Shown here: positions 1 through 64,000 of the stretch, piece after piece
Layout of the letters: each line of letters starts with the position of its first letter
How positions within the stretch are numbered: position 1 is the first letter of the stretch
Assembly (NCBI RefSeq): GCF_002009425.1
Contig: NZ_CP019936.1
Location: forward strand, 1 to 64,000
Reading direction: 5' to 3'
DNA from: Thiosocius teredinicola
Lineage (GTDB): Bacteria > Pseudomonadota > Gammaproteobacteria > Chromatiales > Chromatiaceae
Length of the DNA stretch: 64,000 nucleotides
Notes under the pieces: model-generated
Told to the model about the DNA's origin: nothing
What the model saw: only the letters and a program-made list of their open reading frames with translations
Databases searched by the model: none
Made by a program: the position numbers and the translations under genes

Positions 1-161
1 TCGCCCAATTGCAGTACCCGGGGCCGGTGCCTGGACGAATAAACAACAAGGTTGGATGCGCGGAACAAACAGCGGTCGTTTCCGTATTCGAATTACTACA
101 AGACGGTTCTTGGAACGTGACGGGTGCGCGTGACAGGGTCGTCACGGTTTTGTATTGACCT
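1..161. promoter_or_regulatory. region upstream of dnaA
   Basis: Left edge of the window up to the dnaA start codon. No reading frame of a recognisable family runs through it, so it is probably the dnaA leader and promoter. I cannot assign -35/-10 elements with confidence, and I see no perfect DnaA box here; the box-bearing region lies on the other side of dnaA. Confidence 0.4.
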
Positions 162-1532
162 ATGAACATCAATCTCTGGCAGCATTGTCTCGACAGACTG
201 GGCAATGAGATCCCCAATCAGCAGTTCAACACCTGGATTCGTCCGTTGCACTGTATTCAGGAATCAGACCGCCTGCGCCTGATGGCGCCCAACGCTTTTG
301 TGCTCGATTGGGTCAAAAAGCATTACCTCGACAGGTTGCGAGGCTATGTCGACGATTTGGGGCAGGGCAATGCCATGGCGATCAGTCTGGAGATCGGCAG
401 CGCACCGCGCTCGCCCACCGCCGGCGTTCGCCCAACGACGCCGCCTGAGCCACACCTTCGCGAACCGGGTGCGCGACACAACGACGTACCGAATGTAAAA
501 CCGGCGTTCAAGGCCAATACCAACGCCGATTTCACGTTCGAGAGTTTTGTCGAAGGTAAATCGAACCAGTTGGCCCGTGCCGCCGGTATGCAGATCGGCG
601 ACAACCCCGGCCGTGTGTACAACCCCTTGTTCATTTATGGCGGTGTAGGTTTAGGCAAAACCCATCTCATGCACGCCGTCGGCAACCGCATTTTGCAGAA
701 CAATCCGCAGGCGCAGGTGCTCTACATGCACTCGGAAGGTTTTGTGGCCGAGATGGTCAAGGCCCTGCAACACGGCACAATTGATGATTTCAAGCGCAAG
801 ATGCGCTCGGTTAATGCCTTACTGATCGATGATGTTCAATTCTTCGCCGGCAAGGAACGATCGCAAGAAGAGTTTTTCCACACCTTCAATGCGCTGTTCG
901 AGTCGCAGCAACAGATCATCCTGACGAGTGACCGCTTTCCGAAAGAAGTCGACGGTTTGGAAGACCGCCTGAAGTCGCGGTTCGGTTGGGGATTGACTGT
1001 TGCCGTGGAACCGCCGGATCTGGAGACGCGGGTCGCCATTCTCAAGAGCAAAGGCCAACAACTGTTCGGTGTTGAACTACCCAACGAGGTCGCGTTCTTT
1101 ATCGGCAAGCGGGTGCGGTCGAACATCCGCGAACTGGAAGGAGCGTTGCGCCGTATCGTGGCCAACTCGCAGTTCACCGGTCGCGCGATCACGATGGATT
1201 TTGCCAAGGATGCGTTGCGCGACATGATCGCAGCGCAAGACAAACTCGTGACGATCGACAACATTCAACGTACCGTCGCTGAATATTTCAAGATCAGAAC
1301 GTCGGACCTGCTGTCTGCAAAACGCAGCCGTACGATTGCACGCCCTCGCCAGGTAGCGATGACCCTCGCCAAAGAACTTACCAATCACAGCCTGCCTGAG
1401 ATCGGCGAAGCATTTGGCGGGCGCGACCACACAACGGTACTTTATGCCACGCGCAAAATTGCTGAGTTACGCGAGACCGACCATCGGGTTGCCGAAGACT
1501 ATAACAACCTGTTAAGAACCTTGAGTAATTGA
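162..1532 (+). CDS. dnaA: Chromosomal replication initiator DnaA
   Basis: Binds DnaA boxes at the origin and melts it in an ATP-dependent way to load the replicative helicase. At 456 aa it has all four domains: an N-terminal domain I (about residues 1-80), a short variable linker, an AAA+ core with Walker A GGVGLGKT (about 160-167) and Walker [10 protein letters not shown], a sensor region with [19 protein letters not shown], and the C-terminal DNA-binding helix-turn-helix with the signature [11 protein letters not shown]. The ATG at 162 gives the canonical N-terminus [13 protein letters not shown]. It is followed by an origin-like intergenic region and dnaN, the standard order in gammaproteobacteria. 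Confidence 0.98.
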
Positions 1533-1765
1533 TGTGTGCGACAGTTGAGGCAAAATCAAAGAACCGATTGAGCCAGAGTTATCCACAATAGGCACACAGG
1601 GTTGAATAGCATCCATCACGTTGTTTTGGGTCACGAAATTATCACTTAACCTATTGATTTAATTAAGTAAAAATAGGTTTTCCACAGTTGGCAGCTGTGC
1701 TTATAACAATAGTAATTTCTTAATAAAATCTTATTTTAACTATCAACCAATGGGGAATCAGTCGG
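1533..1765. other. oriC: candidate oriC between dnaA and dnaN
   Basis: This 233-bp gap holds a perfect DnaA box TTATCCACA (1579-1587), a related TTTTCCACA (1678-1686), and between and after them a strongly A+T-rich stretch (about 1636-1745, including TTAATTAAG) that could be the unwinding element. In many gammaproteobacteria, pseudomonads for example, oriC sits exactly here. The boxes and AT-richness are seen directly; origin function is inferred. The gap must also carry the dnaN promoter. Confidence 0.75.
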
Positions 1766-2866
1766 ATGAAGATCAGCGCAAACCGAGATGATCTGCTCAA
1801 ACCCTTGCAGCAGATCGTCGGCGTGGTCGAGCGCAGACAGACGCTCCCGATCCTGGCCAATGTGCTGATGGTCGTGAAAGACAATCGATTGTCGTTGACG
1901 GCTACGGACCTCGAAGTCGAATTGCGGACCCATACGTTGGTGGACTGCAAAGGCGAAAGTGAATTCACCTTGCCGGCACGTAAGCTGATGGATATCTGCA
2001 AGGCACTGCCGGACTCCGCAGGTATCACGCTCGAGGTAGAGAGTGACAAAGCCACGCTGAAGTCGGGTCGGGGACGTTACACACTCGGGATGCTACCCGC
2101 GCAGGACTATCCAAGTATCGAGCCGGCCAAGGCGAGTGACACATTCAAACTGCCGGTTGGCGTTATGAAACGTCTGATCGATAAAACGCAGTTTGCGATG
2201 GCACAGCAGGATGTTCGCTACTACCTCAATGGTCTGCTATTGGAACTGAGACCTGGGCGGGTGAGGGCGGTCGCAACGGATGGCCATCGACTTGCGCTGT
2301 GTGACGCGTCTTTCGACGATGATTCTGAGATCGACACGCAGGTGATCCTGCCGCGTAAAGCGGTCATCGAGCTTGGTCGATTGCTGGATGATTCAGACAG
2401 TGAAGCAACGTTCGAGATCAGCAACAGCCACCTGCGGGTTCATCTCGATCACAGTAGTTTCACGACCAAGTTGATCGATGGTCGTTTCCCCGACTACGAG
2501 AGGGTCATGCCGAACGGTCAGACCACCATCATGCTGTCCGAAAAAGACACGCTTAAACAGGCGTTGACCCGAACAGCAATCTTGTCGAACGAAAAGTACC
2601 GGGGCATCCGTTTCAGGTTGAGCAAAGGCCTGCTGCATCTTCAGGCACATAATCCCGAACAGGATGAGGCCGAGGAAGAAATCGAGGTGGACTACGATGG
2701 CGAGGAGATGACGATCGGATTCAACGTTGGCTATTTGCTTGATGTGCTCGGCGTACTGGATGGAGACGAAGTGCAGATGGCGGTCATTGACTCGAATTCC
2801 AGTAGCCTGATTACGCAGAAGGATTCAGCGGAATGTCGGTACGTTGTCATGCCTATGCGTCTGTAG
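1766..2866 (+). CDS. dnaN: DNA polymerase III beta subunit (sliding clamp)
   Basis: Forms the dimeric ring that tethers DNA polymerase III to DNA. The 366-aa length equals the usual clamp length, with three repeated clamp folds of about 120 residues. The start MKISANRDDLLKPLQQIVGVVERRQTLPIL and the C-terminus ending RYVVMPMRL are family hallmarks; the last residues help form the client-binding pocket. It lies directly downstream of the candidate oriC and ends before an intrinsic terminator, so it is not simply co-transcribed with recF. Confidence 0.98.
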   Translation: MKISANRDDLLKPLQQIVGVVERRQTLPILANVLMVVKDNRLSLTATDLEVELRTHTLVDCKGESEFTLPARKLMDICKALPDSAGITLEVESDKATLKSGRGRYTLGMLPAQDYPSIEPAKASDTFKLPVGVMKRLIDKTQFAMAQQDVRYYLNGLLLELRPGRVRAVATDGHRLALCDASFDDDSEIDTQVILPRKAVIELGRLLDDSDSEATFEISNSHLRVHLDHSSFTTKLIDGRFPDYERVMPNGQTTIMLSEKDTLKQALTRTAILSNEKYRGIRFRLSKGLLHLQAHNPEQDEAEEEIEVDYDGEEMTIGFNVGYLLDVLGVLDGDEVQMAVIDSNSSSLITQKDSAECRYVVMPMRL

Positions 2867-2903
2867 GCCTAGTCGCCGTGACGCAGCAAGTAGCATCGAA
2901 GAG

Positions 2904-2929
2904 AAAGGGGCCAAGTCGGCCCCTTTTTT
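2904..2929 (+). terminator. intrinsic terminator after dnaN
   Basis: Nine-base stem AAAGGGGCC (2904-2912) with GGCCCCTTT (2918-2926), loop AAGTC, followed by a run of six T. It is a textbook rho-independent terminator lying inside the dnaN-recF gap. It implies that recF is expressed by partial read-through or from its own promoter. Confidence 0.85.
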
Positions 2930-2952
2930 GGTGATGCGGCGAGAATGCTCCG

Positions 2953-4023
2953 ATGTGGATCAATTCACTGAGTATTTCTGACTTGAGGGTTATTCGGTCG
3001 CTCGAGCTCCGACCACGCGAAGGGATTAACTTTGTGTGTGGGCCGAATGGTGCCGGCAAGACGACGATCCTCGAAGCGATTTATCTGGCAGGTCGTGGAC
3101 AGAGTTTTCGCCACCAGGACGCCGGGCCGATGATTAGAAATGGGTCCGACGATGCGACGATTGTCGTGAAGATGGTGGGAGCAGGCGGTCGGCAGGCCAT
3201 TCTTGGCGTTAGGCGCAGCGCGAAAAATGTTGAATGCCGTTTGAATGGCGAGAACGTTTCGAAGCGATCAGGGCTGGCGATGGCCTTGCCGGTGCAGTGG
3301 ATTGGCTCGCAGCCTCAGCTGCTGTTGAGTATGGGACCAGAGGTTCGGCGTCGGTTTTTGGATTTGGGAGTGTTCCACGTGGAACATTCTGTGTATTCCG
3401 AAGAGGCTAAGGGATACCAACGCGCTCTACGGCAACGCAACGCCGCAATCAGAATGAATCAACCCGAATTGGTGCGGATGTGGGATGAGCCATTGGCAAC
3501 AGCAGGCACCGCCATCGACCGTCTTCGACAATCCTTTTTGGAGTTATGGGCGCCTAGGGTCCGCGACATCCTAAGCGAATGGTTGGGCGGCCTTGATGTT
3601 TCGTTTGTCTACCGTCGTGGGTGGAATAGACAACAAGATTTGCTGGAAATCTACCGCACCAAACGCGACACCGATTTCAATCTGGGCTACACCTACGCGG
3701 GCCCGCACCGCGCAGATATCGAGATAAAGGCCGTACAGGGTTTGGCTGAAAAGACGCTATCGCGTGGCCAACAGAAACTGCTTGTTCTAGCAATGAACAT
3801 GGCGATGCTGGACGTAGCGAAGTCGCGATCAAGCGAGGTGCCTGTTCTGTTGCTTGATGACCTCGCTGCGGAGCTGGACAAGGGTAATCAAGAACGTGTT
3901 CTTCTCGCAGTGAGCGATCGCTGCGAACAGTCATTTATTACTAACATCAGCTCGGTCTTGGATCCTGCGCTATCCCCAAGTTGTACGATGTTCCACGTGG
4001 AACATGGCCACCTGACGACATGA
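2953..4023 (+). CDS. recF: DNA replication and repair protein RecF
   Basis: SMC-like ATPase that, with RecO and RecR, helps load RecA on gapped DNA. The 356-aa protein has Walker A GPNGAGKT at residues 30-37, the ABC signature LSRGQQKLLVLAMNMA, and Walker B VPVLLLDDLAAELD. Two stretches of the protein, GVFHVEHS and MFHVEHG, are encoded by perfect ParB-binding sites (3371-3386 and 3989-4004), the second only a few codons before the stop. The C-terminal end may therefore be shaped by the DNA site rather than by protein function. Confidence 0.96.
   Translation: MWINSLSISDLRVIRSLELRPREGINFVCGPNGAGKTTILEAIYLAGRGQSFRHQDAGPMIRNGSDDATIVVKMVGAGGRQAILGVRRSAKNVECRLNGENVSKRSGLAMALPVQWIGSQPQLLLSMGPEVRRRFLDLGVFHVEHSVYSEEAKGYQRALRQRNAAIRMNQPELVRMWDEPLATAGTAIDRLRQSFLELWAPRVRDILSEWLGGLDVSFVYRRGWNRQQDLLEIYRTKRDTDFNLGYTYAGPHRADIEIKAVQGLAEKTLSRGQQKLLVLAMNMAMLDVAKSRSSEVPVLLLDDLAAELDKGNQERVLLAVSDRCEQSFITNISSVLDPALSPSCTMFHVEHGHLTT
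3371..3386. promoter_or_regulatory. parS: parS site 1 (ParB/Spo0J centromere), inside recF
   Basis: Perfect 16-bp palindrome TGTTCCACGTGGAACA. This is the known parS sequence of gammaproteobacteria such as Pseudomonas, where ParB binds it near oriC to segregate the chromosome. It is read in frame in recF as phenylalanine-histidine-valine-glutamate-histidine. Confidence 0.9.
3989..4004. promoter_or_regulatory. parS: parS site 2 (ParB/Spo0J centromere), at the recF 3' end
   Basis: Second perfect copy of TGTTCCACGTGGAACA, 618 bp from the first and again read as FHVEH in recF. Two identical 16-bp palindromes this close together near the origin strongly support a chromosomal centromere. The parAB genes themselves are not in the window. 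Confidence 0.9.
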
Positions 4024-4032
4024 ACAACAGTG

Positions 4033-4038
4033 TATAAT
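4033..4038 (+). promoter_or_regulatory. candidate -10 element for gyrB
   Basis: A perfect TATAAT lies between the recF stop and the gyrB start, 43 bp before the gyrB ATG. No good -35 hexamer lies 16-18 bp upstream, so this is only a candidate. A gyrB promoter here would fit the short recF-gyrB gap. Confidence 0.4.
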
Positions 4039-4069
4039 GCGTCGATCACTCCACCTCTCCCGGCATTGA

Positions 4070-6505
<2,436 letters not shown>

Positions 6506-6558
6506 CTATCTACACGTCATAACGTATCCGATGCCCGATTATTCGTTCGGGCGTCGGA

Positions 6559-6579
6559 TTATCCACGATTTTATCCACA
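6559..6579 (+). promoter_or_regulatory. two DnaA boxes downstream of gyrB
   Basis: TTATCCACG (6559-6567) and a perfect TTATCCACA (6571-6579), both in the same direction and 12 bp apart. They lie in the gyrB-plsC gap next to an imperfect inverted repeat (about 6529-6557, GATGCCCGA with TCGGGCGTC) that may end gyrB transcription. Their role is unknown. They could titrate DnaA or form an accessory origin element. Confidence 0.6.
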
Positions 6580-6660
6580 GGTTTGCTAAGGCGAAGAAAG
6601 ACGGTGCGGACTACAGCGCCTAACAGATCGCGAGTGAGCCGGTGTTCGTCTAATGGAAAT

Positions 6661-6680
6661 GTAAGTAAGCGGTTACTTAC
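6661..6680. terminator. perfect inverted repeat between convergent gyrB and plsC
   Basis: GTAAGTAA (6661-6668), a GCGG loop and TTACTTAC (6673-6680) form a perfect 8-bp stem two bases before the plsC stop codon. Its place between convergent genes suggests a bidirectional terminator. It is AT-rich and lacks a strong T-run, so a protein-binding palindrome is the alternative. Confidence 0.45.
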
Positions 6681-6682
6681 TA

Positions 6683-7405
6683 TTAGAGCTTTTCAGTAGG
6701 GAGAGTTTCCAGCGTGCTCTCGATCCATTCCTCGACTTCACGCATGATCTCAGACGCCTTCTTGCCTTCACTGGCGATGGGTGGGCCGACGACCACATCG
6801 ATCGTTCCCGGGTACTTTTTCACATCGCGCCGACGCCAGAAAATACCGGCGTTGTGAACAATCGGGACGACTGTCGCTCCGCTACGTTCGGCAAGCAAAC
6901 CGCCGCCTATACTGTATTTCTTCCGTTCTCCCGGAGCGGTGCGGGTGCCCTCGGGGAAAATGATCACGTTGCGTCCTTCATTGAGGCGTTCGATGCCTTC
7001 CGTAACGACCTTCATCGCAGCCTTGCGCCCGGCGGAGCGGTCGATGGCGATCGATTTTGCGAATTTTAATCCCAGCCCAAACAATGGGATGCGCATGAGC
7101 TCTTGTTTCAGTATCCACGACTGCGCGGCGGGCAGGATGCCGCGCAGGGCAATCGTCTCCCAGGTCGATTGATGCTTCGCCATGATGATGGCGCCACCAG
7201 CCGGTAGGTGTTCTTCACCTTTGATCCGGTAACTGAGTCCACAGACCCATTTCAGCAGCCAAAGATTGGTCGTACCCCAGGCATTTGACATCGTATCGGC
7301 GTAGCTGCTCGGCAAAAACCAACCGAACAACGCAATCAATAGACCGAAAACTACGACCGATATGACTAAACCAGCGAAATACAGCAGCGAGCGCAGCAAA
7401 ATCAA
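6683..7405 (-). CDS. plsC: 1-acyl-sn-glycerol-3-phosphate acyltransferase (PlsC family)
   Basis: Adds the second acyl chain to lysophosphatidic acid in membrane phospholipid synthesis. The protein has an N-terminal membrane segment (YFAGLVISVVVFGLLIALFG), the acyltransferase block AKHQSTWET (an HX4E variant of the usual HX4D) and the substrate block FPEGTRTAPGERKKYSIGGG. The reading frame continues upstream into gmhB. The best start is a TTG at 7405, which overlaps the gmhB stop (TTGA) and has a strong AGGAGG about 10 bases upstream; this gives 240 aa. It is the last gene of the glyQ-glyS-mazG-like-gmhB-plsC operon. Confidence 0.9.
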   Translation of the reverse strand: MILLRSLLYFAGLVISVVVFGLLIALFGWFLPSSYADTMSNAWGTTNLWLLKWVCGLSYRIKGEEHLPAGGAIIMAKHQSTWETIALRGILPAAQSWILKQELMRIPLFGLGLKFAKSIAIDRSAGRKAAMKVVTEGIERLNEGRNVIIFPEGTRTAPGERKKYSIGGGLLAERSGATVVPIVHNAGIFWRRRDVKKYPGTIDVVVGPPIASEGKKASEIMREVEEWIESTLETLPTEKL

Positions 7406-7962
7406 GCGCGTTTTCCTCCTTCCAGGATGTAGTCTACGGCGGCGGCCAGATCGTCGAACCACGGCAAGGTATGCAATTCCGGATGCTTTTCGAAGGTTCG
7501 GGTGCCTTTGCCGGTTCTGACCAGCATTGGAACGGCATGTGCCGCAATCGCGGCGTCGATATCGCGCTTGCTATCGCCGATCACCGGTACGCGTGCCAGG
7601 GGTAGACCGAAGCGTACGCTGATCGCCCTCAGCAAACCGGGTTTCGGCTTACGGCAATCGCAACCGGCGTCGGGTGCATGCGGGCAAAAAAATATGCCAT
7701 CGATATGACCACCGACTCGACCGAGTGCGCGCTGAAACTTCGCATGCATCTCGTTGAGATCTTCTACGCTGAACATGCCGCGACCGATACCTGACTGATT
7801 GGTCGCAACCGTCACCGCAATCCCGGCATGATTAAGGCGGGCGATCGCTTCCAGGCTGCCCGGTATCGGGATCCACTCGTCGGCGGATTTGATGTAGGCG
7901 TCCGAGTCTTGGTTGATCACGCCATCTCTGTCGAGGATCACGAGTTTGGGTAGGTCACTCAT
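7402..7962 (-). CDS. gmhB: D-glycero-beta-D-manno-heptose 1,7-bisphosphate 7-phosphatase
   Basis: HAD-family phosphatase of the ADP-heptose pathway for the lipopolysaccharide inner core. The 186-aa protein has the HAD motif DRDGVI with catalytic Asp11 and Asp13, TNQSGIGRG as motif II, the structural zinc loop Cys93, His95, Cys101, Cys103 typical of GmhB, and KPKPGLL. It overlaps the downstream plsC start by 4 bases, so the two are translationally coupled. The location beside glyQS is common in gammaproteobacteria. Confidence 0.95.
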   Translation of the reverse strand: MSDLPKLVILDRDGVINQDSDAYIKSADEWIPIPGSLEAIARLNHAGIAVTVATNQSGIGRGMFSVEDLNEMHAKFQRALGRVGGHIDGIFFCPHAPDAGCDCRKPKPGLLRAISVRFGLPLARVPVIGDSKRDIDAAIAAHAVPMLVRTGKGTRTFEKHPELHTLPWFDDLAAAVDYILEGGKRA

Positions 7963-7993
7963 CTTGGATCGGTTACCCGCTGATGTGGTGTGA

Positions 7994-8335
7994 TCAATCG
8001 ACGTCGCGAAACTCGGATACCCGGATGCGGCCGTCGATCATGCGCGATTCACGTTGCATCAGCTTATCCATCTTGTTCCAAAAGGCGCTCTTCAAGTCGA
8101 GCTGCGCGGCGATGTCGGTACCCATCACCAAGATCAAAAGGTCGGCTACCTCTTCTGCCAGCGCTTCGCGCGGTTTCCCCTTGGTGACACACGACGAGAT
8201 CTCGCCCAGTTCCTCGGCCATCAAGGCAACCCGATAGGTGAGTTCTTCGCCACCGGTGTTACGGAAATCATGCTTGTCATGAAATGCCTGCACGGCGCGC
8301 ATCATGTCGTCCCATGAATCCGAATGCGCCGCCAT
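7994..8335 (-). CDS. MazG-like nucleotide pyrophosphohydrolase
   Basis: A 113-aa all-alpha NTP pyrophosphohydrolase-type protein. The metal-binding pattern is visible as Glu41-Glu42-x-x-Glu45 (EELGE) and Glu61-Glu62-x-x-Asp65 (EEVAD), which in this superfamily coordinate magnesium and hydrolyse NTPs or dNTPs to NMP and pyrophosphate. It is a single-domain form, shorter than full MazG. It sits 3 bases after glyS in the same operon. Substrate is unknown; a house-cleaning role is inference. Confidence 0.75.
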   Translation of the reverse strand: MAAHSDSWDDMMRAVQAFHDKHDFRNTGGEELTYRVALMAEELGEISSCVTKGKPREALAEEVADLLILVMGTDIAAQLDLKSAFWNKMDKLMQRESRMIDGRIRVSEFRDVD

Positions 8336-8338
8336 CGA

Positions 8339-10426
8339 TCAGACCTGCAACACCGAGATATCCGCCACCTGCAGAAATTGCTGACTCATCGTTTTCAGCA
8401 TGGCCAGGCGGTTACCGCGCACAGCTGCTTTTTCTGCCATCACCATGACATCGTCGAAAAAGGTGTCGACCGGACCGCGTAGATGCGCGAGCACCTGCAG
8501 CGCTGCGCCATAGTTGCTCTCGGCCATCAGCGGCGCAATCGCCTTCTCCGCTGCCAGCAGATGATCATGCAGCGCTTTTTCGGCAGTCAATTCAAACAGG
8601 TCGGGGTCTACCTGATCCGGCACCGCTTCGTCGGTTTTCTTGAGGATGTTCCCGATGCGCTTGTTGGCTGCAGACAGCGCTTCAGCCTCGGGCAATGCGC
8701 GGAAGTCGGTCACTACCCGGATGCGATGTTCGAAATCGGCGATCGTTTTGGGCCGGATGTTGGCAACGGCCTCAAAGGTGTCATGGCTCGTACCGCTGTC
8801 GCTGTAGATACCTTTCAGGCGTTCAAGCATGAAGTCGTAAACCTGGTCGGCGATGCCTTGTTCCTTGAGCTGTCCCTGCAAACCCGCTTCGGCTTTCTGC
8901 AGCAGGGCTACCAGGTCGATCGGCAGTGCGTGTTCCCGCAGGATACGCAACGCACCGAGTGCGGCGCGGCGCAGCGCAAACGGGTCTTTGTCACCGGTCG
9001 GTTTCAATCCGATGCCGAAGATGCCGACCAGGGTGTCGATCTTTTCGGCCAATGAGATCGCAATACCGGTCTTGGTCTCCGGCAGGCGGTCACCGGAGAA
9101 ACGCGGCATGTAAAACTCGTCCATCGCCAGCGCAAGTTCGTCCGGTTCGCCGTCGCGTCGTGCCTGGTATCGACCCATGATGCCCTGCATCTCGGGGAAC
9201 TCGAATACCATCTCAGTCATCAGATCGCAGCGGCTGAGTTCGCCGGCACGCCGGGTCAAACCCTCGTCGCCACCAACATGTTGCGCGATGAACGCGGCGA
9301 GTTCGGCGACCCGTGCTGACTTGTCGCGCATACTGCCAAGATCTTTCTGAAATACGACGTGTTCGAGTTTGCCCACGTGGTCTTGTAGACGCTTCTTGCC
9401 GTCCTGTTCCCAGAAGAACATGGCGTCGGCGAGTCGCGGCCGCACAACACGTTCGTTGCCTTGGCGGATCAGATCCGGTTGCTTGCTTTCAATGTTGGCG
9501 ATCGTGATGAACTTATTCATCAGCTGGCCGTCTTTGCTGAACACCGGGAAGTACTTCTGGTTGCCTTTCATGGTGGCGACCAACGCTTCCTGAGGCACTT
9601 CGAGGAATCGCTCTTCAAAGGTACCGGTGATCGGCATCGGCCATTCGTTCAGCGCTGTCACCTCGTCGAGCAGATCGTCATCCAGATCCGGCACGCCACC
9701 GATATCGCCGGCAGCTTGCTCCACAAGGTGCTTCACGCGCGCGCGCCGCGTATCGAAGTGAGCGATTACTTTGCCAAGAGAGCCTAGTACTTCGGCATAG
9801 TCATCCGGGCTGTAGAGCGTAATGGCATGCGGATGATGGAATCGGTGGCCGTAGGTTTCCTTGCTCGCCTTGGCATCGAGCAGCGTGCAGGGGACAACGC
9901 TGTCACCGAGCATGAACAGCAGCCAATGCACTGGGCGCACGAACTGGGCATCGGAATCACCCCAGCGCATGCGCTTTGGAATCGGTAGCTTGTTGAGTGC
10001 GTTCTCAGCGATACCCGGCAGCAGATCGACGGCCTGCTGGCCCTTCTGGTGAACATTGAAGACCAGCCAACTGCCTTTGTCCGTCTCGAGCTTCTGCAGC
10101 TGGTCGACCGTGGTGTTGCATGACTTGGCAAAGCCTTCGGCTGCCTTGGTCGGATTGCCGTCACCGTCGTAGGCGGCTTTAAGCGCCGGGCCACGGCGCT
10201 CGATATCCCGGTCAGGTTGTGCAGTCGCGCAGTCGCGAACCAACAGAGCAAGGCGCCTTGGGGCAGCGTAAGCACTTACTTCGCCAAACTGCAGCCCGGC
10301 GTCGTTGAGGCCTTTGACGAACTCTTCGGTAAACGCGACAGAGAGCTTCTTTAATGCCTTCGGCGGAAGCTCTTCGGTCCCGAGTTCGAATATCAGGTTC
10401 GCGGTTTCGATCATAGACTCACTCAT
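8339..10426 (-). CDS. glyS: Glycyl-tRNA synthetase beta subunit
   Basis: Beta subunit of the bacterial (alpha2beta2) glycyl-tRNA synthetase, responsible for tRNA binding. The start [25 protein letters not shown] at 10426 has AGGGAGG upstream and overlaps the glyQ stop by 8 bases, giving 695 aa, the usual length; a longer frame to 10447 would run back inside glyQ. Family blocks seen include [23 protein letters not shown] and TYGHRFHHP. The C-terminus carries the anticodon-binding-like region. Confidence 0.96.
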
Positions 10427-11342
10427 CGCCAGCCTCCCTGGCGGCATTCACCATCGGGAAGCCGAGTTTCTCGCGGGCGTCGTAATACGCCTGCGCTACT
10501 GCCTGCGCCAATTTGCGCACCCGCAGTATGTATCTCTGCCGTTCGGTCACCGAGATCGCGTGGCGTGCGTCCAGCAAGTTGAAGGCATGCGAAGCCTTGA
10601 GTACCTGTTCGTAGGCCGGCAGCGAAAGCCCGGCCTCGATCAGGCGCGACGAGTCCTTTTCACATTGGTCGAACAAGCCGAAGAGAAAATCCACGTCGGC
10701 GTGTTCGAAGTTGTACGCCGACTGCTCGACCTCGTTCTGATGGAACACGTCGCGGTAAGTCACCGGCCCCTGCGGCCCCTTGGTCCAGACCAGGTCGAAC
10801 ACCGATTCGACGCCCTGCAGATACATCGCGATCCGTTCGAGACCATAGGTGATCTCACCGGTCACCGGCCGGCAATCGAGACCGCCCACCTGCTGGAAGT
10901 AGGTGAACTGGGTCACCTCCATGCCGTTCAGCCAGACCTCCCAACCCAGGCCCCAGGCCCCCAGCGTGGGTGATTCCCAGTTGTCTTCGACGAAGCGGAT
11001 ATCGTGCACCAGCGGATCCAGGCCCATCATCTCGAGCGAGCCGAGATACAGCTCCTGGATATTCAGCGGCGACGGCTTCATCGCCACCTGGAACTGGTAA
11101 TAGTGCTGCAAGCGGTTGGGGTTCTCACCGTAGCGACCATCGGTCGGGCGGCGCGAAGGTTGCACGTAGGCCGCGTTCCACGGCTCCGGACCGATCGCCC
11201 GTAGGAAGGTCGCCGTATGAAAGGTACCGGCACCCATCTCCATATCGTACGGCTGCAAAATCGCGCAGCCCTGCTCGGCCCAGTATTGTTGCAGGGCAAA
11301 AATTAGGCCCTGGAAAGTGGAAACATCCGGCGCGTTATTCAT
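10419..11342 (-). CDS. glyQ: Glycyl-tRNA synthetase alpha subunit
   Basis: Catalytic subunit forming glycyl-adenylate and charging tRNA-Gly. The 307-aa protein starts [26 protein letters not shown] and contains the class II blocks [45 protein letters not shown] and ETHxxx-equivalent [19 protein letters not shown], all characteristic of GlyQ. It is the first gene of the minus-strand operon and faces a divergent PP-loop gene across a 109-bp promoter region. Confidence 0.97.
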
Positions 11343-11386
11343 GTAATTCGGTTGCCCGTGGAAGCGCTGCTGGTGAAAAGCCGCTC

Positions 11387-11422
11387 ATTATATAGCCCTC
11401 AAGCGGGGACTATAAATATAAT
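11387..11422. promoter_or_regulatory. divergent promoter region, glyQ and PP-loop gene
   Basis: A perfect TATAAT on the minus strand (11392-11387) points to glyQ, and a perfect TATAAT on the plus strand (11417-11422) points to the PP-loop gene 30 bases later. The -35 hexamers are poor in both directions, so the assignment rests on the -10 elements and their positions. Confidence 0.45.
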
Positions 11423-11451
11423 GTGTCGTTTTCCCCACGCACCGACCGACC

Positions 11452-12495
11452 ATGGCTGAACAACGCAAGGCATTGGCATTGATCTCCGGCGGCCTCGATT
11501 CGCTGTTGGCGGCCAAGGTCGTTCAGGCTCAGGGCGTCCACGTCGAGGGCATCAATTTCTTCACCGGTTTCTGTGTCGAAGGGCACACCCACGCCATCCG
11601 TAAGAAAGACCGCGACAGGCAGAAACGCAACAACGCGCTCTGGGTTGCCGAGCAGCTCGGTATCAAGCTGCATATCGTTGACATCGTCGAAGAATACAAA
11701 GACGTGGTCTTCAACCCGCGTTACGGCTACGGCGCCAACCTCAACCCCTGCCTCGACTGCAAGGTGTTCATGGTGCGCAAGGCGCGTGAATGGATCGAGC
11801 GCAGGGGCTTCGATTTCGTCATCACCGGTGAGGTCGTCGGCCAGCGACCCAAATCGCAGCGCAAAGACACCATGCCGATCATCCAGCACGATTCGGGTAT
11901 TGAAGACCGCTTGCTGCGTCCGCTGAGTGCGCAGAATCTGCCGGCAACCTTGCCCGAGCGCGAAGGTTGGGTGCAGCGTGATCGGCTATACGGTTTCTCC
12001 GGACGTAGTCGCAAACCGCAGATGGCGCTCGCCGCCGAGTTCGGGTTTGAAGACTACGCCCAACCGGCCGGCGGTTGCTGTTTTCTTACCGACGAGAACT
12101 ATTCGGTCAAGCTCAAAGACTTGTGGCAGGCACGCGGCAAACGTCGTTACGAGCTCGATGACATCATGCTGCTGAAAGTCGGTCGCCACGTCCGACCGGC
12201 ACCGCATTTCAAGGTCATCGTGTCGCGAGAAGAAGGCGAGGGCAGGTTTCTGTCGGGCTACCGCAAACAGTACCCCAGTCTTTCATTGGTAAGCCACGGG
12301 GGGCCACTGGCACTGATCGACGGCGAAGCAAGCGACGCAGACATCCGTCTGGCTGCGCGCATCGTTGGGCGATATAGCCAGGGGCGCGATGCCGAGACGG
12401 TCGAACTCGAATACCGCGCGCTCGACGGTTCGACCCAGGCGATCAAGGTCAAACCGATGACCGCAGACGAACTGCCGAAGGCCTGGTTGCTGTAA
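11452..12495 (+). CDS. PP-loop ATPase, MnmA/ThiI-like tRNA sulfur transferase-type protein
   Basis: A 347-aa protein of the adenine nucleotide alpha hydrolase superfamily. The PP-loop SGGLDS is at residues 12-17, where family members bind ATP to adenylate a tRNA base or acid before sulfur insertion. Candidate sulfur-carrying cysteines are Cys100 and Cys103 (NPCLDCK) and Cys209-Cys210 (GGCCFLT). TGEVVGQRP and LRPLSAQNLPATLPE are conserved-looking blocks of the MnmA-like branch. It is shorter than MnmA and lacks the THUMP domain of ThiI. Target RNA is unknown. A TusA-like sulfur carrier is encoded 1.8 kb downstream, and a link is possible. Confidence 0.7.
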   Translation: MAEQRKALALISGGLDSLLAAKVVQAQGVHVEGINFFTGFCVEGHTHAIRKKDRDRQKRNNALWVAEQLGIKLHIVDIVEEYKDVVFNPRYGYGANLNPCLDCKVFMVRKAREWIERRGFDFVITGEVVGQRPKSQRKDTMPIIQHDSGIEDRLLRPLSAQNLPATLPEREGWVQRDRLYGFSGRSRKPQMALAAEFGFEDYAQPAGGCCFLTDENYSVKLKDLWQARGKRRYELDDIMLLKVGRHVRPAPHFKVIVSREEGEGRFLSGYRKQYPSLSLVSHGGPLALIDGEASDADIRLAARIVGRYSQGRDAETVELEYRALDGSTQAIKVKPMTADELPKAWLL

Positions 12496-12524
12496 CACCC
12501 GGACGCACCACACGTCCGCGTGTT
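12494..12524. terminator. hairpin between convergent PP-loop and chemoreceptor genes
   Basis: Stem AACAC-CC-GGACG (12494-12505) with CGTCC-GC-GTGTT (12513-12524), one internal mismatch, loop CACCACA. It starts at the PP-loop stop codon and stands before the end of the minus-strand chemoreceptor. No T-run; a bidirectional terminator is likely from position. Confidence 0.45.
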
Positions 12525-12537
12525 GGTGCCTGCAACC

Positions 12538-14154
12538 TCAGATCTTGAATACCGCAGCTTGCGCACGGAACTGCTCGGCCATGCGCGTGAGTTGCTCGCT
12601 CGCTGTTGCGGCCTGTTCCGAACCAGTGGCTGCGCTATGCGCGGCATCGCTGATCGCCGTGATCGAACGATTGATCTCTTCGACCACGCTGGCCTGCTCT
12701 TCAGACATGTTGGCGATCTGAATCGTCATCGCGCTGACGTTCTCAGAACTGCTGTTGATCAGGGTTAGCGATTCACCGGCACGCCCGGCAACTTCCACGG
12801 ATTCGTTGACCCGCTCCTGGCTGCGCGCCATCGACGAGTTCGCTTCGCCGGCGCTGTGCAACAGGCGCTCGACCATCTGCTCGATCTCGCTGGTGGATTC
12901 CTGCGTCCTTTGTGCCAGCGTGCGTACCTCGTCGGCCACTACCGCGAAACCGCGTCCTTTCTCGCCGGCACGCGCGGCCTCGATCGCCGCGTTCAATGCC
13001 AGCAGGTTGGTTTGTTCGGCGATGCCGCGGATAACGTCCAACACGGTGCTGATCTGATTCGAGTGCTGGTTCAGCTGCGTGATCGCGTGGCTTGCGCCAT
13101 CGATCTCGTTGGCCAGGTCGCGAATCGTGTTGACCACACTTTGCACGGTCTGGCTGCCGTCGCCGGCGACCTTTTTAGCATCTGCCGACGAACTGGCCGC
13201 GGCCGATGTGCTGCGCGCCACTTCTTCAACCGATGCGGTCAATTCGTTCACAGCCGTTGCGACCTGTTCGCTCTCGGCATGCTGGCGTCTGGCGCCATCG
13301 GCGCTGTCGCGCGTGATTGCCGTCATCTCCTCGGCTGCCGATGACAGTTGTTCTGCTCCATTGGCCACACTACTGACCAGCTCCTGGAAACGCTGCATCA
13401 AGCGGTTGAAGGAATCCGCCATGCTGCCTTTCTGCGTGGTGCGCAGCGTCAGGTCAGCCTTTTCAGACACCTCGTCCATCAGCTGCGCAACGGCCAGTGG
13501 TGCCGACATGCTGCGGTAGGTCTGCCAGCCGGTGAAAGCCAGCAGGCCGAGCGACGCCACGCAGATACCGGCGAGCAGCCATACGGTCATGCCGTAGACG
13601 TCGGCAGCGTGTTCGCGCTCTTGCGCGGCAACCTCAAGCTGAAGGTCGACGAGTTCGGTGATCACGCCGCCGATGGCATCGATTTCGGCGTACAAAGGTC
13701 CGTCGAATCGGTCGAGTTGACCCTTGAGGTTGCCGTCGAGCGTACCGACAAATGCCTTCAGCTCAGAGACAGCGGCGTCGGCCTTGGCGAATTTCGATTT
13801 GGCAGCTCCAACCAGCTTCTCCTCGTCGGCCGTAAGCTGGGTTTTAAGGTAGGCCTGCCAATGCTCGTCAATGGTCTGTTCGGCGGAGGCGATTTCCTGC
13901 AGCAACTCGCCCTTGGAATGAATGCCGGCGTTGGCCTTGTTCACGCCATCGATCACACCGACGGCGTAGGCATCCGCGATGTGTTTGAGCTGGTCGAGCG
14001 GTATCACGCGATCGTGATAGATGCGGTCGACTCCCTCGTTAACACGCGACAGCATGGTTTCCGAAACGATGGTCACGGCGAGCAGAATGATCACCGGCAG
14101 CGCCGAGATCATCACCATGCGGCGTTTGAATGAACTGAGATTATTTTTGCCCAC
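12538..14154 (-). CDS. Methyl-accepting chemotaxis protein
   Basis: Transmembrane chemoreceptor that controls CheA. A first membrane segment ([18 protein letters not shown]) is followed by a periplasmic four-helix-type sensor, a second segment ([19 protein letters not shown]), a HAMP region and a signalling domain with the hairpin tip block [20 protein letters not shown] and [18 protein letters not shown]. The frame is open to 14271, but the GTG at 14154 (preceded by GGAG) gives a normal N-terminus just before the first membrane segment, 538 aa. An in-frame ATG 12 codons further in is an alternative. No CheR-binding pentapeptide is seen at the C-terminus. The ligand is unknown. Confidence 0.9.
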
Positions 14155-14324
14155 GGTGGACGCTCCAGAAGGGCCAGACCATCGCTCCCAACAGCAGCGG
14201 TCCGACAAGTGGTTATTCGGCGCTGTTTTTATCGGCAATATGACCGTTTTGTTAAGGATTCCGGCCGCCAAAAATGCGCTGCACGCTGCCAGGGAACGCG
14301 GTTTCTCGTATCATGCGCTCCTCG

Positions 14325-14564
14325 ATGAAACCACGCCGCGAAACACTCGATTGCCATCGCCTGCTTTGCCCTATGCCGGTCATCCGCGTTCAGGACAAGG
14401 TGGAAACCCTGTCGGCGGGAGATGAGCTGGTGGCCGTGTGCACCGACCCGGGGGCCATGCAAGACATTCCGGCCTGGTGCAGAATCAACGGCCACACCGT
14501 TCTGGAGACTGCAGAGCACGATGGTGAGTATGTAATCACTATCCGTGTAGAAGCTGATAAATAG
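14325..14564 (+). CDS. TusA-family sulfur carrier protein
   Basis: A 79-aa TusA/SirA-fold protein with LDCHRLLCPMPVIRV; Cys15 of the CPMP motif is the persulfide-carrying residue in TusA. TusA relays sulfur in tRNA thiolation or, in sulfur oxidizers, in sulfur dissimilation. The start at 14325 is the most plausible; 14313 and 14274 are other in-frame starts. Its stop codon TAG shares its last base with the GTG start of the cation exporter downstream, so the two are translationally coupled, which suggests a link to metal or sulfur handling. It is not certain that this is the tRNA-thiolation TusA. Confidence 0.8.
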   Translation: MKPRRETLDCHRLLCPMPVIRVQDKVETLSAGDELVAVCTDPGAMQDIPAWCRINGHTVLETAEHDGEYVITIRVEADK

Positions 14565-15742
14565 TGACTGCCAGCCAGCAACATACGCACCCGGAGGACT
14601 CGGCGCAGGCCCAGCGCACGGCGCGTGGTCGCGCTACCCGGCGGGTCGCTATCGTCAGCGGACTGGTCAATCTGCTGCTGTCTTTCGCCCAGGTGATCGT
14701 TGGGCTGATCGCCAATTCCGCCGCCTTGGTGGCCGACGGCATCCATTCGGCCTCGGACCTGTTGTCGGACATCCTGGTCTGGTTTGCTGCGCGTCATGCC
14801 GCCATGGCGCCGGACAAGGATCATCCCTATGGGCATGGGCGATTCGAGACTGCGGCGACGCTCGGCCTGGGCATCCTGCTGACATTGGTCGCGCTTGGCA
14901 TCGTCTGGAACGGCGGCGAGCGTCTGCTGGATCCCGATCGGCCACTGCCCGGCAAGCTGGCGCTGATCATTGCGGCGGTCGGCATCGCCGCCAAAGAATC
15001 ACTGTACTGGTACACGATCGCCGTGGCGCGACGTCTGAACTCGGAGATGTTGCGGGCCAACGCCTGGCACCACCGGTCCGATGCCCTGTCGTCGATCGTT
15101 GTCCTGATCGGGGTTGGTGCAGCGGTCATGGGCTTTTCCTACATGGACGCGCTGGCCGCAATCATCGTCGGCATCATGGTCGCCAAGATTGGTTGGGATC
15201 TCGGCTGGAGCGCGCTCACCGAGCTGGTCGATACCGCGCTCGATGAGGACCAGGTCAACGAGGCCAAACGCGTCATCATGGCGATCGATGGGGTGCGCTC
15301 GGTGCACATGCTGCGCACCCGGCGGCATGGCGCCGAAGCGAGCGCCGACGTGCATGTACAGGTGGCGCCGCGTCTGTCGGTCTCGGAAGGGCACATGATC
15401 AGCCAGACGGTAGAAGACAGGATGATCGCAAAACTCGACGCGATCACTGATGTAACCGTGCACATCGATCCGGAAGACGACGAGAATGCGCCGACCTGCC
15501 GTGGTTTGCCGCTGCGCGCCGAGGCACTGGCGGCGCTCGAGCAACTTTGGAACGAAGTGCATGCAGCACCGGCGCAGCGTGAGATACGATTGCATTACCT
15601 CGGCGGATCGATCGACGTCGAGATGATTCTGCCGGTAGCCAGTTTCGTCGATGAAGCCAATACGGCCGCGTTGCGCGAGAACCTGACCCAGGCAGCCGCT
15701 GTGCTACCCTGGTTCGGTAGCCTGCGGGTGCTCTATGGCTAG
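14564..15742 (+). CDS. Cation diffusion facilitator family transporter
   Basis: Proton-coupled exporter of divalent metals (Zn, Fe, Mn or Co). The 392-aa protein has six predicted membrane segments. The two metal-site motifs are HSASD in segment 2 and HHRSD in segment 5, an Asp/His arrangement like FieF/ZitB-type sites. A conserved GHGRFE loop lies between segments 2 and 3, and a C-terminal cytoplasmic domain follows (SVHMLRTRRHGAEASADVHVQV). It starts at a GTG that overlaps the tusA-like stop by one base. The C-terminal domain is longer than usual by about 80 residues (EALAALEQLWNEVH to the end). Metal specificity cannot be read from the sequence. Confidence 0.9.
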   Translation: MTASQQHTHPEDSAQAQRTARGRATRRVAIVSGLVNLLLSFAQVIVGLIANSAALVADGIHSASDLLSDILVWFAARHAAMAPDKDHPYGHGRFETAATLGLGILLTLVALGIVWNGGERLLDPDRPLPGKLALIIAAVGIAAKESLYWYTIAVARRLNSEMLRANAWHHRSDALSSIVVLIGVGAAVMGFSYMDALAAIIVGIMVAKIGWDLGWSALTELVDTALDEDQVNEAKRVIMAIDGVRSVHMLRTRRHGAEASADVHVQVAPRLSVSEGHMISQTVEDRMIAKLDAITDVTVHIDPEDDENAPTCRGLPLRAEALAALEQLWNEVHAAPAQREIRLHYLGGSIDVEMILPVASFVDEANTAALRENLTQAAAVLPWFGSLRVLYG

Positions 15743-15756
15743 CACCAATATGGTGC
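15742..15756. promoter_or_regulatory. NtrC-binding site 1 upstream of glnA
   Basis: GCACCAATATGGTGC fits the NtrC consensus GCAC-N7-GTGC (enterobacterial glnA sites read GCACCAAAATGGTGC). It lies at the very end of the CDF gene and about 210 bp upstream of the sigma-54 promoter, the usual enhancer position. Confidence 0.8.
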
Positions 15757-15772
15757 GATCACGGATGGCGAT

Positions 15773-15787
15773 GCACTGTATGAGTGC
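15773..15787. promoter_or_regulatory. NtrC-binding site 2 upstream of glnA
   Basis: GCACTGTATGAGTGC, same GCAC-N7-GTGC spacing, centred 31 bp (about three helical turns) from site 1. Two phased sites allow cooperative NtrC binding, as in the classical glnA enhancer. Confidence 0.75.
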
Positions 15788-15950
15788 GCCAAGCTGGGAA
15801 GGCAACGGATTGTAGCGGCAAGCTTATTCGATGAGGCTGCCCAACTATGGCGCGCCAGCTGCCGTAAGCGGCTGATTTCAAGGCACTAAGCCGGGACGAG
15901 AACGATTAGCAATCGAGTGTCGGAAACGCTCGATCAACAGGCAAGGGGAG

Positions 15951-15966
15951 TGGCATGTTTCCTGCT
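15951..15966 (+). promoter_or_regulatory. sigma-54 promoter of glnA
   Basis: TGGCATGTTTCCTGCT matches the -24/-12 consensus TGGCACG-N4-TTGC with the invariant GG and GC at exactly the right spacing. Transcription would start near 15977, giving a leader of about 97 bases. The rest of the 330-bp gap upstream of glnA holds the two NtrC boxes and no gene. Confidence 0.75.
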
Positions 15967-16073
15967 CCCACATCGCAACGCCAACCCGCCGGTCTGGAAG
16001 ACCTGCCTGGCGACCCAATGTAACCGCTGTCTGCAGACAGCAGCACTCATCGCTACTTCTGGAGAAACCGAGA

Positions 16074-17483
16074 ATGTCCGCAAAAGACGTCCTAAAAATG
16101 ATGAAGGACAACGACGTCAAGTGGGTCGATTTCCGATTCACTGACACCCGAGGCAAAGAACAGCACGTCACCGTGCCAGCATCTGTCGTTGATGAGGAAC
16201 TGTTCACCGACGGCAAAATGTTCGACGGTTCGTCGATCGCCGGTTGGAAAGGCATCAATGAATCCGACATGATCTTGATGCCGGAAGCAGGCACTGCTGT
16301 ACTCGACCCGTTTACCGACGACGCAACCGTCAACCTGCGTTGCGACATTCTCGAACCGTCGACGATGGAAGGCTACGAGCGCGATCCCCGTTCGGTGGCA
16401 AAGCGCGCTGAAGCCTACCTGCAATCGACCGGCATCGCCGACGTGGCGTACTTCGGACCGGAGCCGGAATTCTTCATTCTCGACGATGTTCGCTGGAGCA
16501 TCGACATGTCGGGTTCGATGGTCAAGATCGACTCGCAGGAAGCTGAGTGGAACTCCGAGCGCGTCTACGAAGACGGCAACATCGGTCACCGTCCGGGCGT
16601 CAAAGGCGGCTATTTCCCGGTTCCCCCGGTTGATTCGCTGCACGACCTGCGTGGCGCTATGTGTGACGCGATGGAAGAGATGGGCGTGCCTGTCGAAGTC
16701 CATCACCACGAAGTGGCGACCGCCGGTCAGTGTGAGATCGGCACCAAGTTCTCGACCCTGGTTCAGCGTGCCGACTGGGTCCAGATCCAGAAGTACTGCA
16801 CCTGGAACGTCGCTCATGCCTACGGCAAGACGGCCACCTTTATGCCGAAGCCGATGGTTGGCGATAACGGCTCGGGCATGCACGTTCACCAGTCGCTTGC
16901 CAAAGACGGCAACAACATCTTTGCCGGCGATCTCTACGGCGGTCTTTCTGAAACCGCGCTGTACTACATCGGCGGCATCATCAAGCATGCCCGCGCGTTG
17001 AACGCATTCACCAACGCGTCGACCAACTCGTATAAGCGTTTGGTGCCGGGCTTCGAAGCGCCGGTCATGCTGGCCTACTCGGCGCGTAACCGTTCGGCTT
17101 CGATTCGTATTCCGTGGGTTTCGAGCCCGAAAGCACGCCGTATCGAGGTGCGCTTCCCGGATCCGACCGCCAACCCTTACCTTGCCTTCACCGCGATGAT
17201 GATGGCCGGTCTCGACGGTATCCAGAACAAGATCCACCCCGGCGATGCTGCCGACAAGGACCTGTACGATCTGGAGCCGGAAGAAGCAGCAGGCATCCCG
17301 ACGGTTTGTCACAGCCTCGACCAGGCGCTGGAAGCCCTCGATGCCGACCGCGACTTCCTCAAGGCAGGCGGTGTGTTCAGCGACGATCTGATCGACGGTT
17401 ACATCGCACTGAAGATGGAAGAAGTGACCACGATGCGTATGACTACGCACCCGGTCGAGTTCGACATGTACTTCAGCCTCTGA
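16074..17483 (+). CDS. glnA: Glutamine synthetase, type I
   Basis: ATP-dependent ammonia assimilation, glutamate to glutamine, as a dodecamer. The 469-aa length is that of the gammaproteobacterial enzyme. Blocks seen are [44 protein letters not shown], the ATP-site [11 protein letters not shown], and [28 protein letters not shown]. Tyr398 in [11 protein letters not shown] is the adenylylation site used by GlnE, so post-translational control is expected. Expression is probably driven by the upstream NtrC/sigma-54 system, and it is followed by a terminator and then by ntrBC. Confidence 0.98.
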
Positions 17484-17507
17484 TCTTTCAGCAGGTTTGG
17501 AACGAAG

Positions 17508-17534
17508 AACCCCACCTATCCGGCGGGGTTTTTT
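17508..17534 (+). terminator. intrinsic terminator after glnA
   Basis: AACCCC (17508-17513) pairs with GGGGTT (17525-17530), extended by an inner CC/GG pair, followed by a T-run. It is a standard rho-independent terminator 25 bases after the glnA stop. Confidence 0.85.
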
Positions 17535-17624
17535 GTTTACAAGCGGCGCCGGATATGCCACAAGGTAGTGCATCTAATGGATTTCGGAGTCGCAACCCGT
17601 ATGCACCTGCACTATGCTAACGGC

Positions 17625-18377
17625 ATGATTAAATTCGCATTGTTGCTGTTTTTCCTGTTGCCGGGGATGGCGTCGGCCGTTATCTGCAAGACCGTCGATG
17701 CCGACGGCGTGGTGGGTTATACCGACGTGCCGGCGGGTGAATGTCCGAACAAGGTCGAGCTCCCCGATTATTCGCGCTACTCGCCGCGCCCAATCGAACG
17801 ACCAGCCAACCTGTCGTCGGGCAGCAATGCGCCTGCCGCACCGGAAAACTTCACCGGTTACACAGCGATGGTGATCAGCCAGCCGGAAACCAACGGCACC
17901 GTGCGCAACAACGAAGGTAAGGTGCCGGTCGCCATTTCTCTGCAACCGGGCCTGCAACCGAACCACACGGTAAAGATCTATCTGGACGGCACCGCGGTTT
18001 CCGGTGCTTTCGATGGTCTGGCAATCGAGCTCAGCGGCGTCGATCGCGGCACGCATACCGTGCGCGCTTCGGTCGTAAATGCCGCCGGTACCGTATTGAT
18101 CAGTTCCGATTCCGTTGTCTTCACGATGCGTAAAGCTGCGCTGGATGCCGCCGAAGATGGCGATTCCGGCGACAATGGAGATGGTGACGGCGGTGATGGT
18201 TCCAACGGCGATGATGACAAAAAGCCGTTCGACCCCGACTATGGTTCCAGTTTCACTCCGTCTGGCGACACGTCCTACGAACCTGGCAGTGGCGCCAACT
18301 ACAAGCCGGGCACTAGCGGCATCTCGACCACGCCCGGCAAAACCAACCCTGCGTTCAAGCCAAGTTATTCAAAATAA
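17625..18377 (+). CDS. DUF4124-type secreted protein between glnA and ntrB
   Basis: Start MIKFALLLFFLLPGMASA is a signal peptide with a likely cut after ASA. The mature part begins with a DUF4124-like segment (VICKTVDADGVVGYTDVP), continues with a beta-sandwich-like middle (VKIYLDGTAVSGAF, VDRGTHTVRASVVNAAG), then a low-complexity Asp/Gly/Asn tail and a Ser/Thr/Gly/Pro-rich C-terminus. It is 250 aa from the ATG at 17625; an ATG at 17601, with GGAG upstream, is the alternative. Family members are often encoded near glnA and ntrB; their function is unknown. Confidence 0.75.
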   Translation: MIKFALLLFFLLPGMASAVICKTVDADGVVGYTDVPAGECPNKVELPDYSRYSPRPIERPANLSSGSNAPAAPENFTGYTAMVISQPETNGTVRNNEGKVPVAISLQPGLQPNHTVKIYLDGTAVSGAFDGLAIELSGVDRGTHTVRASVVNAAGTVLISSDSVVFTMRKAALDAAEDGDSGDNGDGDGGDGSNGDDDKKPFDPDYGSSFTPSGDTSYEPGSGANYKPGTSGISTTPGKTNPAFKPSYSK

Positions 18378-18384
18378 ACTCCAT

Positions 18385-18399
18385 GCACTAAAATAGTGC
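18385..18399. promoter_or_regulatory. NtrC-binding site upstream of ntrBC
   Basis: GCACTAAAATAGTGC fits GCAC-N7-GTGC perfectly, 8 bases after the stop of the DUF4124 gene and 140 bp before the ntrB start. The same bases form a 10-bp hairpin stem (CTCCATGCAC with GTGCGTGGAG, 18379-18405), so the site may also end the upstream transcript. An NtrC site at the ntrB promoter would mean autoregulation, as at enterobacterial glnL. Confidence 0.7.
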
Positions 18400-18411
18400 G
18401 TGGAGCCTGCA

Positions 18412-18438
18412 GGTATGCGCCGTGATCGGGCGCATGCC
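18412..18438. terminator. second hairpin upstream of ntrB
   Basis: GGTATGCGCC (18412-18421) pairs with GGCGCATGCC (18429-18438), one G-T pair, loop GTGATCG. No T-run follows. It may be a leader structure or part of a terminator pair with the NtrC-box hairpin. Confidence 0.35.
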
Positions 18439-18539
18439 TCGTCAGCCTTCCCCAAGCCGTTGATTTCGCCTTGCAAAATGGGCATTTACGCAACGCCTGT
18501 CGTGGCGCGTCATGGCCCAAACTTTGCTTCAGAGGATGC

Positions 18540-19649
18540 ATGCAGGTCTCGATCGAACCCTTGTCCTTGTTAAGCACCAGTATTCTCGACAATTTGGCTT
18601 CCGCCGTTGTGGTGTTCAACGAGGATCTTCGCGTCAGCTATCTGAACCAGATGGCCGAGATGCTGCTTGCCATTAGCGCAAAACATGTCCTCGGCGAACT
18701 ACCGACCAGCTGGATGGCCTGTCATGGCGAACCCCTGGTCGATCTGATCGAGGCCGCCACGATCGGCGCGCCGATCACCAAGCGTGGTGTGGTGTTGTCC
18801 ACCGACCGCGCCGAAGTCACCGTCGATTGCACCGTCACGCCGGTGGTCGACGAAGACGGCAAGCAGATGACCATCGTCGAGCTGCAGCAGATCGATCGGC
18901 ACCTGCGAATCAGCCGCGAAGAACGGTTGATCAACCAGCAGGCACTGACGCGCGACGTGGTCCGCGGCCTGGCCCATGAAATCAAGAATCCGCTCGGCGG
19001 CTTGCGCGGTGCCGCTCAGTTGCTCGAAAGCGAACTCGAAAGCGAAGAGCTCAAGGAATACACGCACATCATCATCCAGGAGGCCGACCGCCTGCAGGAG
19101 CTGGTGAATCGCATGCTCGGCCCCAACCGCCGGCCGAGCTACGCACCGGTCAACGTGCACAATGTGCTCGAGCGGGTGCGCTCGCTGGTGCTCGCTGAAA
19201 CCGGCGACCGCATCTCGATCGTTCGTGACTACGACCCCAGCATCCCCGAGCTTGTCGGCGATAGCGATCAACTCATCCAGGCGGTGTTGAACATTGTTCG
19301 GAACGCGACACGCGTGCTCGACGATGACGGCACAGTGACATTGCGTACGCGCATTCAACGCCAGATCACGATCGGTTCGGGTCGTTATCGTTTGGGCGCC
19401 CAGATCGACATCGTCGACGATGGACCGGGCATTCCGCCGGAAATCGCCGAGACCCTGTTCTTCCCCATGGTGACGTCCGGCACGGGCGGCATGGGCCTTG
19501 GACTGTCAATTGCACAGTCTTTGATCAATCAACACAAAGGGTTGATCGAGTGCACCAGCCGTAAGGGCGAAACCACTTTCACAATTTTGTTACCGATCGG
19601 TGAAGACATCGGCACCGATAGGGGTAAGGAGAACGCTGCCCGTGACTGA
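18540..19649 (+). CDS. glnL: Nitrogen regulation sensor kinase NtrB
   Basis: Histidine kinase/phosphatase that senses PII and controls NtrC phosphorylation. The 369-aa protein starts at ATG 18540 after AGAGGA; an upstream extension of the frame is unlikely to be translated. It has a PAS domain (about residues 8-115), the dimerisation block with phospho-accepting His146 in GLAHEIKNPLGGLRGAAQLL, and ATPase boxes (QAVLNIVRNATR, DIVDDGPGIP, TGGMGLGLSIAQSL). There is no membrane segment, as expected for NtrB. It overlaps ntrC by 8 bases. Confidence 0.95.
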   Translation: MQVSIEPLSLLSTSILDNLASAVVVFNEDLRVSYLNQMAEMLLAISAKHVLGELPTSWMACHGEPLVDLIEAATIGAPITKRGVVLSTDRAEVTVDCTVTPVVDEDGKQMTIVELQQIDRHLRISREERLINQQALTRDVVRGLAHEIKNPLGGLRGAAQLLESELESEELKEYTHIIIQEADRLQELVNRMLGPNRRPSYAPVNVHNVLERVRSLVLAETGDRISIVRDYDPSIPELVGDSDQLIQAVLNIVRNATRVLDDDGTVTLRTRIQRQITIGSGRYRLGAQIDIVDDGPGIPPEIAETLFFPMVTSGTGGMGLGLSIAQSLINQHKGLIECTSRKGETTFTILLPIGEDIGTDRGKENAARD

Positions 19650-21060
19650 GAGAAACCAGGTCTGGGTCATCGACGATGACCGCTCGATTCGCTGGGTTTT
19701 GGAAAAGGCCCTGACCAAAGCCGGTATGCACGTCACCAGTTTTTCGAGCGCCAACGGCGTCATGGAGGCGCTTGAGCGCGGCCAGCCCGAAACGATTATT
19801 TCCGATGTGCGCATGCCGGGCATGGATGGCTTCTCTTTGCTGGAGAAGATCAAGCAGGCCTATCCCGAACTGCCGGTCATCATCATGACCGCGCATTCCG
19901 ACCTCGATAGCGCCGTCTCTGCGTACCACAGTGGTGCATTCGAGTACCTGCCCAAGCCCTTCGATATCGAAGAAGCAGTCGACCAGGTTCAGCGCGCGTG
20001 CAAGCTGCGGCGTGAAGCGCGCGCCAGCGCAGAACACGAAACCACCGCGGCGACCGAAATCATCGGTGCTGCGCCGGCGATGCAGGAAGTGTTTCGCGCC
20101 ATCGGACGACTGGCGCGCTCCAACATCACCGTGCTGATCAACGGCGAGTCGGGTACCGGTAAAGAGCTTGTTGCGCACGCTTTGCACAAACACAGTCCGC
20201 GCGCCAAGGGTCCGTTCATCGCCCTGAATATGGCCGCAATCCCGCACGACTTGCTGGAATCGGAGTTGTTCGGCCACGAAAAAGGCGCTTTCACCGGTGC
20301 CCAGGCGCGACGCGTCGGGCGGTTCGAGCAGGCGCACCAAGGCACCTTGTTTCTCGACGAGATCGGCGACATGCCGTCCGAGCTACAGACACGCCTGCTA
20401 CGCGTGCTGGCCGACGGCGAGTTCTACCGCGTCGGCGGTCACGAAGCGATCAAGGCCGACGTGCGGATCATCGCTGCCACCCACCAGGACCTCGAGCAAT
20501 TGGTCATGGAAGGACGGTTCCGCGAGGACCTGTTCCACCGGCTGAATGTCATTCGCGTGCACCTGCCGTCATTGCGCGAACGGCGTGAAGACATTCCTTT
20601 ATTGATGGATCACTTCCTCAAGCGCGCGGCACAGGAGCTGGGCGTCGAAAGCAAGACTCTGCTGCCGGAGACCATTAAGGAACTCCAAGCGCTAGAATGG
20701 CGCGGTAACGTGCGTCAACTAGAGAACACGGCACGCTGGCTGACGGTTATGGCGTCGGGTCGCGAGATCCATGTCGAAGATTTGCCGCCAGAGCTGCATC
20801 GCGAACACGATTCGGAAACGAGCGAAGGGGATTGGCGCACGACGTTGCGCATTTGGATTCGCAACAGCCTCAATGCCGGCAAGGTCGGCCTGCTCGACCA
20901 GGCGATGCCCGAGTTCGAAACCATCATGATCGAAACGGCACTGGAGTTCACCGGCGGGCGCAAGCAAGACGCCGCCCGTCTGCTCGGCTGGGGTCGCAAT
21001 ACGCTGACACGCAAGATAAAAGAACTCGGTCTCGAAGAAGAGCACCGCGAAGCCGGATGA
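19642..21060 (+). CDS. glnG: Nitrogen regulation response regulator NtrC
   Basis: Sigma-54 enhancer-binding activator of nitrogen-assimilation genes. The GTG start at 19642 overlaps the ntrB stop and has AAGGAG upstream; it gives 472 aa. The receiver domain has the acidic pocket IDDDR and phospho-acceptor Asp55 (SDVRMPGMDG). The AAA+ domain carries Walker A GESGTGKELVAHALH, the sigma-54 contact loop GAFTGA, and GTLFLDEIGDMP. The C-terminal Fis-type helix-turn-helix ends with RLLGWGRNTLTRKIKELGL. Target sites are the three NtrC boxes listed here. Confidence 0.96.
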   Translation: MTERNQVWVIDDDRSIRWVLEKALTKAGMHVTSFSSANGVMEALERGQPETIISDVRMPGMDGFSLLEKIKQAYPELPVIIMTAHSDLDSAVSAYHSGAFEYLPKPFDIEEAVDQVQRACKLRREARASAEHETTAATEIIGAAPAMQEVFRAIGRLARSNITVLINGESGTGKELVAHALHKHSPRAKGPFIALNMAAIPHDLLESELFGHEKGAFTGAQARRVGRFEQAHQGTLFLDEIGDMPSELQTRLLRVLADGEFYRVGGHEAIKADVRIIAATHQDLEQLVMEGRFREDLFHRLNVIRVHLPSLRERREDIPLLMDHFLKRAAQELGVESKTLLPETIKELQALEWRGNVRQLENTARWLTVMASGREIHVEDLPPELHREHDSETSEGDWRTTLRIWIRNSLNAGKVGLLDQAMPEFETIMIETALEFTGGRKQDAARLLGWGRNTLTRKIKELGLEEEHREAG

Positions 21061-21136
21061 GTGAGCGATCATTCCCCTGCGAAAACACGGTTTTGACGGA
21101 TTAGCTTGCCCGTCCAGTCCAGTATCGCTTTGCCTC

Positions 21137-21142
21137 TATAAT
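21137..21142 (+). promoter_or_regulatory. candidate -10 element upstream of the 21173 gene
   Basis: TATAAT lies 30 bp before the ATG of the next gene. No convincing -35 is present. Function is inferred from position only. Confidence 0.3.
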
Positions 21143-21172
21143 GCCGCACCGTGTGTTGCGGAGTTTTTATAG

Positions 21173-21571
21173 ATGGATAGCACCAATATTGAATTGCCCG
21201 GTTCCCTGATCAGCGCCGTCGAAGTCGATGGCGAAACCATCTCTGTCCGATTTGAACCGGCATACCTCATCAAGATGATGACGGGTTCGGCCGAGCGCAC
21301 CCGTTGGAGACAGAGCGGTGCACTGGTATTCGACGGTGCCGAGCTCGCAGACGACGAGCCGCTGCCCGAACTGCCCGCAGAATGCCTCGGCGGCGATGTC
21401 GGCGAAAACGTCTACACCTACCGCGACATGGTGCCGGTACCGCTCGAAAGCCGCGGCCACGTGCATTGCGCCATCAAGACCGCCAATGGCAACGTCCGGA
21501 TCAGCGGAACCGCATTGCGATTGGTCATGGACGACGTCCCGAAGTACATCGAACACTTGCGGCCCGAATAA
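21173..21571 (+). CDS. Conserved hypothetical protein
   Basis: A 132-aa soluble protein without signal peptide or membrane segment. It has one sequence block rich in acidic residues (FDGAELADDEPLPELPAE) and a C-terminal YIEHLRPE. The ATG at 21173 follows GCGGAG at a suitable distance. I do not recognise the family. It stands alone between ntrC and an MBL-fold gene, with a -10-like element upstream. The composition resembles its neighbours, so it looks native. Confidence 0.65.
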   Translation: MDSTNIELPGSLISAVEVDGETISVRFEPAYLIKMMTGSAERTRWRQSGALVFDGAELADDEPLPELPAECLGGDVGENVYTYRDMVPVPLESRGHVHCAIKTANGNVRISGTALRLVMDDVPKYIEHLRPE

Positions 21572-21692
21572 GTTTCACCGCGAACTGCGCCATAAATCGC
21601 GCCGTGTAAATTTGGGATCAAGTTTTGCGGTCGACTTGCCGACATCCCCTCATACACTTCTATCCAGTGCGGTTATTGAGGAAGGCCGAAAC

Positions 21693-22451
21693 ATGGCGAT
21701 TGAACTCTTTAACGACGGCAACCATGTCTGCGTCGCTATCCGCGACCTCGCCAGTGGTGAAGCCGTTCAAGCCAATCAGTTTCTGATTTATGACAGCAAC
21801 CACGCCGCACTCATCGACCCCGGCGGCGAATTTACTTATACAGCGCTGTTTCTGGAAATAAGTAAATACATGACGGTGAAGGATCTCGATTACGTCATCG
21901 CCTCTCACCAGGACCCGGATATCGTTGCCAGCCTCAACAAGTGGCTGGTCGGCACCAACGCCAAGATCGTCGTGCCCGAGCTTTGGGAGCGTTTCATTCC
22001 GCACTTCACCCGACCCGGCAAAACCAAGGGCCGGATCATCGGCATGCCCGACAAAGGCATGAACCTCGAACTTGGGGGTATCAACATCAAGGCGATCCCC
22101 GCCCATTTCCTGCACGCCGAAGGCAACTTCCAGTTCTACGATCCCAAGAGCAAGATCCTGTTCTCGGGCGACCTGGGCGCCAACCTCTGCCCACCGGAGC
22201 AACTCGACAAGCCGGCCGAGAGCCTTAACGAAGTCATGCCGTATATGGAAGGCTTTCACCGCCGCTACATGAACAGCAACCGCGTCTGCCGCTTCTGGGC
22301 CAACATGGCAGCTGGTATGGATATCAACATGCTCGTTCCACAACACGGCCGCGCATTCACCGGCAAAGCAATCAAAGAGTTCATCGTGTGGATCAGCGAG
22401 CTGAATTGCGGGATCGACCTGATCCAGCAGTCGGATTATCAGGTGCCTTGA
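21693..22451 (+). CDS. MBL-fold oxygen-binding diiron (ODP-like) protein
   Basis: A 252-aa metallo-beta-lactamase-fold protein most like the flavodiiron-core ODP sensors rather than hydrolases. Metal ligand positions appear as ASHQDPDI, PAHFLHAEGN, FSGDLGAN and VPQHGRAF. In ODP proteins such a diiron site binds oxygen reversibly and signals to chemotaxis. The ATG at 21693 follows GAGGAAGG and is preferred to longer upstream frames that overlap the previous gene. No flavodoxin domain is attached. A chemoreceptor is encoded 8 kb upstream but a functional link is only a guess. Confidence 0.75.
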   Translation: MAIELFNDGNHVCVAIRDLASGEAVQANQFLIYDSNHAALIDPGGEFTYTALFLEISKYMTVKDLDYVIASHQDPDIVASLNKWLVGTNAKIVVPELWERFIPHFTRPGKTKGRIIGMPDKGMNLELGGINIKAIPAHFLHAEGNFQFYDPKSKILFSGDLGANLCPPEQLDKPAESLNEVMPYMEGFHRRYMNSNRVCRFWANMAAGMDINMLVPQHGRAFTGKAIKEFIVWISELNCGIDLIQQSDYQVP

Positions 22452-22761
22452 TTGTCGTACGCTAGGGTCATTCATGGTGACCCTTAGGCCGTTCGAAATC
22501 GCATTGACGATGAACTGCGATGCTTGTGGCCAGACTCGGTGCTAAGGCAATCGTATCGATTCGTCAGCTACTGCCCAGCTGCTCAAAGATGAACTCAGCG
22601 ACATTCCCAACGCTTCATGATCACCTTAGGCCGTCGATGGTACCGGTTCCGAACTGGAGCACCCTCACTTCACTGACCGTAGGACACGCCGCGTAAATGG
22701 ACTAAAGATTCGACTGAATTAACTAGGCACAATCGCCCCACAAGGATTAGGGGACCAATGC
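22452..22761. other. intergenic region before the T6SS island
   Basis: 310 bp without a supported gene. It contains an inverted repeat AGGGTCA/TGACCCT (22464-22470 and 22478-22484, loop TTCATGG) that could end transcription of the MBL gene, and at its right end the promoter-like block AACTAGGCACAATC (22721-22734) that recurs before the second FGE-like gene. Composition becomes more A+T-rich towards the right. Confidence 0.5.
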
Positions 22762-24284
22762 ATGAAGCTTCTTACCTACCCAATTATTGCGTTCGCCGCA
22801 ACGTTTGCACCTGCTTGTCCAGGTGTGCTGGCAAGTGCGCCAAAGTTAGAACTGACACCAACTCCAAGAGCCGCACAGCTCTATCCCGATTTCCCTACCG
22901 ACGGTATTTTCCCGAGGATTGAGGACGCGCAATCAGCGCCTGATCCAAGCGCACTACGTCAGCCAGAAAGCCTCGTGAAGAATTTGAAAGCAATTCAAAC
23001 AGGCACACTGGAAGAGCGGCTGCAAGCGTTGAAGAAGAAGTCCATCGACGACCAGGTTTTTATTGAGGGCGGCAAGTTTTTGATGGGCGATTTCGGTTAT
23101 TTGCAAAGCAATGAAAAGCTTCCTTGGAGCAGCGCAAAATCGAATAAACCGCTACGGAAAATTAGGCTGTCAAGCTATGCAATGAGCAAGTACAAGGTAA
23201 CGTACGCAGAGTTTGATCTATTCACGGAAGCCAATAATGCCGAACGTATTCAAACAGACATGTGGTTCAAGCCAAAGCGTATCCCTGATGCTCCAGCAGG
23301 TGTAACTTGGGAGCAAGCAAAAGCGTATTGTACTTGGCTAAGCACTCTCACAGGGCAGCCGTTCGACTTGCTCTCAGAGGCTCAATGGGAGTTTGCCGCA
23401 CGAAGTCGAGGTTATTTGATCGTGTGGCCGACCAATGATGGAACGTTGCGCCCGAATTACAATGTGCCCACCTCCGAACTTCGTGAGCGCTTGAATGGTG
23501 GATCAATCTACCCGATTGGTAAGTTTCCTCCAAATCCGCTGGGGCTATACGATCTCGCCCACAACGGGCTGGAGTGGGTCGATGATTGGTATTCAGCCTC
23601 ATATTTCGCTGAATCTTCAATCGCGACTGATCCTAAAGGGCCGCCGGATGGCGACCTTAAGGTATTGCGCTCGTGGCCGCCCGGTGACAGTTTTGCTGGA
23701 ATGAGTTTCGACAAGAGAGCTTTTCAGCCGGGCACACCGGCAAAGCCAAAGGTGGCCGGAATGATGATAGGCGGGCCAAGTCCAACAAGGACAGTGCGTT
23801 GCGGCTCAAAGATAACAGAACAACTTCGTTAAGCTATCTTCGATATCCTAGGCGTTTCCAAACCCGCATCAAATCCCCCGGCCACTTCAAACCCGGGGTC
23901 ATCGCCTATTTCAACGTGTTACGCATATAGTGCACGGTTTTTACTAACGAACGCATATCCAATGATTGCTTCGTCATATAGATTGCCGTTGAAATTGCCA
24001 ATCCCTTTGCCGTCGATCTTTGTATCATATCCCATCGCTACGAAGCTCTATACTTAGCAAAGTTTCCTACCCCAGCCCGAAGGATCTTCGCGTCAATTGG
24101 CGTCAAGAGCCGCATCATATTCCTGAAGCCCGATTTGCTACGAGGCTGAAGACTGACGATTCCAATTGCTTCTTTTCGATGCTTAAGAACGCCAAGTTCG
24201 GTCCTTGGATTTCTGAAAGGTATGTTGTTCCGGATTTCCAGCTATGCCTTGCCAGCTTACAAAGAATCCGACATCTCGTTTCGC
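22721..24284. repeat. direct-repeat unit 1: FGE-like gene plus effector tail
   Basis: First copy of a roughly 1.6-kb unit consisting of the promoter-like block AACTAGGYACAATC, a forward FGE-like gene and a reverse effector tail that meet tail to tail. The second copy starts at 24446. The two diverge clearly, and the effector tail is broken in this copy. Confidence 0.7.
22762..23832 (+). CDS. Formylglycine-generating-enzyme (SUMF1)-fold protein, copy 1
   Basis: A 356-aa exported protein: signal-like N-terminus (MKLLTYPIIAFAATFAPACPG) then an FGE/SUMF1 fold from about residue 95 (VFIEGGKFLMGDFGYLQ, MSKYKVTYAEFDLFTE, PAGVTWEQAKAYCTWLS, LSEAQWEFAARSRG, GLYDLAHNGLEWVDDWY). The RGGSW-type block and the active-site cysteine region of true FGE are not seen near the C-terminus (VLRSWPPGDSFAGMS), so it is probably not catalytic. 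It is a close paralog of the gene at 24488. Its stop codon overlaps that of the decayed effector tail on the other strand. A periplasmic immunity role is inferred from its pairing with a T6SS effector. Confidence 0.75.
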   Translation: MKLLTYPIIAFAATFAPACPGVLASAPKLELTPTPRAAQLYPDFPTDGIFPRIEDAQSAPDPSALRQPESLVKNLKAIQTGTLEERLQALKKKSIDDQVFIEGGKFLMGDFGYLQSNEKLPWSSAKSNKPLRKIRLSSYAMSKYKVTYAEFDLFTEANNAERIQTDMWFKPKRIPDAPAGVTWEQAKAYCTWLSTLTGQPFDLLSEAQWEFAARSRGYLIVWPTNDGTLRPNYNVPTSELRERLNGGSIYPIGKFPPNPLGLYDLAHNGLEWVDDWYSASYFAESSIATDPKGPPDGDLKVLRSWPPGDSFAGMSFDKRAFQPGTPAKPKVAGMMIGGPSPTRTVRCGSKITEQLR

Positions 24285-24400
24285 GAGCATCGAGTGCTTG
24301 GCGTAGGTTGTCGATGCTGCAACTGCCTGTGCCCGATTTCACCCAGCCGTATGGGCCGGGGTCGTCGATGGCTTCGATCCATAGTGGTCAGTCGTTGCTG
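23829..24400 (-). pseudogene. decayed effector-tail remnant fused to a vgrG fragment
   Basis: Reading the minus strand from about 24384, the frame begins with WIEAIDDPGPYGW and IDNLRQALDAR, which match VgrG (IEAVDDPGQYAW, IDNQRQALDAR). At about 24284 it switches in frame to ETRCRILCKLARHSW, which matches residues 611 onward of the intact effector (ETRGQILYQLTRHSW). The match continues to the last residues, but with at least one frameshift (near 24130-24150), a stop about 24030, and an in-frame TAA at 23919-23921 inside ALYA-stop-HVEIGDDPGFEVAGGFD. The final stop overlaps the stop of the copy-1 FGE-like gene by 4 bases. It is clearly non-functional. Confidence 0.8.
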
Positions 24401-24452
24401 TTGTTAGGACATGCTTAGCATTTTGTGTGCACATGCCGTTGCATCAACTAGG

Positions 24453-24458
24453 TACAAT
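24453..24458 (+). promoter_or_regulatory. candidate -10 of the FGE-like copy 2 gene
   Basis: TACAAT inside a block shared by both FGE-like copies (CACAAT at 22728-22733 in copy 1), ending 29 and 28 bases before the respective start codons. Conservation between the diverged copies supports a promoter element. No clear -35 is seen. Confidence 0.4.
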
Positions 24459-24487
24459 CAGCTCCAATGGATCTCAGGGAGAAACGC

Positions 24488-25552
24488 ATGAAGCACATTA
24501 TTTACGCATTGGCCATCGTCACCATTCTCTCGTTACCGGCTTGCGCAGATGAAATGGTAAATGTGACAACGTTAGAGCTGACGCCAACGCCACGAGCCGC
24601 AAAGCTTTACCCAGATTTTCCGACCGACGGAATATTTCCGAGTATTGAAAAGGCCGACTCAATGCCCGACCCTGAAAGCTTGCATCAACCTGAAAGCCTA
24701 AGACAGGACCTAAAGGCGATTCAAACGGGTGCTCTCGAGCAACGGCTGGCAGCGTTGAAAAAGAAATCGATCGATGACCAAGTGTTTGTTGGGGGCGGCA
24801 AGTTTCTGATGGGCGATTTCGGTCATTTGCAAAGCAAAGAGGGGCTACCTTGGAGCTCGACAAAGTCAAATAAGCCACTGAGAGAGGTTATGTTATCTAG
24901 CTACTCCATCAGCAAGTACAAGGTGACATATGCAGAATTTGACCTGTACACCGAAGCAAATGGATTAGAGAGCATCCAAACAGAGGAATGGTTCCAAAAT
25001 TATCGGCTTTCAGCCGCACCAGCTGGAGTGACATGGGAACAGGCGAAATCGTATTGCTCTTGGCTAGGCAAGCTGACCGAAAAGCCTTTTGATCTGCCTA
25101 CGGAAGCACAATGGGAGTTTGCCGCGCGTAGTCGAGGCTTTCTAATTGTGTGGCCCACAGATGACGGAACTCTGACATGGGACAGAAATGTTCCTAGCTA
25201 CAAATTGTTCACAGCCCTTAACGAAGGGTCTCTGCATCCAATCGCGTTGTTCCCGCCGAATCCGCTAGGAATATATGATCTCGCACATAACGGCATGGAG
25301 TGGACCAATGATTGGTATTCAGATAGCGATTATGCTGATTCTCCGACAATCGCTGATCCAAGAGGCCCTTCAACAGGAAAGGAAAAAGTTGTCCGTTCAT
25401 GGCCGCCCGGCTGGGATTTGGCTGCAATGAGTTTCGACCGGCATAGCGAACCAATGGAGGTTCCTGAGCCCCGAGTAGTGAATGGGCTGTCGTACGGAGG
25501 CGGTCCGAGCACGTCAAATACTGTTCGATGCGCGACAGCAGGTATCCGCTAA
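24488..25552 (+). CDS. Formylglycine-generating-enzyme (SUMF1)-fold protein, copy 2
   Basis: Paralog of the 22762 gene, 354 aa from the ATG at 24488, which has GGGAG at a good distance; the frame is open a little further upstream. A signal sequence MKHIIYALAIVTILSLPACADE may be a lipoprotein signal, although Pro before Ala-Cys is atypical for a lipobox. The mature part matches copy 1 almost along its whole length (LELTPTPRAAKLYPDFPTDG, KKKSIDDQVFVGGGKFLMGD, PTEAQWEFAARSRG, GIYDLAHNGMEWTNDWY) and again lacks the FGE catalytic block. It converges on the effector gene and overlaps its stop by 4 bases. The proposed role is protection from the effector, which is unproven. Confidence 0.78.
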   Translation: MKHIIYALAIVTILSLPACADEMVNVTTLELTPTPRAAKLYPDFPTDGIFPSIEKADSMPDPESLHQPESLRQDLKAIQTGALEQRLAALKKKSIDDQVFVGGGKFLMGDFGHLQSKEGLPWSSTKSNKPLREVMLSSYSISKYKVTYAEFDLYTEANGLESIQTEEWFQNYRLSAAPAGVTWEQAKSYCSWLGKLTEKPFDLPTEAQWEFAARSRGFLIVWPTDDGTLTWDRNVPSYKLFTALNEGSLHPIALFPPNPLGIYDLAHNGMEWTNDWYSDSDYADSPTIADPRGPSTGKEKVVRSWPPGWDLAAMSFDRHSEPMEVPEPRVVNGLSYGGGPSTSNTVRCATAGIR

Positions 25553-27855
25553 GTGATAATCGAAAGGTCTGGTCTTTCTGATCCTGGATCGTATCCTCCG
25601 GCGACGTTGAACCCGGGATGGTCACCCATATTTACGCGCGCAGCATACAAGGCGTTGTTGTTGTCGACGAATGAATACCCGACAACAGGCTTTTCATAAA
25701 GGTTGTCGTATAAATCTTGAAGTGACTCGTAGTATCGGCTTACCTGCTTATCGTAGTCGTCAGGGTCGTACCCCATGTCCATGAAGTTTTTAACGTGCTG
25801 GAAATTCTCTTCCCAGCCTTTCGAACCCTTTGTGCCATTCGGCGTCATATGCTGCATCATATTTCGAAAGTCTGCTTTGCTACGCGCCTTAAAGCAGACG
25901 ATCTTTATAGCTTCTTTGCGAAGCTTCAAAAACGCCAAATGTGTGCCCTGATTTTCTGGTAAGTGTGTTGTCTTAGTCATCCAGCTGTGCCGGGTTAGTT
26001 GGTAAAGAATCTGTCCTCTAGTTTCAGGTGGGGAGTAGTTCAAGGCAGTAGGCTCATCTAGCACGCCTTTCATGAGTTCGACTCGAAACTCTTCCTTTTC
26101 GTATTGTTGTACCAATCTAATCAAAAATTGTTCTACGTTCTTCCCTAGCATCGCAATGGCGTCTTCAATAATCTGACCCGTTTGTATCATCAACAGCGAT
26201 ATTGCTTGCCAAGTCTTGAATGCGATATCTGTGAGGATCACCATGAACTCATAGTTTGTCGCATACAGAGCGTAGGCAAGATACTTCATCATCTCCAAAG
26301 TCTTACCGACATCGACTTCCAGCTCCAGCTTGCCTCTCGCGCCAACGCCAAGGCAGGCTGATGCGGCGACTAATATGCGAAATTTTCCGTCCATGAAGGT
26401 TATCGTTGCCCGCCCACCGATTCCTACGCCAGCTTGGAATCCGACGCCAGGCCCAATCGCCGCCAGCGGAACAAACTCTCGTGCTTCTGGGCTATTCCAT
26501 TCGAACGCCCCCTTTATACTTCCGCCAGCTTTCACACCGGCAAAGATTTCAATATTTCCATTGCCCGATGCCCCATCACGCGCCTTTTTCGAAATGTCGA
26601 TGTAACGATCGCGCTGGCTTCCTGGACGGGGATGACCACGCATGCCGGCTTTGCCTTCCATCAGACTCGTGTAATCGACCGCCACATCAAGTTCAGCGAC
26701 AGCGCTAGCGCCAGCGGCGCCATAGAGCTCGAGATTCGCAGCAAGTCGAACCAGACCGATCTTGTATTCGGTTTTGGTATTCGGGCCCGTTATTGCCCAT
26801 CGAAACCCAGATCTATCCGGCCAATAGCAACTCGCTCGAAACTTGCCTTCGGCAACGATGAACTCACCACGTGCATTCGCTCGTAGGGCGACGTTGCCTT
26901 CTTTGGGAGCCCATTCTGTTTGGAGGCCCGCACCGGCGAAGTAACGCAGCAGTTGTGCTTCCGCGCCGACTTCAACATTCTCGTGGCCCGCGTTAATGCC
27001 TCTTGCCCATGAATCCAGGGATTCTTTGATCGATTTGTTGACGTCTGCCAGCGCAACACCGGAGGCCCATGGTTCATCGTAAAGTTTGCCGGACGCTTCA
27101 AAATTTTTGAGCTGCTGCCCGAGCTTCTTCGTGTCAATCTTTCCGTCTTCTGTAATTATGGTGTTCTGCGGGCGCCCGAAATACTGATCACGCTCTTTGG
27201 TACTGAGCGGATAGGTACGGAAATGCGACTTTATCTTTTTGCTTCTGACATATGTCCATTTTCTACCCCACTTATGTTTGTCTCTGCCTGAAGACGCATC
27301 TTCGCTCGCGGCGTTCCTCGGATAAATCGGGATGAGTTCTAGAATTTTGTCACCGGTCCCATCCAGGTTACCTATTGGCTTGATTTCGTTGACAATCGAA
27401 TCTTGAGCTGCCTGCAATTTGCTATCAGCTTCCTGCAACTTACGTTCCTGTTCTAGAACGACTTGCGAATCTTCGGGTTTGCCTTTGGTGGGTACGCCTT
27501 CAGCTTTCCGCTCCGCCTCTAGCATCTGGTCGGCGGCGAGCATGCGAGCCTCTTTCGCATTGCGAAACTCGTAGATTAAGTAATCCATTTTGCGGCATTC
27601 GTTCTCGAAGGCCGCAGCGTGTTGTGGTTCGACAACCACAAACTCGTTAGTTTCTGGCCGGTAGAACAACAATGCACCGCCGGATACACGTGCCTCAACT
27701 TCGCTACCTGCACGTGCGTTGCTCGTCCCGTCAGCGATGACCTGCTTCCTTTCTCGTGTTGGTCGAAATACTGTTGAGCTTGAATCGTTGGATTTTGCGT
27801 ACGGGTCGTATCTTTCGTTCTTATTGTTGTCGGGGCGAAATACAGGCTCATCCAT
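25549..27855 (-). CDS. Putative T6SS effector, large, with membrane-active middle region
   Basis: A 768-aa protein whose start codon lies 3 bases after the vgrG stop, so it is co-translated with the spike that would carry it. The N-terminal 85 residues are polar, followed by a coiled coil (about 95-150). Residues 290-510 are a Gly/Ala-rich, beta-type region (GAEAQLLRYFAGAG, GVGFQAGVGIGGRATITF). Residues 515-575 are hydrophobic and helical (YLAYALYATNYEFMVILTDI, ISLLMIQTG), which suggests membrane insertion. The tail 611-768 is the part duplicated and decayed upstream. No PAAR, Rhs or known enzyme motif is seen. Codon and base composition are more A+T-rich than vgrG and the flanks. Effector identity rests on context. 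Confidence 0.65.
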   Translation of the reverse strand: MDEPVFRPDNNKNERYDPYAKSNDSSSTVFRPTRERKQVIADGTSNARAGSEVEARVSGGALLFYRPETNEFVVVEPQHAAAFENECRKMDYLIYEFRNAKEARMLAADQMLEAERKAEGVPTKGKPEDSQVVLEQERKLQEADSKLQAAQDSIVNEIKPIGNLDGTGDKILELIPIYPRNAASEDASSGRDKHKWGRKWTYVRSKKIKSHFRTYPLSTKERDQYFGRPQNTIITEDGKIDTKKLGQQLKNFEASGKLYDEPWASGVALADVNKSIKESLDSWARGINAGHENVEVGAEAQLLRYFAGAGLQTEWAPKEGNVALRANARGEFIVAEGKFRASCYWPDRSGFRWAITGPNTKTEYKIGLVRLAANLELYGAAGASAVAELDVAVDYTSLMEGKAGMRGHPRPGSQRDRYIDISKKARDGASGNGNIEIFAGVKAGGSIKGAFEWNSPEAREFVPLAAIGPGVGFQAGVGIGGRATITFMDGKFRILVAASACLGVGARGKLELEVDVGKTLEMMKYLAYALYATNYEFMVILTDIAFKTWQAISLLMIQTGQIIEDAIAMLGKNVEQFLIRLVQQYEKEEFRVELMKGVLDEPTALNYSPPETRGQILYQLTRHSWMTKTTHLPENQGTHLAFLKLRKEAIKIVCFKARSKADFRNMMQHMTPNGTKGSKGWEENFQHVKNFMDMGYDPDDYDKQVSRYYESLQDLYDNLYEKPVVGYSFVDNNNALYAARVNMGDHPGFNVAGGYDPGSERPDLSIIT

Positions 27856-27858
27856 GAT

Positions 27859-30783
27859 TCAGTCTTCCAAGATCAATCGTACAGTTTTCTTCTCAAAACC
27901 AGTTTGCACACGCACCGTCTGCCCATCAGCGTTCGTTAGTCCGCTGGCGAGTACAGCTCCCGTCTCGTCTTCTATCCGGTAGGGAAGAAACGCCCGAGGT
28001 TCTCCCGACGTTTCGTCGCGAATTACAAACAGTTCGTCGTAGAGATCCTTTGGGTCGGGAAGATCTAGTCCAAGCCCAGTTGAATCTGCCGGCCCCGTGA
28101 AGTTCTTCTGACTGGCCTTAAACTTCACCTCACCCGGCGCATGTACTTCAATGTTGCCGCCTTCGAGCTTGATGTAGGCCCCTTGTGCGGTGGCGAGCAG
28201 GTGACCCTTGGCCGACGCGTGTGTGCTGGCGTGGGTGCTGGTGATGGTCACTTTCTTTTCAGCGGCGATCTTGGTCTGGTCTGACTGCGATTGCATGCTG
28301 ACTTTGCCGCTGGCAGCGTGCAGGTGAATACCCGTCTCGGTATTCGGTTTGCTGCCGTTCTCGGCTTTGCCGATGGTGAACATCGACAGCCCGCTGCGAA
28401 TCGCGACGCTCTGGTTGGCCTGGGTAACGAAGTTGGTGTCCTGGCTGGTCGTAATGCTCGTGGTCTTGCCAGCGACCAGGAAGGCATTGGCCGGGGTCAG
28501 TTGCGCGATGCCGCCGGGTGCGGCGTATTGGATGCGCGGTTCGCTCCAGGCCGGTACGGTGCCGCTGCCGCCCAGTGTTGCCTTGAATTCACCGTGGGTG
28601 CTCTCGCTGTGCTCGCCGAGGTTGTCGGTGCTTTCGAGTACCTCCAAGGCATGCTCGAGGGCCTTGCTGACAGGCAGCTCTTTGGCAGCCGGGTCGTTGG
28701 CGAGTGCGGCGTTCTGCTTGGCGGCGACATCGGCGAGCGACACGGTCAGGTCTTTGGCGATGCCGGTTTGATCGATTGGCTCGCGGCTGTCGAGGTGGGC
28801 GCTCGATGCGCCACGCCGGGCGTCGGCCGAGATCAGTACGCCGGCACCGGCACGTAGCGCGGCGCTGGCTTGGGTGGTCAGATCGACACCGTGTCCGCGC
28901 GCTGCGAGGCGTTCATTGTCGTCCTGTTGTTTGAGGTGACCGAGTTGCAGCCAGGTATCGAACTGGGTGCTGCCCAGTTCGATGCGCGCCTCACCCGGTG
29001 CGTCGTCGAACACCAGCTGGTTGAAGCCGCCCTGGCCACTGCGGCTGGTCTGCAAGGCCTGGGTCTTGATGCCTGACAGCGATGCGGTATGGGCGTGCGG
29101 CTCGGCCTTGCCGGCGAAGAAGGCCGGCGCATTGGCGCTCGATTGGCTACCACCTTGCGCACGTTGGTTACCCGCGGCGTCGGCCTGTCCTTGACCGTTG
29201 TATACCGCACCAACCACAACGGGTCGATCGATGTTGCCGTGCAGAAATGCCACCAGCACCTCCTGGCCGGGGCGCGGGATCAGGTGGCCGCCCCAGTTGG
29301 CACCCGCGACCGGTGTGGCGACGCGCACCCATGTACCCAGCCGATCGCTGGCCGGCGCATTGTCACCGTAGTTGGGTTGATTGCGTCGGTTGGCGGCATT
29401 GGCACCACGTTGCCAATGAAACTGCACGCGTACGCGATGGTCGCGATCGGTGTGGGTCGGTGCGCCGTCGCCGACAACGATCGCCGTCTGGGTGCCGTCA
29501 ATTGTCGGCTTGGGATGGATAAACCTGCCGTGACCGTCGATATCGAGTGGTCGCCACGGCACGTTGACCCGCACGGCCGTCAGCCGATTGCGATAAAGGT
29601 CGGGCGAGGTTTCGGCATCGCCCCAGACCTCGTCGAACAGCGATGCCCGATCACCGAGCGCCGCCATTGCGTCGGGGACGCGCTCATTGAGATTGTTGCG
29701 TGCTTGATGGGTAATCTCGACGATCGCGAAGCGGCGATGTTCTTCTTCGTCACCGGCGTGATCTTCGTGGTCGTCGAGGCGGAAGATGCTGCCCGGCATC
29801 GCGGTACGCACGGTACCTTCACCGGTGAACAGTTTCGCGCGCGCATCGAGTGCCTGGCGTTGATTGTCGATGCGGCGATTGCCTTGCGCCGATGTTTCCC
29901 AGGCGTACTGGCCGGGGTCGTCGACAGCTTCGATCATCCACGATTCGCTGCCGTTGTCGATTCGGCTGGGCGCAGACTGGGGTCGGGTATCGAGCGTGCG
30001 GTAGTCCCAACTCGCTGACGTGGTGATGCTGCTGTCCAGGCGACGGCTGCCGTGCCATCGATCGAGGCTGTCTTCGCTCAGCGTGGCTCCGGGTTGGGTG
30101 AAACGAAATGCCGGCTGAATATTGTCGACGAACGCTTCGTTGTGATCGGCGATGACCAAGGTATGTTTGCCGAAAACGTCGCTGTCATCGCCGGTGTGTT
30201 CGAACCAACAGAACAGTCCTTCTTCGACCAGCAGGCGACGGACAAATGCCAGATCGGTTTCCTGGTATTGGGTAGTGATCGAGCGGGTGGGGTAGAGCTC
30301 GCGGTCGGCAATTTCCCAGCGCCAGTCGGGCACGAGTTTGGCTTGTTGCCAGCTGCCCAGAACCTGCTCGACGATGTCGAACACTGTACGATCCTGATAG
30401 ATCACACTGTCGCGACGATGATTGAGAAACGCCAACCACGGTTCGATCTTCAGTTGGTAACGTCCGAACCCGGCGTTGGCGCCGACGCGCGTGATCTGGG
30501 TGATATGCCCATGGAACGGCCGAAGCTCGGTACGTGACTGACTCGTTTGCAGGTCGAGCCGCACAGGCTGGCCGAGCAAGGTAGTGAGGTCATGATGGGC
30601 ATCGGCCGACAATGCCGTCATATCGATGACGAAACCGGTGTGGTCGCAGGTAGGGCCGATGGCTTCGCGAATCTGGACGGTTTCAGCCAGGAAGGCGTCC
30701 GGGCCGGCGGGCGTGTGCAGAACCAGTAGCCGGTTGTTCTGGCTCCAGTCAGCTCCGTTTAACAGCGAATCAATCACGAACAT
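27859..30783 (-). CDS. vgrG: Type VI secretion tip protein VgrG
   Basis: Trimeric spike of the T6SS needle that carries effectors. The 974-aa protein has the gp27-like N-terminal domain (LGQPVRLDLQTSQSRTELRPFHGHI, ETDLAFVRRLLVEEGLFCWFEH), the gp5-like OB-fold part (HRVRVQFHWQRGAN, WVRVATPVAGANWGGHLIPRPGQEVLVAFLHGN), a DUF2345-type beta-helix extension, and a C-terminal extra domain of about 80 residues (ELFVIRDETSGEPRAFLPYR to VRLILED) resembling transthyretin-like effector-binding tails. It is an orphan vgrG: no tss genes are in the window. A short segment of it is duplicated in the pseudogene near 24300-24384. Confidence 0.93.
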   Translation of the reverse strand: MFVIDSLLNGADWSQNNRLLVLHTPAGPDAFLAETVQIREAIGPTCDHTGFVIDMTALSADAHHDLTTLLGQPVRLDLQTSQSRTELRPFHGHITQITRVGANAGFGRYQLKIEPWLAFLNHRRDSVIYQDRTVFDIVEQVLGSWQQAKLVPDWRWEIADRELYPTRSITTQYQETDLAFVRRLLVEEGLFCWFEHTGDDSDVFGKHTLVIADHNEAFVDNIQPAFRFTQPGATLSEDSLDRWHGSRRLDSSITTSASWDYRTLDTRPQSAPSRIDNGSESWMIEAVDDPGQYAWETSAQGNRRIDNQRQALDARAKLFTGEGTVRTAMPGSIFRLDDHEDHAGDEEEHRRFAIVEITHQARNNLNERVPDAMAALGDRASLFDEVWGDAETSPDLYRNRLTAVRVNVPWRPLDIDGHGRFIHPKPTIDGTQTAIVVGDGAPTHTDRDHRVRVQFHWQRGANAANRRNQPNYGDNAPASDRLGTWVRVATPVAGANWGGHLIPRPGQEVLVAFLHGNIDRPVVVGAVYNGQGQADAAGNQRAQGGSQSSANAPAFFAGKAEPHAHTASLSGIKTQALQTSRSGQGGFNQLVFDDAPGEARIELGSTQFDTWLQLGHLKQQDDNERLAARGHGVDLTTQASAALRAGAGVLISADARRGASSAHLDSREPIDQTGIAKDLTVSLADVAAKQNAALANDPAAKELPVSKALEHALEVLESTDNLGEHSESTHGEFKATLGGSGTVPAWSEPRIQYAAPGGIAQLTPANAFLVAGKTTSITTSQDTNFVTQANQSVAIRSGLSMFTIGKAENGSKPNTETGIHLHAASGKVSMQSQSDQTKIAAEKKVTITSTHASTHASAKGHLLATAQGAYIKLEGGNIEVHAPGEVKFKASQKNFTGPADSTGLGLDLPDPKDLYDELFVIRDETSGEPRAFLPYRIEDETGAVLASGLTNADGQTVRVQTGFEKKTVRLILED

Positions 30784-31115
30784 CCCTTCCTTGGGGTAAC
30801 TACACCCGATGCGCGGTACAGGTTACGCCTTGGCTTTTGCCATCCGATGACGTTGCCCTGGATTACCGATCGCGGCCGGCGCCGAGCCTTGTCTGAGGGT
30901 TGGCTCCGCGCCTACCCACAACCAGCGGGCCGACTAACGTAACGCGTGCGATGATATCACGACGGTTGCGCTGTTCGCGTCATCGAGCAGACGTAGATTC
31001 TTGAATTCGGTGCACAGAAGCGGCGAGTGTGTCGGGCAAACAGAGCAATTCGTCTGCGCTACGTCGATTTCGATAACACGGTTTTACATCTGGCTTTCGT
31101 GCGCAGCACGATCGG
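30784..31115. other. intergenic region upstream of vgrG
   Basis: 332 bp between the vgrG start and the end of the HDOD gene. It presumably holds the vgrG promoter. I found no perfect sigma-70 or sigma-54 element, no repeat and no gene-like frame. Confidence 0.4.
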
Positions 31116-32426
31116 CTAAGGATCGGCCAACGATGCGGCGAAGTTGTTGATCCGCTCGATGGTTGCGGCCACCTTGCGCATGATCTCGTCCGGCGGGTTC
31201 GCCAGGCCGGATTTCACCAAAGACGGCACGTCATCGGCCGCCGGCAATGCCTCGTCGCCGTCGTCGGAACGACCGATGTGCCACAAGGCGGCGATCGTGA
31301 TATCCGAATAGTTGGGGTCACCGTCATGATCGTACGACCAGGGCCGGTTGATGCTGGCGGTCTCGACCGCTTCGTGCGGCATGTTCCACAAGGTAAGCAA
31401 CACCTGGCTCACGGTCGCGCGATTCTGGCGTAGTACGCGCTGCAATGCGGCAGGGTCCTGAAGATCGGCATGTTGGTCTGCGTAGCTGAGCAGAACCGGT
31501 TCCGAGATGCTGTGCATCAGGCCGACCACGCCGGCGGAGTCGCGATCGAAACGGCTGTCGATGCGCGCAAGCACGCGGCAAACGGCACCCATCTGTACGG
31601 CGCGTCGCCACCAGGCGCGCATCTGGTTGCGTACTGTCTGCGAATCGCTGCGCAGTGATTCACGTAGCACGCAGCGCACCGCAAACTCGAAGCACTGCTC
31701 GGCGCCAAGTTGCTTGATCGCGGCCGGGATGTTGCGCGATACCTGTTCGGCACCGCCGATCAACTTGGCCGCGCGCAATACCTTGAGTGTGATGACCGGG
31801 CAGCGCGACAGTGTCTTCGCCATCTTGGGGATGTCGCCGTTGGGATTCAGCGAACGACCGACATGTACGGCCACTTCCGGATCCGACGGCACGAACACAT
31901 GCCCGCGGTTGATGTCATCGAACAGGTCGAAGATCAGCGGATGATGCGATTCCTCGCCCTCGATGAGCTGGCTCGCGGTGTTGAACAGGTCGGTCTCTTC
32001 GACAATGAACGCCTGCGTAGACAGGTCGCAGACGTAGCGATCGAGTAATTGTTGTTCGACGAACAGGTAGCGGGTCAGCGTCTGGGCGGTTACCCGATAT
32101 CGCGAAGGTCGCAGTTTCGACAGCGGGCCTTGCGCGGCTTCGTCACCGTCGGCCACGACGTGTCGTGCACCGTCATTGGCGACCAGTTCAACGCGACCGG
32201 ACAGCAAGAACAGCAGGCGCTTGTCTTCGCTGCCCATCGGCAGCAGGCAGGTGCCGGGCGGTGCTTTTTGGACGTCGAGCAGTTCCGCCAAACCTTCCAG
32301 CTGTTGGTCGTCGAGACTGGACAGATGTTCGAGGCGGCGCAAAGCAGCAATGATGGATGCGCGGTCATCCTCCGGCATCTGCTTGGCTCCCGGCTTGGTG
32401 GATTCGTTTTTTATCTGGGCACTCAT
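31116..32426 (-). CDS. cNMP-binding/HDOD domain protein lacking the HD pair
   Basis: A 436-aa cytoplasmic protein. Residues about 35-125 are a cyclic-nucleotide-binding-like fold (LPMGSEDKRLLFLLSGRVELVANDG), and about 165-400 an HDOD domain (VFVPSDPEVAVHVGRSLN, AKTLSRCPVITLKVLRAAKL). It parallels the next gene (32471-33730) but the metal pair His-Asp of that paralog (LIHDVGGL) reads LMHSISEP here, so any HD catalysis is lost. HDOD proteins are usually signalling scaffolds rather than enzymes. Ligand and partners are unknown. It follows its paralog with a 44-bp gap, probably in one transcript. Confidence 0.75.
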   Translation of the reverse strand: MSAQIKNESTKPGAKQMPEDDRASIIAALRRLEHLSSLDDQQLEGLAELLDVQKAPPGTCLLPMGSEDKRLLFLLSGRVELVANDGARHVVADGDEAAQGPLSKLRPSRYRVTAQTLTRYLFVEQQLLDRYVCDLSTQAFIVEETDLFNTASQLIEGEESHHPLIFDLFDDINRGHVFVPSDPEVAVHVGRSLNPNGDIPKMAKTLSRCPVITLKVLRAAKLIGGAEQVSRNIPAAIKQLGAEQCFEFAVRCVLRESLRSDSQTVRNQMRAWWRRAVQMGAVCRVLARIDSRFDRDSAGVVGLMHSISEPVLLSYADQHADLQDPAALQRVLRQNRATVSQVLLTLWNMPHEAVETASINRPWSYDHDGDPNYSDITIAALWHIGRSDDGDEALPAADDVPSLVKSGLANPPDEIMRKVAATIERINNFAASLADP

Positions 32427-32470
32427 GTTATCGCTGCCGTATATGTTTGACTATTCCTGTCGGGGCACGC

Positions 32471-33730
32471 TCATCCGGCAAGCAACTGCTTGGCGGCTGC
32501 GATCTCCGCTTCCGCTTCGTCGTCCTTCAGCGCCTGCAGGTGTTGGCTTTGTTCATCGACCATCAGACCAAGACGCGCCACCGCCGGCACCTTCTGTGGA
32601 TCGAGGTCGCCGAAGATCCCTTCGTGTACCTGTGCTGCGATCACAAGATCCGCGTAATCGGGTTTGCCCGGGTGTTCGCGTCGCCAGTTCTCTGCCTCTT
32701 TGGCGGCGTTGGCCAACTCGACGGGTAGCTTCCATTTTGAAAGGATCAGCCCGCTGAGCTGGCTGCGCAGTGAACGGATACTTGCCTCGAGCGCGACCGG
32801 ATCTTCGGCAACCTCGGGTACTTCACGTGCGTAGCTGATCACGGCCAAACCGCCGACGTCGTGTATCAGGCCGGCCAGCATCGCTTCATGCGGATTGAAA
32901 CCGTTGACCCGCGTGCTCAGTACGTGGGTCAGCGCGGCAATGCGCCGGCTGTGTTCCCACAATCCCAGCATGCGCTTTTTCAGCACCTTGCTGTCGGTGC
33001 GGAACAACTCGCGCAACGCGAAGGTGACGACCAGTGTGCGTATGTTCTGCATGCCGAGCCGGGCCACGGCATCGGCGACGGTCGCCAACTGCGCGACACC
33101 GCCGAAACGGGCGCTGTTGGCCGCCTTGATCACTTTCACGGCAATCGCCGGATCGGTTTCGATCAGTTTCGCGATCCGCCGGGCGTCGGCATCGTCGTTG
33201 TTCACCGCCTCGCCGATGCGCACGGCGACTTCGGGCAGGCTCGGCAGCAACAGGTGTTCGGTGTTGAGGTCTTCGTACAACCTCAGAGTCAGGCGGTTCT
33301 CTGCGCCGAGGTGGCCGAGGTCTTCTTCCTCTTCCACTTCGTAATTGTCGATCGTGAGGCCGGAATGCGGTTCGACCGATCCGAGCGATTCGCTCAGAAG
33401 GCCGTTGTCGATCCGCAGAAAGCGCACCGGGCTGCGCGCGACGACGTGATAATGGCTGGGGCGCAGGCGCGCCAACGGCGACTTGGCCGACTCGTCGGTA
33501 TGGCGGATCGTGGTCACCGCGCCATCTTCCGCCTGGAGTTCGCAGGTGCCATCCAACAGATACAAGATGGCGTCATCTTCGGAACCGATTTGCAACAATT
33601 CGGCGCCTTTCGGCGCATGATGAACAAACGTCTGCGCGCTCAGCGTGTGCAATATGTCATCCCCCAAGTCGCGCAGGGTGCTCAGCCGGCGCAGTGCGGC
33701 GGGTGAAGGATGTTCGGTCGTTTCGGTCAT
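32471..33730 (-). CDS. cNMP-binding/HDOD domain protein
   Basis: A 419-aa paralog of the gene just downstream. The cNMP-like domain spans about residues 30-120 (LLQIGSEDDAILYLLDGTCELQ) and the HDOD domain about 150-390 (LLLPSLPEVAVRIGEAVNNDD, DPAIAVKVIKAANSARFGG, MLAGLIHDVGGLAVISYA). The His-Asp pair is retained here. Such proteins integrate nucleotide or c-di-GMP signals in motility and stress control in some gammaproteobacteria. Tandem duplication followed by loss of HD in one copy is a plausible history. Confidence 0.8.
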   Translation of the reverse strand: MTETTEHPSPAALRRLSTLRDLGDDILHTLSAQTFVHHAPKGAELLQIGSEDDAILYLLDGTCELQAEDGAVTTIRHTDESAKSPLARLRPSHYHVVARSPVRFLRIDNGLLSESLGSVEPHSGLTIDNYEVEEEEDLGHLGAENRLTLRLYEDLNTEHLLLPSLPEVAVRIGEAVNNDDADARRIAKLIETDPAIAVKVIKAANSARFGGVAQLATVADAVARLGMQNIRTLVVTFALRELFRTDSKVLKKRMLGLWEHSRRIAALTHVLSTRVNGFNPHEAMLAGLIHDVGGLAVISYAREVPEVAEDPVALEASIRSLRSQLSGLILSKWKLPVELANAAKEAENWRREHPGKPDYADLVIAAQVHEGIFGDLDPQKVPAVARLGLMVDEQSQHLQALKDDEAEAEIAAAKQLLAG

Positions 33731-33804
33731 AGATGCTCGGCTGACAGAGACTTTTCGCTATCCAAAAGTCGGCGCGCCGGGCAGATTCTGAAGGTAAACA
33801 GACG

Positions 33805-33831
33805 TAAAAAAACCCGCCAGAGGCGGGCCTT
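33805..33831 (-). terminator. intrinsic terminator of the small minus-strand gene
   Basis: On the minus strand, GGCCCGCC pairs with GGCGGG across a TCT loop and is followed by seven T (plus-strand stem CCCGCC 33813-33818 with GGCGGG 33822-33827). It lies just after the stop of the 74-aa gene. Confidence 0.8.
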
Positions 33832-33853
33832 TTAGGCGGAAAGCCTGGGTCGA

Positions 33854-34078
33854 TCAGTTGGCGGAAGAACCGACGATCTGGTGCGACAACTCAACCACGC
33901 GCATGGCTTTCTGCATATAGACTTCGCGATAGTCTTTCAGCAGACCTTCCTGCGAGTAGTAGTAGTCTTTGCCGGAAATGCCGTTCTTGTGCTCGATATC
34001 GATGAACTGCTTCTGCATGTCGAGCATTTCGGTGATCAGTTTGGCTTTTTCAGCCTTCAGGGCTTCTACGTCACTCAT
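33854..34078 (-). CDS. Small conserved charged protein
   Basis: A 74-aa, mostly helical protein (MSDVEALKAEKAKLITEMLDMQKQFIDIEH, then YYYSQEGLLKDYREVYMQKAM). The ATG at 34078 has GGAGAG at optimal distance; an ATG four codons upstream is less likely. It has its own strong terminator and stands alone, so it is probably a well-expressed monocistronic gene. I do not recognise a named family. The tyrosine run YYY and the acidic-basic helix pattern suggest a small binding or coiled-coil protein. Confidence 0.65.
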   Translation of the reverse strand: MSDVEALKAEKAKLITEMLDMQKQFIDIEHKNGISGKDYYYSQEGLLKDYREVYMQKAMRVVELSHQIVGSSAN

Positions 34079-34201
34079 GGTTCTCTCCAAAAGGTTTGAG
34101 AGTTATCTACGTCCGCCAGGGACGCGTACGCCGAGTATAACCCATTGCTAATGTTCGAAGTCAATCCGCGACAAGCTGGCCATGCCGCGGTTTGGCGGTG
34201 C

Positions 34202-35170
34202 CTAGCAGCCGCAGGCCTGCGCCGGTTTGCGGGTGTTGAGCTGCAGGGCGCCGGTGATCTGGCCGACATTGGCCAGCTGCTGGCGGTCCATGTAGTCGAC
34301 GATGCCCTGGTTGATCTTGGGCAGGATCAGCGGATCGTAGAACAGTGCAGTACCTACCCCGACCGCCGAGGCACCGGCGAGCAGAAACTCGATCGCGTCG
34401 GACGGTGTGGTCACGCCGCCCTGGCCGATGATCGGAATGCCGTGCTCCTTGGTGACCTGGTACACCTGGTGCACCTTGAGCAGCGCGATCGGCTTGATCG
34501 CGGGGCCCGACAGGCCGCCCTGGTTGTTGCCGATATAGGGGGTGCGCGCCTCGATGTCGATCGCCATGCCCATCAGCGTGTTGATCACCGCAAAGGCATC
34601 GCTGCCGGCCTCGATACAGCGGCGGGCGTTCTCGGCGATGTCGGTCTGGTTCGGCGAGAGCTTGGTGATCAGCGGTTTGTCGGTCACGCTGCGGCAGGCC
34701 TCGACCACCCGCGCCGACATGTCGGGATCGTTGCCGAAGGCCACGCCGCCTTCCTTGACGTTGGGACACGAGATGTTGATTTCGATGGCATCGATCGGCG
34801 AGTCGTCGAACTTGCGCGTAACCGCGATGTATTCCTCGATCGTCGAACCCGAGACATTGGCGATAAACCGGGTTTCGTCGAAATCGAGTGTCGGCAGGAT
34901 CTCGTCGACCACCTTGTCGACTCCCGGGTTCTGCAGGCCGATCGCGTTGAGCATGCCGCCGGGTGTTTCGTAGACCCGATGCGGTGCGTTGCCCAAACGC
35001 TGTGTGCCGGTCGTACCTTTCAGGCAGATCGCGCCGGCATCGCGGTTGGAGAAGCCTTTCACTCGCGTGTACTCTTCGCCGAAGCCCACGCAGCCGGACA
35101 GCAACACCAGGGGTGTCGCGAATCGCATACCGCAGAATTCAGAGGCCAGGCGTGGGTCAATGTCAGCCAT
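34202..35170 (-). CDS. Dihydroorotate dehydrogenase, class 1B-like
   Basis: FMN protein oxidising dihydroorotate in pyrimidine synthesis. The 322-aa TIM barrel has the class 1 signature with catalytic cysteine in INISCPNVKEGG, class 1B-like, and the FMN-phosphate region IIGQGGVTTPSDAIEFLLAGASAVGVG. Most gammaproteobacteria use the membrane class 2 PyrD. No pyrK electron-transfer partner is adjacent. A tail CGC closes the protein. The start at 35170 has GAGGAA upstream and is divergent from trmL with a 19-bp gap. A related dehydrogenase substrate (e.g. dihydropyrimidine) is a less likely alternative. Confidence 0.8.
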   Translation of the reverse strand: MADIDPRLASEFCGMRFATPLVLLSGCVGFGEEYTRVKGFSNRDAGAICLKGTTGTQRLGNAPHRVYETPGGMLNAIGLQNPGVDKVVDEILPTLDFDETRFIANVSGSTIEEYIAVTRKFDDSPIDAIEINISCPNVKEGGVAFGNDPDMSARVVEACRSVTDKPLITKLSPNQTDIAENARRCIEAGSDAFAVINTLMGMAIDIEARTPYIGNNQGGLSGPAIKPIALLKVHQVYQVTKEHGIPIIGQGGVTTPSDAIEFLLAGASAVGVGTALFYDPLILPKINQGIVDYMDRQQLANVGQITGALQLNTRKPAQACGC

Positions 35171-35189
35171 CGAGATCGGGTTCCTCGCG

Positions 35190-35654
35190 TTGTTTCATGT
35201 CGTGCTCTATCAGCCGGAGATTCCGCCGAATACCGGCAATATCATACGCCTGTGCGCCAACACCGGCAGCACTCTGCACCTGATTCATCCGCTCGGATTC
35301 GAGTTCGACGACAAGCGCCTGCGACGCGCCGGGCTCGATTACCGCGAGTTCGCCACGGTTCAGCAACATGCCGATTTCGCGCACTTCCTTTCGTCGGTTG
35401 AGCCACCGCGTTGGTTCGGCGTATCGACCCGCGGCCGTCAACGCTACGATCAGATCGACTACGCCGCCGGCGATGCCTTCGTGTTCGGTCCGGAAACGCG
35501 CGGCCTGCCGCAGGCCATGCTCGACGCCTTGCCGCCGGAGCGTCGCCTGCGTCTGCCGATGGTGCCGGGGCAGCGCAGCATGAACCTGTCGAACAGCGTG
35601 GCGGTGCTGGTGTTCGAGGCCTGGCGACAGCAGGGGTTTGCGGGCGGCGAATGA
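35190..35654 (+). CDS. trmL: tRNA (cytidine(34)-2'-O)-methyltransferase TrmL
   Basis: SPOUT methyltransferase that 2'-O-methylates the wobble base of tRNA-Leu isoacceptors. The start at TTG 35190 gives FHVVLYQPEIPPNTGNIIRL at the N-terminus, as in TrmL, and a 154-aa product of normal size. A longer frame from 35160 would overlap the divergent pyrD start. SAM-knot blocks are VFGPETRGLP and LRLPMVPGQRSMNLSNSVAV. The rare TTG start is supported by protein length and the promoter constraint, not by a strong ribosome site. Confidence 0.9.
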   Translation: MFHVVLYQPEIPPNTGNIIRLCANTGSTLHLIHPLGFEFDDKRLRRAGLDYREFATVQQHADFAHFLSSVEPPRWFGVSTRGRQRYDQIDYAAGDAFVFGPETRGLPQAMLDALPPERRLRLPMVPGQRSMNLSNSVAVLVFEAWRQQGFAGGE

Positions 35655-35795
35655 GCGCCGATGAGTCGCGCCGGTGCGCGACATGCTGCGCCGCACCAAC
35701 ACGGGGCGGTCTCAGCCCACCATGGCCTGAGTTTATGGGTGTATAACCCGGGAGCGCTTCTTGCTTCAGGTTAAGAAACCCGTTTTGGAGGGACG

Positions 35796-36746
35796 ATGGG
35801 TCCTTCGCTCAAGGCCGAAATCGAACGTCAACGGACGATCCTGAACAGGGCGCTACGCCTGGTGCTGGCGCCGACTGCTTCGGTGTGCGCGGCAACCTGG
35901 TCGACGGCAGACAAGCTCGACGCGGTGCTGGCGGCGTCGATCGCCCACCTGCCGGGCTGCAAGCTGCTTTATGCCCTGGATACCGAGCGTCGCCAGGTGT
36001 CGGCCAACGTGACAGACGACCGTATCGAGTCCTCGGTCCGCGGACAGGATCTGTCGGTGCGTCCCTTTCTGCTTGGGCTGGCGGTGGATGCCGAGTTCCA
36101 TCTTTCACCGGTGTATGTCAGCCGCGTCGATCGTCAGCCCTGCGTAACCGCGTTGCACCGCGTGCAGGAACCCGGTGGCGCGGTGCTCGGTTTCGTGGCC
36201 GCCGACTTTGCGCTCGACAGCCTGCCCAGCACCAACAACGCCGCACTGTGCGGGTCGTCGGCATGGCGTCAGATCAAGGGCGATCCGGCGATCCGGCAGA
36301 ATCTCTTTCTGCAGGAGCGTGTGCACAGCGCGATGGACGAGCGCCTGGAAGAGGTGCACGACACGGTCGTGTCACTGATGGCCGAACGCGGCATCTTTCA
36401 CGCCAAGCTGCACTACGGCAGTTCGCGTGCGACGTTGTGGCTGTACGACGATCCGCACAACTATCGGCTGCACGTGCTCGATGAGATCACCGACCCCTCG
36501 GTTTGCCTGGCCTATCCGCGTGCCCAATACGCCGAACGTGCCAAGGTGCCGCGTTCGGCGCTGCGCGACGTGTTTGGCCGCATGGCGCGACTGCGTCTGG
36601 CCGACAGTACGCTTTACCTGCGGTCGGGCTCGCTGAACGTCATCAACGGCATGGTGGGATTGACGTTCTCCTGCGACGGCAGCCACTACATGCCGGTCGA
36701 CGAGTTTCTCGGCAAAGACGATCGCTTCTGGTTCGGCGCCGCCTGA
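35796..36746 (+). CDS. PDC sensor domain protein
   Basis: A 316-aa soluble protein. The first part (residues about 15-135) looks like a PDC/Cache-type sensor (SIAHLPGCKLLYALDTERRQVSANVTDD, RPFLLGLAVDAEFHLSPVYVSRVDRQPCVT) without signal peptide or membrane segment, which is unusual for a Cache domain and suggests a cytoplasmic use. The rest is of unknown fold. The next gene, 101 bp on, is a GGDEF-EAL protein, so it may serve as a ligand-sensing partner. I cannot name a ligand. Confidence 0.65.
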   Translation: MGPSLKAEIERQRTILNRALRLVLAPTASVCAATWSTADKLDAVLAASIAHLPGCKLLYALDTERRQVSANVTDDRIESSVRGQDLSVRPFLLGLAVDAEFHLSPVYVSRVDRQPCVTALHRVQEPGGAVLGFVAADFALDSLPSTNNAALCGSSAWRQIKGDPAIRQNLFLQERVHSAMDERLEEVHDTVVSLMAERGIFHAKLHYGSSRATLWLYDDPHNYRLHVLDEITDPSVCLAYPRAQYAERAKVPRSALRDVFGRMARLRLADSTLYLRSGSLNVINGMVGLTFSCDGSHYMPVDEFLGKDDRFWFGAA

Positions 36747-36847
36747 GCAAGCGCTCCTTCCATTAAGAAAACCCCGTCCGGGCCGATGGTTTCAAGTGGA
36801 GCTGCCGGCAGTTAGGGCAGCGCGATGCCCCGACAAGTGCAAAGGAC

Positions 36848-38872
36848 ATGTCCCGCAACGACGGTCAGGTACAACAACAACCCCGAGCGGCCGACCTCCT
36901 GCTGCCAACGCCGCAAAGCCCGGCCCAGGCCAAGCCTGACGGCGACGTATCGCTTTGGCGGCTGATCTTTTTCGGCTCCGGCGGGGATATCAACCAGGAG
37001 CAGGGCCAGGCCGTTGCGCGTGTCGCACTCAGCATCCTGGGCAGTGCCATGCTGGCTATCGTTCGCGCTTTCGATGGAGCCGACAACCTGCCGGTGATGT
37101 TGGCGTTGTCGTACATGCTCGCCAGCATCTTCTACCTGTCGTACATCGCCCGCCACAAGGCTACCCACCTGTGGCGACGTTACGTCGCGATCGTCGCCGA
37201 CCTTTCCGTTGCCACGCTGTTGACCGCTTACTTCGGTACCACCGGAATCGCCTTCTACCCGCTGTTTCTGTGGGTGATGATCGGCAACGGCCTGCGTTAC
37301 GGCCAGCATCACATGCAGATCGCGACCTTGGTCGGCCTGCTCGGGTTCACCGGTGCGGCTGTTTACAACGGCTACCTCGCGGCCGAGCCACTCGCCTACA
37401 CGGGTTTGATGGGTGGCTTGGTGCTGATGCCGAAATTTTTCGTCGTTATGATCGAGCGGTTGGCGCGCGCCAACATCGAACTGCAGCAACAGAAAGAACA
37501 CGCCGAGTATATGGCGACCCACGATGTGCTCACCGGGCTGCCCAACCGCGCCTACCTGCATACGCGTATGGAACAATCGCTGGCCCGCGCCAAGCGCAAC
37601 GATAGCGAAGTGGCCGTGGCGTTCATCGATCTGGACGCGTTCAAGGCGATCAACGACACCTATGGCCATGAGTATGGCGACTACCTGCTCACCCAGGTGG
37701 CCGACGCGATGCGCCTGGCGGTGCGCGCCAGCGATACGGTGGCCCGTTTGGGGGGCGACGAGTTCGTCGTGTTGATCGAAGACTATGTGCACGGTGAAGG
37801 TTCGGATATCGGACGCTTTATCGAGCGGTTGTTCTCGTGCGTCGGTCGCTACTACACCATCAGTGAATACGAAACCTATGTGACCTGGAGCTGCGGTGTC
37901 GTCGTTTATCCGCGCGACGGCCAGGACGTTCACACCCTACTCAAGCACGCCGACACCGCGATGTACGCGGCCAAGGCGATGGGTCCGAACAACTACGCCT
38001 TCTACGATGCGACCATGTCGCAGCAGGTCGGCGAGCAGCTGGAGTTGCGCGATGACCTGCGCCAGGCGCTCGAGCGCAGTCAGTTGGAGGTCTACTACCA
38101 GCCGATCGTCGATGCCAAGTCCGGCCGCGTGAGTTCGGCGGAGGCGCTGTTGCGTTGGAATCACCCGACGCGCGGGTTGCTTGCGCCGGGCCAGTTCATC
38201 GACGTGGCGGAACACAGTGGTCTGATCAATCCGATCGGTGAATGGGTGTTGCGCGAAGCGCTGAAGACCGCCGCGGTATGGCGCGAAATGGCGGGCTATG
38301 ACATCACCATGCATGTGAACGTGTCCGCCCACCAGTTGATGCAGCCGGGCTTCGTCGACCAGGTGCAGTCCGCGTTGCGCGACACCGGCCTGCCGTCGGA
38401 TGTGCTCGACCTCGAGATGACCGAGAGCGCCTTGATCGAAGACTCGAAGCGCGCGGAGTGCCTGCTCGGTGCGCTCGCGCAGATTGGGGTCAAGATCGCG
38501 TTGGACGACTTCGGTACCGGGTTCTCATCGCTGTCGTACCTGAAGCATTTGCCTGTGAACGTCATCAAGATCGACAAATCGTTTATCGATGACCTGACGC
38601 ATGGCGAGCGTGATGGCGCACTGGTCGAAGCGATTCTGACGATAGGCAACCGCCTGGGTTTTGACATCATCGCCGAGGGTGTCGAGACCGAAGAACAGCT
38701 CAACTGGTTGTTGGCGCATGGTTGCCGATATCTGCAGGGTTATCACTTCAGTCGACCGATGACGCAGACCGATTTCTTCAATCAGGCATCGAACCTCTAC
38801 CGGATGCCGCGCAGCGTCGCGCCGCCGTTGCAGCCCTTCGCTATCGACCGACTTGCGGCCGACTCCGCCTGA
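36848..38872 (+). CDS. GGDEF-EAL bifunctional c-di-GMP protein
   Basis: A 674-aa membrane protein for c-di-GMP turnover. About five membrane segments (residues 50-210) precede a GGDEF domain with intact GGDEF at 302-306 and the product-inhibition I-site RASD five residues upstream. The EAL domain follows with EAL at 432-434, MTESALIED, DDFGTGFSSLSYL and AEGVETEEQL, all looking catalytically complete. It could both make and degrade c-di-GMP; which activity dominates is not visible. The preceding PDC gene may regulate it. Confidence 0.92.
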   Translation: MSRNDGQVQQQPRAADLLLPTPQSPAQAKPDGDVSLWRLIFFGSGGDINQEQGQAVARVALSILGSAMLAIVRAFDGADNLPVMLALSYMLASIFYLSYIARHKATHLWRRYVAIVADLSVATLLTAYFGTTGIAFYPLFLWVMIGNGLRYGQHHMQIATLVGLLGFTGAAVYNGYLAAEPLAYTGLMGGLVLMPKFFVVMIERLARANIELQQQKEHAEYMATHDVLTGLPNRAYLHTRMEQSLARAKRNDSEVAVAFIDLDAFKAINDTYGHEYGDYLLTQVADAMRLAVRASDTVARLGGDEFVVLIEDYVHGEGSDIGRFIERLFSCVGRYYTISEYETYVTWSCGVVVYPRDGQDVHTLLKHADTAMYAAKAMGPNNYAFYDATMSQQVGEQLELRDDLRQALERSQLEVYYQPIVDAKSGRVSSAEALLRWNHPTRGLLAPGQFIDVAEHSGLINPIGEWVLREALKTAAVWREMAGYDITMHVNVSAHQLMQPGFVDQVQSALRDTGLPSDVLDLEMTESALIEDSKRAECLLGALAQIGVKIALDDFGTGFSSLSYLKHLPVNVIKIDKSFIDDLTHGERDGALVEAILTIGNRLGFDIIAEGVETEEQLNWLLAHGCRYLQGYHFSRPMTQTDFFNQASNLYRMPRSVAPPLQPFAIDRLAADSA

Positions 38873-39022
38873 TCTATCTTCATGGTCGACGGTGAGTTTC
38901 ACGGCCGGCGAGACTACCGAGACAAGCAACGCGTGTTCACCCATGCCGAACGTTATGAGGCCGGCAAAGTGGTGTCGCTCGAACCGATCGAGTGATCGTT
39001 TCGCCTTGGTTGCACCTTTCGG

Positions 39023-39361
39023 CTAATCGTCGATGATGTCTACAACTGCGCTGCCACGGCTGCGGTCGACGCTGACCTGCAACAGGCCGTGAACATTGGC
39101 GCGGTGCGGATCGTCGTGGCAATTGCATCCGCCGGCGACCTCTTCGAAAAACACGCTGACCCTCGCGCGGCTACTATCGCCTTGGTGTTCGACCGACAAG
39201 ACGCTCAGCGTGAGATGTTCGGCATCCGCGAAGCCACCCTGATTGCACATGGGCTGCAGCGGTAGTTGATCGCGCAGCATCTGCAATACGGCGGGTAGCT
39301 GAGTTGCCACTTGTTCCGGATCAACGGTGAAGCGTTCGTCTGTCAGTGTGATCTCAGGCAT
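39023..39361 (-). CDS. Hypothetical protein with a C-terminal CNCH motif
   Basis: A 112-aa soluble protein. A Cys/His cluster GGCNCHDDPH near residues 78-87 resembles a metal-binding site, and FFEEVAGG precedes it. The N-terminal half is amphipathic helix. I do not recognise the family. It lies alone in a minus-strand stretch before DUF924 and the copper genes, so a metal-related role is conceivable but unsupported. Confidence 0.55.
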   Translation of the reverse strand: MPEITLTDERFTVDPEQVATQLPAVLQMLRDQLPLQPMCNQGGFADAEHLTLSVLSVEHQGDSSRARVSVFFEEVAGGCNCHDDPHRANVHGLLQVSVDRSRGSAVVDIIDD

Positions 39362-39402
39362 GCGACTGAATTCAATCGATGGTGTAACGGTTAAAGAACA
39401 TA

Positions 39403-39966
39403 TCAGCCGGTGAACGCCTCTTTGGATTGAAGATAGGCCCGCTCTTCCGGCGTGCTGCGCCGACCGAGTATCGCATTGCGGTGCGGAAAGCGCCCGAAGC
39501 GTTCGATGAGTTCGCGATGGTGTTTGGCGAACCGCAAGTTGTCGCTTAACCCGGCGGCATCGAACAGTTCCACTGCACGCTGCTGATGCTCGATGCGCTC
39601 GCTGTGCATCAGCGGCATGTACAGGAAGGCCTTGTGCTCGTCGGGCAATGCCTGATCGAGGCCGGTATCCACCGCGCGCCGGCTGGCGGCCACCGCGAGC
39701 GTTTCGGTCGAGAACGACTTGGCGGTACCGCGGTACATGTTGAGCGGAAACTGGTCACACACGATGACGAATGCCAGACAGCCATTTGCATCATTCAACC
39801 AATCGCTGCACCGGCCCTGACCGGCCGCTTGCCAGATCTGTTCGAAACGTTGCCGTATCTCTTGATCGATTTCGGGCGTCGAGCGGAACCAGGCCTTGCG
39901 TATGGTCGGCGCAAACCAAAAATCGATAACGTCATTCGCCTCGATTCCTTGATCGAGCGAACTCAT
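39403..39966 (-). CDS. DUF924 family protein
   Basis: A 187-aa protein with the DUF924 signature [46 protein letters not shown], and [22 protein letters not shown]; the family has a TPR-like helical fold and unknown function. The ATG at 39966 overlaps the end of the cusA gene by 4 bases, so it is the last gene of the copper operon or coupled to it. Confidence 0.88.
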
Positions 39967-42900
39967 GCCGGTTTCTCGTCTGGCTCATCCGACTCGGGCA
40001 AGGTCTCGGTTGGTTCCGGGTCGGGTTCTTCAGGTTGTCGCAGGCCGCGGCCCTTCCACAACAGGTAGATCACGGGGATCACGAACAGCGACAGCAAAGG
40101 TGCGGTGATCATGCCGCCGATCATCGGTGCAGCGATGCGGCTCATCACTTCCGAACCCGTGCCGGTACCGAGAAAGATCGGCAGCAGGCCGGCGACGATC
40201 ACCGCTACCGTCATCGCCTTCGGCCGCACGCGCAGTACGGCGCCTTCCATGATCGCGGCGCGCAGGCTGGCCGGCGTGAGTTCGCCTTGCCGTTGATGGT
40301 CGCGTAGCGCGTTGTCGAGATAGACCAACATCACCACGCCGAACTCAGCGGCAACGCCCGCCAGCGCGATAAAGCCGACGCCGACCGCAACCGACAGGTG
40401 AAAGTCGAGCAGGAAGATCAGCCAGAAGCCGCCGACCAAGGCGAACGGCAGCGAGGCCATGACCATCAGTGCCTGACCGGCATGGCGGAACGTCAGATAC
40501 AGCAACACGAAGATGATCACCAGGGTCAGCGGCACCACTTGCGACAAGCGCTCGTTGGCGCGCAGCATGTACTCGTACTGGCCCGACCAGGTGATCGAAT
40601 AGCCGGCCGGCAACTCGACCTGCTCGCGTACCGCCTGCTGGGCGCGTGCGACGTAGCCGCCGAGATCGACGTCGCGGATGTCGACGAAGGTCCAGCCGTT
40701 GAGCCGGCCATTCTCGCTCTTGAGCATCGGAGGGCCGTCGATGATCTTGACCTCGGCGACCTGCGCCAACGGAACCTGCGCGCCGGTCGGCGTGACCAGT
40801 GGCAGGTTACGCAGTTTCTCCAGGTCATCGCGGCGCTCGCGCGGGAAGCGCAGATTGACCGGGTAACGCTCAAGCCCTTCGACCGTTTGCGTGATGTTGA
40901 TACCGCCGACCGCCGCGGCGATCACCTGGTTGATGTCATCGATGTTCAGACCGTAGCGCGCGGCAGTGACGCGGTCGGGCACGATATCGATGTAACGCCC
41001 GCCGGCCACGCGCTCGGAGTAGGCCGACGTGGTGCCCTCGACCTGCATCACCACCTTCTCGATCTCGCGTCCGATACGCTCGATCTCGGCTAGATCCGGT
41101 CCGGCCACCTTGATGCCGACCGGGGTCTTGATGCCGGTCGCCAGCATGTCGATACGCGTCTTGATCGGCATGACCCAGGCGTTGGTGACGCCGGGGTATT
41201 GCACAGCCGCGTCCAGTTCGTCGATCAGCTTCTTGGTCGTCATGCCGGGCCGCCACTGATCGCGCGGTTTGAGCTGGATGACCGTCTCGATCATGGTCAA
41301 CGGTGCCGGGTCGGTCGCGGTATCGGCGCGGCCGATCTTGCCGAACACCTGCTTGACCTCGGGCACCTTCTTGATCAGCCGGTCGGTCTGTTGCAACAAC
41401 TCCTGCGCTTTGCCGATCGACAGGCCGGGCAGGGTGGTCGGCATGTACATCAGGTCGCCTTCGTCGAGCTCGGGCATGAACTCCGAACCCAGGCCGTCGG
41501 CAAAGCGCGCCAGCCAGGGCGTGTCGCGAAAGCTCTTGCGCCAGTCACGAACGAAATCCTGTTTGGCCTGTTCGATTTCAGCGGGGGCGGACTGCGGCTT
41601 GCCGGTCGCCATCTCGACCAGCTGGAACGGCCACTTGGCCGGCTCGAAAAAGCCGCCGAGACCGGCGATCGGAATCACCAGGCTGACGATCGCCAGAAAA
41701 GCGACCAACAGAGTCAGCTTGGGCAGTCGCATGACGGCCGTCAGCAGCGGCTTGTACAGCCAGATCAGAAATACGTTGAGCGGGTTCTTGTTTTCGGCCG
41801 GGATCTTGCCGCGAATGAAGTAGCCCATCAGCACCGGCACCAGCGTGACGGCCAGGCCGGCCGCTGCGGCCATCGCATAGGTCTTGGTAAAGGCCAGCGG
41901 CGCGAACAGACGACCCTCCTGTGCCTCGAGCGTGAACACCGGCAGAAAGCTCAGCGTGATGATCAGCAGCGAGAAGAACAGGGCAGGGCCGACCTCGGCT
42001 GCAGCGTGCGTGATCACCGCCCAGTGCTCGGCACCTTCAGCATCATGCCCATAGTTGTGGCGATAGCGCTCGAGATGCTTATGCGCGTTCTCGATCATCA
42101 CGATCGCCGCATCCACCATTGCGCCGATGGCAATCGCAATGCCGCCGAGCGACATGATGTTCGCGTTGATGCCCTGTTGCTGCATGACAATGAACGAGGC
42201 CAGGATGCCGAGCGGTAGGGTTACGATCGCGACGAATGCCGAGCGCAGGTGGAACAGGAACACCAGGCACACCAGCGCGACCACGATGAACTCCTCGACC
42301 AGCTTGTCTTCGAGGTTGTTCACGGCGCGCTCGATCAGTGCCGAGCGGTCGTAGGTCTCGATGATCTCGACGCCTTCGGGCAGCCCCTGGCGCAGTGTTT
42401 CGAGCTTGGCCTTGACGCGTTTGATGGTCGTCAGCGCGTTCTCGCCGTAGCGCATCACGACGATGCCGCCGGTCACTTCGCCTTCGCCGTCGAGGTCGGC
42501 GACCACGCGGCGCATCTCCGGGCCGATCTGTACCGTGGCGATATCGCGCAGCAGCACCGGCGTACCCATCTCGGTGACCGTGATCGGGATGTGTTCGAGG
42601 TCTTTGAGTCCGCTCAGGTAGCCGCGCGTGCGCACCATGTACTCGGCCTCGGCCAGCTCGAGCACAGACCCGCCGACCTCCTGATTGGCCGCTTTGATCG
42701 CGGCAGAAACCCGGGCCAGCGAGATGCCGAAGGCGCGCAGCTTTTCCGGGTCGACCACGACCTGGTACTGCCGCACCATGCCGCCGACGGTCGCCACCTC
42801 GGACACGCCGGGCACCGTCTGTAACTCGTACTTCAGGAACCAGTCCTGCAGGCTGCGCAGTTCGGCCAGATCGTGCTTGCCGCTGCGATCGACCAGCACA

Positions 42901-43325
42901 TAGTTGTATACCCAGCCGACACCGGTGGCGTCTGGCCCGAGTCGCGGCTGTACGCCGTCCGGCAGATCGGCGGCGGCCTGGTTCAGGTACTCGAGCACAC
43001 GCGCGCGCGCCCAATAGAGATCCGTGCCGTCTTCGAAGATCACGTAGACATACGAGTCGCCGAAGAACGAGTAACCGCGCACCACCTGCGCCCCCGGCAC
43101 CGACAGCATGGTGGTCGTGATCGGGTAGGTGACCTGTTCTTCGACCACGCGCGGTGCCTGCCCGGGGTAGCTGGTCTTGATGATGACCTGCACGTCGGAC
43201 AGGTCGGGGATCGCATCCAGTGGTGTCTTGTGCAGCGCCACCCAGCCCCAGCCGGTGATCACCAGCGCCGCGAGCAGCACCAGAAAGCGATTGTTGATCG
43301 ACCAGGCGATCAGCTTCGTCAACAT
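39963..43325 (-). CDS. cusA: Copper/silver RND efflux pump CusA
   Basis: Inner-membrane proton-driven exporter of monovalent metals. The 1120-aa protein has 12 membrane segments with two large periplasmic loops. Cus-type blocks for Cu+/Ag+ are [18 protein letters not shown] and [19 protein letters not shown], containing the methionines of the metal relay. Other RND blocks are [20 protein letters not shown] and [18 protein letters not shown]. The C-terminus carries an acidic Pro-rich tail (about 25 residues) not found in E. coli CusA. It is preceded by cusB at a 10-bp gap. No cusC outer-membrane partner is encoded nearby. Confidence 0.96.
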
Positions 43326-43335
43326 GGTCCGATCC

Positions 43336-44607
43336 TCAGTGGCTGCCGTGTGAAGCGCTACCGGCGCTGCCGGTATCGTCCATGCGCAGGAAGCTCGCCT
43401 GCAGGCTCGATTCCGAATCGATCAGGAACTGCCCGGACACCACCACCTCGTCGCCGGCCTTGATGCCGCTGAGGATCTCGACCTTGTCGTCGGTGCGCAT
43501 ACCGGTTACCACGTCGACCGGTTGGAAGCGTCCTTCGCCCAAGGCCATCACGACCGTATCGCGCTTGCCGGTGGTGATCACGGCCTCGGCCGGGACCGAC
43601 AGCGTGTCACGCTTCGGCCCACCGTAGATCACGACATCGGCGAACATGTTGGCCTTCAGCAGGCCATCGGGGTTGTCGAATGCGAGTCGCACCTTGAGCG
43701 TGCGCGATTTGGGATCGAGCTCGGGGTAGATGTACTCGACCTTGCCCTCCCAGGTTCGGCCCGGGTAGGCGGGCACCTTGATCTCGGCGGTCACACCTGC
43801 GGCCAGCCAGTCGATCTGGTGTTCGTAGATGTCGACCAGCACCCAGATCTTGCCCAGATCGGCGATGGTCACAACCTCCATGTTGGGGGTCACGTACATG
43901 CCTTCGCGCGCACCGAGCTTGGTGACGACGCCCGAGGCGTTGGCCACCAGCGGCACCGTGTTGAGCGATTTGCGGCTGTTTTGGATCGTCGAGATGGTGC
44001 CTTCGGTCACGCCCAGCAGGCGTAAGCGGTTGCGCGCCTTCTCGATCCGCACCGAGCCGGCCTGCTGATCGAGCGCGATCAGGAAGTCGACCTGGGCCGA
44101 GAGGATCTCGGGTGAATACAGACGGCCGAGCACCTGGCCGCGTTTCACCGGTTCACCCTCGGCGCGCAGACTGAGCTGTTCCATCCAGCCCTCGGCTCGC
44201 GGGTGCACGTGGGCCAGGCGCGTCTCGTCGTATTCGATGCGCCCGACCGTCTCGATGTATTTCCACAGGGTGTCGTTACGCGCCGGCGCAGTGCGCACCC
44301 CCATGCTGTTGATCACCGCATTGCTGATCTCGACTGTGGGGCGTTTGCCGGCCTGTGCGTCGATCATCTTCGCCACCAGGTCCATGCCGCAGATCGGGCA
44401 TGAGCCGGGTTCGTCGCGCACGATCTGCGGGTGCATCGGGCAGACATACTTCGGGTCGAGATGTTTCTGCGCGTGTTCCAGTGCCGTGTCTTTGCTGGCC
44501 TCGGCCATCGATTCGCTCGGTTCGACTGGCGGTTCTGAACAGGCGACGAGCAGTGCGGTAAGCAGCACGATCAAGATGCTTCGCAGGCGATAGGGGTAAG
44601 TATTCAC
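43336..44607 (-). CDS. cusB: Copper/silver efflux periplasmic adaptor CusB
   Basis: Membrane-fusion protein joining CusA to the outer-membrane channel. The GTG start at 44607 gives [23 protein letters not shown], a lipoprotein signal with lipobox LVAC; the frame stays open to 44652 from a TTG. Next comes a heavy-metal-binding domain ([20 protein letters not shown]), as in some CusB proteins, then the barrel-sandwich and beta-barrel regions ([19 protein letters not shown]). 423 aa from the chosen start. It is co-transcribed with cusA. Confidence 0.93.
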
Positions 44608-44689
44608 TTTCGCAATCCATAATTTCCAGCGGCTTTTGCGCTGGGTGTCCAAAGATCAACGGCGGGTTGCCGTTGGTAATCGTTGGCAA

Positions 44690-45088
44690 TCAGATAGCGA
44701 CTATGGGAGGACGATAAAGGCGGTTGCGGGGCGAGTCCGGCAGCGAGTCGGGAACCGGTTCGGCGCTGACTTCGGCGAGGTAGGTGGCGATGTCGGCCGC
44801 GATCATGCTGACCGGTGCGCCTGCCGGCGCCGCGTAGTGGCAGCACTGGCACTGCGCCGCCGCGCCGCCGCCGTCGCAATGTGGACAGGGGACGCTGTTC
44901 TTGGCCTGCTGGTCGCTCTTGTTCGCACCGCCATGACACGGCATGTCGACCGTGGCATTTGCGGCGCCGATCGTGGCCGGCGGCATCTGCGCCAACGACC
45001 ACATCGGGCTCAGCACGAGCACCAATGCGAGCAACAGGCGAAAGCCGATGCTCGAAACGGATTGGTTGCTGCGTCGATGCGGTGTCAT
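44690..45088 (-). CDS. Cys-rich exported CopL-like protein
   Basis: A 132-aa protein with an N-terminal signal (IGFRLLLALVLVLSPMWSLA) and a cluster of metal-type residues MPCHGG, CPHCDGG and CQCCHY. Such short Cys/His-rich proteins occur in front of copper efflux genes (CopL or DUF2946 relatives), where they may bind copper. Position, directly upstream of cusB, agrees. Assignment to CopL is tentative because the family is loosely conserved. Confidence 0.6.
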   Translation of the reverse strand: MTPHRRSNQSVSSIGFRLLLALVLVLSPMWSLAQMPPATIGAANATVDMPCHGGANKSDQQAKNSVPCPHCDGGGAAAQCQCCHYAAPAGAPVSMIAADIATYLAEVSAEPVPDSLPDSPRNRLYRPPIVAI

Positions 45089-45168
45089 TGTCGTGGGTCG
45101 TGCCCCTTGAACGGCAGATGGCCGGCTAGAGAAAGACCGGCCAGCCGTCGTTTTCGTTTCAGTGCACT

Positions 45169-45462
45169 TTATCCTTTGCCTTGGGAGGCGTTGTCAATTC
45201 GCCCGATGGCGCAACTGACGAACGACTTGGCCTTCGCCGCCGCCGCTTTCATGCCTTCAACCGAGCCGACCTCGGGGTAACCCATCTTGGCGAGCGCCAT
45301 GGCTACCTGATCACGCCATTCCGGATTGCCTTCGACGTGTACCTGACCCTGTTCGATGTCGACCTCGACCGACTGGGCCAGTTCCTGATCGACGAGTTTG
45401 CTGCGGATACTGTTCGCACAACCGCCGCACTTGATGTTCTCAACTGCAATCGTGTAGCTCAT
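45169..45462 (-). CDS. Heavy-metal-associated domain chaperone (CopZ-like)
   Basis: A 97-aa protein whose first 66 residues form an HMA domain with the CxxC metal site Cys12-Gly-Gly-Cys15 in IKCGGCANSI, followed by a helical tail (GMKAAAAKAKSFVSCAIGRI) with a further Cys. The start at 45462 has AAGGAG upstream; the open frame before it runs into the merR gene. It overlaps the end of the MerR gene by 23 bases. The GG inside the CxxC differs from the more usual MxCxxC (MTCGHC). A role as copper carrier is inferred from context. Confidence 0.85.
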   Translation of the reverse strand: MSYTIAVENIKCGGCANSIRSKLVDQELAQSVEVDIEQGQVHVEGNPEWRDQVAMALAKMGYPEVGSVEGMKAAAAKAKSFVSCAIGRIDNASQGKG

Positions 45463-45859
45463 GGTCGCACTCCTTCTGGTTGTCCATGCTGGCGATGATC
45501 GGGCAATCCCGCTCGCTCGCATGGCATTGCCGGACCAACCCGGCGAGTTCATCTCTCAGACGCGTCAAGGTCTCGATACGTTCCTCGATCGCGGCCAACT
45601 TGGTCTCGGTGAGCGCGCGCACATCGGCGCGAACGTCACCTTCCTGCTCGCGAAAGCGCAGCAACTGCCCGATCTCGTCGAGGCTGAAATCCATGGCTTG
45701 CGCACGCTTGATGAAGCGCAGGCGGGCTACGTCTTCAGCCGAGTAGCGGCGCTGTCCACCGGCGTTGCGCGCGACCTGGTCGAGCAGGCCTATCCGCTCG
45801 TAGTACCGCAGGGTATCGGGCGACAAACCGGTGCGCTCACCGGCCTTCTTGATGGTCAT
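45440..45859 (-). CDS. MerR-family metal-responsive regulator (CueR-like)
   Basis: A 139-aa activator of metal resistance. The helix-turn-helix is at residues 1-20 (MTIKKAGERTGLSPDTLRYY) and the wing at EDVARLRFIKRAQAMDFSL; a dimerisation helix follows. Candidate metal cysteines are Cys112 and Cys119 (CHASERDC), close to the Cys112/Cys120 pair of CueR, with additional Cys131 and Cys138 in a C-terminal tail. The ATG at 45859 follows the family start; upstream frame to 45925 would include the promoter. It is transcribed with copZ and probably binds the dyad at 45911-45924. Confidence 0.88.
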   Translation of the reverse strand: MTIKKAGERTGLSPDTLRYYERIGLLDQVARNAGGQRRYSAEDVARLRFIKRAQAMDFSLDEIGQLLRFREQEGDVRADVRALTETKLAAIEERIETLTRLRDELAGLVRQCHASERDCPIIASMDNQKECDHELHDCS

Positions 45860-45899
45860 CTGCACGCCGTCGCAAGCCTCGTCGTTCGTTTCGTTGAAG

Positions 45900-45930
45900 A
45901 AAGTAATACCTGGAGTTAACTCCAAGTCAA
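45900..45930 (-). promoter_or_regulatory. MerR-type promoter and operator of merR-copZ
   Basis: On the minus strand a -35 TTGACT (45930-45925) and -10 TACTTT (45905-45900) are separated by 19 bp, the elongated spacing of MerR-regulated promoters. The spacer holds the perfect 14-bp palindrome TGGAGTTAACTCCA (45911-45924), extended by a further matching pair on each side. This suggests auto-activation by the adjacent MerR protein. Confidence 0.7.
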
Positions 45931-45980
45931 GGGGCCATTTCCTTCGATTGAGTCTGGCAGTTCGGGTGCGAACAAAAGGC

Positions 45981-46008
45981 TTGACTAAACCGACCGGTCA
46001 ACTATAGT
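45981..46008 (+). promoter_or_regulatory. promoter with TetR-type operator, upstream of AhpD-like gene
   Basis: TTGACT (45981-45986), 16-bp spacer and TATAGT (46003-46008) form a good sigma-70 promoter. The spacer contains TAAACCGACCGGTCA with palindromic core GACCGGTC, a sequence type bound by several TetR repressors (for example NemR-like). A repressor bound there would block transcription. Confidence 0.65.
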
Positions 46009-46107
46009 CATCAGCAATCCGCTGTCGGGACGTCCATTAGGCGAGACGAGCATTACCCGGGCCAACGAAACAAAAACGCGCTTTGCGGGGTCTTGTTGTG
46101 CGATCGC

Positions 46108-46122
46108 TAAACCGACCGGTCA
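46108..46122. promoter_or_regulatory. second copy of the TetR-type operator
   Basis: TAAACCGACCGGTCA, identical over 15 bp to the copy at 45986-46000 and 122 bp from it, located 30 bp before the AhpD-like start codon. Two identical sites in a 170-bp leader point to specific regulation. The regulator gene is not in the window. Confidence 0.65.
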
Positions 46123-46151
46123 GATAACTTTAATTTTTCGAGGAGATACCC

Positions 46152-46703
46152 ATGATCACAACCCAAGCACTACTTGACCCGACACCCCCTGCGGCCGACC
46201 GACATCGTGTCGATGCCGTTTTCAAAATGGCCGAAGAGATGATTGGCTTCGTCCCGGCCGGCATGCGCCTGTACGGCATCAGCCCGACCTTGCTCGAACT
46301 GTTCGCCGGCACCGTCGGCTACTTTCGCGGCGAAACCGAGCTTTCAGGAAAACTCACCGCGTCGATCCGCTACCTGGTGTCAGAGCGCATCGACTGCAAG
46401 TTCTGCATCGACCTCAACGAGACCTTTCTTGCCGGCATGGGCGTAGACCTCGACAGCGTGCGCGCGATGCGGGGGGATATCACCAAGGCGCCGGTCGCGG
46501 CAGAAGAACTGCCGTTGCTGAAACTGGCCGTGGCGGCAGTCGAGCAACCCGATGCCGACAAATCCGAGCTGATCGAACAGGCGCGCGAGGCCGGTTGGTC
46601 CGACCGGGCGATTTTCGACGCGGTTTTGCAAGCGGCATCGAACCGGGCGTTTAATCTGGTTCTGAAAACATTCAATGTGGAAACGCAAGAGGCCTTCGTC
46701 TGA
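46152..46703 (+). CDS. AhpD-like carboxymuconolactone decarboxylase-fold protein
   Basis: A 183-aa AhpD-fold protein with the catalytic-type motif ERIDCKFCIDLNE, Glu78 and the Cys82-x-x-Cys85 pair, typical of peroxidase-linked AhpD members rather than lactone decarboxylases. In that group the CxxC pair accepts electrons to reduce peroxides. The ATG at 46152 follows AGGAG. It leads a probable operon with a nitroreductase and a monooxygenase, under the TetR-type operators. A detoxification role is inferred. Confidence 0.85.
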   Translation: MITTQALLDPTPPAADRHRVDAVFKMAEEMIGFVPAGMRLYGISPTLLELFAGTVGYFRGETELSGKLTASIRYLVSERIDCKFCIDLNETFLAGMGVDLDSVRAMRGDITKAPVAAEELPLLKLAVAAVEQPDADKSELIEQAREAGWSDRAIFDAVLQAASNRAFNLVLKTFNVETQEAFV

Positions 46704-46725
46704 CGCAAGGCAAGGAGACAACCCG

Positions 46726-47331
46726 ATGGAAGTCATCGAAGCCGTCGAGCGACGACGGTCGGTCAAATGGTTCGACCCGGAGCACCGGATGCCGGAAGAG
46801 GTGTTTCAGCGATTGATGTCTGCGGCGCTGCTGTCGCCGACAGCGTTCAATCTGCAGAACTGGCGTTTCGTCCGCGTGACCGATCGGGCGCAACGCAAGG
46901 CAATTCGCGCGGTAGCCTGGGATCAGGCCCAGGTCGAAGACGCCTCCGAGCTGCTGGTACTGTGTTTTGACCTGAAGGCCTGGAAGAAAGACCCGGCACG
47001 CTACTGGCGTGAGGCCCCGCAAGAGGTGCGCGACTTCATCGTGCCGGCCATCGCCCAGTACTACGAGGGTAAGTCGCGCGTCGAGCGTGATGAGGGTCTG
47101 AGGTCGTGCGGCTTGGTCGGCCAGACACTGATGCTGACGGCGCTGGAAATGGGCTACGACAGCTGTCCGATGGATGGCTTCGATTTCGCCGCCGTCGCCG
47201 AGATCATCAATCTGCCCGATGACCACGGCATCGCGTTCATGGTAGCGATCGGTAAGGGCATCAAAGATCCATGGCCGCGCGGTGGGCAATTGGCGCTCAG
47301 CGAGGTCATGGTCGAGAACCGCTTCGGCTGA
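46726..47331 (+). CDS. Nitroreductase family protein
   Basis: A 201-aa FMN-dependent NAD(P)H oxidoreductase of the nitroreductase superfamily. Marks are AVERRRSVKWFDP (FMN-binding), LLSPTAFNLQNWRFVRV, and the late block MALEMGYDSCPMDGFD. The ATG at 46726 has AAGGAG; a longer frame starts inside the previous gene. It follows the AhpD-like gene by 22 bases in one operon. Substrate is open: nitroaromatics, quinones or aldehydes are common for the superfamily. Confidence 0.88.
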   Translation: MEVIEAVERRRSVKWFDPEHRMPEEVFQRLMSAALLSPTAFNLQNWRFVRVTDRAQRKAIRAVAWDQAQVEDASELLVLCFDLKAWKKDPARYWREAPQEVRDFIVPAIAQYYEGKSRVERDEGLRSCGLVGQTLMLTALEMGYDSCPMDGFDFAAVAEIINLPDDHGIAFMVAIGKGIKDPWPRGGQLALSEVMVENRFG

Positions 47332-47372
47332 CGTCTTGCAGTCGATGCCTTTGTCAGATTATTGAAGGATAA

Positions 47373-47390
47373 GCAGCCAGGGACGGCTGC
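47373..47390. terminator. small hairpin between nitroreductase and monooxygenase genes
   Basis: GCAGCC (47373-47378) with GGCTGC (47385-47390), loop AGGGAC. No T-run follows. It could reduce read-through or stabilise mRNA ends. Confidence 0.3.
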
Positions 47391-47488
47391 TGCAGGGCAA
47401 GGTGTGGGGTGGGAGTTTGCACTATCGTATGCATAGGGTCTCGCATTCAACAGCGATGACCGGTTACATCCCCTGTCAGAGAAAGGCC

Positions 47489-47776
47489 ATGACATTCGCG
47501 GTGATCTTTCGCGCGCAGGTCGCGCAGCTGGACGAAGACTACGTCGAAACCGCCGAGCGTCTGCGTGCCTTGGCGTTCGAGAAATATGGCTGTCTCGACT
47601 TCCACGCATTGAGCGAAGGCGACCAGGAAATCGCAATCTCCTATTGGCCGAGCGAGGCGCATATCGCGGCATGGAAGGCCGACCCGGAACACATCGAAGC
47701 CCAGGCCCGCGGTCGCCGCCGCTGGTACAACCAGTACTCGGTCGAGGTCGTGGAGATCAAACGCAGTTACCCTTGA
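47489..47776 (+). CDS. Antibiotic biosynthesis monooxygenase domain protein
   Basis: A 95-aa ABM-fold protein (MTFAVIFRAQVAQLDEDYVETAERLRALA, GCLDFHALSEGDQEIAISYW, HIEAQARGRRRWYNQYSVEVVEI). The start at 47489 follows AGAAAGG at a suitable distance. Members are small dimeric monooxygenases or heme/quinol-handling proteins; this one has no assigned substrate. The upstream neighbours and the haloperoxidase downstream suggest redox chemistry of aromatic or halogenated compounds. Confidence 0.78.
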   Translation: MTFAVIFRAQVAQLDEDYVETAERLRALAFEKYGCLDFHALSEGDQEIAISYWPSEAHIAAWKADPEHIEAQARGRRRWYNQYSVEVVEIKRSYP

Positions 47777-48161
47777 TGGCGCGCAATTCGGCCATCCCGA
47801 TGCCAAAGCCGTGCCGTTTCGCGACCAACCCGTAACGCCTCATTCCACCGATTCCCCGGCTCGCGAGCGGGCTATTGCCCGGTTCGTCTCACCCCCTTGT
47901 CAGACGAATCTGATTCATTCGTAAGGTTGTCACCGAGCGCCAAAACCGGCGATTTTCGTCATCTAGACTGTGTCTCACTGAGCCCGCAACCCCCTGTTAC
48001 GTCGGCAAAAAACGACATTGCCGGGTGCGTTGGGCGCAGTTGGATAACGACTAACAGCAGCGATGAAGCTGCGGCATACGCCATTCCGGTTTTATTGACT
48101 CGTTTGTGCCGGGTCGGCGTGGCCAGGAAGAACAAAGCATCTAAACAGAAAGGAAACTGCC
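47777..48161. other. leader region of the haloperoxidase gene
   Basis: 385 bp between the monooxygenase stop and the haloperoxidase ATG. Only overlapping open frames with no family likeness are present, one of which runs into the haloperoxidase gene out of frame. A promoter is expected here, but I see no clear -35/-10 pair. Nothing else is evident. Confidence 0.4.
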
Positions 48162-50258
48162 ATGAAATTGCCCTATTCCGAACCGGATCCCGCGGGATCC
48201 GAACGTGCCCGCATCGCGCGCGATATGCGCGCCCTGGCGGCCGATATTTCACGCCTGCGCCCACAGGCGCTGACTCACGCCAACCGCGAAGAGGCCGACC
48301 ACGGACCGCAATATCCGGCGAACTTCACCAAAGGCCTGCTGCATGACGGCTGCGGTCTGGTGAAGCACCCGGAGGACTACCGCTGCTTCGTCGAGGCGAT
48401 CAACGCGCCCGATCCGACCTTGTTCGAAAAACACGTCGAGTCGGCGCAAACGCGTGGTGTCACGTATAGCTGCGTCACCAAGACGACCTGCCACGGTGAC
48501 CAGGATGTCGCCTGGCGCGGTTGGGAGAGCCCACGCGGCGGTCACGTGTATGAACTCGAGGGCTCCGATCCGGGCGCCTGCGGGATGGCACCCGCGCCGC
48601 GCGTCGGCTCAAGTGAACTCGCTGCCGAGATGGCCGAAGTGTATGCGCTGGCCATTCTGCGCGATGTGCCGTTCACCGAGATCTGCCAGGGAGGCGACGA
48701 AAAGCTGTGTACATCGAGTGATGAGCAGACCAAGTCGTTGCTGTCGGCGGCGCAACTCGTCGACCTGCTCAACGACATGCCGTTCTACTCGGGCACCGAC
48801 CGTACCTCGTCGACGCCGCACAATGTCGACGAGTCCGGCCTCAACAGCTACGAACGCAACCGGCGTTTTGCGCGCACCCAATCGGCCGATGGTGCACTGA
48901 CCCCGGAGACCGCGTTCCGCGGCTCGACCAAGGGGGCGCTGGTCGGTCCCTACCTGTCGCAGTTCATGCTGATCGGTGCCAAGTCGCTCGCCTGTGCCGG
49001 TGGTGGCGCGGCCAGCTATCCGGGCCGCGATGCGCCGTTCGACCTGCAGGACGGCTACATCCCCTATGGCTCGTTGATCATCGACCAGCGCGCCTTGTCG
49101 CATAAAAACTGTCTCGACTACATGACCGATTGGTGTTCGTGGCTCGACGTGCAGAACGGTGCGAACCTGAAGGGCGCCGACCTGTTCGAGGAAAACCGGC
49201 GCTTCATCACGACCCCGCGCGATCTTGCCACCTATGTGCATTTCGATGCGCTCTACGAGGCCTATCTGAACGCCTGCCTGCTGATGCTCGCGATGGGCGT
49301 GCCGGCATCCAAGGGGTTCCCGGAACCGAGCCCCTCCGGGCGACGCGATGCCTTCGCCACCTTTGGTGGTCCGCACATCCTGTCGCTGGTGACCGAGGTC
49401 GCGACCCGTTGCCTGAAGGCAGTACGTCGGCAGAAGTTCAACTATCACCGCCGTGCGCGCCCAGAGACCATCGCCGGGCGTCTCGCCCTGGTGTGCTCCA
49501 AGGTCCATGACAAGCTTGGTTGTTCGTCCCAGGCGTTCGAGAACACGTTCAAGGAGATTCCGTCGGACCTGCTCAAGGCGATCGTCGAGCACAACAAGGA
49601 TCAGAACGACAACATGGCTGCGATGCGCAACCTCGACTGCACAAGCAAGGCGTGTGCGCCCGACGGTGTCGACCCGGGCGATTTTGCGGACTGCAATGTG
49701 CTGTTGCCGATGGCGTTTCCGGAAGGCTCGCCGATGCACCCGGCCTACGGTGCCGGCCATGCAACGGTGGCTGGCGGCTGCGTCACCATGCTCAAGGCGT
49801 TCTTCGAGATGTTCGAAGACTGCGACAGCCACGTCGAACGCGGACTGTGCGACAAGGACGGCAAGCCGATCGTCTACGTGCCCAACGCCGATGGCTCGCG
49901 CCTGGTCAAAGACAGCAAGTTCAAAGGCAAGCTGACGATCCAGGGCGAGCTCGACAAGCTGGCGGCGAACATCTCGATCGGCCGCAACATGGCCGGGGTG
50001 CACTACTACTCCGACTACTACGACTCGTTGCGCATGGGCGAGCGGATCGCCGTCGGTATCCTGCTCGAACAGGCGCCGACGTACGGCGAAGCCGTCGAGA
50101 CCACCTTCAAGTCGTTCGACGGTGACTACATCACCATCTACGGCGAGGCCGGCAGCTGTCCGGCGCTCGTCGTGCAGGACCGCTACGGCAACCCGGTCTC
50201 ACCACACGATTGGTGGCTGCGACATGTGCCGGGTGAGGAGCTGTCGGAAGACCTGTAA
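48162..50258 (+). CDS. Vanadium-dependent haloperoxidase (VHPO-like)
   Basis: A 698-aa enzyme of the vanadate-binding phosphatase/haloperoxidase superfamily, closest in motif order to algal/bacterial bromoperoxidases. Vanadate-site blocks are KFNYHRRARPE (Lys425, Arg433), YGAGHATVAG with His533, and RNMAGVHYYSDYYDS with His614, the residue that coordinates vanadium. The N-terminus MKLPYSEPDPAGSERARIARDM lacks a signal peptide. It is followed by a strong terminator. In the family hydrogen peroxide oxidises halide and the product halogenates organics or kills competitors. Halide specificity cannot be read from motifs. Confidence 0.88.
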   Translation: MKLPYSEPDPAGSERARIARDMRALAADISRLRPQALTHANREEADHGPQYPANFTKGLLHDGCGLVKHPEDYRCFVEAINAPDPTLFEKHVESAQTRGVTYSCVTKTTCHGDQDVAWRGWESPRGGHVYELEGSDPGACGMAPAPRVGSSELAAEMAEVYALAILRDVPFTEICQGGDEKLCTSSDEQTKSLLSAAQLVDLLNDMPFYSGTDRTSSTPHNVDESGLNSYERNRRFARTQSADGALTPETAFRGSTKGALVGPYLSQFMLIGAKSLACAGGGAASYPGRDAPFDLQDGYIPYGSLIIDQRALSHKNCLDYMTDWCSWLDVQNGANLKGADLFEENRRFITTPRDLATYVHFDALYEAYLNACLLMLAMGVPASKGFPEPSPSGRRDAFATFGGPHILSLVTEVATRCLKAVRRQKFNYHRRARPETIAGRLALVCSKVHDKLGCSSQAFENTFKEIPSDLLKAIVEHNKDQNDNMAAMRNLDCTSKACAPDGVDPGDFADCNVLLPMAFPEGSPMHPAYGAGHATVAGGCVTMLKAFFEMFEDCDSHVERGLCDKDGKPIVYVPNADGSRLVKDSKFKGKLTIQGELDKLAANISIGRNMAGVHYYSDYYDSLRMGERIAVGILLEQAPTYGEAVETTFKSFDGDYITIYGEAGSCPALVVQDRYGNPVSPHDWWLRHVPGEELSEDL

Positions 50259-50293
50259 ACCTTAGCCAAGACTTCCTTTTGCAGCGATTGCAA

Positions 50294-50326
50294 ACCCCCC
50301 GTATCGCCCGGTACGGGGGTTTTTTT
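50294..50326 (+). terminator. intrinsic terminator after the haloperoxidase gene
   Basis: CCCCCGTA (50296-50303) pairs with TACGGGGG (50312-50319), loop TCGCCCGG, followed by a run of seven T. It also faces the convergent gpsA gene. Confidence 0.85.
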
Positions 50327-50361
50327 GTGCGTGCTGGGGCGTGGTCCCGAGGGGCGCTTGT

Positions 50362-51363
50362 CTATTCGGAGCGGGCTTCGCGGCTGAGCAGATTGCGTAC
50401 GGCAGCCGACGGTTCGAGGCCTTCGTACAGCACCTGGTAGGTCTGTTCGGTGATCGGCATCTCGACCGCCAGTGACGAGGCCTTGCTGCGCACTTCGCGT
50501 GCCGTGCCGACGCCTTCGACCTCTTGGCCGATCTCCTTTCTCGCGGCTGCGATGTCCAGGCCGCGTGCCAGTGCCAGGCCCATGCGCCGGTTGCGCGATT
50601 GGTTGTCGGTGCAGGTCAGTGCGAGGTCACCGAGCCCGGCCAGGCCCATGAAGGTCTCGGGCTTGCCGCCCATCGCCAGTCCCAGTCGGGTGATCTCGTG
50701 CAGGCCGCGCGTGATCAAGGCCGCGCGGGCATTGGCGCCGAAGCCCAGGCCATCCGAGATGCCGGCGGCGATCGCCATGACATTCTTGCTGGCGCCGCCG
50801 ACCTGCACGCCGATCAGGTCGTCGCTGGTATAGGCGCGAAAGTTTTCGCCGTGCAGGTAGCTGGCGACCCGCTCGGCGTTTTCCATCCGGTTCGAGGCCA
50901 CCGTAATCGCGGTCGGCAGGCCGCGCGCGACCTCGCCGGCGAATGTCGGGCCGGATACTACCGCCATGTCGGCCTCGGGCAGGTGGCGTTCGACCACGGT
51001 GCTGAGCAGCTCGTTGCTGGCGTCGTCGAAACCCTTGGTCGCCCAGCTCAGCGAGCGGATATCCGGGCGGATCGCGGCGACCTGGCGGCACACCGCGTCG
51101 AAGGCATGGCTGGGCACAACCAGCAGAACCTCTTCGGCCTCACCGATACAGGCGGTGAGGTCTTCATTCGGCTGCAGCGACTCGGGCAGCGCAATGCCCG
51201 GCAGGTAGCGCCGGTTTTCCCGGTCTTGCCGCAACGCCGCGACTTCTTGTGCGTCGTGACCCCACAAGGCGACCTTGCAGCCATTGCGCGCCAGCTGGAT
51301 GGCAAGAGCCGTCCCCCACGAGCCGGCGCCCAGGACGGCCAGTTTTGGGTCGACGCTGCTCAA
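50362..51363 (-). CDS. gpsA: Glycerol-3-phosphate dehydrogenase [NAD(P)+]
   Basis: Makes sn-glycerol 3-phosphate for phospholipids from dihydroxyacetone phosphate. The 333-aa protein has the N-terminal Rossmann motif VLGAGSWGTALA and active-site blocks VSGPTFAGEVARGLPTAI, GASKNVMAIAAGISDGLGFG (catalytic Lys) and GLAGLGDLALTC. The C-terminus ends shortly after EGLEPSAAVRNLL. It is the last gene of secB-gpsA, 1 base downstream of the secB stop region. It supports the same phospholipid pathway as plsC. Confidence 0.97.
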   Translation of the reverse strand: MSSVDPKLAVLGAGSWGTALAIQLARNGCKVALWGHDAQEVAALRQDRENRRYLPGIALPESLQPNEDLTACIGEAEEVLLVVPSHAFDAVCRQVAAIRPDIRSLSWATKGFDDASNELLSTVVERHLPEADMAVVSGPTFAGEVARGLPTAITVASNRMENAERVASYLHGENFRAYTSDDLIGVQVGGASKNVMAIAAGISDGLGFGANARAALITRGLHEITRLGLAMGGKPETFMGLAGLGDLALTCTDNQSRNRRMGLALARGLDIAAARKEIGQEVEGVGTAREVRSKASSLAVEMPITEQTYQVLYEGLEPSAAVRNLLSREARSE

Positions 51364-51364
51364 C

Positions 51365-51835
51365 TCAATGGGCGTTTTCGGTTTTTTCGCTGGTCTGGGC
51401 GGCCTGCGCCTGGCGCTTCTGAGCGTACATCGCCTCGAAGTTCACCGGCTGCAGCACGAATTGCGGGAAGGTACCGCGGGTGACCAGGTCGGAGACCAGT
51501 TCGCGCGCATAGGGGAACAGCACGTTGGGTGCGGCGATACCCATCAGGGCGTCGAGTTCTTCGGCGGCGAAGCCCTGCACCAGGAACAGACCGGCCTGTG
51601 CGACCTCGACCAGGAACACCGTTTTGTCCTGGTGTTTCGCCTCGACGGTTACCTTGAGTACCAGCTCCAGGCTGCCGGGGGCGATCTCGTTGACCTTGCT
51701 GTTGAGGCCGACGCTGATCTCCGGGGTCCAGTTCTCCTGGAAGATCGCCGGCGAGTGCGGTGCTTCGAAAGAAATGTCCTTGGTGTAGATGCGTTGTACC
51801 AGGAATTGGCGTTGGGCTTGTTGTTCGTCGCTCAC
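51365..51835 (-). CDS. secB: Protein-export chaperone SecB
   Basis: Tetrameric chaperone that holds preproteins unfolded and passes them to SecA. The 156-aa protein contains QRIYTKDISFEAPHSPAIFQ, ENWTPEISVGLNSKVNEI, the conserved AQAGLFLVQGF region and TRGTFPQFVLQPVNFEAMYAQ near the C-terminus. It lies between a rhodanese gene and gpsA, the common order in gammaproteobacteria, although the glutaredoxin gene often found there is absent. Confidence 0.97.
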   Translation of the reverse strand: MSDEQQAQRQFLVQRIYTKDISFEAPHSPAIFQENWTPEISVGLNSKVNEIAPGSLELVLKVTVEAKHQDKTVFLVEVAQAGLFLVQGFAAEELDALMGIAAPNVLFPYARELVSDLVTRGTFPQFVLQPVNFEAMYAQKRQAQAAQTSEKTENAH

Positions 51836-51856
51836 TGTTATCTCCTGCGGAACCGG

Positions 51857-52279
51857 TTATTTGCGTTTCACCGGCAGATTGGCGTTTTCCCAGGCCATCA
51901 TTCCACCACGCAAATTTTTCACGTTTTCGAAGCCGTGCTTACGCAGCATGCTGCAGGCCGCACCGGAGCGCGAGCCCGAGCGGCACACTGCCACGATCGG
52001 TTTGTTGCGATGTTTTTCGAGCTGTTTGAGACCGTTGTTCAGGCCGTTCAGCGGGACATTGATCGCGTTGACGATATGGCCATCTTTGAACTCGGCCATC
52101 GAACGTACGTCGAGCACCACGGCATCTTCGTGATTGATCAGCGCGGTCGCGCCGAGCGGGTCAACGGCGTTCTTGCCGCCGGGATCGGTGATCAGATTCC
52201 AGGCCAGCGCCGCCAACACCGCCAGAAATGCCCCAACCAGCAAGGTGTGGTTGCCGGCGAATTCCAAGAGTTGTTCCAT
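51857..52279 (-). CDS. Membrane-anchored rhodanese-like protein
   Basis: A 140-aa YibN-type protein: an N-terminal membrane segment (HTLLVGAFLAVLAALAWNL), then a rhodanese domain with catalytic Cys99 in VCRSGSRSG. It likely carries sulfane sulfur at the inner face. It is followed by secB at a 21-bp gap and is probably co-transcribed. The other half of the typical locus (grxC) is absent. Confidence 0.9.
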   Translation of the reverse strand: MEQLLEFAGNHTLLVGAFLAVLAALAWNLITDPGGKNAVDPLGATALINHEDAVVLDVRSMAEFKDGHIVNAINVPLNGLNNGLKQLEKHRNKPIVAVCRSGSRSGAACSMLRKHGFENVKNLRGGMMAWENANLPVKRK

Positions 52280-52399
52280 GTTGCCTCGCCACCGCCGGTC
52301 AGCGATTGCCGGCGCTACAAACGACGAAACGGGAGGCGGCTGCCTGCCCGTTCGCTCAAAATTTAATGTAGACGCCGGTGGTCGGCCGCAGCGAGCGGC

Positions 52400-52783
52400 T
52401 TAGTGCTCGTGCGTACAGAACACTTCGCGCATCATGCCGATCAGGCGCAGCGTGCGGTTGTCGCTGACCCGATAGAACACGCGGTTGGCGTCTTTGCGGG
52501 ACGTGAGGATACCCTTATCACGCAATATGGCAAGGTGCTGCGAGATGTTGCTCTGCGATGTCCCCACATGGTCGACGATATCCTGCACGCTGACTTCCTC
52601 GTCACCGAGGGTGCACAGGATTTTGAGTCGCAGCGGATGTGACATGGCTTTGAGGGAACGCGAAGCGCGGTCGATGTCTTCGTCGCCTTCGAGAAGTGAC
52701 AGTTCGTTTTCTGTGTCTAGATCGTCGTCGTGCATAGAACCAGTGGAACTCTCATACAGGTGCACCGAAATATCCTCCATCAA
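52400..52783 (-). CDS. ArsR/SmtB-family transcriptional regulator
   Basis: A 127-aa winged-helix repressor (LKAMSHPLRLKILCTLGDEEVSVQDIVDHVGTSQSNISQHLAILRDKGILTSRKDANRVFYRVSD). A long acidic N-terminal arm of about 40 residues (DLDTENELSLLEGDEDID) precedes the helix-turn-helix. There are only two cysteines: Cys57 at the start of the DNA-binding domain and Cys123 near the end (VFCTHEH). An internal ATG at residue 17 is possible. It is divergent from gpmI across a gap with an inverted repeat (AATAG-ACAG-CTATT, 52812-52825). Confidence 0.82.
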   Translation of the reverse strand: MMEDISVHLYESSTGSMHDDDLDTENELSLLEGDEDIDRASRSLKAMSHPLRLKILCTLGDEEVSVQDIVDHVGTSQSNISQHLAILRDKGILTSRKDANRVFYRVSDNRTLRLIGMMREVFCTHEH

Positions 52784-53062
52784 TGGGCTATTTACTAGCC
52801 TCTAATCTAATAATAGACAGCTATTGGAACAGGAAATCGGCACCAAGGGCGAGCATTTTTCTTGAATTTAAGCCTAATTTTCACTTATGGCTGTGGGGTT
52901 ATATGCGCTTCGGGTAGCAGGCTCGGGGCTAAAATGGTTCAATAGCATGCGCCGCCAACGGCATGTCCGTGCCTCTGGGCGGTGTCGAATTTTTTATACT
53001 TTTCATAGGGTTATTTGGCTGTCGTCTGCCGGACAGGCGATCCAGCCGAGCGAAGCACAAAT
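52784..53062. promoter_or_regulatory. divergent region between arsR-type gene and gpmI
   Basis: 279 bp. It contains the short palindrome AATAG-N4-CTATT (52812-52825), a plausible operator for the adjacent ArsR-type repressor, and an A+T-rich stretch. No gene is supported in it. The gpmI promoter would lie here too. Confidence 0.4.
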
Positions 53063-54613
53063 ATGAGTAGCAAGGTGCGTCCTGCGGTACTGCTGATCCT
53101 CGATGGATGGGGTCTAAGTGACAATACCGACCACAACGCGATCAACGCAGCCGGCAAACCGAACTGGGACCGTCTGTGGAACGAGTACCCACACACCGAA
53201 ATCCGCACCTCGGGTTCGGCCGTCGGACTGCCCGGAGGGCAGATGGGCAACTCCGAAGTCGGCCACCTCAACCTGGGGGCCGGGCGGGTGGTGTACCAGG
53301 AATTCACCCGCATCAGTCGCTCGATCCGCACCGGCTCGTTCTTCACCAACCGTACCCTGACCGACGCGGTCGACCAGGCCGCCCAAGCCGGAACGGCGGT
53401 GCACATCCTTGGTCTGTTGTCGCCGGGCGGCGTGCACAGCCACGAAGAACACATCCATGCGATGACCAAACTGGCCGCCGAGCGCGGTGTTGAACGCATC
53501 TACATCCACGCGTTTCTCGACGGCCGCGACATGCCGCCGAAGAGTGCTCAGCCATCGCTCGAGGCCATGGATGCCGTGCTTGCGGAGATTGGTTGCGGTC
53601 GTATCGCAACCATCGTCGGTCGCTATTTTGCGATGGACCGCGACCATCGTTGGGACCGTATCAAGCGCGCCTACGACCTGATCACCGACGGCAAGGCCGA
53701 ATACTGTGCAGACACCGCCGTGCAGGCCCTGCTGGCGGCCTACGAACGGGGTGAGACGGACGAGTTCGTTAAAGCGTCATGCATCGGCGAGCCGGTAAAG
53801 GTGGCCGATGGCGACGTCATCATCAATATGAACTACCGCTCCGACCGGGCACGCCAGATCACCCGTGCCTTCATCGAGCCGGATTTCGATGGCTTCGAGC
53901 GCGCGCGCGTGCCGCAACTTGCGGCGTTCGTATCGCTGACCGAATACAGCAAGGATTTCGATATCCCGGTCGCTTATCCGCCGGAGCGTCTCGAAGATAC
54001 CTTCGGTGAGTACATCGCCAAACTCGGCCTGCTGCAGCTGCGCATCGCCGAGACCGAAAAATATGCGCACGTCACCTTCTTCTTCAATGGTGGTGTCGAG
54101 GCTCCCAACGAAGGCGAAGATCGCATCCTGGTGCCGTCGCCGCAGGTCGCCACCTACGACCTTCAGCCGGAGATGAGCGCCTACGAGGTTACCGACAAGC
54201 TCGTCGCGGCGATCGAAAGTGACCGCTACGACACCATCATCTGTAACTATGCGAACGGCGACATGGTCGGCCATACCGGCAACTTCGATGCTGCCGTGAA
54301 GGCCATCGAGGTGCTCGACGCCTGCGTCGGACGAGTGGCTGAAGCCGTTGAGAAGGTCGGTGGCGAGATGCTGATCACCGCCGATCACGGCAACGCCGAG
54401 CAGATGCTCGACCCCAAGGCCGACCAGCCGCACACCGCGCACACGCTCAACCCGGTACCGCTGATCTATGTCGGCAAGGCCGCCGCCGGCCTGATGGAGC
54501 ACGGCGCCCTGTGCGACATCGCACCGACCCTGCTGCAGATCATGGGGCTGCCGCAACCGGCCGAGATGACTGGCCGCTCGTTGTTGCAGATGGCTGACGC
54601 CGACGCGGCCTGA
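53063..54613 (+). CDS. gpmI: 2,3-bisphosphoglycerate-independent phosphoglycerate mutase
   Basis: Interconverts 3- and 2-phosphoglycerate in glycolysis using Mn and a phosphoserine. The start at 53063 ([17 protein letters not shown]) gives 516 aa, the family norm; the frame is open earlier. Metal ligand Asp14 is in LDGWG, the catalytic Ser64 in [17 protein letters not shown], and later blocks are [21 protein letters not shown] and [13 protein letters not shown]. It is followed directly by envC, a frequent arrangement. Confidence 0.96.
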
Positions 54614-54690
54614 TCGCGTTATCTCGCGGTTTGCGATCGCTTATTGCTATGCTGCCGGCGTGTCTTACCGGTAGGTACAAATTGCCACCC

Positions 54691-55851
54691 ATGCCGCGCG
54701 CTTTGCTGTTTCTCGTGTTGTTCGCTTTGCTGCCGGGCATCGCCTCGGCGGCGTCCGATTCTGCGGAACAGCGCGCCAAGCTCAAGGCCCTGCGCGAACG
54801 CATCGCCGACCTGCGCGAACAGATGCAGGCCAAGACCGGCGAAAAAACCGAGGCCTCGGAGGCATTGCAGAACGCCGAACAGCAGATCGGCCGGCTGGCG
54901 CGCAAGGTGCGCGTGCTCGACGGCCGGCTCGAGCGACAGCGCGACCGGCTCGACGGTCTGCGTATCGAACAGGCGGCCCAGACCAAGGCATTGCAGCAGC
55001 AGCGCCGGGTGCTCGCACGCCAGGTCCGGGCCGCTTATGCGATGGGTCGACAAGAGCGACTGAAGATTCTCCTGAACCAACAGGACCCGGCCACCGTCAG
55101 TCGAATGATGGTGTACTACGACTACCTGAGCCGCGCGCGGGTGCAGAAGATGCGCGTGATTCACGAACACATGGCGCAGCTCGCGGAGACCGAACACGAG
55201 ATCGCCACTGAAGAGGCCAAGCTCGAGCGTTTGCGCGGCGAGCAGGAAACGGAATTGCTGGCATTGCGCGGCTCGCAGGCCCAGCGGCGGGCGATCGTCG
55301 AGCGCCTGACGCTGGAACTGAGCGACCAGAGCAAAAACCTCGACCGCCTGCAGTCCGACGAACAGCAGCTCAAGACCCTGATCGACGGCCTGGAGCGCGC
55401 CCTGGCCGACATCCCGGCAGAACATCCCCAACAAACGCGTTTCTCCGGTCTGCGCGGCAAGCTGCCGTGGCCCGCCAGCGGTAGCATCGTCAAGCGGTTC
55501 GGCGCGCCGAAGCTCGGAAACCTGCAGTGGGACGGTGTTATGATCTCAGCGCCCGAAGGGCGCGAAGTGCGTGCAGTGCATCACGGCAGGGTCGCCTTTG
55601 CCGATTGGCTGCGTGGATTCGGTCTATTGTTGATCGTCGATCACGGCGACGGCTACATGACACTTTATGGGCACAACCAGAGTCTGTTCAAAGAGGCCGG
55701 CGACTGGGTCGACGTCAACGAACCGATTGCCCTGGTCGGCAGCAGTGGCGGCCGCGAGCGCTCTGGTGTGTACTTTGGTATCCGGCATGAAGGGAAACCG
55801 GTGAATCCGGCCAAATGGTGCCGGCGCGCCACCGGCAATAAGGTGGGTTGA
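54691..55851 (+). CDS. Murein hydrolase activator EnvC-like
   Basis: Periplasmic regulator of cell-separation amidases. From 54691 (MPRALLFLVLFALLPGIASA) it has a signal peptide, a long coiled coil (residues about 25-260) and a C-terminal LytM/M23 domain (FGAPKLGNLQWDGVMISAPEG, RVAFADWLRGFGLLLIVDHGDGYMTLYGHNQSL). The zinc ligand position normally His in the first block reads WDG, so this domain is degenerate, as in EnvC, and activates rather than cuts. Earlier in-frame starts at 54631 and 54649 are possible. The gene overlaps the ctpA reading frame by a few bases. Confidence 0.9.
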   Translation: MPRALLFLVLFALLPGIASAASDSAEQRAKLKALRERIADLREQMQAKTGEKTEASEALQNAEQQIGRLARKVRVLDGRLERQRDRLDGLRIEQAAQTKALQQQRRVLARQVRAAYAMGRQERLKILLNQQDPATVSRMMVYYDYLSRARVQKMRVIHEHMAQLAETEHEIATEEAKLERLRGEQETELLALRGSQAQRRAIVERLTLELSDQSKNLDRLQSDEQQLKTLIDGLERALADIPAEHPQQTRFSGLRGKLPWPASGSIVKRFGAPKLGNLQWDGVMISAPEGREVRAVHHGRVAFADWLRGFGLLLIVDHGDGYMTLYGHNQSLFKEAGDWVDVNEPIALVGSSGGRERSGVYFGIRHEGKPVNPAKWCRRATGNKVG

Positions 55852-55889
55852 ACCGCATCCGCAGGGTGGTGCGGCAGATTGAGGACGTT

Positions 55890-57203
55890 ATGAAGCAAAG
55901 TTTGCCCGCAGCGCTGGCTGCCGGATTGATCGTCGCAACCGGGATGCTCGTCACCCCGTTCGGCGCGCTGGCTGAAGAAACCAAGCCGAGCAGCGATCTG
56001 CCGCTCGACGAACTGCGGATATTCGCCGAGGTGTTCGGGCGGATCAAAAACGACTACGTCGAACCGGTCGACGATCGCAAACTGTTGAACTTCGCCATCG
56101 AAGGCATGCTCAGCGGACTCGATCCACACTCGGCCTATCTCAACGAAGACGACTATCGCGACCTGCGGGTCGGCACCAGCGGCGAGTTCGGCGGCCTGGG
56201 GATCGAGGTCGGTATGGAGAACGGCTTCGTCAAGGTCATTTCGCCGATCGACGACACGCCGGCAAAGCGCGCCGGGGTTCAGGCGGGCGACATCATCATC
56301 CGGCTCGACGAAAAGCCGGTGAAGGGCATGACGCTGGATGAAGCGGTCAAGATGATGCGCGGCAAACCCGGCACCGAACTGACCCTGACCATCGTGCGCG
56401 AAGGCGCGGACAAACCGCTGGAGATCACGGTCGTGCGTGACGTGATCAAAACCGTCAGCGTCAAGCAGCGCCTGATCGACAAGGGCTACGGCTATGTGCG
56501 CATCTCGCAGTTCCAGGCGCGCACGCCCGAAGACATGTTGAACGGTATCGGCAAGCTCAAGCGCGAGGCCGGTGGTTCGCTCAAAGGCCTGATTCTCGAC
56601 CTGCGCAACAACCCGGGCGGGGTATTGAACGCCGCCGTGGCGATCAGCGATGCCTTTCTGACCGACGGCACCATCGTCTACACCGAGGGCCGGATCCGCG
56701 ATTCGCAGCTCAAGTTCAAGGCCGCACCGGACGACGTGCTCGATGGCGCGCCGATCGTCGTGCTGGTCAACGGGGGGTCGGCGTCGGCCTCCGAGATCGT
56801 CGCCGGTGCGCTGCAGGATCACCAGCGCGCGGTGATCATGGGCCAGCAGACCTTCGGCAAGGGTTCGGTGCAGACCATCGTGCCGGTCAACGAGCGCACT
56901 GCGGTCAAGCTGACCACCGCACGCTATTTCACGCCCAACGGCCGGTCGATCCAGGCCGAAGGCATCGTGCCGGACATCAAGCTCGGCAATGTGCGCCTGA
57001 CACGCGGCGAAGAACAAGCGCCTAAACTCAAGGAAGCCGACCTGGCGCGGCACCTGGTCAATCCGGAAGAGGATGGCGAGGTCGAGAAACCCGCCCAGCC
57101 GAAACCCAAGAGCGAAGACGAAGAGGCCGAGAACGACTACATGCTCAGCGAAGCACTCAACCTGCTGAAGGGACTTGCCATACTTCGGCCGAACAAGGCC
57201 TGA
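55890..57203 (+). CDS. ctpA: S41 family carboxyl-terminal processing peptidase
   Basis: Periplasmic serine protease that trims the C-terminus of proteins. The start at 55890 (MKQSLPAALAAGLIVATGML, signal peptide, cut near ALAEE) has TTGAGGA upstream. A PDZ domain (GGLGIEVGMENGFVKVISPI) precedes the catalytic core with the serine of NGGSASASEIVAG (Ser297 or Ser299) and Lys324 in GQQTFGKGSVQT, a Ser-Lys dyad. 437 aa. The EnvC-CtpA pairing suggests envelope turnover. Confidence 0.94.
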   Translation: MKQSLPAALAAGLIVATGMLVTPFGALAEETKPSSDLPLDELRIFAEVFGRIKNDYVEPVDDRKLLNFAIEGMLSGLDPHSAYLNEDDYRDLRVGTSGEFGGLGIEVGMENGFVKVISPIDDTPAKRAGVQAGDIIIRLDEKPVKGMTLDEAVKMMRGKPGTELTLTIVREGADKPLEITVVRDVIKTVSVKQRLIDKGYGYVRISQFQARTPEDMLNGIGKLKREAGGSLKGLILDLRNNPGGVLNAAVAISDAFLTDGTIVYTEGRIRDSQLKFKAAPDDVLDGAPIVVLVNGGSASASEIVAGALQDHQRAVIMGQQTFGKGSVQTIVPVNERTAVKLTTARYFTPNGRSIQAEGIVPDIKLGNVRLTRGEEQAPKLKEADLARHLVNPEEDGEVEKPAQPKPKSEDEEAENDYMLSEALNLLKGLAILRPNKA

Positions 57204-57219
57204 TGGCGAGGGCGGGGCA

Positions 57220-58011
57220 ATGCGCCGGCTGATCTGCGGCCTGGCCCTGTGCCTGCTGGCCGTTGTTGTGCAGGCGGAGCCGATCGCGCGCGTCGCCATC
57301 ATCATCGACGATCTCGGCAACAGCCTCTCGCTCGGCCGCAAGGCGGTCGATCTGCCCGGCGCCCTGACCTGTGCGGTGCTGCCTGACCTGGCTCACAGCC
57401 GCGAACTGGCCGAGCGCGCCCACCGCGACGGCAAGGAAGTCATGCTGCACCTGCCGATGCAGACCGCAGACGGTCGCCTGATGGGCCCGGGCGGCCTGCA
57501 CATGGATATGACCCGCGAGGGCTTTGCCCGCAAGGTCAAAGCCAACCTCGATGCCGTGCCCTACGCAGCGGGCGTGAACAATCACATGGGCAGCCTGCTG
57601 ACGCGTCACCCGGGAGCGATGCGCTGGCTGATGCAGGATCTCAAAAGTCTCGGCAGCTACTACTTTGTCGACAGCCGCACCGATGTGCGTACCGTGGCGC
57701 GAGACCTGGCGCGCGAAGAGGGCCTGGCGAACGCCGAACGCGATGTGTTCCTCGATAACCAGCGCAATGCCGATTACATCCGCGGCCAGATGCGCCAGCT
57801 GATCCGCGAGGCGCGCCGCAACGGTACGGCGATCGGGATCGGTCATCCCTATCCTGAAACCATCAAGGTCCTGAAGGAGATGCTGCCGAGGCTCGCCGAT
57901 TACGGCATCGAGCTGGTTCCCGTCTCCGAACTGGTCGAACCACGGAGCGAACAACTATGGCACGCGTCCTCGTCCCCCTTGCAAACGGTTGCGAAGAACT
58001 CGAAGCGGTAA
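57220..58011 (+). CDS. Divergent polysaccharide deacetylase family protein (YibQ-type)
   Basis: A 263-aa exported protein; signal MRRLICGLALCLLAVVVQA. It has the divergent deacetylase features RVAIIIDDLGNS, EVMLHLPMQT, GVNNHMGSLLTRH and GIGHPYPETI. The family is linked to envelope polysaccharide, but a substrate is not established. It follows ctpA in the same operon, and its end overlaps the DJ-1 gene by 55 bases. The ATG at 57220 is preferred, as the longer frame starts inside ctpA. Confidence 0.88.
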   Translation: MRRLICGLALCLLAVVVQAEPIARVAIIIDDLGNSLSLGRKAVDLPGALTCAVLPDLAHSRELAERAHRDGKEVMLHLPMQTADGRLMGPGGLHMDMTREGFARKVKANLDAVPYAAGVNNHMGSLLTRHPGAMRWLMQDLKSLGSYYFVDSRTDVRTVARDLAREEGLANAERDVFLDNQRNADYIRGQMRQLIREARRNGTAIGIGHPYPETIKVLKEMLPRLADYGIELVPVSELVEPRSEQLWHASSSPLQTVAKNSKR

Positions 58012-58508
58012 CCATCATTGATCTGCTGCGCCGCGCGGGCATCGAGGTGGTGGTCGCCGGTCTCGGCGACGGCCCGGTCAAGGCCAGCCGCGGCGTGGTC
58101 CTGGTGCCCGATACCACGCTCGATGCGGTCATCGATGACGATTTCGACATGATCGCCCTGCCCGGTGGTCTACCCGGAGCCAACTACCTCGATGAAGACC
58201 CCAGAATCCATGCCCTGCTGCAGCGCATGGCCGAAAACGATCGTTACACCGCGGCGATCTGTGCGGCGCCGAAGGTGCTGCTCAACGCCGGGCTGCTCGA
58301 CGGTCGAAACGCCACGGCATACCCCGGGGTGATCGACGGGATGGTTACCGACAAGGCCAGATTGCTGTCGGATCCGGTCGTGGTCGACGGCCGCGTGGTG
58401 ACCTCGCGCGGCCCGGGAACGGCGATGGATTTTGCACTTACCCTTATAGAAAGGCTGCTTGGTGCCGACAAACGTCAGGAAGTTGAAGCCCCTTTGATGC
58501 GCACATGA
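57957..58508 (+). CDS. DJ-1/YajL family protein
   Basis: A 183-aa DJ-1 superfamily protein with the nucleophile Cys102 in AAICAAPKVL at the elbow, the acidic partner GCEELE (residues 11-16), and DMIALPGGLPGANYL. Members act as deglycase-like or redox-stress proteins; the activity is debated. It overlaps the upstream deacetylase gene by 55 bases, so translation is likely coupled. Product of the same envelope operon. Confidence 0.92.
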   Translation: MARVLVPLANGCEELEAVTIIDLLRRAGIEVVVAGLGDGPVKASRGVVLVPDTTLDAVIDDDFDMIALPGGLPGANYLDEDPRIHALLQRMAENDRYTAAICAAPKVLLNAGLLDGRNATAYPGVIDGMVTDKARLLSDPVVVDGRVVTSRGPGTAMDFALTLIERLLGADKRQEVEAPLMRT

Positions 58509-58522
58509 GGTTTTTTTGAGCA

Positions 58523-59863
58523 ATGGCTTTTCGTCCAGGGAAAATTTTGGCTGTGCTGCTGGTTCCGGCAGCGGTCTATGGTGTCGCCAAGGGCGTCATG
58601 TACTTCAATGCCAAACAGGCCGCCGATGACTTCGTTGAAGCGGCGCGTCCGCACGCCGAGGTTCGCTATACCGATATCAGTACGGACCTGACCGGTGGGG
58701 TCACCTACAAGGGCATCACGGCGTCGCCTTATGGCGAGTCGGAAAGCATCACGGTGGATGCGGTGCGCATCTCCAGCAGCGATCCGCTGGCGTTTATCAA
58801 GACGGCCGAATGGCTGCCCGGTGAGAAGAAGCTGCCGGACAGCGTGTCGTTCCAGATTATGGGTATGCACGTGCCGATGTCGTTGGCCGAAGGCAGCATG
58901 CTCGACCAGCCGGCGATCCCGGCTATGGCTGTCGAGGGTGACGAGCAGTCCTCGCTGTGTGCCGGCGGCCTGGATATCAACGCCCGCCTGTTGGGCGCCA
59001 TGGGATTCGACGAGATGAACATGGACATGGACGTGAACTACACGCTGAACGAGGCGCAGCGTACCCTGGATGTGAGTATCAGTTCGGAACTGCACGATGT
59101 GCAGTCATTCCAGGTGTCGGCCACGTTCACCGACGTCGACGTGCAGACCTTGTCGAACGGTGCACCGCCGGCCTTCAATCTCGGCGGTTTTACGGTCGCT
59201 ACCACGGTGCTGCCGCAGTTCGGCCACCGTGCGCTCAAGACCTGCGCAGCCGGTACCGGAAAGACGGTGCAGGAATGGAGCGCGATGCTCGCCGACATCG
59301 ATGAGCAGCGCCTGCAGTTGGCCGGGCTGACGCTTGGCGACGGCCTGAAGCGCGCACTGCGTACCTTCTATAACGACTGGGGCGAGGTCGAGGTCAAGGC
59401 GTCGCCGAAACAGCCGGTTGGCGTGCTGAGTCTCGCGTTTCTGCCACCGGAACAGTTGGTGAGAACCTTGTCGGTCGACATGCGCCTGAACGGCAAACCG
59501 GTCGGCGACACCAGCTTCACCTGGGTACAGCCCGACAACCAGCAGCTGAGTGCTTTGTTCGGCATGCAGCAGCCGGGTGGAGCGCCGGCCGCAGCGAAGC
59601 CGGCCGAACAGCCGCGCCGTATTCTGGTGCGACGTGAATACGAGAACGTCCCGGTGGCCCGTCTTGGAGAATTCATCGACCACCAGGTTCAGCTCAAGCC
59701 GCGTGGACAACCCATGCGCGAGGGCAAACTCAAAGGCGTGCGCAATGCGCTCGCCGAAGTCGAACAAACGCTGCACGGCGGCAAGTACACCGTGTACGTG
59801 CCGTTAGCCGATATCGTGACCGCGCAGGCGCTGGTTCAGCGCGAGGTTAAGCCGGTTCAATAA
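58523..59863 (+). CDS. Conserved exported or membrane-anchored protein, unknown function
   Basis: A 446-aa protein with an N-terminal membrane anchor (ILAVLLVPAAVYGVAKGVMYF) and a large presumably periplasmic part rich in beta strands (NYTLNEAQRTLDVSISSEL, FQVSATFTDVDVQTLSNG). The C-terminal third is basic and Pro-rich around residue 350 (GGAPAAAKPAEQPRRILVRRE). I do not recognise a family; a DUF945-like or AsmA-like lipid-transport fold would be a guess. It ends the gpmI-to-here run before a hairpin. Confidence 0.6.
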   Translation: MAFRPGKILAVLLVPAAVYGVAKGVMYFNAKQAADDFVEAARPHAEVRYTDISTDLTGGVTYKGITASPYGESESITVDAVRISSSDPLAFIKTAEWLPGEKKLPDSVSFQIMGMHVPMSLAEGSMLDQPAIPAMAVEGDEQSSLCAGGLDINARLLGAMGFDEMNMDMDVNYTLNEAQRTLDVSISSELHDVQSFQVSATFTDVDVQTLSNGAPPAFNLGGFTVATTVLPQFGHRALKTCAAGTGKTVQEWSAMLADIDEQRLQLAGLTLGDGLKRALRTFYNDWGEVEVKASPKQPVGVLSLAFLPPEQLVRTLSVDMRLNGKPVGDTSFTWVQPDNQQLSALFGMQQPGGAPAAAKPAEQPRRILVRREYENVPVARLGEFIDHQVQLKPRGQPMREGKLKGVRNALAEVEQTLHGGKYTVYVPLADIVTAQALVQREVKPVQ

Positions 59864-59886
59864 TCCGGTTTTCACGATGTGACAAC

Positions 59887-59911
59887 GCCGGGGAACGCTC
59901 TGCTCCCCGGC
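59887..59911 (+). terminator. hairpin after the 58523 gene
   Basis: GCCGGGGA (59887-59894) pairs perfectly with TCCCCGGC (59904-59911), loop ACGCTCTGC. A T-run appears only further on (about 59934-59938), so it is a strong stem but an imperfect terminator. Confidence 0.6.
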
Positions 59912-60114
59912 AACCCCGCTTGGGTCCCCCAGGGTTTTTCCTAGCTGCTATGTTTACTTGAGGGCTTGTTGGGGCCGATTGACGCTGTTCAGTCCGAGTA
60001 GTGTTAACAGGCCTTGCCGGACAGCAGAGGTCGCCCGGTCCTCCTGTCTTAATCGCCCGCTTATAACACTGATAAAGAGTCCCGCCGGGACCACCAGAGC
60101 GTAAGGAGAACCCG

Positions 60115-61263
60115 ATGTCTGACAAGACAGAGCAGCCCTTGGCCGCTCCCGAAAAGCAAACCCAAGATCCAGAGCGCCGACGTTTTCTTAAATCCTCCGT
60201 GGCTGCAGCGGGGGGCGCGGCCATTCTGGGCGCACCCTGGATTCGCGACGCCAAGGCCGCCCAAACCACTACCTGGAAAGTGCAGACCTCGTGGCCGGGT
60301 GGTATCGGCCTCGACACCTTCAAGGCGTGGTGTAACAGCATCATCGAGAAAACCGGCGGCGAGCTCGCCTTCCAGCCGTTCGGCGCGAAAGACGTGGTTG
60401 GCGAGTTTCAGCTGTTCGACGCAGTGAAGAACGGCGTACTCGACGCGATGAACCCGTTCACGATCTACTGGGCCGGTCGCATGCCGGCGTCGGTGTTCCT
60501 CACGTCCTACCCCATGGGCCTGCGTTATCCGCACGAGTGGGATGTTTTCTATTACGCCCTCGGCGGCCTCGAACTGGCGCGTGAATTGTTCGCCAAGTTC
60601 GATATGCACTACGTCGGTCCGATTCACCATGGTCCGAACATCATTCACTCGAAGGTACCGATCCGCTCGATTGACGACTTCCGCGGCCGCAAGATGCGTC
60701 TGCCCGGCGGCATGGTCGCCGAGCTGTTTCAGGCGGCCGGTGCCAAGACCACGTTGTTGCCCGGTTCGGAGATCTTCCCGGCGCTCGAAAAAGGCACCAT
60801 CGATGTGGCTGACTATGTCGGCCCGGCGATCAACTATGCCCTGGGCTTCCACCAGGTGACCAAGTACATCTCGATGGGCCCGCCCGGGTTCATGTCGATC
60901 TACCAACCGGTCGACCTGATGGACCTGACGGTCGGTAAGAAGTCGTGGAACGCCCTGTCCGACAGCATGAAGCAGTTTGTCGAGATGGAGGTGCATGTCT
61001 ATTCCGACCTGCATCATGCGGCGATCCAGAAGGCCGACCAGGAGGCCTGGGCCAAGTTCACCGAGGCCGGCACCGAGGTCACGCGCCTGACGCAGGACGA
61101 TGTCGACGCGTTCACCGAACTGGCGGTACCGCTGTGGTTCAAGTGGGCCAACAAGGATCCGGATGCGGCACGCGTGTTCAAGATTCAGCTCGACTACATG
61201 ATGTCGGGCTCGCTGGGCTACGTGACGCCGGACATGGTAGAGGGTCATTCGCTGAACGTCTGA
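60115..61263 (+). CDS. dctP: TRAP transporter solute receptor, DctP family
   Basis: Periplasmic substrate-binding protein of a TRAP transporter. The 382-aa protein has a Tat-type signal (RRRFLKSSVAAAGGAAILG), then the DctP fold (WKVQTSWPGGIGLDTFKAWC, QLFDAVKNGVLDAMNPF, GRKMRLPGGMVAELFQAAGA, EIFPALEKGTIDVADYVGP). The last blocks with Arg and Trp/Tyr resemble 2-oxo-acid-binding receptors such as TakP, so a keto acid is the best guess for ligand. The Tat route implies folded export. A strong hairpin follows before the permease genes. Confidence 0.9.
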   Translation: MSDKTEQPLAAPEKQTQDPERRRFLKSSVAAAGGAAILGAPWIRDAKAAQTTTWKVQTSWPGGIGLDTFKAWCNSIIEKTGGELAFQPFGAKDVVGEFQLFDAVKNGVLDAMNPFTIYWAGRMPASVFLTSYPMGLRYPHEWDVFYYALGGLELARELFAKFDMHYVGPIHHGPNIIHSKVPIRSIDDFRGRKMRLPGGMVAELFQAAGAKTTLLPGSEIFPALEKGTIDVADYVGPAINYALGFHQVTKYISMGPPGFMSIYQPVDLMDLTVGKKSWNALSDSMKQFVEMEVHVYSDLHHAAIQKADQEAWAKFTEAGTEVTRLTQDDVDAFTELAVPLWFKWANKDPDAARVFKIQLDYMMSGSLGYVTPDMVEGHSLNV

Positions 61264-61645
61264 CCACCGCGAGAGCGGGCATCCGTGAGGGTGCCCGCGC
61301 TCTAGATGGCTCTGCTGCTTGAACGGGTTGAAGGACACTGGCTGAGCAGCCGCTTGGGTGCTTGGGAATTTCGGTTGAAACCGGCAGCTTGTCAGACAGC
61401 ACATTGTGTATCGGGTGTCGTTGTATTCGAATCTCCGCTGTTACTCGTTCGCCAGGCCAAGGTGCGACGCGGTACATACGTGTGCCGCGCCCTTCGGTCC
61501 GGCGTTCGCCTGTTGCCATCGGCTCACAGCAGATCGGTCGCTCAAGTGAGCGCCGCGGCTTTCGTGTACGCAGCGACGTGGTGTCACAACGGTGGCGGAA
61601 CTCGCGGCGCCTTCGAATACGGGTGCAACATGCAGGTTAACGCGC
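61264..61645. other. dctP-dctQ gap with hairpin
   Basis: 382 bp. Near its left end a strong stem GCGGGCATCC (61275-61284) with GGGTGCCCGC (61289-61298), loop GTGA and no T-run, follows the dctP stop. It could protect the dctP message and limit read-through to the permease. Beyond it I find no gene. Confidence 0.55.
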
Positions 61646-62827
61646 ATGCCTGAAATCAGTTTTGTTCTGCCGCACTGGCTCTATTGGGCAACCTTGCTGT
61701 TGTTTCCGCTGTTTGCCGCTTGGCTGTATCGGCGTTCGCGCCACAGGCAGAGTGATCAGCCGGTATCGACCGGGCTTGCCTATTTTTTCTGGGCGACCGG
61801 TGGCTTCCTCGGTATTCACCGCCTGTACGTGAAAAGCCCGATCGCGGCGGTGTTCTTGGCGCTGCTGGTGGGCGTTCTGTTGATCAACGTCGAGGCACGG
61901 CTCGTGCGTGACGAGGTGTCAGCAGGCGCCAACGCGGTCAAGCTGGCGGAGAGCCGAATCAGTCGCGGTGAGCGCAACGTAGAGAAGGCGCAGAAGCGCC
62001 TGCAACGCAGCGACAGCGAACGTAATCGCACGCGTCTCGAAGACGCCGAGTCGAAACTCGTCGAGGCCAAACAGCGCTTGGTGACGGCACAGGCCGAGAA
62101 CACTGCAGCGCAGGAGCACGCCGCCTACTGGAGCAATCTCGCGATGGCGGCCGGGGCGGCCATCGTGCTGTTGATGTTGATCGACGCCTTGCTGATTCCC
62201 AGGTTGGTCGCGCGTTGCAACGCGCGCGAACACGTTCCCCGCGAAGAGGGCATAGCGCTGCCGTGCGCCGAGACGGTGCCTGAGTTCACGTTGGACAAGT
62301 CGCTGCCCTGGTACGAGCGCTATGTCGATTGGTTCAACGCAAAGGCGGGGGAGTTCGTCGCCTACTGGTCGTTGATCGCGGTATTCGCCTATTACTACGA
62401 GGTCGTCGCACGCTACGTGTTCAACTCGCCGACCAACTGGGCACACGAGGCGATGTTCCTGATGTTCGGCATGCAGTACCTGATCGCCGGCGGCTTCTGC
62501 CTGCGGGAGAACGCGCATGTGCGGGTCGATGTGCTGTACACGCATCTGAGCGAGCGCGGCAAGGCGCTGGCCGATCTGATCACGTCGGTGTTCTTCTTTA
62601 TCTTCACGGTGACCCTGCTGGTGACCGGCTGGATCTTCTTCCACGATGCCTGGTCGGCGCAGGAGGTGTCCTTCACCGAATGGGGTATTCAGTACTACCC
62701 GGTGAAGTTCGCCCTGCCGCTGGGGGCCGTGCTATTGCTGCTGCAGGGCATCGTCCGCCTGTTCAACGACGTCGCCGCCTATCGCGGCCTGCGTCATCTG
62801 CCACCGGAGTCGCACTGTGGGGCTTGA
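61646..62827 (+). CDS. dctQ: TRAP transporter small permease DctQ fused to a TM2/coiled-coil module
   Basis: A 393-aa membrane protein, more than twice the usual length of DctQ. The N-terminal 130 residues carry membrane segments and a TM2-type block (FFWATGGFLGIHRLYVKSP), then a coiled coil (residues about 95-155), one further membrane segment, and finally the classical DctQ domain with four segments (WSLIAVFAYYYEVVARYVFN, AHEAMFLMFGMQYLIAGGFCLRENAHVRVDV). The ATG at 61646 is preferred. It overlaps the next gene by 11 bases. The fusion may bind a sensor partner. Confidence 0.8.
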   Translation: MPEISFVLPHWLYWATLLLFPLFAAWLYRRSRHRQSDQPVSTGLAYFFWATGGFLGIHRLYVKSPIAAVFLALLVGVLLINVEARLVRDEVSAGANAVKLAESRISRGERNVEKAQKRLQRSDSERNRTRLEDAESKLVEAKQRLVTAQAENTAAQEHAAYWSNLAMAAGAAIVLLMLIDALLIPRLVARCNAREHVPREEGIALPCAETVPEFTLDKSLPWYERYVDWFNAKAGEFVAYWSLIAVFAYYYEVVARYVFNSPTNWAHEAMFLMFGMQYLIAGGFCLRENAHVRVDVLYTHLSERGKALADLITSVFFFIFTVTLLVTGWIFFHDAWSAQEVSFTEWGIQYYPVKFALPLGAVLLLLQGIVRLFNDVAAYRGLRHLPPESHCGA

Positions 62828-64000
62828 AATCGACATCCTGTGGCTGACCGTACTGATGTTCGGCTCGCTCGCCATCCTGTTGATGGCCGGCCTGCCGCTG
62901 AGCTTCGTTACCGGCGGCCTGGCCTGCGTGTTCCTGTTCCTGTTCGGCGACGCGCAGATGCTCAACATCCTGCCGTCGCGCATCTTCCCGTTGATGACCG
63001 ATTACCAGTTATCGGCGATCCCGCTGTTCATTTTCATGGCCTCCATGCTGGAACGTGCCGGCATCATCGAAGAGCTGTACGACATGGTGTACAAGCTGCT
63101 CGGCGGCTTGCGCGGCGGCCTGGCGGTCGCGACCATCATCGCGTCAACCTTGCTGGCCGCGATGTGCGGTGTGATCGGGGCCACCGAGGTCACGATGGGC
63201 ATGATCGCCTTGCCGGCGATGGTGGCACGCAACTATCACCCGACGATCGCCTGCGGCTCGATCCTGGCCGGCGGCACGCTCGGCATCCTGATCCCGCCAT
63301 CCATCCTCGCCATCCTGTTCGCCGTGGTTGCGCAGCAGTCGGTTGGCGAGCTGTTCATCGGCGCGGTCGTGCCCGGCCTGATCCTGTCGGGCATGTATAT
63401 CCTGTATGTGCTGATCGTGACCTTCTTCAAGCCCGAAGCGGGTCCGGCGCTGCCGCCCGAGGAACGCGTCGATACGCGCGAAAAGCTGCGCCTGCTGAAG
63501 AACATGATGGCACCGATTGCACTGGTCACCTTGGTGCTCGGCATCATCTTTGCCGGCATCGCAACGCCGGTCGAGGCCGCCGGTGTCGGCACCTTCGGTG
63601 CGATCGTGGTTGCGGCGATGCACCGTCGCCTGTCGTGGGAAAATACGCGCGCTGCCGCGCTGACTACGCTTAGGGTTACCGGCATGGTGTTGTGGATCAT
63701 CTTCGGCGCGACCCTGTTCGTCGGTTTCTACGTGGTCAACGGCGGTCAGCAGTTCGTCAACGAAACCATCATCGGCACCGGCCTGGGGCCGTACGGCATC
63801 CTGACCTTGATGATGGTGATCCTGGTCATCCTCGGTATGTTCCTCGACTGGGTCGGTATCCTGCTGCTCGCCGTGCCGATCTTCGTGCCGCTGATGAAGA
63901 CCCTGTCGTTCGATGGCGTGTTCGGCCTGCCCGGGGTGGCGCCGGAAGAGCTCGCCTTGTGGTTCGGCGTTGTCTACATGGTGAACATGCAGATGTCGTT
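62817..64000 (+). CDS. dctM: TRAP transporter large permease DctM (partial)
   Basis: The frame from GTG 62817 (MGLEIDILWLTVLMFGSLAI) continues without a stop to the right edge, 394 codons so far, so the gene is cut by the window. It overlaps dctQ by 11 bases. Family marks are many membrane segments, GVIGATEVTMGMIALPAMVA, GTLGILIPPSILAILFAVVA, and ATPVEAAGVGTFGAIVVA. It is the main sodium- or proton-driven conducting subunit, working with DctQ and the receptor DctP. Confidence 0.93.
   Translation, partial: MGLEIDILWLTVLMFGSLAILLMAGLPLSFVTGGLACVFLFLFGDAQMLNILPSRIFPLMTDYQLSAIPLFIFMASMLERAGIIEELYDMVYKLLGGLRGGLAVATIIASTLLAAMCGVIGATEVTMGMIALPAMVARNYHPTIACGSILAGGTLGILIPPSILAILFAVVAQQSVGELFIGAVVPGLILSGMYILYVLIVTFFKPEAGPALPPEERVDTREKLRLLKNMMAPIALVTLVLGIIFAGIATPVEAAGVGTFGAIVVAAMHRRLSWENTRAAALTTLRVTGMVLWIIFGATLFVGFYVVNGGQQFVNETIIGTGLGPYGILTLMMVILVILGMFLDWVGILLLAVPIFVPLMKTLSFDGVFGLPGVAPEELALWFGVVYMVNMQMS

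Follow-up and report, generated by a model that had tools for sequence, protein, structure and literature searches.

The dnaN-recF-gyrB Interval and Its Two Palindromes

The window analysed here, the whole 64,000-nucleotide stretch at the start of contig NZ_CP019936.1 of Thiosocius teredinicola, carries the gene row dnaA-dnaN-recF-gyrB, with the gene families confirmed by profile scores. The first of these genes, dnaA (162-1532, plus strand), marks the origin region, and is followed on the same strand by dnaN (1766-2866), recF (2953-4023) and gyrB (4082-6505). RecF, a protein of 356 amino acids, scores 318.3 bits against TIGR00611 (curated cut-off 172), and its upstream and downstream neighbours, dnaN and gyrB, form the left and right borders of the parS interval in most relatives. 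Within recF, the 16-mer TGTTCCACGTGGAACA is present in exact form on the plus strand at 3371-3386 (site 1) and 3989-4004 (site 2). Both copies are read in frame as FHVEH: site 1 spans RecF residues V140-H145 (VFHVEH), with the codons gTG TTC CAC GTG GAA CAt, and site 2 spans M346-H351 (MFHVEH), with the codons aTG TTC CAC GTG GAA CAt.

When up to three mismatches to the 16-mer were allowed, these two places were the only ones found in the window, against 0.20 expected for such a loose search, and a chance origin of the pair was rejected on this basis. In the whole genome (one contig of 4,790,451 bases), the two copies in recF are the only exact ones, and three additional places have two mismatches. 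The original prediction, that the 16-mer lies twice within recF and is in frame both times, therefore stands without amendment. The relaxed core GTTYCACGTGRAAC has three copies genome-wide, the third of which, TGTTCCACGTGAAACC (G000:C1:2175201-2175216; L005 1501-1516), lies upstream of a minus-strand reading frame of 286 amino acids.

Sites 1 and 2 start 1.8 and 2.5 kb past the end of dnaA, and the prediction that the centromere lies close to the origin agrees with these distances, a candidate position for the origin itself being suggested by DnaA-box-like matches. One of these matches, TTATCCACA (1579-1587, plus strand), is a possible origin element in the gap between dnaA and dnaN, and a second, TTTTCCACA (1678-1686), lies in the same gap. 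Because five such matches were observed in the window and 2.15 were expected, they are weak on their own. The sequence features found here are those expected of a chromosomal parS. The two exact copies are 16-bp palindromes fitting TGTTYCACGTGRAACA, they lie near the replication origin as judged by distance from dnaA, a chromosomal ParB is encoded together with ParA in the same genome, and the sites are concentrated at the origin rather than scattered, the exception being the one relaxed core at 2,175,201.

A further feature of the window is a strong stem with a T run between dnaN and recF (2895-2935; -22.6 kcal/mol, z -5.2). It resembles a terminator, in which case recF-gyrB would be set apart from dnaA-dnaN; a consensus scan did not list it. 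An Rfam scan of the window gave no matches at gathering thresholds.

The genes for ParB (296 amino acids) and ParA adjoin rsmG at 4.771-4.773 Mb, which places them, if the map is circular as assumed, about 18-19 kb on the other side of dnaA. ParB scores 202.7 bits against the ParB/Spo0J model TIGR00180, above its curated cut-off of 58.45, and 229 bits against the Noc model TIGR04285, below its curated cut-off of 315. Its residues matching Caulobacter R173 and G201 are of ParB type, and on both counts the possibility that the palindromes are Noc-type sites was rejected.

One alternative accepts that the recF sites bind ParB and holds that they are spare, the working centromere lying elsewhere, for example near 2,175,201 or at degenerate sites near parAB. 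The existence of a third relaxed core is in keeping with such an arrangement, as is the report, in the portions of the P. aeruginosa papers available, that only one of four sites is needed in that species (PMC4368675; PMC5098823). However, the full 16-mer is matched by the recF sites only, both of them beside dnaA, whereas the third core lies far from the origin, about 45% of the way round the chromosome, and a parS-like sequence of P. aeruginosa with two mismatches is described in the available text as inefficiently bound in vivo (PMC5098823). A working centromere away from recF is accordingly judged very unlikely.

Conservation Across the Gammaproteobacteria

In the family to which this genome belongs, 40 of 58 genomes (this one included) have two or more places that differ from the 16-mer by one base at most, 7 have one such place and 11 have none, incomplete genomes being part of the count; all eight congeners have two. 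A sample of the class comprised 369 genomes, with RecF matched in 306 and ParB in 345. RecF rows were read from 277 of them, the other 29 RecF-matched genomes being weak, fragmentary or unfetched, and 63 of the 92 genomes that gave no row had no RecF match. The 305 loci obtained were reduced to 299 RecF sequences by removal of those identical in the last 150 residues.

Of these 299 sequences, 210 have a parS core at both positions and 32 at neither; 34 have one at the first site alone and 23 at the second alone. Exactly two cores genome-wide, both in recF, were found in 162 of the 277 genomes, and 435 of the 540 cores that these genomes contain sit in recF. Reading frame and spacing are also conserved: 479 of 483 cores in recF reading frames share one frame and, among the 212 recF genes with two cores, the spacing is divisible by three in 210 and amounts to 606-636 bases in 203. 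Of the 23 loci that lack one recF core, 11 have a further core within 3-4 kb, versus 22 of 135 loci with both (p 0.0016), and no nearby core was found in the 19 loci without recF cores; this flank test covered the 177 loci of at least 6.9 kb.

Of 80 named contigs that formed a second, separate set, 49 have both sites, 4 have site 1 alone, 8 have site 2 alone and 19 have neither. Both sites are present in Pseudomonas, Halopseudomonas, Xanthomonas, Alteromonas, Pseudoalteromonas, Chromohalobacter and Microbulbifer, among others. No core was found in recF of Vibrio (4/4) or Shewanella (3/3) in this set. All four Vibrio-type sequences keep FHVE[HR] at site 2, where CAT instead of CAC breaks the core, and Photobacterium has the same CAT in site 2 and retains site 1. 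The nine Enterobacterales of the named set lack both recF cores, Yersinia and Xenorhabdus retaining the look-alike MFRVEH; the Enterobacteriaceae are described in the part of the literature available as being without the system, a statement about the group rather than about these nine sequences (PMC4368675). In the class sample, one family (f158) has ParB and recF and no core. PDB alignments of RecF lack FHVEH at site 1 and stop short of site 2, and since the loci obtained in a phylum-level search for outgroup RecF came only from the same class, it is on these alignments that polarity outside the class depends.

Codon Use and the Residues of RecF

Codon use was assessed in rows picked by amino acids alone, namely FHV followed by E or K. 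At site 1, 244 of 249 such rows read CAC-GTG-[GA]AA, and at site 2, 235 of 245 do, against 22.4 per site expected from the codon use of the same genes, and the codon base immediately outside the 16-mer varies freely. At H252, a conserved residue elsewhere in RecF that served as a control, CAC occurs 115 times and CAT 139 times, and other conserved residues are likewise mixed. The check in relatives that had been set beforehand thus found the 16-mers to be conserved at the level of codons, not of amino acids only.

In the F codon, furthermore, the silent third position is coupled to the choice of E or K three codons on (Fisher p 2e-13 and 5e-7 at the two sites, in rows that share ancestry), as palindrome symmetry demands: at site 1, TTT is used in 34 of 35 K rows and 73 of 214 E rows, and at site 2 in 39 of 50 K rows and 75 of 195 E rows. 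This coupling is partly a matter of base composition, because the genes of K rows also use more TTT for F in general (0.71-0.72, against 0.59-0.60 in E rows). The p-values are too small owing to relatedness of the rows, yet the effects are large.

Rows without a core indicate which residues the protein itself favours. F141 is nearly universal across RecF rows, and core-less rows mostly keep F141 and H or Y at 142, and often F347 (62/80) and V349 (45/80), so that RecF was half compatible with the sites beforehand at both places. The same rows vary widely at residues 143-145, 348, 350 and 351. From this pattern, the residues mainly dictated by the DNA would be V143, E/K144 and position 145 at the first site, and H348, E/K350 and position 351 at the second. 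The prediction that site 2 shapes the RecF C-terminus can accordingly be retained for H348, E/K350 and residue 351 and not for F347 and V349, which are common without a core; the broader view of FHVEH as imposed by DNA holds overall, except that its F and V are partly required by the protein. In a predicted structure of RecF (mean pLDDT 93.8), site 1 falls at a break where one helix (129-143) ends and the next (145-167) starts, and site 2 lies in a strand (344-350) near the C-terminus.

Loss and Relocation of recF

Seventy-three sampled genomes were classed as recF-less, having no RecF match or a weak one (E above 1e-6). At least one core is present in 33 of them, and no core was found anywhere in the other 40. 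The order dnaN, core(s), gyrB is seen in 25 of the 33 core-bearing genomes, with two or more cores in 16 of these. In 24 of the 25, the stop codon of dnaN is separated from the first aligned base of gyrB by 64-399 bases, and in one (G250) by 870, gaps into which recF does not fit. In two recF-less genomes, G174 and G070, the cores lie beside gyrB with no dnaN detected, and in six of the 33 (G164, G280, G281, G378, G385 and G392) they lie elsewhere or without informative neighbours, two of the seven cores of G385 having been looked at. Parsimony on a GyrB tree (354 sequences, 27 recF-less tips, G114 counted twice, no support values) gives about 11 changes for the loss of recF.

Some recF-less genomes carry clusters of cores. 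In G174, twelve parS cores with a 43-base period stand upstream of gyrB (L365 1287-1773). Two members of one family, G280 (L257) and G164 (L359), have five and three clustered cores, respectively, in loci containing neither dnaN nor gyrB, which constitutes an alternative layout.

The position of recF was also informative where the gene is present. Among 316 loci in which recF has both neighbours, 231 contain two cores, 48 one and 37 none. When recF lies away from dnaN and gyrB (8 loci), seven have none and one has a single core (Fisher p 4e-6), a count that covers recF itself. Loci with one neighbour gave mixed figures: none, one and two cores in 4, 14 and 6 of the 24 loci with dnaN and without gyrB, and in 2, 4 and 6 of the 12 with gyrB and without dnaN. 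Nineteen recF loci that run into a contig end were given no neighbour verdict.

These results bear on the possibility that RecF itself needs FHVEH and that a conserved peptide together with codon bias produced the 16-mer incidentally. The near-universal F141, the frequent F347 and V349 in rows without a core, and the four Vibrio-type sequences that hold FHVE[HR] at site 2 despite a core broken by CAT are what a need for the peptide would produce. Such a need does not, however, account for core codons at more than ten times the roughly 22 expected per site, for the mixed codons of H252, for the divergence of core-less rows at residues 143-145, 348, 350 and 351, or for cores in the dnaN-gyrB gap after recF has been lost. 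A constraint by the peptide only was therefore rejected, and it is considered highly improbable that the 16-mers arose as its by-product. The original claim that a DNA site constrains this coding sequence is upheld by the conservation of codons, by the cores that stay without recF (25/33) and by their absence from relocated recF (7/8).

ParB Presence and Altered Sites

Association with ParB was examined in genomes with a completeness of 90% or more and no more than 5% contamination. No core was found in 12 of the 17 such genomes without a ParB match, versus 36 of the 297 with one (p 1.5e-7). The five ParB-negative genomes that keep cores (G187, G188, G273, G282 and G372) are draft assemblies, each in at least 120 contigs, in which ParB may therefore have been missed. 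When all 24 genomes without a ParB match are considered, several of them far from complete, 11 have cores. Decay of the sites can be followed within one genus (g77), in which G084 has ParB and two intact cores, while G229 and G336, without a ParB match, have FHAEP at site 1 and both cores broken. A further genome with no ParB match, G308, reads LFHHHT and LFEVNV at the sites.

In nine genomes, each of the two recF sites departs from the core by one or two bases, and seven of these genomes have ParB. The altered core is identical at both sites in five of the seven ParB-bearing genomes (G081, G154, G236, G222 and G408); in G060 the two sites are reverse complements of each other, and in G088 they share one half. 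G229 and G336, which have no ParB match, show unlike changes at the two sites. Genome-wide, the altered form occurs twice in G081, G236, G222, G060 and G088; G154 has two more matches, which are AT-rich, and in G408 a third match is a standard core inside recF, besides the altered pair. V is replaced by M at both RecF places in G081, G154 and G408. Altered sites are not always paired, because ten or so genomes mix one standard and one near-core site. In G313 (L242 2145-2158), the usual recF sites are gone and an altered core, GTTCCACATGGAAC, lies elsewhere within recF; G408, a member of the same family, carries this altered core at the usual recF places.

The ParB residues that contact parS are named in the available part of PMC7383237. 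The equivalents of Caulobacter G170, K171, S172 and R204 were set by eye from an alignment, and residues were counted by eye in 30 rows, 11 rows that fitted neither group being left out of the comparison of altered pairs with standard cores. Contact residues are unusual in 5 of 7 genomes with altered pairs, versus 1 of 12 standard-core rows (Fisher p 0.0095). K replaces R204 in all four genomes with CACGTA-type sites (ParB loci L337, L339, L346 and L354), versus 3 of 26 other rows (p 0.0013), namely those of G073 and G081 and of the second ParB in G179. Altered sites without a change of contact residues occur in G060, G063 and G408. These comparisons, which are exploratory and use groups formed after the data had been seen, hint that changes in ParB contact residues may track altered sites.

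Association with ParB also bears on whether the palindrome acts in transcription or RNA, as a hairpin, in attenuation or as the target of a CACGTG-binding regulator of recF-gyrB, rather than in segregation: although the sites lie within an operon-like gene row and, in P. aeruginosa, this region is expressed less when ParB is in excess (PMC5521831), this idea is scarcely credible, given that cores go with ParB (12/17 versus 36/297 without cores, decay in G229 and G336, and absence from all nine Enterobacterales), that an 8+8 stem with no loop would make a poor hairpin, and that, in the portion of the P. aeruginosa study available, the expression effect itself acts via ParB and was not observed for the genes next to parS1 and parS2 when ParB was at its native level (PMC5521831).

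A Probable Centromere Written Into a Protein Gene

The two 16-mers in recF are very probably the parS sites, and thus the centromere, of this chromosome, with a DNA site held at a fixed place shaping RecF. This reading is drawn from comparison of sequences, namely from the sites themselves, the conservation of their codons, the fact that they persist where recF is lost and are missing from recF placed elsewhere, the association with ParB and the matching change of both sites in some lineages; binding by ParB and a function in segregation would be expected in this organism by extension. The chromosomal ParB would load on both sites as a CTP clamp and slide over dnaN-recF-gyrB, after which ParA would separate the newly replicated origins. 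The target of selection would be DNA held in one position, the interval from dnaN to gyrB next to dnaA, and since recF normally fills this interval, the sites would have come to be written into recF. They would have been accommodated in the sole reading frame that gives F-H-V-[EK]-x and at two places that RecF tolerates, a helix break and a strand near the C-terminus. Because parS sits in its coding sequence, RecF would in part be shaped by the DNA site; the centromere appears to belong to the place, and RecF to have adapted to it.

For the class as a whole, it is likely that the centromere of the Gammaproteobacteria is an old pair of ParB sites tied to dnaN-gyrB, that its imprint on RecF dates perhaps from early in the class, and that drift of the site preferred by ParB changes two distant stretches of RecF together, as with V to M in G081, G154 and G408. 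If so, a DNA-binding protein would have led the evolution of RecF without any need for the two to come into contact. The case is one, on a large scale, of a DNA site with a structural job that is kept in a protein gene and decides some of its amino acids, and the natural experiments it offers (gene lost, gene elsewhere, ParB lost, site changed) separate constraint on DNA from constraint on protein. Conserved RecF residues such as FHVEH should not be taken for catalytic or binding motifs. In practical terms, the recF pair would provide a simple marker of the centromere for many Gammaproteobacteria, and one that also follows change in ParB specificity.

Comparison With Known Systems

The system resembles Noc and its binding sites (NBS) in using a DNA-binding protein of the ParB-like family, as reflected in the 229 bits of the host ParB on the Noc model, and differs from it in that this ParB falls under the 315-bit cut-off and has equivalents of R173 and G201 of ParB type. 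With the ParABS systems of B. subtilis and Caulobacter it shares a ParB of family TIGR00180, parA-parB beside rsmG, sites near the origin and a CACGTG palindrome core; unlike in those systems, the sites here are written in recF. In B. subtilis, parS sites are spread over a wider region, and one lies inside spo0J. A 2007 survey of parS by Livny and others may already list sites in recF.

The closest parallel is P. aeruginosa, where parS1 and parS2 lie within recF (PMC5521831), the consensus is TGTTCCACGTGGAACM (PMC5098823), and intragenic sites were changed in 2015 without altering the proteins, one of the four sites being enough (PMC4368675). The sites described here are of the same kind, in the same gene, intragenic and near oriC, and because parS1 and parS2 had already been reported there, at least in the text available (PMC5521831), placement in recF is not new. 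A search of the literature, with most subscription journals outside its reach, returned nothing on class-wide retention in recF or on the shaping of RecF. P. aeruginosa has two further strong sites outside recF (parS3 and parS4), whereas in the present genome the recF pair are the only exact copies. The P. aeruginosa work, as far as its available text extends, covers one species, and class-wide retention, persistence without recF and the effect on RecF are not seen there. The placement being known, the interest lies in the breadth of the phenomenon together with the four natural experiments.
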